Origin: Acidobacteriota bacterium
GTDB taxonomy: Bacteria > Acidobacteriota > Thermoanaerobaculia > Thermoanaerobaculales > Sulfomarinibacteraceae
Direction of reading: 5' to 3'
Length of the DNA stretch: 58,336 bases
Assembly (NCBI GenBank): GCA_013152925.1
Contig: JAADFK010000224.1
Span: 1-58,336 of the forward strand
Within the stretch, counting starts at the first letter, position 1. Every line of letters begins with the position of its first letter. The position numbers were made by a program, and so were the translations under genes. The notes beneath the pieces are model-generated. The model saw nothing but the letters and a program-made list of their open reading frames with translations, did no database searches and was not told the origin of the DNA. Shown here piece after piece: positions 1 to 58,336 of this stretch.

Positions 1-853
1 CACAGGCCTTGACCGCGAGCGCCCCGCCAGCCCGGGCCGCCACGACGATCCGGTCGAGCTCGGGCGGGCATACCTCGGGAGCCAGCCTCCGCCGCGCCGT
101 CCAGTCGGCGGCCACGGCTTCCCCAACCGCCGCCTCGTCCGGAGCCAGCAGGGCCGAACGGCACCGCCGTGCCGCCGCGGCGATCTCATCGAGGGCCAGC
201 GCCGTACCGGCATCGCCTTCGAAGCGCCGCCGGATGATCTGCCAATTGACCATGCCCGAGTGGTGCGTGATCCCAGTGAAAAAGACCGTCAGGCGCCGCC
301 CCACCCAGTCGAGATCGACCGGTAGCCGTTCGAGCCTCTCCCCGCCGGGCCCCAGGTGCAGGGCCAGCACGCCGCCGGCCTCGGCGGCCCAGTGGTCCTG
401 GCAGCCCGCGGGCGCTCCGAGCACACGGGCCTCCAGGTCGCGGAGGATCGGGATCAAGCGGGACCCGTCCATGGACCGGCCATCCAGGACCAGAAGCGCC
501 CTGGCCAGGGCCAGAGCGTAGGCCGAAGAGCCCCCCAGCCCGGAGCCCACGGGTACCTGTTCGAGAACCCGGATCACCAGGCCCCCGCCGGGCCGGAAGA
601 AGAATGCGACCGCCGCCGTCAGGTCGCTCCCGGAATCGGCCGCCTCCAGTGACCTCGGGGCCCCTCCTCCGACCACGTGGAGCACCGTTCCGGCCGGCGC
701 TCCGGCCGCCTCCACCCTGACGCGCGCCCGGACGGGCAGCGCGGCGTTGACGGTCAGGGCCCCGGGGTGCAGAACCCCCAGCGGCCAGATGTCCAGGGTT
801 CCCCCGGCCAGGTCGGCCCGGCACGGCGCGGCGGCCTCAGCCCATGGCGCCAC
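1..853 (-). CDS. GHMP-family kinase (3' end outside window)
   Basis: The minus-strand frame from GTG 853 (SD GGGAGG) is open to the window edge. It reads VAPWAEAAAPCRADLAGGTLDIWPLG...PVGSGLGGSSAYALALARALL, the GHMP kinase N-terminus and glycine/serine motif. The listed ORF 186..824 is an out-of-frame shadow. Confidence 0.75.
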   Translation of the reverse strand, partial: MAPWAEAAAPCRADLAGGTLDIWPLGVLHPGALTVNAALPVRARVRVEAAGAPAGTVLHVVGGGAPRSLEAADSGSDLTAAVAFFFRPGGGLVIRVLEQVPVGSGLGGSSAYALALARALLVLDGRSMDGSRLIPILRDLEARVLGAPAGCQDHWAAEAGGVLALHLGPGGERLERLPVDLDWVGRRLTVFFTGITHHSGMVNWQIIRRRFEGDAGTALALDEIAAAARRCRSALLAPDEAAVGEAVAADWTARRRLAPEVCPPELDRIVVAARAGGALAVKAC

Positions 854-2067
854 GGGGAGCCTCCCGGGCCGTCCAGCAGGGTCTGGACGGTGATGGCATA
901 GGAGAGGAAGCGCCGGAGGCGGTCCCTGGCGATGGGCTTGGCCGGCGGAGAGGAGATCCGCAGCGGGTTGATCCACTTCCCGTTGTGCCGGACGCGGTAA
1001 TCGAGGTGGGGGCCCGTGGCCAGACCCGTCTGGCCGACGTAACCGATCACCTGGCCCTGGTGGACCCGCACCCCGTGGTGAATCCCCCTGGCGTAGCGGC
1101 TCAGGTGGAGGTAGCTGGTTTCGTAGCCGTTGCTGTGGCGAACGGTGACCATCTTGCCGCCCCCACCCCTGCGGCCCACGAAACGGACCACGCCGTCGGC
1201 CGTCACATGGACCGGGGTTCCCACCGGAGCGCCGTAGTCGACCCCGTAGTGGGGCATGCGCCGGTGGAGCACCGGATGGTAGCGGTGGAGGCTGAACCTG
1301 GAGGTGATCCGGGAGAACTTCAGGGGCGCCCGGAGGAACTCCTTCCGCAGCGGGTGCCCCTTGAGATCGTAGTACCCGACCCTCCCCTGCCCGTCGGGGA
1401 AGGCCACGGCGTTGAGGGTACGGCCCGCGTTGAGGAAGCGCGCCGCGAAGAGGGTGCCCCACCCGTACGGCTTCCCGCCCACCGTCCGGCGGTCGACGAT
1501 GACCACGAAGCGGTCACCCTGCCGGAGGTCCCGGAAGAAGTCGATGTCCCACTGGAAGATCCCCGCCAGCCGTACGGCCAGCTCGGCATCGCCGCCCGCC
1601 GCGTCCACGGCCCCGAACAGGGAGCTCTCGATGCTCCCCTCCAGGCGGACGACCTCGTGCTGCACGGTCCCGTCCACACGCCGGGCGCGGATGGTTTCCC
1701 CGGAACGTTCGGCCCGCACCGTGCTCCGGGCATCCATGCGGATAGTCAGCGATTGCAGCTGGCCGGAGGGTGCACGCCGTCCCTCCACCACCATCCCCGG
1801 CCGCAGCGCCCTGGGGTCGAGCACCGAGGCCAGGCTCAAGCACCACTGGCTCCACTGCCCGGGCTCCAATTCCCGGCAGACACTCTCCAGAGTGTCCCCG
1901 GGGCTCACTTCGAAACGCGTGATCGTGGCGCTGAGCTTGAGGGGCCGGACCGTGACCGGCGAATCCGGCGCATGTACCGGCGCTGTACGCGGACCGCCGC
2001 CGCACGCCGCCGAGATCGCCAGAGCTGTCACCAGGCCCAGGCCCGATGGCCTCACGGGGCGCTCCAT
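754..2067 (-). CDS. M23 (LytM-like) metallopeptidase domain protein
   Basis: Within ORF 754..2484: signal-like N-terminus from ATG 2067, a LysM-like 'VSPGDTLESVCRELEPG', and the M23 core HYGVDYGAPVGTPVHVTADGVV...GYVGQTGLATGPHLDYRV. Confidence 0.85.
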   Translation of the reverse strand: MERPVRPSGLGLVTALAISAACGGGPRTAPVHAPDSPVTVRPLKLSATITRFEVSPGDTLESVCRELEPGQWSQWCLSLASVLDPRALRPGMVVEGRRAPSGQLQSLTIRMDARSTVRAERSGETIRARRVDGTVQHEVVRLEGSIESSLFGAVDAAGGDAELAVRLAGIFQWDIDFFRDLRQGDRFVVIVDRRTVGGKPYGWGTLFAARFLNAGRTLNAVAFPDGQGRVGYYDLKGHPLRKEFLRAPLKFSRITSRFSLHRYHPVLHRRMPHYGVDYGAPVGTPVHVTADGVVRFVGRRGGGGKMVTVRHSNGYETSYLHLSRYARGIHHGVRVHQGQVIGYVGQTGLATGPHLDYRVRHNGKWINPLRISSPPAKPIARDRLRRFLSYAITVQTLLDGPGGSPWRHGLRPPRRAGPTWPGEPWTSGRWGFCTPGP

Positions 2068-2507
2068 GCCTCGACCGCCGCGGCCGTGGCCTCCAGCCGG
2101 GCCACGACCTCTCCCTTGCGGTTGAGGATGACCAGGGCCGGAACGGTGACGACGCGGCACCGCTTCAGGAAGCTGCCGTGCCGATCGTGAAGCCAGGTCA
2201 CGTCCGTCCCCGCGAAGGCCTTCCGTCCGTCCTCCAGAGGTTCGACCACGTCGATGAAAACCAGATTGAGGCCCTTGGCCCGGCAGGCCGCCTTCAGGGC
2301 CGCCCGGTTCTTCAGAACCTCCGGCGCCCTGGGCTGCCAGGACGACCACACCACCACCGCGACCGGCGCCGTCTCGGCCAACCAGCGATCCCACGGCACT
2401 GGCGTGCCGTCTGGATACCGCAAGTCCGGGCCGCCACCGGCCCCGCCGATGGCCGCCACGAGCAGCGCCGCGGCCGTGAGCCAACCGATTCTACGAGGGC
2501 TCGCCAT
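2052..2507 (-). CDS. thioredoxin/TlpA-like protein lacking the CxxC motif
   Basis: MASPRRIGWLTAAALLVAA... signal/TM, VAVVVWSSWQPRAPEVL (TlpA WCxPC region without Cys), and the cis-Pro region VVTVPALVILNRKGEVV. Confidence 0.65.
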   Translation of the reverse strand: MASPRRIGWLTAAALLVAAIGGAGGGPDLRYPDGTPVPWDRWLAETAPVAVVVWSSWQPRAPEVLKNRAALKAACRAKGLNLVFIDVVEPLEDGRKAFAGTDVTWLHDRHGSFLKRCRVVTVPALVILNRKGEVVARLEATAAAVEAWSAP

Positions 2508-2653
2508 GGCCGCAGTATAGCCGACACCGGCGCCGAGCCGTTTCATCGGCGCGCCGGCCGAGGAACCCGGTCACCGTGTCGAGGCTGCGATCCCGGTCGT
2601 GTATACTCCCCGCGCCTCCGCCATCGGGGGCGAGCCATTCCAAGGAGCAACGC

Positions 2654-3070
2654 ATGACCGAGCGCACGCTGACCATCATCAAGCCCGACTCCGTCGAGAA
2701 GAACAACGTGGGCGCCATCATCGCCCACCTGGAGCGCGAGGGGTTCCGCATCGTCGCGGCCCGCATGATGCGGCTGACCGAGGCCCAGGCCCGGGCCTTC
2801 TACGAGGTCCACAGGGAGCGGCCCTTCTACGACGACCTCGTCGCCTACATGACCTCGGGTCCCGTCTGGCCCATGTGCCTCGAGCGCGAGAACGCCGTGG
2901 TGCATCTCCGTGAGGTCATGGGCGCCACCAACCCCGCCGAGGCGAACGAGGAGACGATCCGCGCCCTGTACGGCGAATCCATCGAGCGCAACGCGATCCA
3001 CGGCTCAGATTCCCCGGAGAACGCCGCGCGGGAGATTTCCTTCTTCTTCCCGGAGACCGACCTGGTCTGA
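2654..3070 (+). CDS. ndk: nucleoside diphosphate kinase
   Basis: MTERTLTIIKPDSVEKNNVGAII...RNAIHGSDSPENAAREISFFF; the NDK active site NAIHGSDS is present. Confidence 0.97.
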   Translation: MTERTLTIIKPDSVEKNNVGAIIAHLEREGFRIVAARMMRLTEAQARAFYEVHRERPFYDDLVAYMTSGPVWPMCLERENAVVHLREVMGATNPAEANEETIRALYGESIERNAIHGSDSPENAAREISFFFPETDLV

Positions 3071-3307
3071 GCCGCTCCCGGCCGGCCGCCCGGTCTCGAG
3101 GGTCGTGCGGCCCCCGAAGCCTCGTACCATTCCGGGGAGAGGGGGCGGCGTCCCTCTCCCGGTGGGGTGTTCCGCGATTCCATTCTTCGTCGGCGGGACG
3201 TCCTTGGAGGCGGCGGATCTGCTGGGCTTCCCCCGGGGGAGGCCGGGCGGCCATGGTCCCACCGGCGATCCCGCGTGTGAAGGAAGGCGCCAGGCCCACC
3301 ACGCGCC

Positions 3308-3321
3308 TTGACCTGGGTCAA
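3308..3321. promoter_or_regulatory. FNR/DNR-type palindrome upstream of napD
   Basis: TTGACCTGGGTCAA (CTTGAC-CTGG-GTCAAG perfect arms, TTGAY-N4-RTCAA consensus). It is centred about 43 bp upstream of the napD ATG. Confidence 0.75.
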
Positions 3322-3357
3322 GGCATTGACCATACTGATTGTGGAACATTCTTCCAG

Positions 3358-3684
3358 ATGTTGAAGCCTACAAGCATCCGATCCGTCACGCCCTCCGATC
3401 GCTTCACCTGCTCGGGAATCGTCGTCACGGCACGGCCCCAGGAGCTCCAGGAGGTTCGCCGGATGATCGAAGGGCTCGACGGCCTCCGCGTGCACCAGGA
3501 AGACGCGACGTCCGGGCGACTGGTCGTGACCCAGGAGGCCTCGTCCGACGCCGAGCAGGCCGAGGGCCTGCTGCGGCTCCAGCGTCTGCCAGGGGTGCTC
3601 GCGGCGGATCTCGTGTACTACCACCGTGAGGAGCCGGAGGCGATGGTGCCCGGCTCCGACCATCAGTCAGGAGCGAAGCAATGA
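3358..3684 (+). CDS. napD: NapD chaperone for periplasmic nitrate reductase maturation
   Basis: [43 protein letters not shown]...[15 protein letters not shown]; directly upstream of napA with an ATGA overlap. Confidence 0.85.
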
Positions 3685-6422
3685 AGGATGGCCTTTCCCG
3701 AAGAGAGTTCGTGGTTTCCAGTGTCGCCGCGGCCACCGCCGCGACCGTCGGCCTCCCCGTCGCCGGCGAGGTGATCGATCCCGCGGCCGGCGCCCACTGG
3801 GAGAAGGGTGTCTGCCGGTTCTGCGGGGTCGGCTGCGGCGTCCAGGTGGCGGTCAAGGAGGGGCGCCTGGTCGGCGTCAAGGGCGATCCCCAAAGCCCCG
3901 TCAACCGCGGCCTGTTGTGCGTCAAGGGCTATGCCAACCCCCAGATCCACTACGGTGCCGACCGCCTCACCCAGCCGCTGCTCCGCATGAAAGACGGCCG
4001 GTACAGCAAGGACGGGGAGCTCTTCCCCATCTCCTGGGAACGGGCTTTCGACGAGATGGAACGGCAGTTCAAGAAGGTCTACGGTGAGCTCGGACCGACC
4101 GGCGTCGCCATCATGGGCTCCGGCCAGTACACCATTCCCGAGGGTTACGCGGCTGTCAAGCTGAGCAAGGCCGGCTGGCGCACCAACAACATCGATCCCA
4201 ACGCACGCCAGTGCATGGCCTCGGCCGTCGCGGGGTTCATCCAGGTGTTCGGGATCGACGAGCCCGCCGGCTGCTACGACGACATCGAGCTAACGGATGC
4301 CGTGGTCACCTGGGGCGCCAACATGGCCGAGATGCACCCCATCCTGTGGTCCAGGATCGTCGCTCACCGCATGGCCAAACCCCACGTCAGGGTCGTCAAC
4401 CTAAGCACCTACTCCAACAGGACCTCCGACGCCGCAGATGTGGAGATCATCTTCAAGCCGCAGACCGACCTGGCCATCTGGAACTACATCGCGCGGGAGA
4501 TCTTCGAGCGAAACGCCGTCGACAACGACTTCATCGAAAAGCACTGCGTGACCGCCACCGGGCCCACGGACATCGGCTACGGCATGCGCTTCAACACGGA
4601 GCACGCCTTCCCCGCCGAGCTCGACACCCTGGAGCGCGAGAAGAAGGTCAAGCTGACCCGGGACGAGGCCATCGCCCAGGGCCTCGATCCCGACGAGCCC
4701 CACGAGGTGGAGCAGCGGCACCGCACGACCGCCGGCGCGCACTGGCTGATCGCCCTGGAGGAGCTCAAGAAGGCCGTGGCGCCCTACGATCTCGAGTTCG
4801 TGGCGCAACTGGCCAAGGGTGATGCTGACGAGTCACTGGAGAGCTTCAAGAAGAAGCTCCAGGCGCTGGCGGATCTCTACGTGGATCCCAAACGCAACAT
4901 CGTGTCCTTCTGGACCATGGGTTTCAACCAGCACACCCGGGGAACGTGGGTCAACGAGCAGGCGTACATGGTGCATCTGCTGACGGGCAAGTACGCCCGC
5001 CCCGGCGCCTCGGCCTTCTCCCTGACGGGCCAACCCTCGGCCTGTGGCACGGCCCGCGAGGTCGGCACCTTCGCCCACCGCCTGCCGGCCGACATGGTGG
5101 TCGCCAATCCCGAGCACCGCAAACGGGCCGAGGGCATCTGGCACCTTCCCTCGGGGACCCTGAACCCCAAGGTGGGAAGCCACATCACCAAGATGATGCG
5201 GGACATCGAGGACGGGAAGATCCGCTGGCTCTGGGTCCAGGTCACCAACCCCTTCCAGTCCACGGCCAACGCCAACCACTGGTTCCAGGCGGCGCGTGAG
5301 CGGGACGTCTTCATCGTCGTCTCCGATGTCTACCCAACGGTTTCGTGCCGGGTGGCGGACCTGATCCTGCCGGCGGCCATGCACTTCGAAAAGTGGGGGC
5401 TCTATGGCAACACCGAGCGGCGGACCCAGGGCTGGCGCCAGATGGCCGACCCGCCCGGCCAGGCGCGCTCCGATGTCTGGCAGATGCTGGAGTTCTCCAA
5501 GCGGTTCACGCTGCGGGAGGTGTGGGGCCGGAAGCCGGTCCCCGGCCTCAAGGCGGCGGGATTCGAGGACGGCTGGCTTCCCGACGTGCTCGAGTCGGCC
5601 AGGGCAATGGGTTATACGCCCGAGACAACCCTCTACGAGGTCCTCTTCGCCACGCCCCGGGCACGGTCCTTCCCGTGGCCCGACCCCAGGGCGAAGGGAT
5701 ACCACAACTGCACCGCCGAGGCCGCCGGTCTCGACTGGTTCCCCGAGAAGGCCCTGTTCCAGGAGTACGTCATCTTCGGCCGCGGCCACGGCCACGACCT
5801 GGCCGACTTCGACGTCTACATGGACCCCGCCGTTCGCGGTCTGCGCTGGCCCGTGGTCGACGGCAAGGAGACCCGCTGGAGGTTCAACGGGAAGTACGAC
5901 CCCTACGTCGCCAAGGGCACGGACTTCGAGTTCTACGGACCCGCGCTGAAGAAGATCCCCCGAGGCAACCTGGCAGGACCCGGGAAGGGACCCAAGGTCT
6001 CCGTGGCCGGCAAGGCCAAGATCTTCTTCCGGCCCTACGCCGCCCCGGCCGAGAGCCCCGACGCACACTACGACCTCTGGCTCTGCACCGGGCGCGTTCT
6101 CGAGCACTGGCACAGCGGCACCATGACCCGCAGGGTGCCGGAGCTCAACGCCGCGTTCCCCGAAACCGTCATCTTCATGAATTCCAAGGATGCCTCCTCC
6201 CGCGGCATCTCCGACGCAGCCGTGGCCTGGGTGGAGTCCCGCCGCGGCCGGATCCGCGCCCTCATCCGGACGGTGGGCAGAAACCGGGTGCCCAGGGGGA
6301 TGGTGTTCGTGCCGTGGTTCGACGAGAACGTCCTCATCAACAAGGTGGCCCTGGACGCCACCTGCCCCATCTCCAAGGAAACCGACTACAAGAAGTGCGC
6401 CGTCCGCGTGGTGCCGGCGTGA
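3681..6422 (+). CDS. napA: periplasmic nitrate reductase catalytic subunit NapA
   Basis: Tat-like [14 protein letters not shown]; 4Fe-4S motif [12 protein letters not shown]...GLLCVKGY; Mo-bisMGD architecture throughout ([40 protein letters not shown]-type region). Confidence 0.95.
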
Positions 6423-6436
6423 AGGGGGGAACGACC

Positions 6437-6901
6437 ATGCGCCTGACAACCCTCTCGACCCTGACAGTCCTCGCCCTCCTGGCCGCCGGCTGTGCCTCCC
6501 GCGCTCCGGAACCCTCCGCCACCAACGCCGCCACGGCGCCGCGGGCCATTCCCGAGTCCAGGATCGGGCTCCGAACGGCCGATGTCAGCGAGGCCTCCCC
6601 CGTCAGACCCATCGTTCCCGTGAGGGCCCAGCCCGGCGAGGCGCCGCTCCCGGTCCGGCCATACCCGGGCTCGCCTCCAGTCATCCCCCATTCCGTCGAC
6701 GGGCTTCTCCCCATCACCGCGAAGGAGAACGCCTGCGTGGGATGCCACGACCCGGCGAACGCCGGCGATTCCGAAGCCACTCCCATCCCGGCGAGCCACT
6801 TCGAGGCCGGCAAGCTCGACAACCGCCGCTACCTGTGCATCTTCTGCCACGTGCCGCAAACCAAGGCCACACCACTGGTGGAGAACACCTTCAAGCCCTG
6901 A
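6437..6901 (+). CDS. napB: NapB-like diheme cytochrome c subunit
   Basis: Two CxxCH motifs (CVGCH, CIFCH), NapB-like spacing, lipobox-like LLAAGC, immediately downstream of napA. Confidence 0.9.
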   Translation: MRLTTLSTLTVLALLAAGCASRAPEPSATNAATAPRAIPESRIGLRTADVSEASPVRPIVPVRAQPGEAPLPVRPYPGSPPVIPHSVDGLLPITAKENACVGCHDPANAGDSEATPIPASHFEAGKLDNRRYLCIFCHVPQTKATPLVENTFKP

Positions 6902-6926
6902 GCATGAGAGCGGCCGGTATCCCGGC

Positions 6927-6963
6927 AACACCCCGGCGACCGGGTCCGCCGGGGTGTTCTCGT
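6927..6963 (+). terminator. hairpin terminator after napB
   Basis: AACACCCCGGCG-accgggtc-CGCCGGGGTGTT, perfect 12-bp stem followed by ctcgtt. Confidence 0.7.
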
Positions 6964-7032
6964 TGGCGCTGGGCCGGCGCACCACCACCGCTTGAACCCG
7001 ATGCGCGCTCCACCTCTTTCCTTCAGTGCGGC

Positions 7033-7038
7033 TATACT
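7033..7038 (+). promoter_or_regulatory. -10 box (TATACT) close to the dCMP deaminase start
   Basis: TATACT-acgcggc-ATG(7046); 7-nt spacing suggests a leaderless mRNA. Confidence 0.5.
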
Positions 7039-7045
7039 ACGCGGC

Positions 7046-7498
7046 ATGGCACGTGTCAGCTGGCACCGCTACTTCATGAACCTGGCCATCCAGGCGGCCA
7101 CGCGCTCGACCTGTCCCCGCAAGCACGTTGGAGCCGTGATCGTGCGGGACAAGAGCATCCTTTCCACCGGGTACAACGGCTCGATCCGGGGCGCACCCCA
7201 CTGCGACGAGGCCGGTTGCCTGATGGAGAACGGCCACTGCGTGCGAACGGTCCACGCCGAGGCCAACGCCATCGTCCAGGCGGCTCGCAACGGCGTCCGC
7301 CTGGAGAACGCCGAGATCTACGTGACGGCCTCCCCGTGCTTCAACTGCTTCAAGCTGATCGTCAATGCGGGAATCCGGATCATCTATTTCGGCGAGTTCT
7401 ACCGGGACGAGCGCGTGCTCCAGTTCGCCAACGAGCTTGGAATCGAGCTGATCCACCTGGGCCTCAAACAGCCCGAACAGCAAACCGTCGAGGAGTGA
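7046..7498 (+). CDS. dCMP/cytidylate deaminase family protein (ComEB-like)
   Basis: WHRYFMNLAIQAATRSTCPRKHVGAVIV...TVHAEANAI...TASPCFNCFKLIVNAGI; HAE and PCxxC zinc motifs. Confidence 0.92.
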   Translation: MARVSWHRYFMNLAIQAATRSTCPRKHVGAVIVRDKSILSTGYNGSIRGAPHCDEAGCLMENGHCVRTVHAEANAIVQAARNGVRLENAEIYVTASPCFNCFKLIVNAGIRIIYFGEFYRDERVLQFANELGIELIHLGLKQPEQQTVEE

Positions 7499-7501
7499 GC
7501 C

Positions 7502-8626
7502 ATGAGCAAGATCCGCCAGATCGGTGTCCTGACCGGGGGGGGCGACGCCCCGGGTCTCAACGCCGTCATCCGCGCCCTGACCAAATCCGCCATCCTGGAC
7601 CACGGCGTTCGTGTCATCGGTTTCAACGACGGCTTTTCCGGCATGGTCGAGATGAAGACCCACGAGCTTGGGCTCCACGACGTCCGCGGCATCCTGCCCC
7701 GGGGCGGCACCATCCTGGGGACCACCAACCGGGGCAACCCCTTCGAGTACGTGGAGCGCCTGGCCGACGGCACGGAGCGCGTCAGTGACGCCTCGGCCAC
7801 CGTTGCGAAGAACTTCGAGCGGCTGGGGCTGGATGCCCTCGTGGTCATCGGCGGCGATGGTACCCTGAGCATCGCCCACCGCCTGATGCAGGAACACGGC
7901 ATCCCCGTGGTGGGCGTACCCAAGACCATCGACAATGACCTGGCGGCCACGGACCGTACCTTCGGTTTCGCCACCGCCGTCGAGGTGGCCACCGATGCGC
8001 TGGACCGGCTCCACACCACGGCCGAGAGCCACCACCGCATCATGCTCCTCGAGGTCATGGGCCGGGAGGCCGGATGGATCGCCCTCCACAGCGGCGTGGC
8101 CGGCGGCGCCGACGTGGTCCTGATTCCCGAGATTCCCTTCCAGGTGGAGCCCGTGATCGCCAAGGTCTGGGCCCGCCAGAACCGGGGCACGCCCTTCTCC
8201 ATCGTCGTCGTCGCCGAGGGCGCCCGGCCGAAGGACGGCGACCAGGTCTACCAGAGCGTCGATCCCGTCACGGGGTGGAAGCGTCTCGGTGGAATCTCCT
8301 ACGAGCTGGCGCCGATTCTCCAGGGCAAGACGGGACTCGAGGTGCGGGTCACGGTCCTCGGCCATATCCAGCGTGGCGGCTCCCCCTGCGCCGATGACCG
8401 GATTCTCGGCACGCGGCTGGGCGCCGAGGCCATGCGCCTGGTGATGAGGGGCCGTTTCGACCACATGGTGGCTCTACGCGGCGAGGAGATCGAGGCCGTG
8501 CCCATGGAGAAGGCCATCAACCGGCTCAAGCTCGTCGATCCCAACGGCCAGCTCGTCCGGAACGCCAGGAGCCTGGGGATCGTCTTCGGCGACGAAGACC
8601 CGGACGAGATCCTCGACACCAGATGA
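7502..8626 (+). CDS. pfkA: 6-phosphofructokinase (PfkA family)
   Basis: IGVLTGGGDAPGLNAVIR, VVIGGDGTLSIAHRL, GVPKTIDNDLAATDRTFGFATA, MGREAGWIAL. Confidence 0.93.
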   Translation: MSKIRQIGVLTGGGDAPGLNAVIRALTKSAILDHGVRVIGFNDGFSGMVEMKTHELGLHDVRGILPRGGTILGTTNRGNPFEYVERLADGTERVSDASATVAKNFERLGLDALVVIGGDGTLSIAHRLMQEHGIPVVGVPKTIDNDLAATDRTFGFATAVEVATDALDRLHTTAESHHRIMLLEVMGREAGWIALHSGVAGGADVVLIPEIPFQVEPVIAKVWARQNRGTPFSIVVVAEGARPKDGDQVYQSVDPVTGWKRLGGISYELAPILQGKTGLEVRVTVLGHIQRGGSPCADDRILGTRLGAEAMRLVMRGRFDHMVALRGEEIEAVPMEKAINRLKLVDPNGQLVRNARSLGIVFGDEDPDEILDTR

Positions 8627-9222
8627 TCGCCATCGATCTCAACGAGGTCTCCGTGCCGCTCGTCTGGGAGGAGCTCTTCGGGTGGCCCGATCCTCCGGAT
8701 GTGGAAATCGGCGCTGGCAAGGGGCGATTCCTCCTCGAGATGGCACGGCTTCATCCCGATCGTTCCCTACTCGGCGTCGAGAGGGCGGCCAAGTACCACG
8801 AGATGGTGTGCCGGCGCGCCGCCCGGCGGGGCATCGAGAGCATCCGCATGGTGCGCACCACGGCCGAGGACCTGTTCTTCCGGCTGGTGAAGCCCTCCTC
8901 GGTGGCCCGGATCCACATCTACTTCCCGGACCCCTGGCCCAAGAAGCGGCACCACAAGCGCCGCCTGATCCGGCCGGAGGCCGTGGACGCCATGGCACGG
9001 GCCCTGGTTCCCGGCGGCCGGCTCCTGGTCAAGACCGATCATCCGGACTACGCCGAGGTCATCGGCGAGGTCCTGGCAGCTTCGTCGCTCACGGTGGAAG
9101 ACCCGGCGTCACACTTCGAGGATCTACCGGAGACCAGCTACGAGATCAAGTACCGGCGGGAGGATCGTCCCATCTGGGCCTTCGTTTGCCGCCGGGGCCA
9201 GCTGGAGCCCCGCCATGCCTGA
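8623..9222 (+). CDS. trmB: tRNA (guanine-N7-)-methyltransferase
   Basis: DVEIGAGKGRFLLEMARLHPDRSLLGVE...IHIYFPDPWPKKRHHKRRLI. Confidence 0.93.
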   Translation: MIAIDLNEVSVPLVWEELFGWPDPPDVEIGAGKGRFLLEMARLHPDRSLLGVERAAKYHEMVCRRAARRGIESIRMVRTTAEDLFFRLVKPSSVARIHIYFPDPWPKKRHHKRRLIRPEAVDAMARALVPGGRLLVKTDHPDYAEVIGEVLAASSLTVEDPASHFEDLPETSYEIKYRREDRPIWAFVCRRGQLEPRHA

Positions 9223-10138
9223 AGACACCATCGTCCGCGCCCTGGGCCTGGGGGGCCGTGCCCGCGCCGTGGCCGCAGAGACCACCGCTACTGTGGAGCG
9301 CCTGCGCACGATCCACGACCCCTCCCCCACCGTCACGGCGGCCCTCGGCCGGATCGCGACCGGTGCCCTGCTCCTCGCCGCCTCCCTGGAAAAAACCACC
9401 CGGCGCGAGCCCGTCACCACCCTCGAGGTGGAGGGTGACGGTCCGGCCGGCCGCTTCATCGCTACTGCCTCCCCCACCGGGTGGGTCCGCGCCACCGTGG
9501 ACCATCCCGAGGCACAGGCCGAGCCCCGTCCCGACGGCAAGCTCAACGTGGCCGCGGTGGTCGGGGACTCCGGCACCCTGATCGTCACGCGGGATCCCGG
9601 CATCGGCGAGCCCTACCGTGGCGTCGTCGACCTGGTCTCCGGGGAGATCGCCAAGGACCTGGCCCGTTACCTGGACGAATCCGAGCAGACTCCCGCCGCT
9701 GTTCTGCTCGGCGTCTTCGTCGTCCCGACCCCCTCGGTACAGCACGCCGGCGGGTTGATGGTGCAACTCCTGCCCGGAGTCAGCGACGCCGAGGCCCGGG
9801 AGCTGTCCCGCCGGGTCGCCGGGTTGGAAACCGTCACGACCCAGTTGCGCGCCGGCAGGGGTCCCGAGGAGTGGTTGCGGGCCGTCTTCCCGAAGGACCT
9901 GGAGATCCTCGACACGACGCCGGCCTTCTTCCGGTGCGGCTGCAGCCGGGACCGCGTGGATCGCGCCCTCAAGCTCCTGGGAGAAGCCGAGATCCGCTCG
10001 CTCCTCGACCAGAGCCTCGCCGAACCGGTCGAGCTCGTCTGTGGCTTCTGCAGGTCTGCCTACACCGTCCCCCGCGACGACCTGGCCCGTCTCCTCCTGG
10101 AGGTCGAGCAGGAGAGCGGCCGGAAGGCCTCCTCCTAG
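9215..10138 (+). CDS. hslO: Hsp33 redox chaperone
   Basis: C-terminal zinc switch RCGCSRDRVDRAL...VCGFCRSAY; Hsp33-like N-domain. Confidence 0.92.
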   Translation: MPEDTIVRALGLGGRARAVAAETTATVERLRTIHDPSPTVTAALGRIATGALLLAASLEKTTRREPVTTLEVEGDGPAGRFIATASPTGWVRATVDHPEAQAEPRPDGKLNVAAVVGDSGTLIVTRDPGIGEPYRGVVDLVSGEIAKDLARYLDESEQTPAAVLLGVFVVPTPSVQHAGGLMVQLLPGVSDAEARELSRRVAGLETVTTQLRAGRGPEEWLRAVFPKDLEILDTTPAFFRCGCSRDRVDRALKLLGEAEIRSLLDQSLAEPVELVCGFCRSAYTVPRDDLARLLLEVEQESGRKASS

Positions 10139-10140
10139 CC

Positions 10141-10527
10141 ATGGCCGACCCCCGCCACCGCCGGGGACGCCGCGGCGAGCTGGCCGCCCTCATCCTGCTC
10201 CTGCTCAAGGGGTACCGTCCCCTCCACCGCAACTGGTCCGGCGGAGGCGGCGAGCTGGACCTGGTGGTCGCCCGCGGCCGGACCATCGTCTTCGTCGAGG
10301 TCAAGACCCGCTCGAGCCCGGCCTTCGGGGGCGGCGCCGCGGCCGTCGGCCCCGCCAAACGCCGCCACCTGGCCCGTGCCGCCACCGCCTACCTCAGCCG
10401 CTTCGCCCTCTGGGAACGCCCCACACGTTTCGACGTCATCACCGTCGAGGGCCACGGCCGCTTCCCGTGGATCGCCATCCGCCACCTCAAGGGCGCCTTC
10501 CGCCCCGACCTCGGCCGGAGGGTCTGA
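10141..10527 (+). CDS. YraN/UPF0102 family protein
   Basis: GRRGELAALILLLLKGYRPLHRNWSGGGGELDLVVARGRTIVFVEVKTR. Confidence 0.9.
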   Translation: MADPRHRRGRRGELAALILLLLKGYRPLHRNWSGGGGELDLVVARGRTIVFVEVKTRSSPAFGGGAAAVGPAKRRHLARAATAYLSRFALWERPTRFDVITVEGHGRFPWIAIRHLKGAFRPDLGRRV

Positions 10528-10529
10528 GG

Positions 10530-10740
10530 GGCCGGGGTTGTGGCCGTTTTCGAAACGTGTGAAGACGATTCGCGTTCCATCCGGAGAGAGGGCCGGGTTC
10601 TGTTCGCTGGCCGGTGCCGCCGGTGCGCGCAGCCGCACCGCCCCGTCGGCCCGGACGACCGTCCTGTCCGCCGTCAACCCGGACGAGGCCGTGGCCGCGA
10701 CGGCGGCGAGCACGTTGGCCAACGTGGTCCGGTGAAAACT
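10530..10740 (-). pseudogene. fragment of a TolB/WD40-like (PD40) beta-propeller protein
   Basis: The minus frame encodes ASEQNPALSPDGTRIVFTRFENGHNPGPSD, a single PD40-like repeat in a short intergenic stretch with no full-length gene. Confidence 0.35.
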
Positions 10741-10897
10741 CCGCACTGGGATTCCCGGTATATTCCACATGCCACATGCCGTCATGCCGTGCTGGACCAC
10801 GGCCACCGGCGCAGGCCTCCTCATCGCCGCCGGCCCGGAGGTGAAACCCGGGTCCGTGCAATCCGTACCACGCCCCCATGGACGGCAGGAGGTGATC

Positions 10898-11644
10898 GTG
10901 CGGCGAATCTGTTGGGCCATGGTGGCCGTGACACTGGCGGCGGGGGCCGTGGGGGCTCAGACACCGCCGGTGGCGGTCCTCGAACGCCTCCAGTCCGCGA
11001 TCAACCCCGAGGACGACGCCTTCACCGGCTCGTGGCGAATGACAACCTTCTCCGTCGTTGAAAAACCCAACGGGAAAGCGCACCACGAGGCCACCATGGA
11101 GATGAGCTGTTCCAGGGACGCCCGGGGACGGCTCCACCGCCAGGTGATCCGCTTCATCAAGGACGGCACGGACGAGACGAAGAAGATCCGGGCACGCCTC
11201 GAGAAGCAGGAAGCCGAAGGCGAAGCCGGCCGGAAGAAGAAGAACGGCAGGAAGAAGAAGGAACAAGAAGCAGACGTCGTCCCTCCCGATCCGGAGCACC
11301 GGGATCTCTACGTCTTCGAACCGCTCCCGCCGGAGGACGGAGCCGCGCGCTGCGTCTTCCGTCCCGCACCCGGTCACGCGAAGGACCGCGGCCTCCTGAC
11401 CGGCGAGCTCGCCTGGGACCCCAGGACCCTGGATCCACTGTGGATCGAGGGTGAGCTGTCACACCCCCCGGGTCCGCTCAAGGAGATGCACCTGCGAATC
11501 GAGCTCCGCCGGAACGGCGATCTCCTCTACACCTCCCGCATGGTCACAGGCGGCCTTGCCAGGATCCTCCTGCTCAAGCGCCGATTCCACGCCGACGTCC
11601 GCTTCGAAGACGTCGAACCCGCGGCACCGGCAGCCGGCGATTGA
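10898..11644 (+). CDS. secreted hypothetical protein (possibly an outer-membrane lipoprotein-sorting-like fold)
   Basis: Strong SD AGGAGGTGATC before GTG; signal peptide VRRICWAMVAVTLAAGAVGAQ; Lys-rich insert KKKNGRKKKEQE; C-terminal LDPLWIEGEL...MVTGGLARILLLKRRFHADVRFEDVEP. Confidence 0.6.
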   Translation: MRRICWAMVAVTLAAGAVGAQTPPVAVLERLQSAINPEDDAFTGSWRMTTFSVVEKPNGKAHHEATMEMSCSRDARGRLHRQVIRFIKDGTDETKKIRARLEKQEAEGEAGRKKKNGRKKKEQEADVVPPDPEHRDLYVFEPLPPEDGAARCVFRPAPGHAKDRGLLTGELAWDPRTLDPLWIEGELSHPPGPLKEMHLRIELRRNGDLLYTSRMVTGGLARILLLKRRFHADVRFEDVEPAAPAAGD

Positions 11645-11932
11645 CCACGGGCATTGGCTCCCGCCCCACACTTCTTCCCTGGCGTTCCTGGCACTCTTGG
11701 CGGAAGACTCTCGTCCCTCCCGAGCCCGGAGGGGGCACGGCGCCGTTCGGGGGCTCGTGGCAGCCGGCCTGTGCTAACCTCCGGGGGCGGGAACAACGTG
11801 GGCGGAACAGGGCCGTCCGGGGGACCTCGCCGTGCCGCTGGCCGGTGGCGGCCCTCGAGCCCGGGCGGACGGGTCGCGGCCCCAGCCTTCGGGAAATCGG
11901 CCCCGAAGGTGTTCCGCTCCCGAAGGAGGCGC

Positions 11933-13363
11933 ATGTCCGAGGGAGGTATCCGGCTGATCCTCAACGGTGAGGCCGTCACGGCGTCCATGGCGCCGGGCGG
12001 GGTTGTGCTCGACTTCCTGCGCCGGGAACGGGGCCTCAGGGGGACCAAGGAGGGGTGCCGCGAGGGAGATTGCGGCGCCTGCACGGTGCTGCTCGGAGAA
12101 CGCGCGGGCTCGGGCATGCGCTACCGCGCCGTGGCCTCCTGCCTGCTCCCGGTCGCCGAGCTGGCGGGGCGGCACCTGGTGAGCATCGAGGGCCTCGACG
12201 GAGAGAGGCTCTCCGCCATCCAGAGGGCCATCGTGGAGGAGGGCGCCACCCAGTGCGGTTTCTGCACGCCGGGCCTCGTGGTGGCGCTGACGGGGTTTCT
12301 GCTGACGAGCCCCGGCCTGGGCGAGGAGGATGCCATGGAGGCCATCGACGGCAACATCTGCCGCTGCACGGGCTACGCCTCCATCCGGAGGGCCGTCCGG
12401 CGCCTCGTGGACGGCCTGGAGCTCGAGCCCGGGGCCCTGGAGACGCGGCACGAGGCCCTGGCGGCGGCCGGCTTGCTGCCGCCCCTGTTCGCCGGTATCG
12501 CCGCGCGGCTGGATGCCCTCGAGCACGCACCCGCGAGTGCCGACGCCGGAGGCATCCCCGTGGCCGGCGGCACCGACCTCTTCGTCGTGGAGGCCGCGCG
12601 GCTTCGGAAGGAACGGCTGCGCCTGCTGTCGCGGGAGCGGCGGGGCGAGCCCGTCTCCGAGGAGGGGAATCTCATCGTCCTCGACGCCGCCTCCACCATG
12701 GAGGAGCTCCGGCAGAGCCCGCTCCTCGAGGCCTGCTTCCCCTCGTGGAGGCGGTTCCTGGGCCTCCATTCCTCGACGCTGATCCGCAACCGGGCGACGC
12801 CGGCGGGCAACATCGCCCACGCCTCGCCCATCGGCGACATGTCCGTCGTCCTGCTGGCCCTGGACGCCCGGCTCCAGATCGGGCGGGACGGCGAACGGGC
12901 CCGTACCGTGGCGCTCGACCGCTTCTTCCTGGGCTACAAGGAGACCGATCTCGCCCCCGGCGAGCTCATCACGCGCATCCTCGTGCCGCGGCCGGCGCCG
13001 GCCAGCCGCTTCAACTTCGAGAAGGTCTCGCGCCGCCAGCACCTGGACATCGCCTCGGTCAACACGGCCTTCTCCTGCACCGTGGAGGACGGCGCCATCG
13101 GCACGGCGCGGCTCTCCGCGGGCGGCGTCGCCCCCATCCCGCTGTACCTGGCGGAAAGCTCCGCCTGGCTGAGCGGACGCCCGGTCTCCGTTGCAACGGC
13201 CCTGGGGGCCGCGGAGCGTGCGGCCGCAGAGATCACGCCCATCTCCGACGTCCGGGGCTCAGCGGACTACAAGCGCCGGCTGCTGCGGCGCCTCGTGCTG
13301 GCCCATTTCGTCACCTGCTTCCCCGGGCTCCCGCAGGAGGAGATCGCCCATGCCATCGCCTGA
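11933..13363 (+). CDS. xdhA: xanthine dehydrogenase small subunit (2Fe-2S + FAD)
   Basis: GTKEGCREGDCGACTVLLGE, TQCGFCTPGLVVALTG, GNICRCTGYASIRRAV, FAD domain LIRNRATPAGNIAHASPIGD. Confidence 0.93.
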   Translation: MSEGGIRLILNGEAVTASMAPGGVVLDFLRRERGLRGTKEGCREGDCGACTVLLGERAGSGMRYRAVASCLLPVAELAGRHLVSIEGLDGERLSAIQRAIVEEGATQCGFCTPGLVVALTGFLLTSPGLGEEDAMEAIDGNICRCTGYASIRRAVRRLVDGLELEPGALETRHEALAAAGLLPPLFAGIAARLDALEHAPASADAGGIPVAGGTDLFVVEAARLRKERLRLLSRERRGEPVSEEGNLIVLDAASTMEELRQSPLLEACFPSWRRFLGLHSSTLIRNRATPAGNIAHASPIGDMSVVLLALDARLQIGRDGERARTVALDRFFLGYKETDLAPGELITRILVPRPAPASRFNFEKVSRRQHLDIASVNTAFSCTVEDGAIGTARLSAGGVAPIPLYLAESSAWLSGRPVSVATALGAAERAAAEITPISDVRGSADYKRRLLRRLVLAHFVTCFPGLPQEEIAHAIA

Positions 13364-15632
13364 TGCCGTGGCCCACGTGCGGGCCCGCTCACCCTTCGTG
13401 GACGACCTCCCCGAGCCCGAAGGGACGCTGCACGGCGCCGTGCTGCCCTCCCCCGTTGCCCACGGCCGGATCCTGCGGCTGGACACGGCCCCGGCCCTCG
13501 CCATGCCGGGCGTCGCCGCCGTGCTCACCGCGGCGGACGTCCCCGGCGAGAACCAGATCGGCGGCATCGTCCAGGACGAGGCCCTCCTGGCCCAGGGCGA
13601 GGTCCACCACGTGGGACAGCCCGTGGCCCTGGTGGTGGCAGCCACTCCCCGGCAGGCCCGCGCGGCCCGCGACCTCATCGCCCTCGAGATCGAGGAGCTC
13701 GAGGCCGTCTTCGACCCGCGGCGCGCCGCCGAGCGGGGCAAGCTCATCGCGCCGGCCCGCACCATCGCGTGCGGTGACGTGGACGAAGCCTGGGCGCGCT
13801 GCGCCACCATCGTCGAGGGCCGCGCGGATTCCGGCGCCCAGGAGCACCTCTACCTTGAAACCCAGGCCTGCCTGGCCGTCCCCGAGGCGCGGGGCCGGCT
13901 CCATCTCTTCCCGGCCACCCAGTCCCCCAGCGGCGTGCAGCGCATCACGGCACGGGTTCTGGGCCTCCAGATGCACGACATCGAGGTGGAGGTCCAGCGT
14001 CTGGGCGGCGCCTTCGGCGGCAAGGAGGACCAGGCCACACCGTGGGCGGTGATGGCAGCCCTGGCCGCGCACCGGCTGGCGCGGCCCGTCAAGATCGTGC
14101 TCGGCCGGGGCGAGGACATGCGGATGACGGGCAAGCGCCACCCCTACTCCACCGACTTCCGGCTGGGCCTCGACGGCGAGGGCCGCTTCCTGGCCTTTGA
14201 AGCCACCTACTACCAGAGCTCTGGCGCGGCCGCCGACCTCTCCACGGCCATCCTTCAGCGCACCCTGTTCCACGCCACCAACGCCTACTTCGTCCCCAAC
14301 GTCCGGGTCACCGGTTTCTGCTGCCGGACCAACCTGCCGCCCTTCACGGCCTTTCGCGGCTTCGGCGGACCCCAGGCCATGTTCGTCATGGAGTCGGCCA
14401 TCGCCGCTGCCGCCGAGCGCCTGGGCCGTCCCGCCCGGGAGCTCCAGGAGCTCAACCTGCTCCGCGAGAACGATCCCCTGCCCTACGGCATGCGCGTCCG
14501 ACGGGCCAACGCCCGCCGCAGCTTCGCCGAGGCCGTGGAACGTTTCGGCCTCGGGCGGCGGCTCCGCGAGATCGAGGAGCACAACGCCGCCTCCCCGCTT
14601 CTCAAGCGCGGCCTGGCTCTCATGCCGGTTTGCTTCGGCATCTCCTTCACCAATGCCTCCCTCAACCAGGCCGGCGCCCTGGTGCACATCTACACCGACG
14701 GCAGCGTCAGCCTCAGCACGGCCGCCGTGGAGATGGGCCAGGGCGTGGCCACCAAGATCCGGCGCATCGCCGCCGGAGCGCTCGGGATCTCCGAGAGACG
14801 GATCCGCGTGGAGAGCACGAGCACTTCGCGGGTGGCCAACATGTCGCCCACCGCCGCCAGCACCGCCACGGATTTGAACGGCATGGCGGCGCTCCTCGCC
14901 TGCCGGATGCTGGCCAGCAGGCTCCGGACCTCGGCGGCGGAGCTCCTCGATGTGCGCGCCGAGGATCTCGAGCTGCGCGGCGAGCGGGTCCTCCTCTCGG
15001 GCGAGGTGACCGATCTTGGCTGGAACGAGCTCGTGGCCGCAACGTGGAAACGCCGGGTGGACCTGACAGCCCACGCCTTCTACTCCACGCCGAACCTCCA
15101 CTTCGATCCCGAGGAGGGGAGGGGCCGGCCATTCGCCTACCACGTCTTCGGCACGGCCATGGTGGAAGCCACGGTGGACCTGCTCCGGGGCACGGCCACG
15201 GTCGACGCCGTCCACGTGGTCCACGACGCGGGCCGCAGCCTCGACCCGCTGGTGGATCGTGGCCAGGCGGAAGGTGGCATCGTTCAGGGCCTGGGCTGGA
15301 TGACCATGGAGGATCTCGTCCACGCCGAGGACGGGCGCCTCCTCTCGGACTCCCTGGCGACCTACAAGATCCCCGACCTGCACTTCACTCCAACGGCCCT
15401 GGAGGTGGTCTTTCTCGAAGACGCCGCCAACCCCGCGGCCGTCCTCCAGACCAAGGCCATCGGCGAGCCGCCCTTCATGTATGGCATCGGCGCGTTCTTC
15501 GCCATCCGCAACGCCATCTGCGCCGCGCGTCCCCTGGCCGTGGACCGTTTCGTCGCCCCCCTGACCAACGAGCGGATCCTCGGGATGTTGGATGGGAAGC
15601 GTGAAGAGCAAGGAGCGAGGAGTGAGGAGTGA
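13350..15632 (+). CDS. xdhB: xanthine dehydrogenase molybdopterin-binding subunit
   Basis: VAHVRARSPFVDDL, QRLGGAFGGKEDQATPWA, TAFRGFGGPQAMFVMESA, KAIGEPPFMYGIGAFFAIRNAI. Confidence 0.93.
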   Translation: MPSPDAVAHVRARSPFVDDLPEPEGTLHGAVLPSPVAHGRILRLDTAPALAMPGVAAVLTAADVPGENQIGGIVQDEALLAQGEVHHVGQPVALVVAATPRQARAARDLIALEIEELEAVFDPRRAAERGKLIAPARTIACGDVDEAWARCATIVEGRADSGAQEHLYLETQACLAVPEARGRLHLFPATQSPSGVQRITARVLGLQMHDIEVEVQRLGGAFGGKEDQATPWAVMAALAAHRLARPVKIVLGRGEDMRMTGKRHPYSTDFRLGLDGEGRFLAFEATYYQSSGAAADLSTAILQRTLFHATNAYFVPNVRVTGFCCRTNLPPFTAFRGFGGPQAMFVMESAIAAAAERLGRPARELQELNLLRENDPLPYGMRVRRANARRSFAEAVERFGLGRRLREIEEHNAASPLLKRGLALMPVCFGISFTNASLNQAGALVHIYTDGSVSLSTAAVEMGQGVATKIRRIAAGALGISERRIRVESTSTSRVANMSPTAASTATDLNGMAALLACRMLASRLRTSAAELLDVRAEDLELRGERVLLSGEVTDLGWNELVAATWKRRVDLTAHAFYSTPNLHFDPEEGRGRPFAYHVFGTAMVEATVDLLRGTATVDAVHVVHDAGRSLDPLVDRGQAEGGIVQGLGWMTMEDLVHAEDGRLLSDSLATYKIPDLHFTPTALEVVFLEDAANPAAVLQTKAIGEPPFMYGIGAFFAIRNAICAARPLAVDRFVAPLTNERILGMLDGKREEQGARSEE

Positions 15633-15800
15633 GGAGACCGTGGGGCCGGGGCGTGCGTGGAAGCCGCATGGCTTCCCCCGCCGTCCCATCCCGCTGAGCC
15701 CCCCCCGGGGAGCGCGGGCTTGGGCCCGCGCCTTCGGCTGGGGCTCCCAGGTGCGAACCGGGGTCCGCGCTCCGGATGGGGCCCGGCGGCGGATACGGCC

Positions 15801-16301
15801 GTGAAGCTGCGTCTCGAACGGCGGGACGTCCTCAACGGCGCCCTCATCTACGCCGCGGGCGACACCGTGGCGGCGGCGATCCTCGGCCAGCTCAGCGCGA
15901 CGCGCCTGGCCGGCATGATGCTCGTGGGCGCCACGGTCTACGCCTTCGAGATCCCCAACTACTTCCGGTGGATCGACCGGCGGACGGAGGGGATGCCCCG
16001 CGGATGGCGTTTCGCGGCGGCCCGCACGGGCCTGGCCCTCCTCTACTTCAACCCACTGTGGATCGCCCGTCACCTGCTCTTCATCGCCGTCTTTTCCGGC
16101 CGGTGGGAGACGGCCGGCTGGGGACTGCTCCACACGGCGCTCCTGTCCTGGCTCTTCAACATCCCGCTCTCGGCCATCGGCAATTACATCATCCAGGTAT
16201 GGCTGTCCTTCCGCTGGCGCTTCGTGGGGAGCGCCGTCTTCTCCGGACTGATGGCGGTCTACTATGCTCTCTCGGGGGTGTGGTTCCATGCGGGAGACTG
16301 A
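15801..16301 (+). CDS. small multi-pass membrane protein within the xdh cluster
   Basis: GTG start; several hydrophobic helices (LLYFNPLWIARHLLFIAVF, FNIPLSAIGNYIIQVWLSF). Faint Mpv17/PMP22 resemblance only. Confidence 0.6.
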   Translation: MKLRLERRDVLNGALIYAAGDTVAAAILGQLSATRLAGMMLVGATVYAFEIPNYFRWIDRRTEGMPRGWRFAAARTGLALLYFNPLWIARHLLFIAVFSGRWETAGWGLLHTALLSWLFNIPLSAIGNYIIQVWLSFRWRFVGSAVFSGLMAVYYALSGVWFHAGD

Positions 16302-17291
16302 GCTGTGGAAAGCGGCCGCCGCCTCCGTCGAGGCGGGGAAGGCGGTCTGCCTGATCGTCATGGTGCATGCCACGGGACACGGACCCAACCGGCCCGGAGC
16401 CAAGATGACCGTCACCGCCGGCGGGGACCGCCGCGGCACCGTCGGCGGCGGGGCGGCCGAACGCTCGCTGTTCCACGCCGCCGAATCGGCCCTGGCCGAT
16501 GGCGATCCTCCCCCGCCGCGAGCTCTCACCCTCGAGCACCATGGCGATTCCGGACCCCGTGCCTCCGGCATGATCTGCTCCGGCACCCAGACCTTCGTGC
16601 TCCTGCGCCTGGCGGAGCGCGACCTGCCGGCGCTCCGCGCACTGGCCGGAGCCCACGCCGAGGGCCGCCCGGGCTGCCTGGAGATCACCCCGGCGGGCCT
16701 CGATTTCACCGCCGGTGCCACCTGCGAACAAAGCTGGGACGGCACCGCCGGCCGATGGCGCTACCGGGAGCCCGCCGGCTGCCGCATCACCGTCACCCTC
16801 GTCGGCGGTGGCCACGTGGCCCTGGCCCTGACCCCCCTCCTGGTGCGCCTGGGCTTCCACACCGTCGTCCTGGACGACCGCCCCGGCCTGGACACCCTCG
16901 AGGCCAACACCCTGGCGGACGAACGAAGAACCGTCGATTACGCCCGCATCCGCGAGCACGTTCCTCCAGGCCCCACGAGCTACGTTTGCATCATGACCCA
17001 CGGCCACCGTCACGACGAGCAGCTCCTGGAGAAGCTCCTCGGCCACCCCCTGGGCTATCTCGGCATGATGGGCAGCCCCCCCAAGGTCGCGGCCATCCGC
17101 GGAAACCTCCTCGCCCGCGGCGTCCCCCCGACGCCGTCCACGCCCCAATCGGCCTACCCATCGGCAGCAACACCCCCGAAGAGATTGCCGTCGCCATCGC
17201 CGCCGAGCTGATCGCCGTCCGGAACGGCGCGATCGCTGCCGGCGGCATCGATGCCATCCATGGGAGATCTCGATCTTTTACCCTGACGTGA
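16288..17291 (+). pseudogene. xdhC: XdhC/CoxI-family protein with a frameshift near 17123-17130
   Basis: The frame from 16288 gives XdhC up to GYLGMMGSPPKVAAIRGNLLARGVP. The conserved tail DAVHAPIGLPIGSNTPEEIAVAIAAELIAVRNG continues in another frame to 17291; one C appears to be missing in a C6 run. Confidence 0.8.
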
Positions 17292-17360
17292 CGGTGGAGA
17301 CCGAGCCGTGACCCTCTTTGGGGCGGACTGCCGTATCATCCTCCCGTTTGGGGGTGCGCG

Positions 17361-18668
17361 GTGGAACGCATTGGCGTTGTCGGTGTTAGCTACCGGACCA
17401 CGAAGGTGGACAGCTTGGCCGCGGCGGCCCTGCCGCCGGAGACCGGTGCCAGCGAGCTTGGGGAGCTGGCACGGCTGGCCGGGTTTTCCGAGATGGTCTA
17501 CCTGGCCACATGTAACCGGGTGGAGTTCTACTTCCGCGCCCAGGCCGGGAACCACGACGAGTCGATCCTCTTCCACCTGCGCCGGACCATCGCCGACCTG
17601 ACGGGTGGCACCAGCCAGCTGCCCTGCGAGGACGAGCTGTACCTGCTCCGGGGCATGGACGCCGCCCGTCACCTCTTCCGCGTGACGGCGGCCCTGGACT
17701 CCATGATGGTCGGGGAGGCCCAGATCGCCGGCCAGGTCAAGAAGGCCCACGAGACGGCCCACGAGGCCGGCATCCTGGGCGGGCTCCTGGACCAGACCTT
17801 TCACGAGAGCTTCCACCTGGCCAAGCGGATCCGGAACGAGACGGAGCTGACCCTGCGGCCGGTCTCCCTGGTCACACTGGTCCAGCGGAAGATGGAGTCC
17901 CACCTTGCAGCATCTTCCGCCGCCGTTCTCATCCTCGGTGCCGGGGAGATGGCCGGGCAATGCCTCCGGATGGTCCGTTCCATCGACGCCGGACGCCACG
18001 TGCTCGTGGGCAACAGGACACCGGAGCGCGCCGCGGAGCTCGTGCACGGGGACCCCATGGCCTGGAGCCTCCCGCTGGATTCGGTCGCCCTGGAGCCCCC
18101 CGTGGCGGGCCTCGTCCTGGCCGCCACCTCGGCCGAGGAGCCGATCCTGGACCCCGGCCAGGTGGAGGCGATCCGCCGGGGGCTCCCCGCCGACGAGCCC
18201 CTGCTGATCGTCGACCTGGCCCTGCCGCCCAACGTGGACCCCGGAGCACGTTCGCTGGACGGTGTCGAGCTCGTGGGCATCGAGGAGATGCGCGAGGAGG
18301 CCGAGGCCAACCGGGAGCGGCGTCTGGCGGAGATGGAACGCTGCGAGGAGCTGGTGGACCACCAGCTCGTCATCCTGCGGCGCCGGGTCCTGGACCGCTC
18401 TCTCTCCCCCGTGGCCCGCAACCTCCACAGCAGTTTCGACGACCTGGCCCGGCGTGCCGTGGAGCAGACCATGAATCACGATCTGGCCCATCTACCCCCC
18501 GAGGACCGGGAGACCGTCGAGCGGATGACCCGCACGCTGGTCAAGCGCCTGGTCCAGGTCCCCCTGCGCGGCCTCAAGGGCGCTGCCTGGGAGCACTCGG
18601 CCTCCGTGCTGGACAGCTTCCTGCGAGGTCTCGACGGCGTCAAGGCCGGGCATGGGGAGGCCTCATGA
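17361..18668 (+). CDS. hemA: glutamyl-tRNA reductase
   Basis: GVVGVSYRTTKVDSL, MVYLATCNRVEFYF, GEAQIAGQVKKAHE. Confidence 0.95.
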   Translation: MERIGVVGVSYRTTKVDSLAAAALPPETGASELGELARLAGFSEMVYLATCNRVEFYFRAQAGNHDESILFHLRRTIADLTGGTSQLPCEDELYLLRGMDAARHLFRVTAALDSMMVGEAQIAGQVKKAHETAHEAGILGGLLDQTFHESFHLAKRIRNETELTLRPVSLVTLVQRKMESHLAASSAAVLILGAGEMAGQCLRMVRSIDAGRHVLVGNRTPERAAELVHGDPMAWSLPLDSVALEPPVAGLVLAATSAEEPILDPGQVEAIRRGLPADEPLLIVDLALPPNVDPGARSLDGVELVGIEEMREEAEANRERRLAEMERCEELVDHQLVILRRRVLDRSLSPVARNLHSSFDDLARRAVEQTMNHDLAHLPPEDRETVERMTRTLVKRLVQVPLRGLKGAAWEHSASVLDSFLRGLDGVKAGHGEAS

Positions 18669-19615
18669 CGACACCCGCGCCTCCTCTCCGCATCGGCACC
18701 CGGGGCTCCGACCTGGCGCTGTGGCAAGCCCGCCGCGTCGCCGGCCTCATCGAGGGGCGCCTGGAACGGGCCGCCGAGCTCGTAGTCATCACCACCAAGG
18801 GCGACCGCGTCCAGAACGTCTCCTTCCACAAGATGGAGGGCAAGGGTTTCTTCACCAAGGAGCTCCAGCAAGCGCTCCTGGACGAGCGGGTGGACCTGGT
18901 CGTCCACTCCCTCAAGGATCTTCCCACCGAGGAGCCGGAGGGACTGGACGTCGTGGCCGTTCCCGAACGCACCACGGCCGCCGACCTCCTGATTGCCCGG
19001 AAGGACCTCCTCCAGCCGACGCCCGCCAGGCCGCTGGGCCTCCCCGAGGGGTCCCGCCTGGGAACCTCCTCCCTGCGCCGCGCCGCTCAGGCCCTGGCCC
19101 TGCAGCCGGACCTCCGGGTCCGGGCGCTCCGGGGCAACGTGCCCACCCGTATCCGCAAGCTCCGGGAGGGGCTCTACGACGCCATCCTGCTGGCTGCGGC
19201 CGGCGTCGGCCGGCTCGAGCTTGACATGGAGGGTCTCGACCTCCAGGAGCTGCCACCCGAGGTCATGCTCCCCGCGCCGGGGCAGGGCGCCCTGGCCATC
19301 GAGGCACGGATCGGAGACCCCCGGACCGGTGATCTCGCCGTGCTACACGATGCCGGGGCCGCCCGGCTGGTCCACGCGGAACGTCACCTTCTGGGCCTGC
19401 TCGGGGGCGGCTGCCACCTCCCGCTGGGCTGCCTGGCCACGGCCGAGGAGGACGGCGCCGTACGCCTCCAGGCGGTGCTCGGCGCCGTGGACGAGGCCAT
19501 CACCCGGGCCGTTGTCACCCGCGTGGCCGCCGTGGCGCCCCAGCCCGAAGCGGCCGCCCGAGCCTGCCAGCGGGCCATCGAGCTGGCCGAGCCCTCCCTG
19601 GATCCGGCACCATGA
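18665..19615 (+). CDS. hemC: hydroxymethylbilane synthase (porphobilinogen deaminase)
   Basis: LRIGTRGSDLALWQAR, VDLVVHSLKDLPT, GTSSLRRAAQ, GGGCHLPLGCLA (dipyrromethane Cys). Confidence 0.96.
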   Translation: MTTPAPPLRIGTRGSDLALWQARRVAGLIEGRLERAAELVVITTKGDRVQNVSFHKMEGKGFFTKELQQALLDERVDLVVHSLKDLPTEEPEGLDVVAVPERTTAADLLIARKDLLQPTPARPLGLPEGSRLGTSSLRRAAQALALQPDLRVRALRGNVPTRIRKLREGLYDAILLAAAGVGRLELDMEGLDLQELPPEVMLPAPGQGALAIEARIGDPRTGDLAVLHDAGAARLVHAERHLLGLLGGGCHLPLGCLATAEEDGAVRLQAVLGAVDEAITRAVVTRVAAVAPQPEAAARACQRAIELAEPSLDPAP

Positions 19616-20346
19616 GCCGCCGCGTCCTGGTGACCCGGACGGCCGAGGACTGCCGCCGTCTGCAGGAGCTCGTGGCGGACCACGGCATCGTCATCGAGCC
19701 CTACCCCGTGCTCCGCTTCGAAGCCGTGGAATCCGAGGCAGCCTGGAGTGAGGCGGTGGAGGCAGAGGCCTCCGGCCGGGAGCGGGGGGTGGAGCGGTGG
19801 TTGTTGCTGGCCTCGCCTCGCGCCGTACAACCGTTCCGCGACCAGGCGATCCACCATCATGGCGGGCGCCTCCTGGAGCTGCCCGCCGCCGCCGTTGGGC
19901 GGACCACCGCGCGGGAGGCGGCTCAGGCCGGCCTCCGGGTGGAGCTGACCGGAGCGGGGACCGGGGCGGCGTTGGCCCAGGAGCTTCTCGGACGCCTGCA
20001 AGAGCCGGCGCTCTTCCTCTTCCCCTGCGGCGCCGACCGCCGCCGTGAGCTGCCCGGGGCGCTCCGCGAAGCTGGTCACACTGTCCACGAGATCGAGGTC
20101 TACCGGATGCGCCGCATGCCGCCGGCGGATCTGCCAGCCCCCGCCGCCGAGATCGACGTCGTGGTGCTGACCTCGCCGCGCTCGGCCCGCTATTATGTGG
20201 AGAACCTCGGAGGCCGTCCCCTCGACTGCCTCCACATCGCCCTGGGACCGGCCACGCGCAACGCCGCCCGGTCCATGGGAATCCAGTGCCGCATCCCGGC
20301 CCGGCCGGAGATGGAGGCCCTTGCGGAGGAGCTATGCACGATCTGA
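19612..20346 (+). CDS. hemD: uroporphyrinogen-III synthase
   Basis: MSRRVLVTRTAEDCRRLQELVADHG...VVVLTSPRSARYYVENLGG; position in the hem operon. Confidence 0.88.
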   Translation: MSRRVLVTRTAEDCRRLQELVADHGIVIEPYPVLRFEAVESEAAWSEAVEAEASGRERGVERWLLLASPRAVQPFRDQAIHHHGGRLLELPAAAVGRTTAREAAQAGLRVELTGAGTGAALAQELLGRLQEPALFLFPCGADRRRELPGALREAGHTVHEIEVYRMRRMPPADLPAPAAEIDVVVLTSPRSARYYVENLGGRPLDCLHIALGPATRNAARSMGIQCRIPARPEMEALAEELCTI

Positions 20347-21317
20347 CCAGCCGTCCCAGGAGGTTGCGGACGACGTCCGCCATCCGCGACCTGGTGGCCG
20401 AGGCCCGCCTCGACCGCCGCATGTTCGTCCAACCCCACTTCGTCGTCCCCGGCGCGGGGATCTCGGAGCCCATCGAGGCCATGCCCGGCATCGAGCACCA
20501 GTCCGTGGACCGTCTCGTGGAGACCGTGGCCGCCGACCTGGAGCTCGGCATCCGGGCGGTGCTGCTCTTCGGAATCCCCGAGGAGGAGGCCAAGGCGTCC
20601 GACGGGCGGGCGGCCTACTCCGGCGACGCCGTGGTACCGGCCGCCATCAGCGCCCTCAAGGGTCGTTTCGGCGAGGGGCTGGCCGTCATGACGGACGTCT
20701 GTCTCTGCGCCTACACGGACCATGGCCACTGCGGCCTCGTACGGAACGGCCGCATCGACAACGACGCCACACTGCCCCACCTGGCCCGCATGGCCCTGGC
20801 CCACGCCCGGGCGGGTGCCGACGTTGTGGCCCCCTCGGACATGATGGACGGCCGGATCGGCGCCATCCGGGAGGCCCTGGACGACGACGGTTTCGCGGAG
20901 ACGGCCATCATGTCGTACTCGGTCAAGTACGCCTCCGCGTACTACGGTCCCTTCCGTGAAGCGGCCCACTCGGCGCCGGCCCAGGGGGATCGCCGCTCCT
21001 ACCAGATGGATGCCAGGAACCGCCGCGAGGCGGTGCTCGAGGCCGGCCTCGACGTGGACGAGGGCGCCGATATCCTGATGGTCAAGCCCGCCCTGGCCTA
21101 CCTGGACGTGGTGGCCGATATCCGGGAGAGCTTTCCCCAGCCGCTGGCCGTCTACAACGTCTCCGGCGAGTTCTCCATGGTCAAGGCCGCCGCCGCCCGC
21201 GGCTGGGTGGACGAGCGGGCCCTGGTGCTGGAGAACTGGCACGCCTTCCGGCGCGCCGGCGCCGACATCATCATCACCTACCACGCCCGCCAGGCCTTCG
21301 CGGAGGACTGGTTGTGA
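20334..21317 (+). CDS. hemB: delta-aminolevulinic acid dehydratase (porphobilinogen synthase)
   Basis: MTDVCLCAYTDHGHCGL, DMMDGRIGAIREALD, SYSVKYASAYYGPFREA, MVKPALAYLD. Confidence 0.96.
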   Translation: MHDLTSRPRRLRTTSAIRDLVAEARLDRRMFVQPHFVVPGAGISEPIEAMPGIEHQSVDRLVETVAADLELGIRAVLLFGIPEEEAKASDGRAAYSGDAVVPAAISALKGRFGEGLAVMTDVCLCAYTDHGHCGLVRNGRIDNDATLPHLARMALAHARAGADVVAPSDMMDGRIGAIREALDDDGFAETAIMSYSVKYASAYYGPFREAAHSAPAQGDRRSYQMDARNRREAVLEAGLDVDEGADILMVKPALAYLDVVADIRESFPQPLAVYNVSGEFSMVKAAAARGWVDERALVLENWHAFRRAGADIIITYHARQAFAEDWL

Positions 21318-21416
21318 GGGGTGAGGAGAGACAGGATCGACGATAGAGGTTGTTGGAGGTGGGGGTGAAGAGTGAGGGGATGGTAGAAAGAGGAGAGAGG
21401 ATCAAGGTATGAGAGT
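21314..21416 (+). repeat. purine (GA)-rich intergenic tract
   Basis: gtgaggggtgaggagagacagg...gggggtgaagagtgaggggatggtagaaagaggagagagg; similar to the tract at 15595-15645. Confidence 0.55.
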
Positions 21417-21539
21417 CTGGGACGGAGGCGCCGGCGGTGCGAAGATGTGGGCTCCGGGCCGGCCCGGAGGGGCCGTGAGGCTTCGGAGGCGGGCGTCCGG
21501 TCGCGGCCAGGGCGTCTCGGAGATCGGGAGAGGTTCAAG

Positions 21540-22853
21540 ATGAGCGCAGGACCACGTTCGCAGGAGCTGTACCGGGAGGCCTGCCGGCTGATGCCGGCCG
21601 GGGTCAACTCCCCCGTCCGCGCCTTTCACAGCGTGGGCGGTGAGCCCATCTTCCACGCCTCGGCGGCGGGCTGTCGTATCACGGACGTGGACGGCCGCAG
21701 CTACATCGACTACGTGGGCTCCTGGGGCCCGCTGATCCTCGGGCACGCCCACCCGGCCGTCGTCGAGGCCGTGGCCTCCGCGGCGGCACGCGGATTGAGC
21801 TTCGGCGCCCCCTGCGAAGCCGAGATCGAGCTGGCCCGGTTGCTCGCGGAGACCGTCGATCACCTGGAGATGGTGCGCTTCGTCTCCTCGGGCACCGAGG
21901 CCGTCATGTCCGCCGTCCGCCTGGCCCGGGGCGTCACGGGCCGGGACGACGTTCTCAAGTTCAGCGGCTGCTACCACGGCCACGCCGACCACCTGCTGGT
22001 CTCGGCGGGCTCGGGTCTCGCCACCTTCGGCAGGCCATCGTCGGCCGGGGTTCCTGCCGCCTTCGCCGGCCATACCCTCGTTCTTCCGCTGGACGACGAC
22101 ACAGCCCTGGAACGGCTCTTCGCCGAGCGGGGCGATCGCCTGGCCGCGGTCCTCATGGAGGGCATCCCGGCCAACGCCGGCCTCCTCGTTCAGCGGCAGG
22201 GCTATCTCCGGCGCCTGCGGGAGCTCTGCACGGAACACGGGGTCCTGCTGATCCTCGACGAGGTCATCACCGGCTTCCGGCTCGGCCCCGGCGGCGCCGC
22301 CGGGCTCTACGGCATCACCCCGGACCTGGCCACCTACGGCAAGATCATCGGTGGCGGCCTGCCCGTGGGCGCCTACGGCGGGAGCCGTCGGCTCATGGAG
22401 CAGCTGGCGCCGCTCGGTCCCGTCTACCAGGCCGGCACCCTCTCGGGCAACCCCGTGGCCATGGCCGCCGGCGCCGCGACGCTTCACGAGCTCCTGGACG
22501 ACGGCGGCTCGGCCTGGGAGCGTCTCGAACGGACGGCCGGCCGCCTCCAGCAGGGTCTCGGCGCTGCCTTTCACGATGCGGGGCTCCCCTTCTCCATCGC
22601 CCGTGCGGGCTCCATCCTCTGGCTCTCCCTGCAGGAGGGGCCGCCACCGCGCCGTTTCGAGGACATCGACGACGACGCCGCGGAGCGTTACGCGGCGCTT
22701 CACTCGGCGCTCTTGGACGAGGGCGTCTACCTGGCCCCGTCGGCCTACGAGGTCATGTTCGTCTCCACCGTGCACGACGAGGCCGACATCGACGAGACCG
22801 TCGCCGCCTTCGGCCGGGCGCTGGCGCGGGTGGGCGGAGAGATGCGCCCATGA
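21540..22853 (+). CDS. hemL: glutamate-1-semialdehyde 2,1-aminomutase
   Basis: RLMPAGVNSPVRAFHSVGGEPIF...SGTEAVMSAVRLARG...GKIIGGGLPVGAYGG. Confidence 0.96.
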   Translation: MSAGPRSQELYREACRLMPAGVNSPVRAFHSVGGEPIFHASAAGCRITDVDGRSYIDYVGSWGPLILGHAHPAVVEAVASAAARGLSFGAPCEAEIELARLLAETVDHLEMVRFVSSGTEAVMSAVRLARGVTGRDDVLKFSGCYHGHADHLLVSAGSGLATFGRPSSAGVPAAFAGHTLVLPLDDDTALERLFAERGDRLAAVLMEGIPANAGLLVQRQGYLRRLRELCTEHGVLLILDEVITGFRLGPGGAAGLYGITPDLATYGKIIGGGLPVGAYGGSRRLMEQLAPLGPVYQAGTLSGNPVAMAAGAATLHELLDDGGSAWERLERTAGRLQQGLGAAFHDAGLPFSIARAGSILWLSLQEGPPPRRFEDIDDDAAERYAALHSALLDEGVYLAPSAYEVMFVSTVHDEADIDETVAAFGRALARVGGEMRP

Positions 22854-23875
22854 GCGGCGAACCCCGATTCCTCCGGGCCTGCCGGCGGCAGGAGGTGGAC
22901 CGCCCCCCCGTCTGGTTCATGCGGCAGGCGGGCCGATACCTGCCCGAGTACCGCAAGGTCCGCCAGAAGGCCGGGGACTTCCTGACCCTCTGCCGCACCC
23001 CGGAGCTGGCCGCCGAGGTGACGCTCCAGCCGGTCCGGCGCTTCGGCCTCGACGCCGCCATCGTCTTTTCGGACATCCTGACGCCGCTTGTGCCCATGGG
23101 CATCGAGCTGAGCTTCACGCCGGGACCCCACATCGCCAACCCGGTCCGGTCGCCGGAGGACGTGGATCGCCTGCAGCGGCCCGCGCCGTGGGCCGGCACG
23201 GAGTTCCTGGACGAGACCCTGGAGCAGGTGCGCGAGACCCTCGATCCCGAGACGGCGCTGATCGGGTTCTCGGGCGCCCCGTGGACCCTGGCCAGCTACC
23301 TTGTGGAGGGAACGACCTCCCGCTCGTTCACGAAGGTCAAGGCCTTCGCCCACACGCATCCCGAGGCCTTCGACCGGCTGACGGCCACCCTGGCCGACGC
23401 CATGGCGGACTACCTGGCGGACCAGGTCCGGCACGGAGCGCAGGCGGTGCAGATCTTCGACTCGTGGATCGGGGCCCTGGACGCCGGGGACGCCCGGCGC
23501 TGGGGGCTGGCGCCGGCGCGGCGGCTGCTCGAGCGTCTGGAGGACCTCGGCGTGCCGCGGATCTACTTCCCCAACGGCGGCGGCCACCTGTTGCACGACC
23601 TCGTGGACTTCCCCTGCGAGGTGCTGAGCCTCGACTGGCGGGTTGACCTGGGACGGGCCGCACGGGCCCTGCCCCGGCACGCCCTCCAGGGCAACCTGGA
23701 CCCCGGCCTGCTGATGGCCCCTCCGGAGGTCGTCCGCCGGCGCACTCGGGCCATGCTCGAGGCTGCGCCCGGGCGGGGCTACATCGCCAACCTGGGCCAC
23801 GGCATCACTCCGGAGGTCCCCCTCGCCAGCGTCGAGGCTTTTGTCCGTACGGTCCAGGAGCACCGCCATGGTTGA
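22850..23875 (+). CDS. hemE: uroporphyrinogen decarboxylase
   Basis: PPVWFMRQAGRYLPEYRKVR, FSDILTPLVPMG, GFSGAPWTLASYLVEG, GNLDPGLL, NLGHGITPEVP. Confidence 0.96.
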   Translation: MSGEPRFLRACRRQEVDRPPVWFMRQAGRYLPEYRKVRQKAGDFLTLCRTPELAAEVTLQPVRRFGLDAAIVFSDILTPLVPMGIELSFTPGPHIANPVRSPEDVDRLQRPAPWAGTEFLDETLEQVRETLDPETALIGFSGAPWTLASYLVEGTTSRSFTKVKAFAHTHPEAFDRLTATLADAMADYLADQVRHGAQAVQIFDSWIGALDAGDARRWGLAPARRLLERLEDLGVPRIYFPNGGGHLLHDLVDFPCEVLSLDWRVDLGRAARALPRHALQGNLDPGLLMAPPEVVRRRTRAMLEAAPGRGYIANLGHGITPEVPLASVEAFVRTVQEHRHG

Positions 23876-25265
23876 GACCGGCCTCGACGGCCTGACGCCC
23901 GAGCTCCTCGAGAAGTACGACCGGCCCGGGCCGCGATACACCTCCTACCCCACGGCGCCCCACTTCCACGAGGACTTCGGCGAGGAGCAGCACCGCGAGC
24001 GGCTGGCCGCCGCCGCCGAACGGCCGGACGCCCCCCTCTCCATGTACGTCCACATCCCCTTCTGCCGCGAACGCTGCACCTACTGCGGCTGCAACGTGGT
24101 CATCTCGCCCCATGGCGGGCCCGAGCTCCCCTACCTCGAGGCGGTTGAGCGGGAGCTCGAGCTGGTGGCCGCCGCCCTGGGCGAGCGCCGCACCCTCAAC
24201 CAGCTCCACTGGGGCGGGGGTACCCCCACCTACCTCTCGCCCCTCCAGATCCGGCGGCTCTTTTCGGCCATCACGCGCCACTTCGAGATTGCTCCCGGCG
24301 CCGAGGTGGCCATCGAGATCGATCCCTGCGTCACCACTCCAGAGCACCTCACCACCCTGGCCGAGCTCGGCTTCAACCGCATCTCCATGGGCCTGCAAGA
24401 CCTCGATCCCAGCGTCCAGACCGCCGTCCGGCGGATCCAGCCGCTGGAGCTGACCCGCGGGCACGTGGAGGCCGTCCGCCGACTGGGCGTGGACTCCGTC
24501 AACATCGACCTGATCTACGGCCTGCCCATTCAGACCGAGGAGGGGTTCCGCGAGACCGTCCGCACCGTCGTCGCCGAGCTGGCCCCCGACCGGGTGGCCT
24601 GCTTCTCGTACGCCCACGTGCCGTGGATCAAGCCCCACCAGCGGCAGCTCGACGAGACCACCCTGCCCCGGGGCTGGGAGAAGTTCCGGCTCTTCGCCGC
24701 CGCCGTGGAGGAATTCCTCACCGCCGGCTACACCTTCGTGGGCTTCGACCACTTCGCCCGCCCCGGCGACGAGCTGGCCGAGGCCCTCGGCGAGGGCCGC
24801 ATCCACCGCAACTTCATGGGCTACACCGTCATGCCTGCCACCGACCAGGTCGGCATCGGGCTGACCTCCATCGGCGACGTGGCCGGCGCCTACGCCGCCA
24901 ACCTCAAGAGCCTGGCCGCCTACGAGCGCATCCTGGCCGCGGGCGGTCTCCCCGTGGAGCGCGGCATCCTCAGGACGGCCGAGGATGAGCTCCGCGGCGC
25001 CGTCATCCGCCGCATCATCTGCGCCCTCGATCTCCCCTACGACTGGGTCCGTCGCGAGCTCGGCGCCGATCCCGCCGAACATTTCGCGGACGCCCTGGCG
25101 GCCCTCGTCCCCATGGCGGAGGACGGCCTGATCGAGCTCAACCCCGACGGCCTCCGCGTCACCCCGAGGGGCCGCTTCTTCCTGAGAAACATCTGCATGC
25201 CCTTCGACGCCTACCTCGAGACCGACGCCACCACAACCCGCCCAATCTACTCCAGGACGGTGTGA
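23868..25265 (+). CDS. hemN: oxygen-independent coproporphyrinogen III oxidase
   Basis: RPGPRYTSYPTAPHF, radical-SAM CRERCTYCGC, HWGGGTPTYLS; the fourth Cys distinguishes HemN from HemW. Confidence 0.95.
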   Translation: MVETGLDGLTPELLEKYDRPGPRYTSYPTAPHFHEDFGEEQHRERLAAAAERPDAPLSMYVHIPFCRERCTYCGCNVVISPHGGPELPYLEAVERELELVAAALGERRTLNQLHWGGGTPTYLSPLQIRRLFSAITRHFEIAPGAEVAIEIDPCVTTPEHLTTLAELGFNRISMGLQDLDPSVQTAVRRIQPLELTRGHVEAVRRLGVDSVNIDLIYGLPIQTEEGFRETVRTVVAELAPDRVACFSYAHVPWIKPHQRQLDETTLPRGWEKFRLFAAAVEEFLTAGYTFVGFDHFARPGDELAEALGEGRIHRNFMGYTVMPATDQVGIGLTSIGDVAGAYAANLKSLAAYERILAAGGLPVERGILRTAEDELRGAVIRRIICALDLPYDWVRRELGADPAEHFADALAALVPMAEDGLIELNPDGLRVTPRGRFFLRNICMPFDAYLETDATTTRPIYSRTV

Positions 25266-25279
25266 GGACACAACCCTCA

Positions 25280-25522
25280 GCTGAGGTTGTTGCGCTGTTC
25301 ACAACTTCCGTGGTTACAGGAGATGCGGCAGCCTTGACCGTTGCTTCACCCCACGGTGGGGACTGCATGCACGGCGTGCCGGGGCCGTTCCGGAGCGCGG
25401 ACTTCAGTCCGCAGAGACCGTCACTCGTTTTCATCTCGCTGTGGCTCATGGAAATGCTGGCCAAGGCCCGCGCTCCGTGGCCGGAGCCGCGAGGCAGGGC
25501 ACCAGCGCAGCAACCTCTCAGC
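25280..25522. mobile_element. MITE-like element A (non-coding, terminal inverted repeats)
   Basis: Left end GCTGAGGTTGTTGCGCTG (25280-25297) matches the reverse complement of right end CAGCGCAGCAACCTCTCAGC (25503-25522). Internal palindrome GCGGACTTCAGTCCGC at 25397-25412. Confidence 0.55.
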
Positions 25523-25602
25523 TTCACCACGCTTGTGCTCTTGCCGCCATGGCTGTACATTGATCCATCGAGCTGGAAGCGGCCCGAAAGGGAGATGGCA
25601 TC

Positions 25603-28332
25603 ATGAAATCGATGCGGCGCCTTCCCATGGCAGTCCTGGTGACCTTTGGTCTGTTCGCCCTGGCCGCGGTCTTTGCAAAGTACTACACGGATTGGCTCTG
25701 GTTCCGCAACCTGGGGTACGGCACGGTTTTCGATACGATGCTCGCAGCAAGGGTCGGGGCCTTTTCCGTGTTCTTTCTCCTCGCAGCCCTGGCTGCCACC
25801 ATCAACATTGCGATCGCACGAAAACGCGGCGGACCCATCCGTCCGGCGACGACCATCGACGTCGGGGAGCCTGAAGGAACCCCGCTCGCTCTGCTTCTCA
25901 ACGCAAGCGTCATGAAGATCATGTGGGTCGTCGCGATCTTCCTGTTCTCCTGTGTCATGGGACTGGTCGCCGCTGGCTCGTGGGCCGAGTTCCTCAAGTT
26001 CCTCCACGCCTCGAGCTTCGGTCTCGCCGATCCGGTTTTCGGAAAGGACGTCGGCTTCTACGTCTTCACCCTTCCCGTCTACCAGTTTCTCCAGGGCTGG
26101 TATCAGCTTGCCGTCGTTCTCATTGCCATCGCGGTGATCTTTTCGTACAGTCTTGACCGCTCGATTTCACTCGGCCCCAGGGGACTCGTCATTGGTGCGA
26201 GGGCCAGGAAGCACCTGGCCGTTCTTGGCGGATTCCTCTTTCTCGGCATTGCCTTCCTCTACCGGTTGAAGCTGTACGCTCTCCTCTATTCCACGACGGG
26301 CGTGGCCTACGGGGCCTCCTACACGGATGTCCATGCGTTCCTGCCAGCCTACTGGGGCCTTCTCTCGATCACGCTGGCTGTCGCGATCCTGCTCTTCTTG
26401 GCGCCGTTCCTGAGGCGTTGGAAACTGATCACGTACCTCTTTGGAGCGTACGTCGTCGTGCTGATTCTCTTCACGTGGGCCTATCCCACGATTGTCCAGC
26501 AGTACGTCGTCAAACCCAACGAGCTCGTCAAGGAAGAACCGTACATCAAGAACAACATCACGTTCACCCGGCTGGCATACGGGCTGAACAAGATCACGGA
26601 GCGCCATTTCCCGGTGGCTCAGGATTTGACGTACAGGGACATTCAAAACAACAGGGCGACCATCGCCAACATCCGTCTCTGGGATCGCCGGCCCCTGATC
26701 CAGACGTACAAGCAGCTGCAGGAGTTTCGCCTGTACTACGATTTCAAGAACGTCGACGTGGACCGGTACTCTTTCGGCACGTACTTGCAGGTTGCTCTCG
26801 CCGCCCGGGAGCTCCCGGAGTCGCAGATTCCTCTCCGGGCACGGACGTGGGTCAACATCCACCTGATCTACACCCATGGCTTCGGCGTGGTGATGAGCCC
26901 CGTCAACCAGGTGACAGCGGACGGCCTGCCCCGGTTCATCGTGCAAAACATCCCACCCCAGAGCAGTGTGCCCCTCAAGATCACCGAACCGCGGATCTAC
27001 TATGGCGAGGAAACCGACACCTATGCGATCGTCCGCTCAAAAACACGCGAATTCGACTATCCCAAGGGCAACCAGAACGTATACACCTCCTACCACGGCA
27101 GGGGCGGTGTCTCGATCTCCGGGTGGTTCAGGCGGCTCGTCTACGCCTGGGAGCTTCCCGATGTGAAGCTCCTTCTCACCGATGCCATCACGAACAAGAG
27201 CCGACTGATGTACAACAGGATGATCACCGTCCGCGACCGGACCATTGCGCCGTTCCTCTCGTACGATTCCGACCCCTATCTCGTGGTTGGAGGCGATGGC
27301 AAGCTCTACTGGATACATGATGCCTATACGACGACAAACATGTTTCCATACTCGGAGCCCGTTTTGGAGACTATCGGGGAACGGGCCCTCAACTACATCC
27401 GAAACTCCGTGAAGATCGTCATCGACGCCTACAACGGCGATGTGACGTACTACGTGGTTGACCCTTCGGACCCCTTGATCCAGACATACGAGAAGATCTT
27501 CCCGGCCCTCTTCAAACCCATGAGTGCCATGCCACCCTTCCTCAAGAAGCACATCCGTTACCCGATGGACCTGTTTCGCATCCAGGCCAAGCTCAACAAT
27601 TCCTACCACATGACGGATCCCCAGGTCTTTTACAACCGCGAGGACCTCTGGACGACGCCGTCCGAGATCTACCAGGAACGCCAGCAGCGGATGAGCCCGT
27701 ACTACATCGTGATGAAGCTGCCCAACGGAACGTCCGAGGAGTTCATCCTGATGCTCCCCCTGACCCCCTCCAAGAAGGACAACATGGTCGCCTGGATGTG
27801 CGCCAGGTGCGACGCTCCCAACTACGGAGAGGTCATCGTGTACGACCTTCCCAAAGAGCGGCTGATCTATGGCCCGATGCAGATCGAGGCCCGCATCAAT
27901 CAGAAGCCCAGCATCTCATCCAAGTTGACGTTGTGGGGCCAAAAGGGCTCCCGTGTGATCCGCGGCAACATGCTCGTGATTCCCATCGAGAAGTCCTTCA
28001 TCTATGTGGAGCCCGTCTATCTGCAGGCCGAGCAGAGTGAGATGCCCGAGCTCAAGAGGGTCATCGTCTCGTTCAAGGAGAGGCTGGAAATGGAGCGAAA
28101 CCTCGATGAGGCGTTGTCGGCGGTTTTCAACGCCGCAAACCTCCCGGCAAGCGTGCTCTCGAAGGTGAGACAGGGCCAGGCGCCGGCCGCCCCCCTGAGC
28201 CGGAAAGCACAGAAGGCCCTCACGCGGTACAACAACGCCATGGACGCCCTCAAGCGAGGGGATTGGGCCGCCTACGGCGCCGAGCTCGAGAAGCTCAAGC
28301 AGATACTCCAGAGCATGGCCAAACGGCCGTGA
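25603..28332 (+). CDS. UPF0182 (COG1615) family large membrane protein
   Basis: N-terminal TM helices (KYYTDWLWFRNLGYGTVFDTML...), long C-terminal soluble part with YGEETDTYAIV, LSYDSDPYLVVGGDGKLYWIHDAYTTTNMFPYS. Confidence 0.88.
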   Translation: MKSMRRLPMAVLVTFGLFALAAVFAKYYTDWLWFRNLGYGTVFDTMLAARVGAFSVFFLLAALAATINIAIARKRGGPIRPATTIDVGEPEGTPLALLLNASVMKIMWVVAIFLFSCVMGLVAAGSWAEFLKFLHASSFGLADPVFGKDVGFYVFTLPVYQFLQGWYQLAVVLIAIAVIFSYSLDRSISLGPRGLVIGARARKHLAVLGGFLFLGIAFLYRLKLYALLYSTTGVAYGASYTDVHAFLPAYWGLLSITLAVAILLFLAPFLRRWKLITYLFGAYVVVLILFTWAYPTIVQQYVVKPNELVKEEPYIKNNITFTRLAYGLNKITERHFPVAQDLTYRDIQNNRATIANIRLWDRRPLIQTYKQLQEFRLYYDFKNVDVDRYSFGTYLQVALAARELPESQIPLRARTWVNIHLIYTHGFGVVMSPVNQVTADGLPRFIVQNIPPQSSVPLKITEPRIYYGEETDTYAIVRSKTREFDYPKGNQNVYTSYHGRGGVSISGWFRRLVYAWELPDVKLLLTDAITNKSRLMYNRMITVRDRTIAPFLSYDSDPYLVVGGDGKLYWIHDAYTTTNMFPYSEPVLETIGERALNYIRNSVKIVIDAYNGDVTYYVVDPSDPLIQTYEKIFPALFKPMSAMPPFLKKHIRYPMDLFRIQAKLNNSYHMTDPQVFYNREDLWTTPSEIYQERQQRMSPYYIVMKLPNGTSEEFILMLPLTPSKKDNMVAWMCARCDAPNYGEVIVYDLPKERLIYGPMQIEARINQKPSISSKLTLWGQKGSRVIRGNMLVIPIEKSFIYVEPVYLQAEQSEMPELKRVIVSFKERLEMERNLDEALSAVFNAANLPASVLSKVRQGQAPAAPLSRKAQKALTRYNNAMDALKRGDWAAYGAELEKLKQILQSMAKRP

Positions 28333-28665
28333 TACCGAGCCGGCGTCCTGCCGCTGCACCAAGTGGGACGAAGGGGAGCATTCCCCAGGGTATTCAGGAG
28401 CTTCTGCTGGAATGCGACGTGTCGGTTGAAGACGCGGTTGAAGGTGCCGTTGGGGATGGCGCAGCGAAGGATGTCGCCGGCGCCGCCGGAACAGCCTCCA
28501 GGACCGCACGGGCCGCCCAGCGCAATCTTCTCCCATCGCGCCGGGCGAGCACGACCCCAACGGAGCGCGGGCTCGAACCCGTCGCGAAGGGTTACAGGTT
28601 CTCCCGGCGATCCCAACCGGTGTACACTATCTCCAAGTGTTCATACGGGACGAAAGGAGCTCCTG

Positions 28666-31600
28666 ATGCGACGTGTCGTGATTCTCTTCGCCGCGTTGAG
28701 CGTGCTGTGCCTCGGCACGGTCGGCGCCCAGACCCTCAAACCCATGACCTCCGGAGTCATCCCGGTTGTGGCCCACCTTCCCGGCGCCGAGGGGTCCTTC
28801 TGGACCACCAGCCTCTACGCCACCCAAACCGGCGGCAATCAGCCGGCCCGGCTCAGCGTGACCATTCTCACGGCCGCCGGACCCTATTACGAGAAGACTT
28901 TCACGCTCCCCGCCGTCGGGGGCACGTTGACGATCGACGACGTGGTCAGCGCCGTGGCCCCCACCCTTGGCGACGGCAAGTACGCCGTCACCTGGTGGTC
29001 CACCCAAGAGGTGGTCGTCTCCACCCGCACCTTCACGAAGGCCTCCAAGGGCACCTACGGCCAGGGGGTCGGCAGCGTGGCGCCTGGCACCGGCTTCATG
29101 CAGGACGGCCAGGCGATCTTCCCGGCGCCCATGGATTTCGACGGTCACCGCGTCGCCGTCGGCATCGCCAATACCGGGTCAGCCACCCAGAGCTTCGACG
29201 TCAAGACGCTGGACGCCATGGGTCAGGAGATCAACGCCTGGACCAGGACCGTCCAGCCGGGGGCCCTGCTCCAGTTCCAGGCCAACGGCAACATGAGCTC
29301 GGCCGGGTCCATCTCCATCACCTGCACCGAGGGCTGTGACGGCACCGCCTTCGGTTACGCCTCCATCGTCGTCAACGGTACCAGCGACGCCTATTACCTC
29401 TACGCCGGCGCCACCAGCAGCACGAAGCCGGCGGTTCCCATCGTCGTCAACCGGGACGCCCAGGGCGTGTGGTACATCACCGGAGGGACCCTCTACGACG
29501 TCTTCGAGGCCATGGGCCACGAGGTCGCCAAGGACCGGCTCTGGCAGATGGAAACCTACCGCAGAACGGCCCGCGGAACCCTGGCGGAGATACTCGGCCA
29601 GGACTACCTCGAGGACGACATCTTCATGCGAACGGCCGGCTACTCCGAATCCGAGCTCCAGCAGGCCTACGACAACCTGGATACGGAGACCAAGACCGTG
29701 CTCCGGGCGTACGTGGACGGCATCAACCGGAGGATCTCGGAGATCCACGAGGATCCCTCCCAGCTTCCCTTCGAGTTCAAGGCCATCGGCGGGCAGCTGG
29801 GCATCGAGTACTTCCCCGCCCAGTGGACCGTCACGGACGTCATGTCCTGGATCGTCGCCCTGCTGAGGAACTTCGATCCGGAGGGCCGTGGCGTGACGGG
29901 CCAGCTGGACAACGCCGTCCTCTTGCAAACCTTCGCCGCGGTCTATCCCCAGGACTACCTGGCCATGTTCAGCGACCTGCGGTGGCGCAACGATCCCGCG
30001 GCGCTGACGTACATCCATGACGAAAAGGCGGGCGGCTCGAACGCCGTCACCAGGGTCAAGGCCAGCTCCATGCCCGACCTCCGGGCCGCCGCCGCAAGGA
30101 TCAAGGGCCGGCACGACCGGAGGATTCTCGACCTCAAGCGGATCAACGCCTTCACCAAGATGGGCAGCTACGCGTGGGTGGTCTCGGGCGAGAAGACCGC
30201 CTCCGGCCATCCCATCATCTACTCGGGGCCCCAGATGGGCTTCTCCACGCCGTCCATCGTCATGGAGGGCTCCATCCGTGGCGCCGGGCTCAACGTCTCC
30301 GGCATGACCGTTCCCGGCATCCCCGGCATCATCATCGGCCGGACGCCGCACCACGCCTGGTCCATGCAGGTGGGTCACGCCCACACCCTGGACTTCTACC
30401 TGGAGGCGCCCCAATCGGTCACGCTCAACCGCATGGAAACCTTCCACGTGGCCGGTGGAGCCGACGTGACCGTACCCATCTTCCGGACCGCCCACGGCCC
30501 CGTGATCGAGCCCATCCCCTACGACCCCACCAACCCGCCGGCTGTCATCGTCTCCTTCAAGTACTCCCACTGGGGTTACGAGCTCCGCGACGTCATCCAG
30601 TTCGCCCTGCAAGCCGCCCGCGCCACCAGCGTGGAGGACTTCGGCAAGGCCCTGGCGCTGGCGCCCCTGAGCCAGCACTTCTGCTACGCCGACCGGGACG
30701 GTAACATCGCCTACTGGATGTCCGGGCGTGATCCTGTCCGCCCGGCCAACGTTGACGTCCGGTTCCCGCTGCCCGGCGATGGCAGCGCCGAGTGGGATCC
30801 CGCCGTCATCAAGCCCCACCCCCACGACGAGAACAGCTCGTTCAACTACTACGGCGGGTGGAACAACAAGGCCGAGCTCAGCTACGACAACCCGCCCAAC
30901 AACCTGTGGTACACCATGGGCGTCTTCCACCGCGCCCACGTGGTGGACGATTACCTCTCCACCCACAACAACCTCAGCTACGAGGACGTTCGTGATCTGG
31001 CCCTTAACATCGCCACCACGGACTCCTTCTACGGCGGCGGCAATCCGTGGAAGTTCGTCGCCGACCGCTTCGAGAGCGCCGTCGCCGCCAACCCCTCGGA
31101 CGATCGCAACGCCGCCATCGCCCTGCTCCAGGGCTGGGACGGCCACTTCGTCGATGGAGGCCCGGACAACTGGAGCAACGGTCTCTTCCGCGCGGACGCC
31201 TGGGTGCTCGAGGATGCCTGGATCCGCGAGGTCATCCGGCTGACCTTTTCCGACGAGTTCGAAAAGGCCGGCCTCAAGTACACGGACCAGCCCATGGGCC
31301 TGCTGTTCAACGTCTTCCTGCACGCGCTGGCCGGCGACCAGTCCAGCGTGGTCAACCACTACGACTGGTTCCAGGACCAGTCGGGAACCAACCGGCCCGA
31401 GTCGCCGGACCTGCTGATCGTCCAGGCCCTGGACAACGTCCTGGCGCAGCTCGGGCCGCGTCCATGGCACGTGGCCCGCGGCTACATCCGCTACACCCAT
31501 CCCATGCTCGGCGAGATCCACACGACGCCCTTCGCCTCCAGGTCCACCTACGCGCACTGCGTGGAGATGGGACCCGACGGCCCCGTCCGGATCGAGAGCA

Positions 31601-31737
31601 TGTTCCCACTGGGCGAGTCCGGAACGATCCTGATGGACGAGCACGGCGCCCCGGTCTTCGATCCCCAGTTCTTCGGCATGACCCCCTACTTCGACGCCTT
31701 CACCCACCGCAGCTTCCCGCTCTTCAGTAACCAGTAA
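28666..31737 (+). CDS. secreted penicillin acylase (Ntn hydrolase) family protein with an extra N-terminal domain
   Basis: Signal peptide; N-terminal beta-rich domain (IPVVAHLPGAEGSFWTTSLYATQ). PA core VWYITGGTLYDVFEAMGHEVAKDRLWQMETYRRTARGTLAEILG; nucleophile region MGSYAWVVSGEKTASGHPIIYSGPQMGF. Confidence 0.88.
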   Translation: MRRVVILFAALSVLCLGTVGAQTLKPMTSGVIPVVAHLPGAEGSFWTTSLYATQTGGNQPARLSVTILTAAGPYYEKTFTLPAVGGTLTIDDVVSAVAPTLGDGKYAVTWWSTQEVVVSTRTFTKASKGTYGQGVGSVAPGTGFMQDGQAIFPAPMDFDGHRVAVGIANTGSATQSFDVKTLDAMGQEINAWTRTVQPGALLQFQANGNMSSAGSISITCTEGCDGTAFGYASIVVNGTSDAYYLYAGATSSTKPAVPIVVNRDAQGVWYITGGTLYDVFEAMGHEVAKDRLWQMETYRRTARGTLAEILGQDYLEDDIFMRTAGYSESELQQAYDNLDTETKTVLRAYVDGINRRISEIHEDPSQLPFEFKAIGGQLGIEYFPAQWTVTDVMSWIVALLRNFDPEGRGVTGQLDNAVLLQTFAAVYPQDYLAMFSDLRWRNDPAALTYIHDEKAGGSNAVTRVKASSMPDLRAAAARIKGRHDRRILDLKRINAFTKMGSYAWVVSGEKTASGHPIIYSGPQMGFSTPSIVMEGSIRGAGLNVSGMTVPGIPGIIIGRTPHHAWSMQVGHAHTLDFYLEAPQSVTLNRMETFHVAGGADVTVPIFRTAHGPVIEPIPYDPTNPPAVIVSFKYSHWGYELRDVIQFALQAARATSVEDFGKALALAPLSQHFCYADRDGNIAYWMSGRDPVRPANVDVRFPLPGDGSAEWDPAVIKPHPHDENSSFNYYGGWNNKAELSYDNPPNNLWYTMGVFHRAHVVDDYLSTHNNLSYEDVRDLALNIATTDSFYGGGNPWKFVADRFESAVAANPSDDRNAAIALLQGWDGHFVDGGPDNWSNGLFRADAWVLEDAWIREVIRLTFSDEFEKAGLKYTDQPMGLLFNVFLHALAGDQSSVVNHYDWFQDQSGTNRPESPDLLIVQALDNVLAQLGPRPWHVARGYIRYTHPMLGEIHTTPFASRSTYAHCVEMGPDGPVRIESMFPLGESGTILMDEHGAPVFDPQFFGMTPYFDAFTHRSFPLFSNQ

Positions 31738-31758
31738 TCGCATCACCGTCACAACCAC

Positions 31759-31794
31759 GATGCCCCGGGGCTCCAGCCCCGGGGCATCTTTCTT
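31759..31794 (+). terminator. Rho-independent-like terminator after the acylase gene
   Basis: GATGCCCCGGGGCT-CC-AGCCCCGGGGCATC perfect 14-bp stem followed by TTTCTT. Confidence 0.85.
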
Positions 31795-31920
31795 GGGCGT
31801 GCGGCCGTTCCAGGCCAACCGGCGGCGCACCGCACCACGAGGAAAGGCACCTGCCCGTTCCATTCCGGAAAGGAGATCGGCCACGCTCCCCTCTCGGCGA
31901 TGAGATCCCTCGACTCGTTC

Positions 31921-32066
31921 GCTCCGCTCTCTCGCTCGGGATGACAGGGGGGCCGGCGGCTCCGCTCTCTCGCCCGGGAAGACAGGGGGGTTGGCAGCTC
32001 CGCTCTCTCGCCCGGGAAGACAGGGGGGTTGGCAGCTCCGCTCTCTCGCTCGGGATGACAGGGTTC
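31921..32066. repeat. 38-bp tandem repeat, about 3.8 copies
   Basis: Units at 31921, 31959, 31997 and 32035: gctccgctctctcgcccgggaagacaggggggttggca with minor variation. Confidence 0.9.
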
Positions 32067-32109
32067 GGCAACAGGCGATGAAAGGAGGGACAATGCCGAG
32101 GCGGGCGCC

Positions 32110-33225
32110 TCACTTCATCGACGCCGGCGCGCGGCCCGGCACGCCGGTCGGCTCGTCCTTGGGCGCCTGGCTCACGAGGCCAGCGCTCTCCTCCGTCATG
32201 GCCATGCCGCCCACGTGGGTGTAGAGGGGCGAGTATATTTCGGGCAGGCGGCGATGGTATTCGGCTTCGCTGATCGAGGTATTCCAGTGCCCGGTCACCC
32301 GGAAGCCGAGCAGGATCGCCAGGTAGAGACCGACCGCCAGGGCAATACCCATGGCGGGCCGCAGCCAGAGTCTCTTCCGCCGGGGAACCAACGGCGGCCG
32401 GATCGCCAGGCACCCTTCCACCGGGCAGACGGCCACGCAATCCTGACACGAGGTGCACTCTATGGACGCCACGCGGCCCATTTCGTGGACTTTGAGCTGC
32501 GCAGGGCAGACGGCGGTGCAGCCGCGGCAGTCGGTACACAGCTCTGGATCGCGTGTCACCTTGAAGGGGGCGAGCCGTCCCAGAGCTCCGAGCAGGGCCC
32601 CGTAGGGACAGAGGTACCGGCACCAGAGATCACGGATAAAGATCGAGCCGACCACGAGCACCCCGAGGACAGCGATGGTCAGGCGCGATGGGTGGGCGAA
32701 GAAGAGCCACATCTTGGCATCGACCATCTTGGCATAGGGGCTCTCGAGGAACGCCTGGACCTGGCCGGGGCTCATGGCCACCCAGACGGCCCAGGCAAAG
32801 AAGCCGAACAGCAGAAACTTCAACGAGCGTAGCGGGAGATCGAGCCAGCGTGGCAACCGGAGGTTCCGCCCGACGAGGCGGATCCCCAGCCGGCCGAGGA
32901 GCTCCGAAAGGAGCCCCACGGGGCAGAGCGTCGAGCAGAACGACTTGGCCACCAGGAGCGACATGGCACAGATGCCGAGGAAGACGGCCAGGGCCGCCGG
33001 ATGGATGGGATCGATCTGGCCGCTCAGCAGCCAATGACGAAAGGCCAGCATCCCGTCGATGGGCAGGAAGCCCTCCACGCCGGGGGGACGTCCCACCGAG
33101 GGCCACCGGCCCGCCATGTGCGCCGTGACCCACAGGCCGAAGCGGATTCCGAGAATAACGATGACACCTGCCATGCTCCACTGCACCAGGCGGCGGGCGA
33201 CGAAAACGCGAGGCGGTCGGCTCAT
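32110..33225 (-). CDS. NapH/NosR-like membrane polyferredoxin (4Fe-4S)
   Basis: TM helices; CSTLCP and CRYLCPYGALLG motifs; two ferredoxin clusters CTDCRGCTAVCP and CTSCQDCVAVCP. Confidence 0.88.
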   Translation of the reverse strand: MSRPPRVFVARRLVQWSMAGVIVILGIRFGLWVTAHMAGRWPSVGRPPGVEGFLPIDGMLAFRHWLLSGQIDPIHPAALAVFLGICAMSLLVAKSFCSTLCPVGLLSELLGRLGIRLVGRNLRLPRWLDLPLRSLKFLLFGFFAWAVWVAMSPGQVQAFLESPYAKMVDAKMWLFFAHPSRLTIAVLGVLVVGSIFIRDLWCRYLCPYGALLGALGRLAPFKVTRDPELCTDCRGCTAVCPAQLKVHEMGRVASIECTSCQDCVAVCPVEGCLAIRPPLVPRRKRLWLRPAMGIALAVGLYLAILLGFRVTGHWNTSISEAEYHRRLPEIYSPLYTHVGGMAMTEESAGLVSQAPKDEPTGVPGRAPASMK

Positions 33226-33318
33226 CGGCGATCCTCCATCACGACTTCAGTATGCGCCGCGGCTCCCCCACCGGCATTGACGTCGGTCAGATCCAATGTC
33301 ACCGCAGTGCCACGGATC

Positions 33319-33332
33319 TTGACCTGGGTCAA
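33319..33332. promoter_or_regulatory. FNR/DNR-type palindrome in the polyferredoxin / HAO-remnant intergenic region
   Basis: TTGACCTGGGTCAA, identical to the napD-proximal site at 3308-3321. Confidence 0.75.
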
Positions 33333-33381
33333 CGTTCAATCTCGGCCTGTTGATATGGACTCCCCAAGGGATTGAATCATC

Positions 33382-33745
33382 ATGATTGAGATGGAGAGGT
33401 TGTGTACGAGATTGCGAGTCATGTTGGCCGTCGCTGTGGCATTTCTCCTGCTGCCGGCGTTGCCGTCAAGCGCCGTGCAGTCCACGTGCGCGGAGTGTCA
33501 CGCGGCGACCTTCGTCCGGAAGAACATCGAGAACGCCGACCACATGTTGAAGGAGGCCGACAAGCTCTTCGCCGAGGCCATCGAGATCGTCGCCGGCCTC
33601 CGCAAGGACGGTGTCATCCCGGTCAAGGAGGGCGAAGAGCTACTATCCGCAGCTCCTCTCCTTCTACGAGGTGAACACGGAGATCGAGAAGACCCTCTAC
33701 GAGATGTTCATGGACCACCGTCATCTCGAATGCGACAGGTTCCCG
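33382..33745 (+). pseudogene. remnant of a hydroxylamine-oxidoreductase-like octaheme cytochrome c
   Basis: Signal peptide MLAVAVAFLLLPALPSSA joined to one heme motif CAECHAATFVRKNIENADHMLKEADKLFAEAIEIVAGLRKDGVIP. A frameshift near 33640 leads to SYYPQLLSFYEVNTEIEKTLYEMFMDHR, HAO-like C-terminal helices, after which similarity ends. Confidence 0.6.
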
Positions 33746-33768
33746 GGACCTCCGCCCCATCCCCCGTT

Positions 33769-34185
33769 TCAGCCTCCGGTGGAATCCCCGGTCCGGGTTC
33801 CCGACTCGGCGCGAGCCACCGTGTGGAGCCCCCCCCGGACCCGGTAGTCCAGGACCACCTCCATCCAGCGGGGCTGACAGCAGGCCACCAGATCCTCCAG
33901 CAGCCGGTTGACCGCGTGTTCCTGGTAGATCCCAACGTTCCGGTAGCCGACGAGGTAGTACTTGAAGGACTTGAGCTCAATGATCCGGCGGTCCGGCACG
34001 TAGCGAACCCTGAGCGTCCCGAAGTCCGGCAACCCCGAGAAGGGGCACACGGCCGTGAACTCGTCCGTATCGATCTCGACGACGATCTCCCGCTCCGGAT
34101 ACTCGTAGGGGAAGGTTTCGAGAACTTCCGGCGCGATGCTGTCCTCGTCCCCGAACGAGAAGGTCCTGCCCTCGGCTTCGACCAT
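33769..34185 (-). CDS. queF: NADPH-dependent 7-cyano-7-deazaguanine reductase
   Basis: DEFTAVCPFSGLPDFGTLRVRYVPDRRIIELKSFKYYLVGYRNVGIYQEHAVNRLLEDL; start ATG 34185 has a GGGAGG SD. The longer ORF start at 34278 is less likely. Confidence 0.9.
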   Translation of the reverse strand: MVEAEGRTFSFGDEDSIAPEVLETFPYEYPEREIVVEIDTDEFTAVCPFSGLPDFGTLRVRYVPDRRIIELKSFKYYLVGYRNVGIYQEHAVNRLLEDLVACCQPRWMEVVLDYRVRGGLHTVARAESGTRTGDSTGG

Positions 34186-34276
34186 GACGATCCTCCCGCC
34201 GACCGCATCCCACGATGCCCACTCCGGCAGGAAGCATGGTATCAGCCGCCGGCGGGTGCTGCTGTAGGATAGCGCC

Positions 34277-35293
34277 ATGAGGATGAAACCGGTTCCAAGG
34301 GGTACGACCCGCTCGTTCCTCCGGGTGTTCTGGATCAGCTCCTTCGTCCTGGCCATCGGGACCCTGGGGTACATGGCCCTCCAGAACGCGCCGCCCCTGG
34401 ATGCCCTCTACATGACGGTCATCACCGTCACGACCATCGGCTATCGCGAGGTATTTCCCCTGTCCACGGCCGGCCGCTGGTTCACCATGTTCCTGGCGCT
34501 CGCCGGCGTCGGCATCATGCTGTACGTGGTTTCCATCGTGGCCGCGGTCATCGTCGAGACCGATGTTCGCCGCGTGCTGGGCCTGAGAAGGGAGCGCCGA
34601 ATGACCAAGGAGCTTTCAAGCCACATTGTCGTCTGTGGTGCCGGAAGGACCGGACATGCCCTGGCCGAGATCCTGGCCTCCAAGGGGGCGACCTTCGTGG
34701 TCGTGGACACGGACCCCGATCTCTGCCGGCAGCTGGAGGGCCGCGGTGTGCACGTGGTGGACGGTGACGCCACGACCCGGGAGGCTCTGGAAGCCGCGGC
34801 CATCGTCCGGGCCTCCACGCTCATCGCCTGTCTGGGTGACGATGCCCACAACGTCTACACGATCCTGCTGGCACGGCAGCTCAACCCGCGGATCAACATC
34901 GTCGCACGCGCGCTCGAGGAAGGCTCCGAAGAACGTCTCCGGCTGGCCGGCGCCGACCGCATCTTCAACCCCTACCGCACCGGCGCCATGCGGCTCGCCT
35001 ACACGGCGTTGAAACCGGCCGTCGTCGACTTTCTCGACGCCTCCCTGCCCGGCTCCGGGAGTGGCGGCCTCGAGCTGGCGGAGGTCCAGGTCCGGGAAGA
35101 CAGCGGCCTCGCCGGCAAGACCCTGGCCAGCGCCAACGTACGCCAGGCCTACGACGTCATCGTCGTGGCCATCAGGCGCCCTGGTGAAAGCACCTTCAAC
35201 CCACCACCCGACATGAAGATCAGGCCCGGGGACGTGCTCGTGGCGCTGGGACCCACCGCGGGCCTCGAAGCTCTGGAGCGGGCCTCGTCCTGA
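34277..35293 (+). CDS. K+ channel with RCK (TrkA-N/C) domain
   Basis: Pore TVITVTTIGYREVFPLSTAGRWFT; Rossmann HIVVCGAGRTGHALAEILASKG; TrkA-C C-terminus. Confidence 0.88.
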   Translation: MRMKPVPRGTTRSFLRVFWISSFVLAIGTLGYMALQNAPPLDALYMTVITVTTIGYREVFPLSTAGRWFTMFLALAGVGIMLYVVSIVAAVIVETDVRRVLGLRRERRMTKELSSHIVVCGAGRTGHALAEILASKGATFVVVDTDPDLCRQLEGRGVHVVDGDATTREALEAAAIVRASTLIACLGDDAHNVYTILLARQLNPRINIVARALEEGSEERLRLAGADRIFNPYRTGAMRLAYTALKPAVVDFLDASLPGSGSGGLELAEVQVREDSGLAGKTLASANVRQAYDVIVVAIRRPGESTFNPPPDMKIRPGDVLVALGPTAGLEALERASS

Positions 35294-35303
35294 CGTCGCC
35301 CCT

Positions 35304-35813
35304 TCAGTGCTCCCGGCGGCGGAAGCTCAGGGTCGTGCGGTCCTTGAATACGCCCGGGAAGGGAAGCACCCGGTTATGGAGGACAGCGTAAACGCCGGGA
35401 TCCACAAGCCGCGCGGCCAGCAGCGCTTCGGTGACGTTCTGGACGGCGTCCGTGTCGCGGAACTGGTAAGGCCGCATGGCCCCGGTCAGGATGACGGGGA
35501 CCTCCAGGTCTTTCCCGAGCTCTCGCTGGATCGCCTCGCCCGTCTCGGCCAGGGTGTCGGTCCCGTGGAGGACCAGCACCGCGTCGGAGCCCGGCAGGGC
35601 GTCCCGGACGGCCGCCAGTATCCTCCGGCGGTCCTCGTCGGTCATGTCCAGCGAGTCCTTGTGCATGACGTTGACGTGCCGGATGAACAGGTCGGGCAGC
35701 CGCAGGCTCCCGAGGATCTCGTCGAGCACGGAACGGTCGTTCCGGAGACTCCCCTCGAGCTCGTTGTAGGTCTTTTCGATGGTGCCGCCCGTCGTCAGGA
35801 TCGTGATCCGCAT
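35304..35813 (-). CDS. asparaginase-like (N-domain only) protein
   Basis: MRITILTTGGTIEKTYNELEG, LVLHGTDTLAETGEAIQ, VPVILTGAMRPY; only 169 aa, no C-terminal domain. Confidence 0.8.
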   Translation of the reverse strand: MRITILTTGGTIEKTYNELEGSLRNDRSVLDEILGSLRLPDLFIRHVNVMHKDSLDMTDEDRRRILAAVRDALPGSDAVLVLHGTDTLAETGEAIQRELGKDLEVPVILTGAMRPYQFRDTDAVQNVTEALLAARLVDPGVYAVLHNRVLPFPGVFKDRTTLSFRRREH

Positions 35814-35985
35814 GACCGTCACTCCTCCCCGGAGCTTTCCGACCTTACATGATACGACATGGACCGCTGTCGCACCACGATCCTTGCCAGGGCCCGGCCA
35901 TCCCGCTCCCCGGGCGATGGAAGAGCCACCGGGGCCCCGGCCATCCCGGCACGTCCTGTGCCCGGAAACAGGATAGAATGGGCCC

Positions 35986-36561
35986 ATGGTGGAGACGTCG
36001 ACGCCGCTGGCTGGCAACCTGCTGATCGCCATGCCGAACCTGGTGGATCCGAACTTCTGGCGCACCGTGGTCCTCCTTGGTGTGCATGGTGAGGACGAGG
36101 GAGCCTTCGGCCTGGTGATCACGCGACCGCTGGAGGTGACCATGGCCGACGTCCTCCGCGAGATCGGCGAGGAGAGCACGGCGGAGGGCTACCCCGAGGT
36201 GCTCGCGGGTGGCCCGGTGGAGCCCACCAACGGCTTTGTGCTCTTTGACCAACCCAAGTGCGTCAACGATCAGGACATGCTGCGAGTGGGCCCGGATATG
36301 GCCATCTCCGGCAACACACGAACCCTGATCCGCCTGGCCCGCGGCATTCCCGGAGTCCGGTACAACCTCGTGCTGGGGTACTCGGGATGGGCGCCGGGCC
36401 AGCTGGAACGGGAGATCGAGGAGAACTCCTGGCTCGTCGCCCCGGCCTCTCACGATCTCGTGTTCGAAACCCCTTACGAGCAGCGCTGGACGGCATCGCT
36501 GCGATCCATCGGCGTCGATCCGGGAACCCTGGTGGACATGGGCTCTGCCTCGCCCAGCTGA
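35986..36561 (+). CDS. YqgE/AlgH (UPF0301) family protein
   Basis: LAGNLLIAMPNLVDPNFWRTVVLLGVHGEDEGAFGLVITRPL...GGPVEPTNGFVL...GYSGWAPGQLEREI. Confidence 0.92.
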   Translation: MVETSTPLAGNLLIAMPNLVDPNFWRTVVLLGVHGEDEGAFGLVITRPLEVTMADVLREIGEESTAEGYPEVLAGGPVEPTNGFVLFDQPKCVNDQDMLRVGPDMAISGNTRTLIRLARGIPGVRYNLVLGYSGWAPGQLEREIEENSWLVAPASHDLVFETPYEQRWTASLRSIGVDPGTLVDMGSASPS

Positions 36562-36638
36562 GCCCCCTCCCCACCGCCCGCCCCCTGATATCGGCCCCGT
36601 CGCCCCCCCGGAGAGACGACACCCGAACGGCCTCCCCA

Positions 36639-36820
36639 GATCCGGCCGGTCCTGGGGGTTTTCGTCGCGAGACCGGGGAGGTGCCCGCCAGTGTGGTGTT
36701 TCGATCAAGGCGCCGCCGAGGCGTGCTGGAGGCACGCCGCAGGCGCCGCCGCCGTGAGAAACGCCGCAATGGCCGGCACATCCCCGGTCGCAGCAGAAAA
36801 CCCCCAGGACCGGCCGGATC
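36639..36820. repeat. 182-bp imperfect palindrome between convergent genes
   Basis: Outer arms GATCCGGCCGGTCCTGGGGGTTTTC (36639-36663) and GAAAACCCCCAGGACCGGCCGGATC (36796-36820) are perfect 25-nt inverted repeats. Inner sequence continues as an inverted repeat to the central hairpin GGCGTGC-tggag-GCACGCC. Confidence 0.92.
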
Positions 36821-37703
36821 AGAAGAACCGGCGCTTGACGAAGATGACGTCGTCGGCCTTGATCGGCGGGTCTTCCTGCTTCCCGTGGCGGATCTTCTTG
36901 AGGTTGTACTTGAAGGTCGTGCTCTTGCCGTCGGCCTTGCGGCGAATCTCCACCTCCTGGGATCCGAACTTCCCCAGGCCGCCCGCCTCGGAAATCGCGG
37001 CCATCAAGGTCTCTCCAGGCGACAGCTCGTACTGGCCGGGGTTGTTCACCTCCCCGGTCACAAAGAAGATGGCCTTCCGCCGCACGGCGATGATGTCCCC
37101 TCCCTTGAGGATGACGTCATCCATCTGACCGTTGACCAGCTCCTTGCGAGGCACGTGGATGACCGACAGGGCACCACCGACCACTCCCTTCTCGTTGCGG
37201 CGCAGCTCGATGATCTGGCCGGCATCATTGGTGAAGCCCCCGGCCTCCGCCAGAAGCTGGGTCAGGGTGGTTACGCCCTTGAGATAGTACGTGCCCGGCT
37301 TCCTCACCGCTCCGAGAATGACCACGGGAAGCGATCCGAACTGTTTGACCACCACCTCGATCTGAACGTCGACGTAGTAGTCCTTCTCGAGACCTTCCGT
37401 CAGCCGCCTGGCGATCTCGGCTTCCGTGAGCCCCGCCACGTGGACCCTGCCGAGAAAGGGGTAGGTGATGGTGCCGTCCTGGTCGACGGAGAAGCTGCCC
37501 GAGATCTCGGCATGGTGAAACGCCGTCACGCCGATGATATCGCCCGGACCCACCCTGTAGCCCACCGGCCTGGACACATCGGGAACCGCCGAGGCACCAG
37601 GAGCCTGTGCTCGCCCGCCAGCTGGTGTTTCCTGGGACCATGCGGCACAGGCCACGAGCAGAACAATCGCAACAACAGCTCGAGAAAGAACACGCCTTTT
37701 CAT
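36819..37703 (-). CDS. polysaccharide biosynthesis/export protein (Wza/SLBB family)
   Basis: GYRVGPGDIIGVTAFHHAEISGSFSVDQDGTITYPFLGRVHVAGLT; SLBB repeats VILGAVRKPGTYYLKG and FFVTGEVNNPGQYELSPGETL. Confidence 0.92.
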   Translation of the reverse strand: MKRRVLSRAVVAIVLLVACAAWSQETPAGGRAQAPGASAVPDVSRPVGYRVGPGDIIGVTAFHHAEISGSFSVDQDGTITYPFLGRVHVAGLTEAEIARRLTEGLEKDYYVDVQIEVVVKQFGSLPVVILGAVRKPGTYYLKGVTTLTQLLAEAGGFTNDAGQIIELRRNEKGVVGGALSVIHVPRKELVNGQMDDVILKGGDIIAVRRKAIFFVTGEVNNPGQYELSPGETLMAAISEAGGLGKFGSQEVEIRRKADGKSTTFKYNLKKIRHGKQEDPPIKADDVIFVKRRFF

Positions 37704-37892
37704 GACGTTTGAGACTAGCATAACTCTCCCGCGATGTGGCCAGCGGAAACCACCGCTCGTTCACTTTGAAAGGGAATCCTCGGAGAGCGACCCCGGCCGC
37801 TCGCCGCAGTGTCTCACGCCGGTACAGCAATCATGTTCTCAGAACAGCAGACACGGTCGCACCGGCCCGAACGAGCACCGCACAGGGCTCGC

Positions 37893-39134
37893 TCAGAAGC
37901 CCACCGTCAGGCCGATGAGAAAGACGTTGGCCGTGTAGGAGTACGGATGCAACGAATCACGCTTCTGGTGGGTGAAGGTCCCCCGCAACGAGAAGATCGA
38001 GGACAGCCGGTAACCAACACCGAGACCATAGGTCGTGATGTCGTCGGACCGGTCCTGTCCGGTGACGACATCCGGCTGACTGTAATCGTTGTTCTGGTAG
38101 CGCAGCCGGGCGTGGGCGAAGAAACGGTTGAGCTGGAGCTTGTAGAGAAGCCCAGCTCCGGCCGCCACATAGTGGCTCTGGAACTGATAGTTGGAGGGGA
38201 AGTCCTGGCGGATCAGATCGAGGCGAAGCACCGATCCATGGGCCAGGGTCCAGTCGAGGTCGCCCCGGATCACCAGACCCGATGCGTCACTGGGCTTCGG
38301 CAACCCCTCGACCTTGTTGTACGATGTGCTGCGCCAGCCAACCTCGATCCTGGAAGCCCACACCGGCGTGATCTGGCCATCGAAGGAGGCAACGATCTCG
38401 TCGGACGAGGATTGCCTGTATCCGAAGGTGTCCTTCGGGTTGAACTCCTCGTGGTTGTAGATCAGCCCTCCCGTCAGCGTCGGGCTGATCTGGTGAATCC
38501 ACCCCGCGCCCAACCGCGTCTTGTCATAGTCGTAAAAGCTGCCCCGATCCCTCGCGTCGTAGGAGATGGTCTCGTAGGAGCCCCGGAATGAGATCCCATT
38601 GGTCGGGCTGATCCAGTAGTCCATCCTCAGTTGGAAGAAGTGTTTGTCGAACTGCTGATCGCCGTAGACCAGCTCGCCGCCGGGATCGACCTCCCGAGTG
38701 TCCAGGTTGGCCGACACGAAGCGGTAGAGCGCGTCCAGCTTGAGCCCGTTGGCGAAGATGAAGTTCCCATCCAGATCGACGAAATGGGACCACTTATTCT
38801 TGAGGTCGATGGTCTGGTAATTGCGGTACAGCGGGACGTACGAAAGCCGGAGGTAGGACTGGTTGACGGGCAACTCGAACATCAGCTTGGCGCGGGCCAC
38901 GATCATGTCGTCGCTGACGGGATTGTCCGGCGTGAAAAAGACATTGTCCCGCGATTCCCAGGTCAGATCGAAAGCCGGGCTGAAGAGGAACGGACCCAGA
39001 TTGATCCCCTCGGAGCTGTTGACCGGCAAGCTCCCCTTCGGTTCGCTGAGGGGCGAGGCCGTTTGCGCCATCGCCACGCTGGATGCCCAAACCAGCAGGG
39101 CGGCGCAACAGAGCGTGAAGCCGATTTTTTTCAT
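37893..39134 (-). CDS. outer-membrane beta-barrel protein linked to polysaccharide export
   Basis: Signal peptide MKKIGFTLCCAALLVWASSVAMAQ; alternating amphipathic strands; C-terminal aromatic FLIGLTVGF. Confidence 0.75.
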   Translation of the reverse strand: MKKIGFTLCCAALLVWASSVAMAQTASPLSEPKGSLPVNSSEGINLGPFLFSPAFDLTWESRDNVFFTPDNPVSDDMIVARAKLMFELPVNQSYLRLSYVPLYRNYQTIDLKNKWSHFVDLDGNFIFANGLKLDALYRFVSANLDTREVDPGGELVYGDQQFDKHFFQLRMDYWISPTNGISFRGSYETISYDARDRGSFYDYDKTRLGAGWIHQISPTLTGGLIYNHEEFNPKDTFGYRQSSSDEIVASFDGQITPVWASRIEVGWRSTSYNKVEGLPKPSDASGLVIRGDLDWTLAHGSVLRLDLIRQDFPSNYQFQSHYVAAGAGLLYKLQLNRFFAHARLRYQNNDYSQPDVVTGQDRSDDITTYGLGVGYRLSSIFSLRGTFTHQKRDSLHPYSYTANVFLIGLTVGF

Positions 39135-39355
39135 CCCAACCTCCAGACCGCTCTTCAAGAAGCTAGGTCATAGCATACACAGTCCCACCAATCTTTTCAA
39201 CAAAGCGGAGCTCACGCTTTCCAAGAACCCGATCCGGGAAAACCGGAGCGAAATTCGCGCCTCTTTCGGATTCCATTTTTCCGGAATATCTCCTGGCCGC
39301 CACAAAGAACCCGGCACCGCCCAAAACCACCCTCGGCCATCGCTTTGGAGCTCCG

Positions 39356-42300
39356 TCAATTGATGACTGCCGGAGCCTCATTCCCGGCATCCGCGGCGAT
39401 CGTGGACGGCCCATGCTCTCCGTTGGCCGGCCGTGTTGTGAATTCCAGCTCCACCCGGCCCTCACCGAGGAGCCGGTCCAGGGAAGCCCGCAGCTTTGGC
39501 GATGGATCGACACAGAGCACCGGCGGGGCCCACATCCGCGCCCGAAAGATGCCTTTTCTGACCAGCTCGAAGCGCACACCCAGCCGCCCGGAGTGGGCGA
39601 GAAGCAGCTCGCGGAGCTGCTCCAGGAGGGGCTCATCCACCTGGTCGAGGTCGAGGATGATGCGCAGCGCCGAGGCATCGCGCAGCTCGATGCCCTCGAG
39701 CGGCACGACCTCCTCGACCATGAGCTCCACATGGTCCCCATCACCCTTGAGGGAACCGGTCACCAACACCGCCCGGCCCTCCTCGAGGACGCCGTTGACC
39801 TGGTCGAAGGCATCGGGGAAGACGACACATCGAAGGGTTCCGCTGGGATCCTCCAACTGGAACGACGCCATTCGCCGCCCCCGGTTTCGTCCCTCCTTGC
39901 GAATGGTCATCACCTTGAGCCCGGTGAGGAGCCCACCCACCGAGACACTCTCCCAGCCCTCCGCCAGCCTCGTGGGAAGCTCGGCCACGCGGCTGTTGGC
40001 GTAGGTTTTCAGTGGCTCCTCGTAGCGGTCCAGGGGATGGCCCGACAGGTAGAATCCCAGGACCTCGCGTTCCCAGGCCAGGCGCTCGGCGTCCTCGGCC
40101 GGCCCCGCCGAGTGGAGGCTTGCCTCGAGCTCTTCGGAGGGGAGCGCCTCGAAGAGGAAACCTTGGCCGAGCTCCCCCTGCTCGCGTTCCCTCGATGCCA
40201 TCTCCGTCAGCCGCTCCAGATTGTCCACGAGGCCCTTGCGCGTGATCCCGAAGGCGTCGAAGCAGCCGGCCTTGGCCAGGCATTCGACCACCTTGTGGTT
40301 GACCGTCCGCGCCGGTAGCGAGCGGAGAAAGTGGGCCACAGAGTTGAAGCCGTCCTCGCACTCCCGGACCGTGAGGATGGTGCTGACGGCCGCCTCCCCG
40401 ACCCCCTTGACCGCGATCAATCCGAAACGTATCCCCTCCGGCTCCACGGTGAAGGGAAGCTGGGAGGCGTTGATGTCCGGAGGCAGGATCGCGATCCCCA
40501 TGTGCCGGCAGCGCCCCAGGTACATGGCCAGCTTGGCCGTGTTGGACGCCTCCGATGTCAACATGGCCGCCATGAAGTGCGCCGGGTAGTGGGTCTTGAG
40601 ATAGGCCGTCAGGTACGCCACGTGGGCGTAGGCCACCGAGTGGGACTTGTTGAAGCCGTACTGGGCGAAGGGCACGATCTGTTCCCAGAGCCGGCGCATC
40701 TTGGCCTTGGGATGACCCTTGGCCACACCCCCCTGGACGAAGTTTTCACCCTCGCGATCGATGATCTCCTTCTTCTTCTTGCCCATGGCCTTGCGCAGGG
40801 TGTCGGCCTGCGCCATGGTGAAGCCGGCGATCTTGACCGCGATCCGCATTACCTGCTCCTGGTAGACGATGATGCCGTAGGTCTCGGCCAGGATCTCTTC
40901 CAGCTCCGGGAAGATGTAGGTGATCGGCTTGTTCCCGTGTTTCCGGGCCGCGTAGTCGTCGATGAACTGCATGGGGCCGGGCCGGTAGAGCGCGTTGAGG
41001 GCTGCGATGTCCGGAAACGCCTGGGGCTGGACCTTCCGCAGGACGTCCTTCATGCCGGAGGATTCGAACTGGAAGATGCCGTCGGTGTCGCCCTCGGAGA
41101 AGAGCCTGTAGACCTGCGGATCGTCGAAGGGAATCGTTGCGAGGTCCGGTGGCTCACCCTCGCTCCGGGCGATGGATTGCAGGGTATCGGCGATGACGGT
41201 CAGCGTCTTGAGACCCAGGAAATCCATCTTGAGCAGGCCCAGCGCCTCCACATCGTCCTTGTCGAACTGGGTGACGATCTCGTCGTGCCCCGAGCGGTAG
41301 AGCGGCACCAGGTTGACCAGGGGCTCCGGCGCAATGACGACACCCGCGGCGTGGACACCGCAGTGGCGGGCCAGTCCCTCGAGGTTGGAAGCCGTTTCCA
41401 CCAGCTGGCGGACATCCTCGTCACCCTCGACCAGCCCCCTGAGCTCCGGGGAATCCCGCAGGGCCTGCTCGATGGTGATGTTGAGCTCCTCCGGGATCAG
41501 CTTGGCGATACGATCCACGTCGTTGTACGGCATGCCCATGACACGTCCAACATCCTTGACGGCCGACCTGGCCTTGAGCACGTTGAATGTGGCGATCTGC
41601 GCCACGGACTCGTTGCCATACCGCTCGCGCACGTACTGGATCACCCGGTCCCGCTCCCGCTGACAGAAGTCGATGTCGATGTCCGGCATGGAAATCCGCT
41701 CGGGGTTGAGAAAGCGCTCGAAGAGCAGATCGTACTCCAGGGGATCGATGTCGGTGATACCCAGGGCGTAGGAGACCACCGACCCCGCGGCGGATCCGCG
41801 GCCCGGCCCCACGGGCACGCCGTTGTCCTTGGCGAACCGGATGAAGTCCCAGACCACCAGGAAGTACCCCGGAAAGCCCATGCCTTCGATGATCTCGAGC
41901 TCGTGGGCCAGACGTGACCGGTACTCATCCGCCCCATGTCGGCGCTTCCTGCCATCGGCCAGCCGGGCCTCGAGCCCCTCACGCGCCTGCTCCGCCAGGA
42001 ACGATGCCGTGGTGTGGCCCCTGGGCACGGGGTAGGAGGGCAGGTGGAGGGTCGAGGTATCGAAGAGCACGTGGCACCGTTCAGCGATCTCGACGGTGCG
42101 CTCGCAGGCGCCCGGGTAGCCCGCGAAAAGAGCGTGCATCTCCTCCGGCGTCTTGACGTAGAACTGCTCGTTGTAGGCGTAGGAACGCTGGATCTCCTCC
42201 ATGTTCTTCTTGTTCTGACCGATGCCGATCAGGACCTTGTGCGCGAGCAGGTCCTCCGGGCTGTGAAAGTGGCAGTCGTTGGTGGCCACCAGTGGAATGC

Positions 42301-42931
42301 CCGTGGCCCCGGAAAGGGCCGTCATTCCCTCCCGAACGGCGGCCTCGTCGGCCGAACCGTGATCCTGAATCTCCAGGAAGAAGCTGTCCGCTCCCAGGAT
42401 CTCCCGGTACTGCTCGGCCGCCCGGCGGGCGCCGCCGGCGTCCCGCCCCAGGAGCCGCCGGGAAACCTCTCCCGACAGGCATGCCGACAGGCCGATCAGG
42501 CCCTCCGCGTGCTCGGCCAGCACCTCCTTGGAGATCCTCGGTTTGTGATAGAACCCGTTGAGGTAGGCCTCGGTGACGAGCCACACAAGGTTCCGGTAAC
42601 CCTGCTGGTTCTCGGCGAGCAGCACCAGGTGGTCGTAGGGCTTCCGGCCCGAAACGGGCTTCCGTTCCCGGTGATCGGCCGGCGCCACGTACACCTCGCA
42701 GCCAAGCACGGGACGCAACCCCGCCTTGAGGGCTGCCCGGTGGAACTGGAAGGCACCAAAGAGATTACCGTGGTCGGTGAGGGCGACGGCCGGCATTCCA
42801 GCAGCGGCGGCCTGCTCCACAAGGCGCGGGATCCTGATGGTGGCATCGAGAAGGGAGTAGTGGGTGTGCAGGTGGAGGTGGACGAAAGGCGGGCTCTCCT
42901 TGCGGCGCGTCATGCCCCGATGATAGTCCAT
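39356..42931 (-). CDS. dnaE: DNA polymerase III alpha subunit
   Basis: PHP domain HLHTHYSLLDATIRIPRL...LTDHGNLFGA; PDIDIDFCQRERDRVIQYV; GPGRGSAAGSVVSYALGITDIDPL; GFNKSHSVAYAHVAYLTAYLK. Confidence 0.97.
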   Translation of the reverse strand: MDYHRGMTRRKESPPFVHLHLHTHYSLLDATIRIPRLVEQAAAAGMPAVALTDHGNLFGAFQFHRAALKAGLRPVLGCEVYVAPADHRERKPVSGRKPYDHLVLLAENQQGYRNLVWLVTEAYLNGFYHKPRISKEVLAEHAEGLIGLSACLSGEVSRRLLGRDAGGARRAAEQYREILGADSFFLEIQDHGSADEAAVREGMTALSGATGIPLVATNDCHFHSPEDLLAHKVLIGIGQNKKNMEEIQRSYAYNEQFYVKTPEEMHALFAGYPGACERTVEIAERCHVLFDTSTLHLPSYPVPRGHTTASFLAEQAREGLEARLADGRKRRHGADEYRSRLAHELEIIEGMGFPGYFLVVWDFIRFAKDNGVPVGPGRGSAAGSVVSYALGITDIDPLEYDLLFERFLNPERISMPDIDIDFCQRERDRVIQYVRERYGNESVAQIATFNVLKARSAVKDVGRVMGMPYNDVDRIAKLIPEELNITIEQALRDSPELRGLVEGDEDVRQLVETASNLEGLARHCGVHAAGVVIAPEPLVNLVPLYRSGHDEIVTQFDKDDVEALGLLKMDFLGLKTLTVIADTLQSIARSEGEPPDLATIPFDDPQVYRLFSEGDTDGIFQFESSGMKDVLRKVQPQAFPDIAALNALYRPGPMQFIDDYAARKHGNKPITYIFPELEEILAETYGIIVYQEQVMRIAVKIAGFTMAQADTLRKAMGKKKKEIIDREGENFVQGGVAKGHPKAKMRRLWEQIVPFAQYGFNKSHSVAYAHVAYLTAYLKTHYPAHFMAAMLTSEASNTAKLAMYLGRCRHMGIAILPPDINASQLPFTVEPEGIRFGLIAVKGVGEAAVSTILTVRECEDGFNSVAHFLRSLPARTVNHKVVECLAKAGCFDAFGITRKGLVDNLERLTEMASREREQGELGQGFLFEALPSEELEASLHSAGPAEDAERLAWEREVLGFYLSGHPLDRYEEPLKTYANSRVAELPTRLAEGWESVSVGGLLTGLKVMTIRKEGRNRGRRMASFQLEDPSGTLRCVVFPDAFDQVNGVLEEGRAVLVTGSLKGDGDHVELMVEEVVPLEGIELRDASALRIILDLDQVDEPLLEQLRELLLAHSGRLGVRFELVRKGIFRARMWAPPVLCVDPSPKLRASLDRLLGEGRVELEFTTRPANGEHGPSTIAADAGNEAPAVIN

Positions 42932-43123
42932 CTTCTCGCCTTCCGGGCGCACCTCCCATGAGCCACAACGACCGGCCCGTACCATTGCAGCGGCCAGCCA
43001 CCTCAGGAGGGATCAACCCGCGCGGACCGTGGACCGGCTCAGGAAGCCACCAAGAGAACAGTGTCCCGTGTATCCGTTTATCCGTTTGTCCGATCGCAGC
43101 GGGAAACCGCCCGGCTCCGCGGG

Positions 43124-45763
43124 CTACTTCTGATACCACCGCTTGCGGAGCACCTTCAGGGGGCGCTGTGCGGTCCCGAGGCTCCCGGTGTGGCCCGAGC
43201 CGTCCGTGGCCGTGACGAAGAGCTCCACCGTCGTGTTCCCGTGGAGCTGGGGCGTCAGCTTCAACGGCCAGTGGTCCCCGGAGGCATGATGCAGTGGCAC
43301 CTCCCGGTAATTCCTCTCACCCTTCCTGCGAATGTGGACCGTCACCGACGCCACGCCGAGGTCATCGGTCACGAGGAAGGGAATGACAAGGTCCTGGTTC
43401 TTCTTGAAACGCAACTTGAAGCCCGGTTGCAACATGACCTTGGGAGCCTCGGCGTCGCGGGCCCGGAGGGACTGCCGAAGACGGGCTTGAAGATCCTGGA
43501 AACGCGCAACGTACGAACCCGTTGGGGTGATACTTTCGAGGATCGTCAGCCCGCGTTTGGGGTCGCCGGCGTCCAGGGCCTTCTGGGCCCGTTCCAGGGT
43601 ATCGTCGAGGTGCCGCTGCCGTTCGACCTCCTGCCGGTACCGGCCGATCTCCGCGTCGAGACCGGCGCGCTGGGGCCAGAGCTTGTGTTCCTTCTCCAGC
43701 AGGCTGAGCGCTTCGGCGTGGCGGCCGCGGTCCGCCGCCTCGGCGGCGCGGGCCTCCACGGACTTGGCAGCCTCGAGACGCAGCGTCGTCGCGCGGCCGT
43801 AGGCCGGAAGGACCTCCAGGAGAGCCCCGGCGCGCTCGATCACTTGCAGATCGTCGCCCGCCTTCTTGGCGCGCCAGAGGAGCGTGTGGATCTGGAGCGC
43901 CTTCCGCGCCCGCTTCATCTTGGACCGAAGCCCCCGGACACCCCGGAGCTCGCTGCGAGGAAGCGCCTCGAGGGCCCGCACGGCGCGCCGGAGCCTCCGG
44001 ATGTCGCCCCGCCGCAGGCCCACGTCGAGCTCATGGACCGCACGATCCCTGGCCGAAGCCCCAAGCGCCTGCTTCAGATCGTCGTAGGCTGCACGATCCT
44101 CCTCGCCAAAGGCCGCCAACTCCTCGGGGCCGAGCGCACTCAAGGTCTTCCGGGCCGCCGCCACATCCCCCGCGTCCAGCGCCGCCCGGGCCTCCTCGAG
44201 GCGCGGGTCCAGCTGGGGCGCCTCGGGAGCTTCCGCTTCCCCGCTCTCCGGCTGAACGACGACGACCGCCGGCACGAGATCCTCCGCCGCCTGTCGAGTG
44301 GCCCCCGCCGTGCCACCCGTGCCGCGAAGCACCACGAACACTACCACGAGGATCACGGCCAGGACGACACCGGCCGCCACACCGATCAGCAGGCGCCGGT
44401 CGGCCTCCCGAACGAACCTGACGCTCCTGTCGAGCAACGGCCGGGCGGCCGCCCGAATTCTCTCGAAGCTCTCCCCGGCGCGTGACACCAGCACCTTCCA
44501 GCCAGCCTGGACCCGCGTGGCCGCGGCGGCTGGGGCTGGCGCGCCGGCCCCGGCCCCTGTGCCGGGCGGTCCAGCGCCCACGGCGTCTTCAGAGGGCGGA
44601 GGCTCCGGCGGCACTGGCGCCGCCGGCGGTTCCTCAGCCGGCTTCCGGGACAGCGGCGGCGTCATGACTGTCCCGAGATCCTCTTCAGCCAGGACGCTCT
44701 CCACCTCCCCCGGAAGAGGCGGCGGCCCGGGTCGTACCCCGGGGGCCGTGTCCGGCGTTCCGGTCTTGCCCTGCGGCACGGGAGCTTCCCCTTCTTCCTC
44801 AATAACGAAGGAGGCCAGCTCCTCCGGAGTGAAGCTGGGCCGGGTCCTGTTGGGGTCGAACGCCTCCGCCGTTGGCCCCGCCTCTGCAATTGGCGGCGGG
44901 GCGATCCCTTTCGACGGTGGACCCGGCACGCCGAGATCGGCCAGATCCGGCATGGGAGCGGCCTCGCCGCCGGTTCTCAGGGTCTCGGCCAGCTCTTCCA
45001 GACTGACCCGCCGTTCGGAGGGAGCATGGCGCAAACACGTGGCCAGCACCTCCTCCAGGCCCACGGGATCGGCCACCACCGTGCGGACCGTCTCGGGGAG
45101 CACCACCGCGGGGTTGGCGTCTCCCGGCGTCTCCACCGACGCGCCAAGGGCCTGGCACGCCACCAGAGCGGCCGAGTAGAGGTCGGCCTTCCACGGTGGC
45201 TGCCCGGCTCCAAGGCCGGCGTCCATCAGCTCCGGGGCGGCGAAGGCGTCCCAGTCCGGCGAGTGGCCCATCAGACCACCGGCGGCGCCGGCGCCCAGGA
45301 AGGCCGCCGAGCCGAGGCCGACGAGCCGGACGCCCCCGCCGATCACGTCCACGTTGCCCGGGGCGAGGTTGTGGTGGACCACGCCGGCACGGGCCATGCC
45401 GGCCAGACAGTCGGCCATGCCGGCCAAAAGCGGCAGCACGGTCTCGGCGGTCTTGGGCTCCAGCTCGGTCAGGGGCAGCCCCTCGTCGAAGGACATGACG
45501 AGAAAGGCACGGCCGTCGGGCGTCACGCCGAAATCCAGGATCTCCGGAAGACATGGAAGCCCCGCCTCCCGGAGAGTCCGAGCCGCTCGGAGGAAACGCT
45601 GGCGATTCTCCTCCGGGGGCTGGCCGCCCAGGGCATTGAGCAGCTTCAGCACCACGAGCTGACCGGTCTGGGGGTTCTGGGCGTGGAAGACCGTCGTCTG
45701 CGGCGCCGCCTTGAGCAGCTTGAGTATCCGGAACTCGTCGACGATCCTCCGCGCTTCGACCAC
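43124..45763 (-). CDS. membrane protein with N-terminal Ser/Thr pseudokinase domain
   Basis: Kinase-like N-lobe LVVLKLLNALGG; catalytic loop VVHHNLAPGNVDVIGGGVRLVGLGSAA; TM helix LLIGVAAGVVLAVILVVVFVVL; helical/coiled-coil and beta-rich C-terminal region. Start uncertain (GTG 45763 or upstream). Confidence 0.75.
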   Translation of the reverse strand: MVEARRIVDEFRILKLLKAAPQTTVFHAQNPQTGQLVVLKLLNALGGQPPEENRQRFLRAARTLREAGLPCLPEILDFGVTPDGRAFLVMSFDEGLPLTELEPKTAETVLPLLAGMADCLAGMARAGVVHHNLAPGNVDVIGGGVRLVGLGSAAFLGAGAAGGLMGHSPDWDAFAAPELMDAGLGAGQPPWKADLYSAALVACQALGASVETPGDANPAVVLPETVRTVVADPVGLEEVLATCLRHAPSERRVSLEELAETLRTGGEAAPMPDLADLGVPGPPSKGIAPPPIAEAGPTAEAFDPNRTRPSFTPEELASFVIEEEGEAPVPQGKTGTPDTAPGVRPGPPPLPGEVESVLAEEDLGTVMTPPLSRKPAEEPPAAPVPPEPPPSEDAVGAGPPGTGAGAGAPAPAAAATRVQAGWKVLVSRAGESFERIRAAARPLLDRSVRFVREADRRLLIGVAAGVVLAVILVVVFVVLRGTGGTAGATRQAAEDLVPAVVVVQPESGEAEAPEAPQLDPRLEEARAALDAGDVAAARKTLSALGPEELAAFGEEDRAAYDDLKQALGASARDRAVHELDVGLRRGDIRRLRRAVRALEALPRSELRGVRGLRSKMKRARKALQIHTLLWRAKKAGDDLQVIERAGALLEVLPAYGRATTLRLEAAKSVEARAAEAADRGRHAEALSLLEKEHKLWPQRAGLDAEIGRYRQEVERQRHLDDTLERAQKALDAGDPKRGLTILESITPTGSYVARFQDLQARLRQSLRARDAEAPKVMLQPGFKLRFKKNQDLVIPFLVTDDLGVASVTVHIRRKGERNYREVPLHHASGDHWPLKLTPQLHGNTTVELFVTATDGSGHTGSLGTAQRPLKVLRKRWYQK

Positions 45764-46001
45764 CGCCGTGACCTCCTCCGCCCCGTGGCAACCCTTCCCG
45801 GACGGCACCGCAGGACAGGGTCCTCGTTTGCTCCGGGAACAGGTCAAGTATAGGATACCGGATGTCCAGGGCCGGTGACACAGCCCACCGGTTCCCTTTC
45901 CAGCGTCTCGCTCTCTCTTCCCAGACTCCGTCCCAGTGTATACTCGCCCGAACGAGGACAGGAACCCATGAGCTCATGGGGGACCAAACGCGGGAGGCAA
46001 C

Positions 46002-47060
46002 ATGAAGGTCGGCATCATCGGATACGGCGCCTTCATTCCCAGGCGGCGCATCAAGCTTGAGGAGATCGCCGCAGTCTGGGGTGCGGATGCGACGTCGTAC
46101 AAGCGGGGGTTGCAGCTGCACGAGAAGTCGGTGCCGGGAAAAGACGAGGACACGATCACCATGTCCGTCGAGGCCGCCCGGCGGGCTTTCCTACGCTCCG
46201 GGGGAGTTGAGCCGGAGAGGGTCGGGGCCCTCTACATCGGCTCGGAGTCCCACCCCTACGCGGTCAAGCCTTCGGGCACAGTTGTCGGCGAGGCGCTCGG
46301 CATCACGCCGGTGGCTCATGTGGCCGATCTGGAGTTCGCCTGCAAGGCCGGCACCGAGGGAATGTACCTGGCCCACTCCCTGGTCAAGGCCGGTGAGGTC
46401 TCCTACGCCATGGGGATCGGCGCCGACACCTCCCAGGGCGCTCCCGGCGACGCCCTGGAGTACTCCACGGCGGCGGGGGCGGCCGCTTTCCTCTTCGGCG
46501 CCGACGAGGACCGGATCCTCGCCGAGGTGGTGGCCACCTACTCCTGGACCACCGACACGCCGGACTTCTGGCGGCGCGTTCACATGCACTACCCCCGCCA
46601 CGGCAGCCGCTTCACCGGCGAGCCGGCGTACTTCCGCCACATCACGAGCTCGGCCAAGGGCATCATGGAACGAACCGGCTTCGAGCCCAAGGACTTCGCC
46701 CACGCCGTGTTCCACCAGCCCAACGGCAAGTTCCCGATCCGTGTGGGCAAGCGGCTCGGTTTCACCATGGAGCAGCTGGAAACCGGCTGGCTCTCTCCCT
46801 GGCTCGGCAACACCTACTCCGGGGCGTCGCCCATGGGCCTGACGGCGGTCCTCGACATCGCCCGCCCCGGCCAGCTGATCCTGCTGACCTCGTTCGGCTC
46901 CGGCGCCGGCTCGGACTCCTTCGTCTTCCGGATCACCGATCGCCTGCCAGAGGTCCAGGAGCTGGCACCCATCACGCGGGTCCAGCTGGACAACGACAAG
47001 ATCTACGTCAGCTACGGTCAATACGCCAGTCTTCGCGGCAAGATCCGCATGGGCGAGTGA
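46002..47060 (+). CDS. archaeal-type hydroxymethylglutaryl-CoA synthase
   Basis: [24 protein letters not shown], active-site region [44 protein letters not shown]; followed by thiolase and DUF35. Confidence 0.85.
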
Positions 47061-47070
47061 GGAGGCGGCG

Positions 47071-48231
47071 ATGCGAGACGTTGCAATCATCGGTGTTGGA
47101 ATGATCCCGTGGGGGGAGCTCTGGGAGGATTCCCTCCGGACGATCTGGACCCGGGCCGCCGTGGCCGCCCTGGAGGATGCCGGGGTCGACACGGTGGACC
47201 TCATTACCGTCGGGTGCATGTCGTCCGGCCTGTTCGTCGGCCAGGAACACCTGGCCTCCATGGTCGCCGACCAGCTGGGGATGCCAGGGGTCCCCGCATC
47301 GCGGGTGGAGTCCGCCTGCGCCTCTGGAAGCCTGGCCCTTCGCCACGCCTTCGCCGAGGTGGCGGCGGGCCTGGTCGACATCGCCCTGGTGACCGGCGTG
47401 GAAAAGATGACCGACGTGGACGGCGGTGCTGCCACCTACACCCTGGGAACCGCGGCGGACCAGGAGTACGAGTCGTTCCACGGCATCACCTTCCCGGGCC
47501 TCTACGCCATGATGGCTCGTGTCCACATGGCCCATTACGGCACGACCTCCCGGCAGATGGCCGCGGTCTCCATGAAGAACCATGCCAACGGACTGCTCAA
47601 CCCCAACGCCCAGTACCACCTCAAGGTCAGCATCGACGACGTGCTGAGCTCGACGCCGGTGGCCGAGCCGCTGCACCTCCTGGACTGCTCGCCGATCACC
47701 GACGGCGCCGCGGCCCTGGTCATCGCCCCCATCGATCGGGCGCGGGATCTGGCCGGACGCCGCCCCGTGGTGCGCATCGCGGGATCCGGCATGGCCACCG
47801 ACACCATCGCCCTTGCGGATCGCGAGGATCTCTCCCGTCTCCGGGCGGTGGAGCTCTCAGCCGAACGGGCGTACGCCATGGCCGGGAAGAAGCCCTCGGA
47901 CATCCACGTGGCCGAGGTGCACGACTGCTTCACCATCGCGGAGATCATGACAACCGAGGCCCTGGGCTTCTTCGGACCCGGCGAAGGCGGACCGGCGGCC
48001 GAAAAGGGCTGGACCGCCCTCGACGGCAGGATCCCGGTCAACCCTTCCGGCGGCCTCAAGTCCAAGGGCCATCCGGTGGGCGCCACGGGCGTCGCCCAGG
48101 TGTGCGAGATCGTCAACCAGCTGCGCGGCGAGGCCGGCCAGCGGCAGGTGAAGGACGCCCGCGTCGGCCTGACACAGAACATGGGCGGCTCGGGCGGCTC
48201 GTCCATCGTCCATATCCTGGAGGTGGTCTGA
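47071..48231 (+). CDS. thiolase (archaeal/SCP-x-like acetyl-CoA acetyltransferase)
   Basis: [25 protein letters not shown] (active Cys), [44 protein letters not shown]. Confidence 0.9.
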
Positions 48232-48626
48232 TGTTGTCTCCAGCACGTGCATGGCGTGAGTATCCCCAGCGGTACCGGCTCGAAGCCTCTCGGTGCACCG
48301 AATGCGGCAAGATCTCCTATCCTCCACGGGTCGTCTGTCCGGGTTGCCGCGGGCGCCAGTTCGAGACCGTCACCCTGTCGCGGGAGGGTACCGTCGTCAC
48401 CTTCACCGTGGTTCACGTGCCACCTGCCGGCTTCGAGGGCCAAGCCCCCCTGATCCTGGCCCTGGTGGAGCTCAAGGAGGGCGCACGCACCATGGTACAG
48501 CTGGCGGACGTGCCCGATCCCTCGCAAGTCCGGATCGGCATGCCGGTTCGCCTGGAGTTCCGCAAGATCGCCGAGGAGGGCGAGGCGGGGACCATCTTCT
48601 ACGGCCACAAGGCCGTCCCGGCGTAG
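48231..48626 (+). CDS. DUF35 OB-fold/zinc-ribbon protein
   Basis: Zinc ribbon CTECGKISYPPRVVCPGCRGRQFETVTLSREGTVVTFTVVHVPPAGF. Confidence 0.9.
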   Translation: MLSPARAWREYPQRYRLEASRCTECGKISYPPRVVCPGCRGRQFETVTLSREGTVVTFTVVHVPPAGFEGQAPLILALVELKEGARTMVQLADVPDPSQVRIGMPVRLEFRKIAEEGEAGTIFYGHKAVPA

Positions 48627-48786
48627 CGCGCGTCCGCCATCCGGAGGGGGGGCCACCGTTCGCCGCCGGTTGATGACCGGCGCTCGAGGGGTGCTGGAAC
48701 TTTCCCGCAGCCCCGTTCGTATTCCATGGTGGGCCGCTGCCGGATGGCGCGTGCTGGCGGGCGCTCACGACACCTGAGGAGGGGGT

Positions 48787-49719
48787 ATGGCGGTGCTTCT
48801 CGAGGTCAGGGAGTTAGTGAAACGGTACGGCGAACGGATCGCCGTGGATCACGTTGCCTTCACCGTCAGTGCGGGTGAGATCTACGGGCTCCTGGGGCCC
48901 AACGGCGCCGGCAAGACCACGACCATCAAGGTGTTGACGGGCCTGCTGCCACCGACCTCGGGATCGGTCCGGATCGCGGGATTCGATCCCTTCGCCGAAC
49001 CGCTGAAGGCCAAGGCGCAGCTCGGCTGGGTGGGCCAAGAGACCTCGCTCTACGAGGACCTGACGGCCAGGGAGAACCTCGAGCTGGCTTGCGCCCTGGG
49101 CCGGGTTCCACGTTCCGAGGTGCGGAGCCGCGTGGCCGGGCTCCTGGAGACCATCGGCCTGGCCGACCGGGCCGGCGAACGGGTCTCCAGGTTCTCCGGC
49201 GGCATGAAGCGGCGGCTCCACCTGGCGGTGGCCCTGGTGCACCGCCCGCGGGTGCTGCTCCTGGACGAGCCGCTGGTCGGTGTCGATCCTCAGGCGAGAG
49301 CCCACCTGATGGGGCTGATCGAACGGCTCGCGGAGGAAGGCCACGCCGTGCTGCTGACGACCCACGACATGGACGACGCCCAGCGGCTCTCCTCACGGGT
49401 CGGCATCCTCGACCACGGCAAGCTGCTGGCCGAGGGTACCGTGGACGAGCTCCAGGCCCGCCTCGGCGAGCGGGACGTGCTGAGGCTGTCGGGCAGCTTT
49501 CCCGGGGAGCTGCCGCCCCTCCCGGAGGCGCTGGGCGCCGAGACCCTGTCACTCCGCGAGGACGAGTTGATGCTGGCCGTGCCCAACGGGTCCACGGCGC
49601 TCCCCAGGATTCTCGGCATCCTCGAGGGCGAAGGAATCTCCGTTGAACGCGCCGCCCTGGAACGCCCGAGCCTCGAGACCCTCTTCCTCGAGCTGACGGG
49701 CCGGGAGCTGAGGGACTGA
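48787..49719 (+). CDS. ABC transporter ATP-binding protein (ABC-2 exporter)
   Basis: Walker A GLLGPNGAGKTTTIKVL; signature SRFSGGMKRRLHLA; Walker B VLLLDEPLVGVDP. Confidence 0.95.
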   Translation: MAVLLEVRELVKRYGERIAVDHVAFTVSAGEIYGLLGPNGAGKTTTIKVLTGLLPPTSGSVRIAGFDPFAEPLKAKAQLGWVGQETSLYEDLTARENLELACALGRVPRSEVRSRVAGLLETIGLADRAGERVSRFSGGMKRRLHLAVALVHRPRVLLLDEPLVGVDPQARAHLMGLIERLAEEGHAVLLTTHDMDDAQRLSSRVGILDHGKLLAEGTVDELQARLGERDVLRLSGSFPGELPPLPEALGAETLSLREDELMLAVPNGSTALPRILGILEGEGISVERAALERPSLETLFLELTGRELRD

Positions 49720-50969
49720 TGGCACGGTTCGGCACGCTTCTCGGCCTGGAGCTCAAGCGCCGCCTCCGTGATCCCGTGTCCCTGATCGCCTGGCTGGCAA
49801 TCCCCTTCCTGATGGTGACCCTGATGGTCCTTGTCTTCGGCGGCAGGGGCAGGAGCTCCCTGCCGCGGATCAAGATCCTGGCGGTCAATCACGACACGGG
49901 CATCCTTTCCAAGGGGCTCCTCGCCGCACTGGACAGCCCCGAGTTGGCCGAGTACCTCGATGTGGCCGTGCTCGACGAGAAGGAGGCCACGCGCCGGATG
50001 GACCGGGGCCATGCCTCCCTGATGGTCGTGATCCCCAAGAGCTTCACACGGGACTTCCTGGACGACAAGCCGCTGACCCTCCGGGTCTACCGCAACCCCG
50101 AGCAGACCATCCTCCCGGGAATCGGCGAGGAGATCCTCGCCTTCCTGGCGGACACGGGCGGCTTGCTCCGGGCCACGCTCCTGCCGCTCACCAGGGAAGT
50201 GATCGACTTCGACGCCTCCTCACGGCCCTCCCTGGAACAGGTGACAGCCCTGTCGTCACGGATCTACTCGATCCTCGACGACCCCGTGGCCCAGAACCTC
50301 CTCGACCTGAACGCGCTGAAGATCACGGCCCGGCATCCGGAAACGAAGAAGGTCTCCCGATCCGAGATCGTCGGCTGGTTTGCCCCGGGCTTCGTGGCCC
50401 TGGCGCTCCTCTTCATGTGCAACGGGCAGAGCCAGGAGATCCAGGAGGACCTGATTCACGGCCGCCTCGCCCGCGCCTGGACCTTTCCCAGCCGGCCCAT
50501 CCTGCCCCTGAGCGCCAAGGCCATGGCCCTGGTCGTCTCCGCCTCTCTGAGCGCCGGGTTGCTCGTGCTGGCCCTCGCCGGCACCCTGGGCTGGCGGCCG
50601 GGCAACGTTGCCGTCCTGACGATCCACACCCTGGCCGTGGCGACGTCCTTCTCCGGCCTGTCGCTCCTCCTGCGGTCCCTGACCCGGAATCCCGAGGCCG
50701 GCGGCGCCGCGGCCTCCGGCGTCATGGTCGGCCTCGGTTTCCTCGGCGGCTGCTTCATCCCGGCGGTCTTCCTGCCGCCGTTCCTGCGGAGCGTCGCCCT
50801 GTACATCCCCACCGGCTGGGCCGTCCAGGGCTACCTGATACTCCAGGGCAGCAGCTGGGCCGGCCCGCTGGGCACCATCGGCTGGCGGATCGCCGCCCTG
50901 GCCGCCACAGGCGCCGCGAGCTTCCTCCTGGCGGGGCGGCTGATGGAGCGCAAGGCGGTGTCCTCATGA
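49719..50969 (+). CDS. ABC-2 type permease
   Basis: TM topology with a large extracytoplasmic loop; coupled by ATGA-type overlap to the ATPase gene. Confidence 0.88.
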   Translation: MARFGTLLGLELKRRLRDPVSLIAWLAIPFLMVTLMVLVFGGRGRSSLPRIKILAVNHDTGILSKGLLAALDSPELAEYLDVAVLDEKEATRRMDRGHASLMVVIPKSFTRDFLDDKPLTLRVYRNPEQTILPGIGEEILAFLADTGGLLRATLLPLTREVIDFDASSRPSLEQVTALSSRIYSILDDPVAQNLLDLNALKITARHPETKKVSRSEIVGWFAPGFVALALLFMCNGQSQEIQEDLIHGRLARAWTFPSRPILPLSAKAMALVVSASLSAGLLVLALAGTLGWRPGNVAVLTIHTLAVATSFSGLSLLLRSLTRNPEAGGAAASGVMVGLGFLGGCFIPAVFLPPFLRSVALYIPTGWAVQGYLILQGSSWAGPLGTIGWRIAALAATGAASFLLAGRLMERKAVSS

Positions 50970-52108
50970 GCTGGCGGCAGATTCTGGCCATTGCCCTGAC
51001 CGACCTCAAGCGGATGCTCCGGCGAAAGGACACCCTGGTCTGGCTCCTTCTGATGCCGCTGCCCTACACCTACTTCTTCGGCATGGCCTTCCGGGAGGCC
51101 CCGGAGGAGCGGACCGTCGTCACCGTGGTCGAGCCGGCGCCCGACACGGCGTCAGAGCGGCTCGTCAAGGCCCTCGAGGCGGCGGACTACGACGTCAGAG
51201 CCGTCGGCTCGTGGAGCGAGCCCAAACCACTTCCAGGGAGCGGCTACCGGGTGGATCTCCCGCCCCATCTCGGGGCGCTGCTGCTTTCCGGCGGCACGGG
51301 TGAGATCGCCGTCTGGAGCCGCAGCGGTGACCTGGACGCGACCCGGGTCCAGGTCACTCTCAGGAAGGCGATCCTGACGCTGCGCGCCGAGTCGCTGGCC
51401 CGCCTCATCCGCCGCGAGAAACCCTCTCTGGAAACCCTCGGCGAGCCCCTCGAGGTGGTGCCCATCGCCATCGACGCCTCGGACTGGGGAACGCGGCACG
51501 AGATTCCCTCCGGCTACAAGCAGGTCATCCCCGGCAACATGGTGATGTTCGTCCTGATGTCCGTCCTCGTCACCGGCGCCGTCCGGCTCCTGATGGACCG
51601 CGAGCTCGGCCACCTCCAGCGCATGCTGGCCTCCCCCATCTCGCCCTCGGCCGTGGTCGTCTCCCAGTTCGTCTCCCTGGCGCTCCTCGGCCTTGCCGAG
51701 GCGATCTACTTCGTCCTCCTGGGCTGGCTGGTTTTCGGCCAGTCTCCCGGGCCGCATCCGGTGGCCGTCCTGGGCGTACTGGCACTGATGGTGGCCGCCG
51801 CCAGCGGCGTCGGGATCATCCTCGGGGCGACGTTGAAAACCGCCAAGCAGGCGGCCGCGGTCGGCATCTTCGCCACCCTGGCGCTGGCGGCGCTCGGCGG
51901 TTGCTGGTGGCCGGTGGAGATCCTCCCCCGCGCCATGCGACTGGTCGCGCTGGCGCTACCCAGCGGTCAGACCATGAGGGCCCTCGTCCGCCTGATGGTC
52001 TGGGGAGACCCACCCTCGGCCCTCGCCGGCTACGCCGCCTACATGCTGGTTTTCGCGCTCCTCAGCGGCGCGCTGGCCACCTCGATCCTACGCCGCCGGC
52101 TGGCCTGA
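50966..52108 (+). CDS. ABC-2 type permease
   Basis: IALTDLKRMLRRKDTLVWLLLMPLPYTYFFG; C-terminal six-TM domain; ATGA overlap with the upstream permease. Confidence 0.88.
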   Translation: MSWRQILAIALTDLKRMLRRKDTLVWLLLMPLPYTYFFGMAFREAPEERTVVTVVEPAPDTASERLVKALEAADYDVRAVGSWSEPKPLPGSGYRVDLPPHLGALLLSGGTGEIAVWSRSGDLDATRVQVTLRKAILTLRAESLARLIRREKPSLETLGEPLEVVPIAIDASDWGTRHEIPSGYKQVIPGNMVMFVLMSVLVTGAVRLLMDRELGHLQRMLASPISPSAVVVSQFVSLALLGLAEAIYFVLLGWLVFGQSPGPHPVAVLGVLALMVAAASGVGIILGATLKTAKQAAAVGIFATLALAALGGCWWPVEILPRAMRLVALALPSGQTMRALVRLMVWGDPPSALAGYAAYMLVFALLSGALATSILRRRLA

Positions 52109-52174
52109 GGACGGGCCGCGAGAGGGTGGTCCCACACGATCCCCTTCCTCTCAAGGGGATGGTATTGCGTGGCT

Positions 52175-52505
52175 TCGTTTGGGAGATCCCTCCACTTCGC
52201 GGTGCTCCGCACCGCTCCAGTCGGGATGACACCAAGGAACGGGCGCTGCCCACCGCTCCGGTCGGGATGACCCCCCTCTGTCATCCCGACCGAGCGAGCG
52301 CAGCGAGCGAGCGGAGGGATCGCCCCGCCACTGGCCCGCGGCCGGAGAACCCAGCTCCCCGCGGTGGCCGGTAAGATCCCTCCACTTCGCGGCGCTGCGC
52401 ACCGCTCCGGTCGGGATGACAGGAAGGAACGGGCGCTGTGCACCGCTTCGGTCGGGATGACAGGAAGGAACGGGCGCTGCCCACCGCCTCGGTCGGAATG
52501 ACGGG
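52175..52505. repeat. dispersed/tandem intergenic repeat cluster ('ccgctccggtcgggatgacaggaaggaacgggcgctg')
   Basis: Five or more variants of a ~40-bp unit; inverted copy forms hairpin GGTCGGGATGAC-N8-GTCATCCCGACC at 52260-52291. Confidence 0.85.
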
Positions 52506-52553
52506 GTGGGATGGATGCCGGGCACCGCCTCCGCGGGGACCGCCGGGCGCCGG

Positions 52554-53396
52554 CTACTGCCCGTGATCGCCGGAACCATCGGGGTGGTAGCGGCGGCGCA
52601 GCTCGGCGAGGAAGTGTGTCTCCTCCGGAGTGAGGGACTGGGGGCCCTCAGCCTGGAGCTTGGTCCGGATCCGTTCGAGCTCGCGGACCTCCGCCCGGCT
52701 CGGCCCGCGGGGCAGCAGCCGGTCCCGCGGCTCCAGCCGGTCGCGGAAGAGAAACACCATGATGGCCCCGGCAGCGGCTCCGCCCAGGTGGGCACCGTGG
52801 CCGATGGGGAGCCCGCCCCCGTGCCTCTGGGCCGCCAGTCCCCACAGGTCCCAGGCCACCAGCGCCGCGATGCCCGCCCAGGCCGGTACCGGGATGATGC
52901 CCATGATCAGGATCTTCTGGTGCGGAAAGACGATGGCGAAGGCCATCAGGAGCCCGGCGATGGCGCCCGACGCGCCCAGCGCCGAGACCTGCGGTTGATG
53001 CAGCACCACCACGCAGGTGGTCACGTGGCCGATGGAGCCCGCCAGGCCGGCCGCCAGGTAGAACTCCGTGAATAGCTTCGCTCCCCAGAGGCGCTCCAGG
53101 ATCGCGCCGAAGCTGTAGAGCACGATCATGTTGATGGTGAAGTGCCAGAAGGCTTCGTGTGAGAAGACCGAGGTCAGGAGCGTCCAGTAGAGACCGTGTT
53201 CGAGGTGGACGGCACTGACCAGGAAGTTGGCCGCCATGAACTCCAGGAGCCCCCGGGAGGAGCGCGCCAGCTGCCACAGCACGAAGACGGCCGCGTTGAT
53301 CCCGATGATGACTGGAACCGCCCTGAGCTTCCGCCGGTACCAGGGCTCGGCGGCCACGGAGCTTCCACTTCCGGTCATCGTCGGCGATCCTTCCAT
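52554..53396 (-). CDS. rhomboid-family intramembrane serine protease
   Basis: TSVFSHEAFWHFTINMIVLYSFG; catalytic ALGASGAIAGLLMAF; GHGAHLGGAAAGAIMVF. Confidence 0.9.
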   Translation of the reverse strand: MEGSPTMTGSGSSVAAEPWYRRKLRAVPVIIGINAAVFVLWQLARSSRGLLEFMAANFLVSAVHLEHGLYWTLLTSVFSHEAFWHFTINMIVLYSFGAILERLWGAKLFTEFYLAAGLAGSIGHVTTCVVVLHQPQVSALGASGAIAGLLMAFAIVFPHQKILIMGIIPVPAWAGIAALVAWDLWGLAAQRHGGGLPIGHGAHLGGAAAGAIMVFLFRDRLEPRDRLLPRGPSRAEVRELERIRTKLQAEGPQSLTPEETHFLAELRRRYHPDGSGDHGQ

Positions 53397-53448
53397 GGCG
53401 CCATCATCGGTGCGCTCCGGGCCGTTGTCCAGCGAAACGTGGCGGGAA

Positions 53449-53607
53449 GTTGTTGCGCTGTGCCCTGCCTTGCTCTTTCCGCCATGGAGCGCGGATTCCA
53501 GTCCGTAGGAGTGCATGCACACCGCGGGCCGTCCGTGATTGCCGAGATGCGGACCGAAGTCCGCGCTTCGAAGAACCCGCCGACAACAGGGGGCACGGCG
53601 CCACAAC
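53449..53607. mobile_element. MITE-like element B (non-coding, terminal inverted repeats)
   Basis: GTTGTTGCGCTGTGCCC (53449-53465) versus reverse complement of GGGCACGGCGCCACAAC (53591-53607), 15/17 match. Internal GCGGATTCCAGTCCGT and GCGGACCGAAGTCCGC palindromes; related to element A. Confidence 0.55.
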
Positions 53608-53697
53608 CTCGCTGTCGCGGGGTCGTGGACGGCCCGGAGAAACCACGGTAGAGTTGGGCGCTCCCGAGAGGGCGTTTCATTCCACCTGGAGGTTTCA

Positions 53698-55038
53698 ATG
53701 GCCGAGACGACCACGTGGCGCTTCCCCGCCGCGTTCTGGACCGCCAACTCCATCGAGCTCTTCGAGCGGGCCGCCTATTACGGCACCTTCATCACGCTGG
53801 CATTGTTCCTGACCCGCGTCGTCGGTTTCACCGACATCGAGGCCGGGTGGATCGGCGCCATGTTCTCCTCGATGATCTACCTGCTGCCGTTCTTCACGGG
53901 CGCCATCGCCGACCGGATCGGCTTCCGCTGGGCCCTGGCACTGGCCTTCGCCCTGCTCTCCATCGGGTACACCACCCTCGGCCTCTACCCCGTCAAGCTG
54001 CCGGTCCTCCTCTCGCTGGCGCTGATCGTCGTTGGGGGCTCATTCGTCAAGCCGATCATCACCGGCACGGTGGCCAAGTCCTCCGACGGCACCAACCGGG
54101 CGCGGGCCTACTCCCTCTTCTACATGATGGTCAACATCGGCTCCTTCAGCGGCAAGACCATCGCCAAGCCGGTACGGGTCGATCTCGGCCTGGACCACGT
54201 CCCCCTCTACTCCGCCGGAGCCGCGGCCATCGCCCTGCTCGTGGTCCTCGTCGCCTACTGGCCCAGGGAGGACCCCGACGCCCGCCCGCACAACATCGGG
54301 GAAACGCTCCGTGGCATGTGGACCGCCCTGTCCAACCTCCGCTTCCTGGCGCTGATCCTCATCACCGCGGGCTTCTGGGCGATCCAGGGGCAGCTCTACG
54401 CCTCCATGCCCAAGTACGTCCTCCGGCTCGTGGGCGAGCACGCCAGCCCCGAGTGGTACGCCAACATCAACCCCTTCGTCGTCGTCCTCCTGGTGGTGCC
54501 CGTCACCCAGTTGATCCGGAAGATGCCAGCCGTCAAGGCGATCGGCATCGCCCTGCTCCTCGTGGCCCTTTCGCCGTTGACCATGTCCCTGGCCCACCTG
54601 ATCCATGGCAATGTCACGATTTTCGGCCAGTCCCTGCACCCCATCACGATCATGATGATCCTGGGAATCGCCATCCAGGGTCTCGCCGAGTGCTTCCTCT
54701 CGCCGCGCTACCTGGAGTTTGCCTCCAAGCAGGCTCCGAAGGGCCAGGAAGGCCTCTACCTGGGCTACGCCCAGACCAACACCTTCTTCGCCTGGTTCTT
54801 CGGGTTCATCCTCTCCGGCTACCTGCTCGAGGCCTTCTGCCCCGACCCGAGGACCCTTGCGCCGGCCGTCCAGGCCCAGTATCACGCCGCCATGGCCGGT
54901 CACGGCCCCCTCCCCGCCGCCTACGCCCACGCCCACTACCTGTGGTACGTCTTCGCCGGCATCGGTCTCGCCGCCTTCGTCTCGCTTCTGATCTTCCACC
55001 GGGTGACCACCCGCCTGGATGCCAGGAAAGAAGCCTGA
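53698..55038 (+). CDS. POT/MFS-type transporter
   Basis: 12-TM profile; FWTANSIELFERAAYYGTFITLALFLT; GGSFVKPIITGTVAKSSDGTNRARAYSLFYMMVNIGSF. Confidence 0.85.
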   Translation: MAETTTWRFPAAFWTANSIELFERAAYYGTFITLALFLTRVVGFTDIEAGWIGAMFSSMIYLLPFFTGAIADRIGFRWALALAFALLSIGYTTLGLYPVKLPVLLSLALIVVGGSFVKPIITGTVAKSSDGTNRARAYSLFYMMVNIGSFSGKTIAKPVRVDLGLDHVPLYSAGAAAIALLVVLVAYWPREDPDARPHNIGETLRGMWTALSNLRFLALILITAGFWAIQGQLYASMPKYVLRLVGEHASPEWYANINPFVVVLLVVPVTQLIRKMPAVKAIGIALLLVALSPLTMSLAHLIHGNVTIFGQSLHPITIMMILGIAIQGLAECFLSPRYLEFASKQAPKGQEGLYLGYAQTNTFFAWFFGFILSGYLLEAFCPDPRTLAPAVQAQYHAAMAGHGPLPAAYAHAHYLWYVFAGIGLAAFVSLLIFHRVTTRLDARKEA

Positions 55039-55115
55039 GCCGTTCACGGCCGGATCCGGGAACCTTTTCCCACACCTCCCGTTATTCTCCGTGAAAAGGG
55101 AAAAGGAGGTACCCC

Positions 55116-55664
55116 ATGTTTCGCAAGCTCACAACCATGACCGCCGCGACGATACTGTTGGCCACCTCGGTCTGTCTCGCCGGCGGTACGGAACAACCGA
55201 CCCGCTGGCTCAACGTCAAGGTCAACGCCACCGAGAAACATGCCAACGTCTCGATTCGCGTGCCCATGACGCTGGTGACGACCTTCCTGGATGCCATCAA
55301 GACCGATGAGCTCCAGGGAGGCAAGATCCGGATCGACACCGAGGACGTGGAGATCAACTGGCCCAAGATCCTCCAGGCCATCAAGGATGCCCCGGACGGC
55401 CAGTTCGTCACCGTCGAGTCGGATGAGGCCGACGTGAAAGTCGAGAAGTTGGCCGGCATGCTCCGCATCCACGTGCAGGAGAAGGCAGGCGACAGGGAGC
55501 AGGTCAAGGTGATGGTTCCCGCGGCCCTCCTGGACGCCGTCTCCATCGACGATCAGGACCGCCTGGATATCAAGAAGCTCCTGGCGAACCTCGATTCCAG
55601 CATCACCGGTGACCTCGTCCGCGTCGAGGCACCCGATGCCTCGGTCCGGGTCTGGATCGACTGA
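55116..55664 (+). CDS. secreted hypothetical protein, paralogous to the next gene
   Basis: SD aaaaggaggtacccc; signal peptide; VNVSIRVPMTLV...FVTVESDEADVKVEKLAGMLRIHV...GDLVRVEAPDASVRVWID. Confidence 0.65.
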   Translation: MFRKLTTMTAATILLATSVCLAGGTEQPTRWLNVKVNATEKHANVSIRVPMTLVTTFLDAIKTDELQGGKIRIDTEDVEINWPKILQAIKDAPDGQFVTVESDEADVKVEKLAGMLRIHVQEKAGDREQVKVMVPAALLDAVSIDDQDRLDIKKLLANLDSSITGDLVRVEAPDASVRVWID

Positions 55665-56197
55665 TGAGCCGCTCCAGGACCGCCCTCACCGTCGTGGTGG
55701 CGGCGGCACTGGGATTGGTCGTGGCCGCCTTCATCGCCCAGTGGGTGGTGGTCGACGTCCAGGCCAGCGGCCGGAGCGCCGTCAGGGTGCCCGTGCCGCT
55801 GGCCCTTCTCCGGGCCGCTGCCGCACTCGTCCCAGGCTCGGTGTACCGGGGCGCACGGATACCACCGGAGCTTGCCGCCCGCCGGTCGCTGATTCTCAAG
55901 GCCGTCACGGCGCTCCGGGACAGCCCCGACGCCACCCTCTTGACGGTGCGAAGCCGGGAGGCGAAGGTCTCCATCGTCACGCGAGACGGTCTCCTGCTGG
56001 TCAACGCTGGCTCCCGCAGTGACGGGACAAACGTCCGCTGCAGGATCCCACTGAACGCCCTCCACGAGGCCCTGGACCGCTGGGACTGGAAAACCGTCGA
56101 TCCCGGCACGTTGCTCGCCATGCTGGGTGAGGCGCCACGCGGCCCCCTCGTCGAGGTGAACGCACCGGAAACCACCGTCACGATCAGTGTCTGGTGA
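55664..56197 (+). CDS. membrane-anchored hypothetical protein, paralogous to the previous gene
   Basis: N-terminal TM; VRVPVPLALL...TLLTVRSREAKVSIVTRDGLLLVNAG...GPLVEVNAPETTVTISVW; start overlaps the stop of the upstream gene. Confidence 0.65.
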   Translation: MSRSRTALTVVVAAALGLVVAAFIAQWVVVDVQASGRSAVRVPVPLALLRAAAALVPGSVYRGARIPPELAARRSLILKAVTALRDSPDATLLTVRSREAKVSIVTRDGLLLVNAGSRSDGTNVRCRIPLNALHEALDRWDWKTVDPGTLLAMLGEAPRGPLVEVNAPETTVTISVW

Positions 56198-56409
56198 GCT
56201 CTTGGGGGGATCCCACCGCGGTCGGAAGAGGCGTCAGTCTCCGGTCCCGTCCGCCGGAGCCGACCAGCGGACGACCCGGCCCTTGCAACCAGCAAGCATC
56301 GCCCCCGCATCCCCGTCAAGAGAGCGCAGACCGCGACCGGGCGATCACGACACGCCCGGGAAGCCCGCCGAACCCACCGTTGTCGTACGAGCCCGGACGC
56401 GCGCGCCTC

Positions 56410-57333
56410 TCAGCTTCCAGCCGCCGTGATCGACACGTCGCCGGACGAGGTGCTGACCTCCAGCCGGAGAGCTGGATTGTCCGCCGTGAGCTCCAAGACA
56501 CGTCCGCGCCCCTTCCTGGCGCCGGGATAATCCGAGACGATGTTGCCGGAGGAAGTCGTCACCATGCCGGCCACCGTTGCGCCCGCTGGCAGCGTGATCC
56601 TGACGTCGCCGGAGGCCGTCTCGATATCCGCCGTCCCTCCCGATGGCATCCCGCCCCACCGGAGCGTCACATCGCCCGAAGCCGTATCCACCTCGGCCGT
56701 GCCCGTCAGCCCGCTGACCCGCACGTCGCCGGATGAGGTCTCTGCCTTGAGCTGCGCCATCTCACCGTCGACCACCACGTCACCCGAAGCGGTCTGCACC
56801 TCCAGGCCCTCGGCCGGCCGGTGCAGCTTCAAACGGACCTCTCCCGATGCGGCGTCGATCTCCCCCCGCGCGAAACCGCCGTCGACGGTCACATCGCCCG
56901 AGGCCACGTCCACGTCCAAATCGCCCGATCCGAGATCGCCCTCCAGGCTGCAACTCCCCGAAGCGGTGTCCACATCGAGGTCGCGCCCCGGGGGCATCTC
57001 GATGGAGACCGTCCCGCTGACACCTCCCGAACCCCACCTGAAGTGATGGTGCCGCTTGGCGACGATCCGCAGGACCTTGCCATCGGCCTCGATCACCGGC
57101 TTCGCCTCCTCGAGGAGTTTGCCGTTCTTGGCCTTCAGGTCCACCGTCACCCGGATCGTGTCCCCCGGCGTCACCTTCACGCGAAGGTCGTGGAAGCTGA
57201 GATCCACCTGCACGACCCTGATGTTCCCGGCCGCCACCGACCGCTCGAAGTGCGCCGTCGTGCCGGCCACGGCCGGAACCGCCGCCAGTACCACAGCCAG
57301 ACCAACCGTACCGCTGACCAGCCATCGCCCCAT
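56410..57333 (-). CDS. DUF4097 beta-strand repeat protein
   Basis: Repeated (A/S)SG(D/N/E)(V/I) pattern: VDTASGSCSLEGDLGSGDLDVDVASGDVTVDG...ASGEVRLK...ASGDVVVDG...SSGDVRVSG...ASGDVTLRW...SSGNIVSDY; signal peptide; SD GGAGGAGG. Confidence 0.88.
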   Translation of the reverse strand: MGRWLVSGTVGLAVVLAAVPAVAGTTAHFERSVAAGNIRVVQVDLSFHDLRVKVTPGDTIRVTVDLKAKNGKLLEEAKPVIEADGKVLRIVAKRHHHFRWGSGGVSGTVSIEMPPGRDLDVDTASGSCSLEGDLGSGDLDVDVASGDVTVDGGFARGEIDAASGEVRLKLHRPAEGLEVQTASGDVVVDGEMAQLKAETSSGDVRVSGLTGTAEVDTASGDVTLRWGGMPSGGTADIETASGDVRITLPAGATVAGMVTTSSGNIVSDYPGARKGRGRVLELTADNPALRLEVSTSSGDVSITAAGS

Positions 57334-57531
57334 GGAATCCTCCTCCTGTCCCACACCCGACGCCGGAACGACGACCGTCCCGCCCGATGGGTGCTCTCAC
57401 CAGCTCTAACGAGATCCGGCGAGGAAGGTTCTGCCAACGCAGCACAAGACCGGCCGGGATCAGCCGGAGGAACCGGGACGGTGGACGGCGACAGCGCCGG
57501 GGAGCGGCCGTTGCCGCGGCGCCGTCCGGGC

Positions 57532-58336
57532 TCACATCCTCGCCATCAGCAGGCCCGGGTTCTCCACCAGGCGAACGAGGTCTGTCATGAAACGGGCGGC
57601 CTGGGCGCCGTCGATCCACCGATGATCGAAGGAAACGCTGAGGTACATCATCTTGCGGATGGTGATCTCCCCACGGTACACCACGGGGCGTTCCTTGATG
57701 GTGTGCAGGCCGACGATGGCCAGCTGGGGCATGGGGATGATGGGCGTGGCGAAGACGCCGCCCAGGGGGCCGATGTTGGTGATGGTGCAGGTGGCGCCCC
57801 TGAGCTCGTCCAGGGAGAGCTCGCGGCGGCGCGCCCGCTCGGCGAGCTCGGAGATCTCGGCGGCCAGCTCCACGAGGCTCTTCGAGCCCGCGTCGCGGAC
57901 CACGGGCACGATGAGGCCCTCGGGCGTGTCCACGGCAACGCCGATGTGGTGGTGGCCCGCAAACACCATCTCCCCGGCCTCCTCGTCCACCCGCGCGTTG
58001 AAGGCCGGGTGGTCCTCGAGCGCCGCCACCAGCGCCCTGACGAAAAGCGGCAGGAGGGTCAGCCGGACGCCGGAGCGCTGGACGATGGGTTCCTTCATGG
58101 TGCCGTGCAGGGCCAGAAGGTCGGTGACGTCGGCCTCGTCCACGTGGGTCACGTGGGCCGCCGTGCGTTTGGACTCCGCCATGGAACGGGCGATGACCTT
58201 GCGCAGGTGGCTCAGCGGGACGCGCTTCTCGCCCCCGGTGGGAGCGGCGGCCGGCAGCTTCTCCCGGCCCGCGGGGGCCGCGGCGGGCGCCGGAACAAGC
58301 TCTGGCGGCTCGGGACCGGCCGGCGCGTCGGCGGCC
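57532..58336 (-). CDS. 2-oxoacid dehydrogenase E2 (dihydrolipoamide acyltransferase) catalytic domain, N-terminus outside window
   Basis: RVPLSHLRKVIARSMAESKRTAAHVTHVDEADVTDL...TITNIGPLGGVFATPIIPMPQLAIVG...SFDHRWIDGAQAARFM. Confidence 0.93.
   Translation of the reverse strand, partial: AADAPAGPEPPELVPAPAAAPAGREKLPAAAPTGGEKRVPLSHLRKVIARSMAESKRTAAHVTHVDEADVTDLLALHGTMKEPIVQRSGVRLTLLPLFVRALVAALEDHPAFNARVDEEAGEMVFAGHHHIGVAVDTPEGLIVPVVRDAGSKSLVELAAEISELAERARRRELSLDELRGATCTITNIGPLGGVFATPIIPMPQLAIVGLHTIKERPVVYRGEITIRKMMYLSVSFDHRWIDGAQAARFMTDLVRLVENPGLLMARM

What the first reader, a model, noticed from the sequence alone, without database searches (positions are those of the whole stretch)
36639..36820. 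182-bp near-continuous palindrome between convergent algH and a polysaccharide export gene
The outer 25 nt on each side are perfectly complementary. Pairing continues with few interruptions (CCGGGGAGGTGCCCGCCAGTGTGGTGTTTC versus CCGGGGATGTGCCGGCCATTGCGGCGTTTC) to a central GGCGTGC-tggag-GCACGCC hairpin. The right arm overlaps the stop codon of the export gene. This is far longer than an ordinary terminator. Candidates are a MITE-like element, a bidirectional terminator, a structured RNA or a recombination/cruciform site.
Basis: seen in the sequence. Interest (0 to 1): 0.65.

Follow-up and report, generated by a model that had tools for sequence, protein, structure and literature searches.

The report
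Mobile hairpin element between converging genes
The palindrome is an old copy of a previously undescribed 176-bp hairpin "jumping" element that is spread through Acidobacteriota and some Proteobacteria, often lands in stop codons without harming the gene, and in this genome survives mostly between genes that run towards each other.

Summary
The 182-bp palindrome is real (36639-36820; 25/25 outer bases complementary; RNA fold -149 kcal/mol, z -13). It is one of about 24 copies in this Acidobacteriota MAG. A covariance model built from 58 copies finds it in 29 of 40 related genomes and 27 of 149 genomes of the phylum; copies also occur in Gamma- and Deltaproteobacteria. Young copies in relatives show a mobile element: direct 4-bp YTAR target duplications, inverted ends CCCGCATTTCTCACC, no room for a gene, near-identical copies at unrelated sites, and element-free orthologous sites. 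Stop codons lie exactly in the duplicated YTAR at 29 of 127 facing gene ends, so insertion there spares the gene. IS1634-family elements in relatives share the YTAR target and similar ends, making them the likely mobilisers; none with the identical end was found. The whole hairpin is kept by compensatory changes (392 cells versus 99 in shuffles), with G-T mismatches tolerated more than A-C on one strand. In this genome 15 of 20 sites lie between convergent genes (background about 15%), and arms that differ between copies stay paired within each copy. My reading: a MITE family whose surviving copies here act as, or are tolerated as, bidirectional 3'-end hairpins. The terminator role is inferred, not shown.

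The parts
36639..36820 (+). Whole element copy (positions TA..TA of other copies), oriented TTTCGTCGCGAG...CGCAGCAGAAA
   Evidence: CM R1 148.7 bits, model positions 1-182; dna self-search finds 24 other matches in the genome
36642..36663 (+). Left terminal inverted repeat, diverged from family consensus CCCGCATTTCTCACC but perfectly paired with the right one
   Evidence: consensus
36796..36817 (+). Right terminal inverted repeat
36638..36641 (+). Position of left YTAR target duplication; here decayed (AGAT)
   Evidence: position inferred from 118 copies
36818..36821 (+). Position of right YTAR target duplication; here decayed (ATCA), overlaps the stop codon of the export gene (36819-36821)
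36660..36799 (+). Core, the part most conserved among this genome's copies, with conserved asymmetric internal loop TTTCGTCGCGAG / CGCAGCAGAAA
   Evidence: invariant columns; G-T/A-C asymmetry
36720..36739 (+). Apical hairpin GGCGTGC-TGGAG-GCACGCC
35986..36561 (+). AlgH-like gene (left convergent neighbour; stop 77 bp from the element)
   Evidence: PF02622 E 6.6e-42
36819..37721 (-). Polysaccharide export (Wza-type) gene, right convergent neighbour
   Evidence: PF02563, PF10531

Best explanation
The palindrome is an old, probably immobile copy of a family of palindromic MITEs (non-autonomous insertion elements, about 176 bp plus a 4-bp YTAR target duplication). SHOWN: multi-copy, dispersed, direct YTAR duplications, empty orthologous sites, near-identical young copies at different loci in relatives, no room for a gene. 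SHOWN: the hairpin is conserved by compensatory change over its whole length. INFERRED: a DDE transposase of the IS1634 family moves it in trans; IS1634 elements in the same order of bacteria share the YTAR target and have similar ends. Because YTAR contains TAG/TAA and is duplicated, insertion into a stop codon leaves the reading frame and its stop intact (stop-codon placement shown, selective reason inferred). INFERRED: in this genome transposition has stopped, and copies were kept, or survived, mainly between convergent genes, where a hairpin stable on both strands can end or protect both transcripts; this would explain why the arms drift in sequence but stay paired.
For: 25 matches in own genome, about 24 copies at 20 sites with the CM. 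4-bp direct duplication: left = right in 34 of 56 copies with TA at both ends, including the non-palindromic TTAG/TTAG 13x and CTAA/CTAA 3x. Identical copies with different flanks in G001. Empty sites for three insertions, one with a single CTAG at the junction. 29 of 127 facing gene 3' ends have the stop codon exactly in the TSD; in L125 both convergent stops do. IS1634 elements with YTAR flanks: CTAG/CTAG twice, TTAG/CTAA once; one has ends CCCGAAGTTCC. Covariation 392 versus 99.1 +/- 8.7 cells, 0/500 shuffles, slid controls at most 108. 15 of 20 own-genome sites convergent versus 13-15% of adjacent gene pairs and 19/94 of copies elsewhere.
Against: No autonomous element with the identical inverted repeat was found. 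The window copy itself has no intact TSD. No canonical U-tract follows its full stem, so ordinary intrinsic termination is not indicated. Gene calls around copies are from a simple codon-usage caller, not curated annotation. Survival only in harmless convergent spacers would explain the context bias without any function.
Confidence: 0.85

Rival explanations
1. A mobile structured RNA: the core is a functional RNA (transcribed in the TTTCGTCGCGAG orientation) carried by the transposable ends, for example recognised by a host or transposase protein.
For: Compensatory changes throughout, with pairs running through G-U intermediates; parsimony WC->GT 122 versus WC->AC 53 events, strongest in the inner arm (58 versus 17); the mutational strand bias is weaker, 218 versus 175; invariant unpaired loop nucleotides across phyla.
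Against: No promoter-like site in the 601-bp region scanned and no Rfam family; no bias of copy orientation towards the flanking gene (++ 33, -- 23); single-stranded DNA could give the same asymmetry.
Confidence: 0.3
2. Pairing of the arms is maintained by templated correction of quasi-palindromes during replication (mutation), not by selection; convergent location is survivorship in safe spots.
For: Own-genome arms are the most variable part (column identity 0.44 versus 0.66-0.71) yet 78% Watson-Crick versus 46% when arms are shuffled among copies.
Against: The asymmetric internal loop is never corrected to a perfect palindrome; correction predicts equal G-T and A-C intermediates, and the inner arm does not show that.
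Confidence: 0.3
3. An ordinary bidirectional intrinsic terminator that happens to be long.
For: Convergent gene ends; two weak terminator-like matches inside the arms.
Against: Multi-copy with conserved sequence, TSDs and empty sites in relatives; no U-tract after the full stem.
Confidence: 0.04
4. Assembly chimera or palindromic artefact.
For: None found.
Against: Same length and sequence family in many independently assembled MAGs and one chromosome-level assembly, OX638346.1.
Confidence: 0.01

Closest known systems
Bacterial MITEs with a parent IS (e.g. Correia elements, Nezha, RUP; from memory)
   Same: Short, no gene, terminal inverted repeats, fixed-length target duplication, tens to hundreds of dispersed intergenic copies
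   Different: Hairpin spans the entire 176 bp and covaries across a phylum; target is YTAR, so stop codons are regenerated; asymmetric internal loop is nearly invariant
IS1634-family insertion sequences (NF033559)
   Same: Relatives carry 1.9-2.0 kb copies flanked by YTAR with ends CNYGnRTTY-like, one CCCGAAGTTCC
   Different: No IS1634 copy with the element's own ends CCCGCATTTCTCACC was found; the element has no transposase
IS5 group
   Same: Target-site motif YTAR is documented for IS5 (PMC10359306)
   Different: No DDE_Tnp_1 transposase flanked by the element's ends in these genomes
REP/REPIN elements with RAYT transposases (PMC2817692, PMC3733652)
   Same: Palindromic, dispersed, extragenic
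   Different: REPs are 20-40 bp; here a direct 4-bp duplication exists, which Y1 (HUH) transposition does not make (from memory)

Membership tests
MITE (non-autonomous DDE element) | Terminal inverted repeats | tested here: met
   (helix 1, 91.9% paired)
MITE (non-autonomous DDE element) | Target-site duplication of fixed length | tested here: met
   YTAR, 4 bp, direct; the window copy itself is decayed
MITE (non-autonomous DDE element) | Many dispersed copies and empty sites | tested here: met
MITE (non-autonomous DDE element) | Short, no transposase gene | tested here: met
   Copies are mostly 182 bp between the TAs, too short for a transposase
MITE (non-autonomous DDE element) | Autonomous partner with the same ends | tested here: not met
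   Same-end partner not found in fragmented MAGs; this feature is usual, not obligatory
IS1634-derived MITE | Ends and target shared with IS1634 elements | tested here: inconclusive
   YTAR shared; ends similar (CCCGAAGTTCC, CGTGAATTCCC, CGCGAGTTTAC) but not identical
Intrinsic terminator | GC-rich hairpin followed by U-tract | tested here: not met
   No T-run after the 182-bp stem on either strand
REPIN/REP | No target duplication, GTAG-type foot, RAYT gene | tested here: not met
   Direct YTAR duplication present; RAYT gene not searched
Known Rfam RNA family | Match at gathering threshold | tested here: not met
   Best hit P11, 18.8 bits versus cut-off 70

The most novel reading that the evidence does not exclude
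A transposable element whose body is a conserved strand-specific structured RNA, spread between phyla, that inserts into stop codons without damage and is then domesticated as a shared 3'-end hairpin of convergent genes, its arms free to change as long as they stay paired.
Probability: 0.25. Interest if true: 0.75.

Novelty: new variant of a known kind. Interest (0 to 1): 0.5.

Why it matters
The family is widespread in Acidobacteriota (29 of 40 relatives; 27 of 149 genomes across the phylum), with no description found in Rfam or in the papers searched. It gives a clean case of stop-codon-sparing insertion. Because copies of different age are available, it makes testable whether mobile hairpins become bidirectional transcript ends. 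The arms that drift but stay paired could separate selection on structure from palindrome-correcting mutation.

Tried and rejected
Rfam: nothing. Transposase partners: IS630 (PF13358: one fragment in G000, none with the ends), IS1380 (PF13701), general DDE_Tnp_1 (PF01609), IS701 (PF13546; no hit). A scan for unpaired ends 0.4-4.5 kb apart gave only host genes. An initial 2-bp TA duplication idea (IS630-like) was replaced by the 4-bp YTAR after comparing both flanks. Papers: no match to the end sequences in a relevant paper, no Acidobacteria MITE paper of this kind. Orientation bias of copies relative to neighbouring genes: none clear. The idea that the outer arms are pre-existing terminators into which the core inserted was dropped, because relatives share recognisable arm sequence and the YTAR lies outside the arms.

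Full report
OBSERVATION. The window holds a 182-bp palindrome at 36639-36820 between the AlgH-like gene (35986-36561 +) and a Wza-type export gene (36819-37721 -). The outer 25 bases are fully complementary. Both strands fold into one long hairpin with z-scores of -13 and -11.5.

FAMILY. Searching the own genome with the sequence gives 25 matches. A covariance model made from 58 copies gives 24 copies at 20 sites in the loci examined. The model matches 29 of 40 related genomes, up to 66 hits per genome (a palindrome can be hit on both strands, so hit counts exceed copy counts; only the 67 best candidates per genome were scored). It matches 27 of 149 genomes drawn across the phylum. Named records place the relatives in Acidobacteriota (Thermoanaerobaculales, Holophagae, Sulfomarinibacter). 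Genuine copies also occur in Gammaproteobacteria (RHO1_bin_72, jk18x27bins.56), an uncultured Pseudomonadales chromosome and Deltaproteobacteria (FR_14, OFTM157). Several other pattern hits, such as Sphingomonas and Ensifer, lack the second arm and are chance matches.

MOBILITY. In relatives most full copies measure 182 bp between TA dinucleotides. Comparing both flanks of 118 non-redundant copies shows a direct 4-bp duplication YTAR: left equals right in 34 of the 56 copies with TA on both sides, including TTAG/TTAG 13 times and CTAA/CTAA 3 times. These cannot be continuation of the inverted repeat, which would give TTAG/CTAA. The element proper is therefore about 176 bp, CCCGCATTTCTCACC...GGTGAGAAATGCGGG. 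In G001, copies with identical sequence sit in different surroundings. Orthologous regions without the element were found for three insertions; for the L125 insertion G001 has a single CTAG at the junction. The window copy has lost a recognisable duplication (AGAT / ATCA).

STOP CODONS. YTAR contains TAG or TAA and is duplicated, so an insertion there leaves the upstream gene with its stop. Of 127 gene 3' ends facing a copy, 29 have their stop codon exactly in the duplication. In L125 two convergent genes each end in one copy of TTAA. Which part of this enrichment is target choice and which is survival cannot be told here. In the window copy the export gene's TGA is one base off that position.

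MOBILISER. IS630, IS701, IS1380 and general DDE_Tnp_1 searches gave no transposase flanked by these ends. Relatives do carry IS1634-family elements (NF033559) of 1.93-2.0 kb with YTAR on both sides: CTAG/CTAG in G008 (ends CGCGAGTTTACTGGA), CTAG/CTAG in G036 (CGTGAATTCCCGGGTTA), TTAG/CTAA in G028 (CCCGAAGTTCC). The element's subfamilies start CCCGCATTTCTC, CCCGAAGTATTC or CCCGGATTATTC. Shared target and similar ends make IS1634 the likely class of mobiliser, but no autonomous copy with the same end was seen. IS5 also uses YTAR (PMC10359306).

STRUCTURE. On the 58-sequence alignment the hairpin shows 392 cells with changes on both sides versus 99 in shuffles (0 of 500 reach it), and at most 108 when partners are slid. 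Using a strand-symmetric structure, G-T exceeds A-C (466:160 and 220:85 in the two main groups). By parsimony, Watson-Crick pairs changed to G-T 122 times and to A-C 53 times, most unequal in the inner arm (58:17); in the outer repeat 34:18. General strand bias of transitions at paired sites is smaller (218:175). This points to a constraint on one strand as RNA or single-stranded DNA; it is suggestive, not proof, and part of it reflects shared ancestry.

THIS GENOME. Own-genome copies are old. Their outer repeats are the most variable part (column identity 0.44 versus 0.66-0.71 for the rest), yet 78% of the pairs are Watson-Crick against 46% when arms are shuffled between copies. In the other main group the outer repeat is the most conserved part (0.74), as expected of a repeat still used for transposition. 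Of 20 sites 15 lie between convergent genes (P about 3e-9 at a 15% background), against 19 of 94 in other genomes (with the first own-genome count of 13 of 19, Fisher P 7e-5). Three copies abut tRNA 3' ends. I infer that mobility has ceased here and that hairpins remain where they serve, or at least do not harm, the 3' ends of two genes. No U-tract follows the full stem of the window copy, so a classical intrinsic terminator is not indicated; transcript-end protection or termination by other means is possible and untested.

VERDICT. A previously undescribed (in the sources searched) MITE family, best filed as a probable IS1634-mobilised MITE with an unusually conserved full-length hairpin. Mobility and covariation are shown; the mobiliser, the RNA nature and the 3'-end role are inferred.

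Noticed in passing
L053, L061 (G003), around 1490-1590: A shorter palindromic element of about 86 bp with the same ends (CTAGCCCGCGTTTCTCACC), present at least seven times in G003 with ends 66-68 bp apart: a second, smaller MITE type.
   Followed up: partly
L122, L141, L179 (RHO1_bin_72); G042 C1, C130, C398: Length variants of about 225-285 bp with the same ends, suggesting internal insertions or a longer subfamily.
   Followed up: no
L019 / L280:2356-2543 (own genome C196): A copy that looks nested in or recombined with another copy; its second half has new, long perfect arms (CAGCCCGACGGATGGGGTGCG...).
   Followed up: no
L026/L043 (G013 C24), L278, L282, L276: Copies often lie in pairs 150-450 bp apart, as if the elements attract further insertions or are locally duplicated.
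   Followed up: no
right end of many copies, GGTGAGAAATGCGGGCTA: The end carries an ATG 10 bases from its edge; the simple gene caller often started downstream genes there (12-13 cases), so the element might supply start codons, or this is a calling artefact.
   Followed up: no
L207 (G018), L305 (G008): IS1634 elements with ends CTAG-CGCGAGTTTACTG in two genera of the family, with a CTAG duplication seen on both sides in L305.
   Followed up: partly
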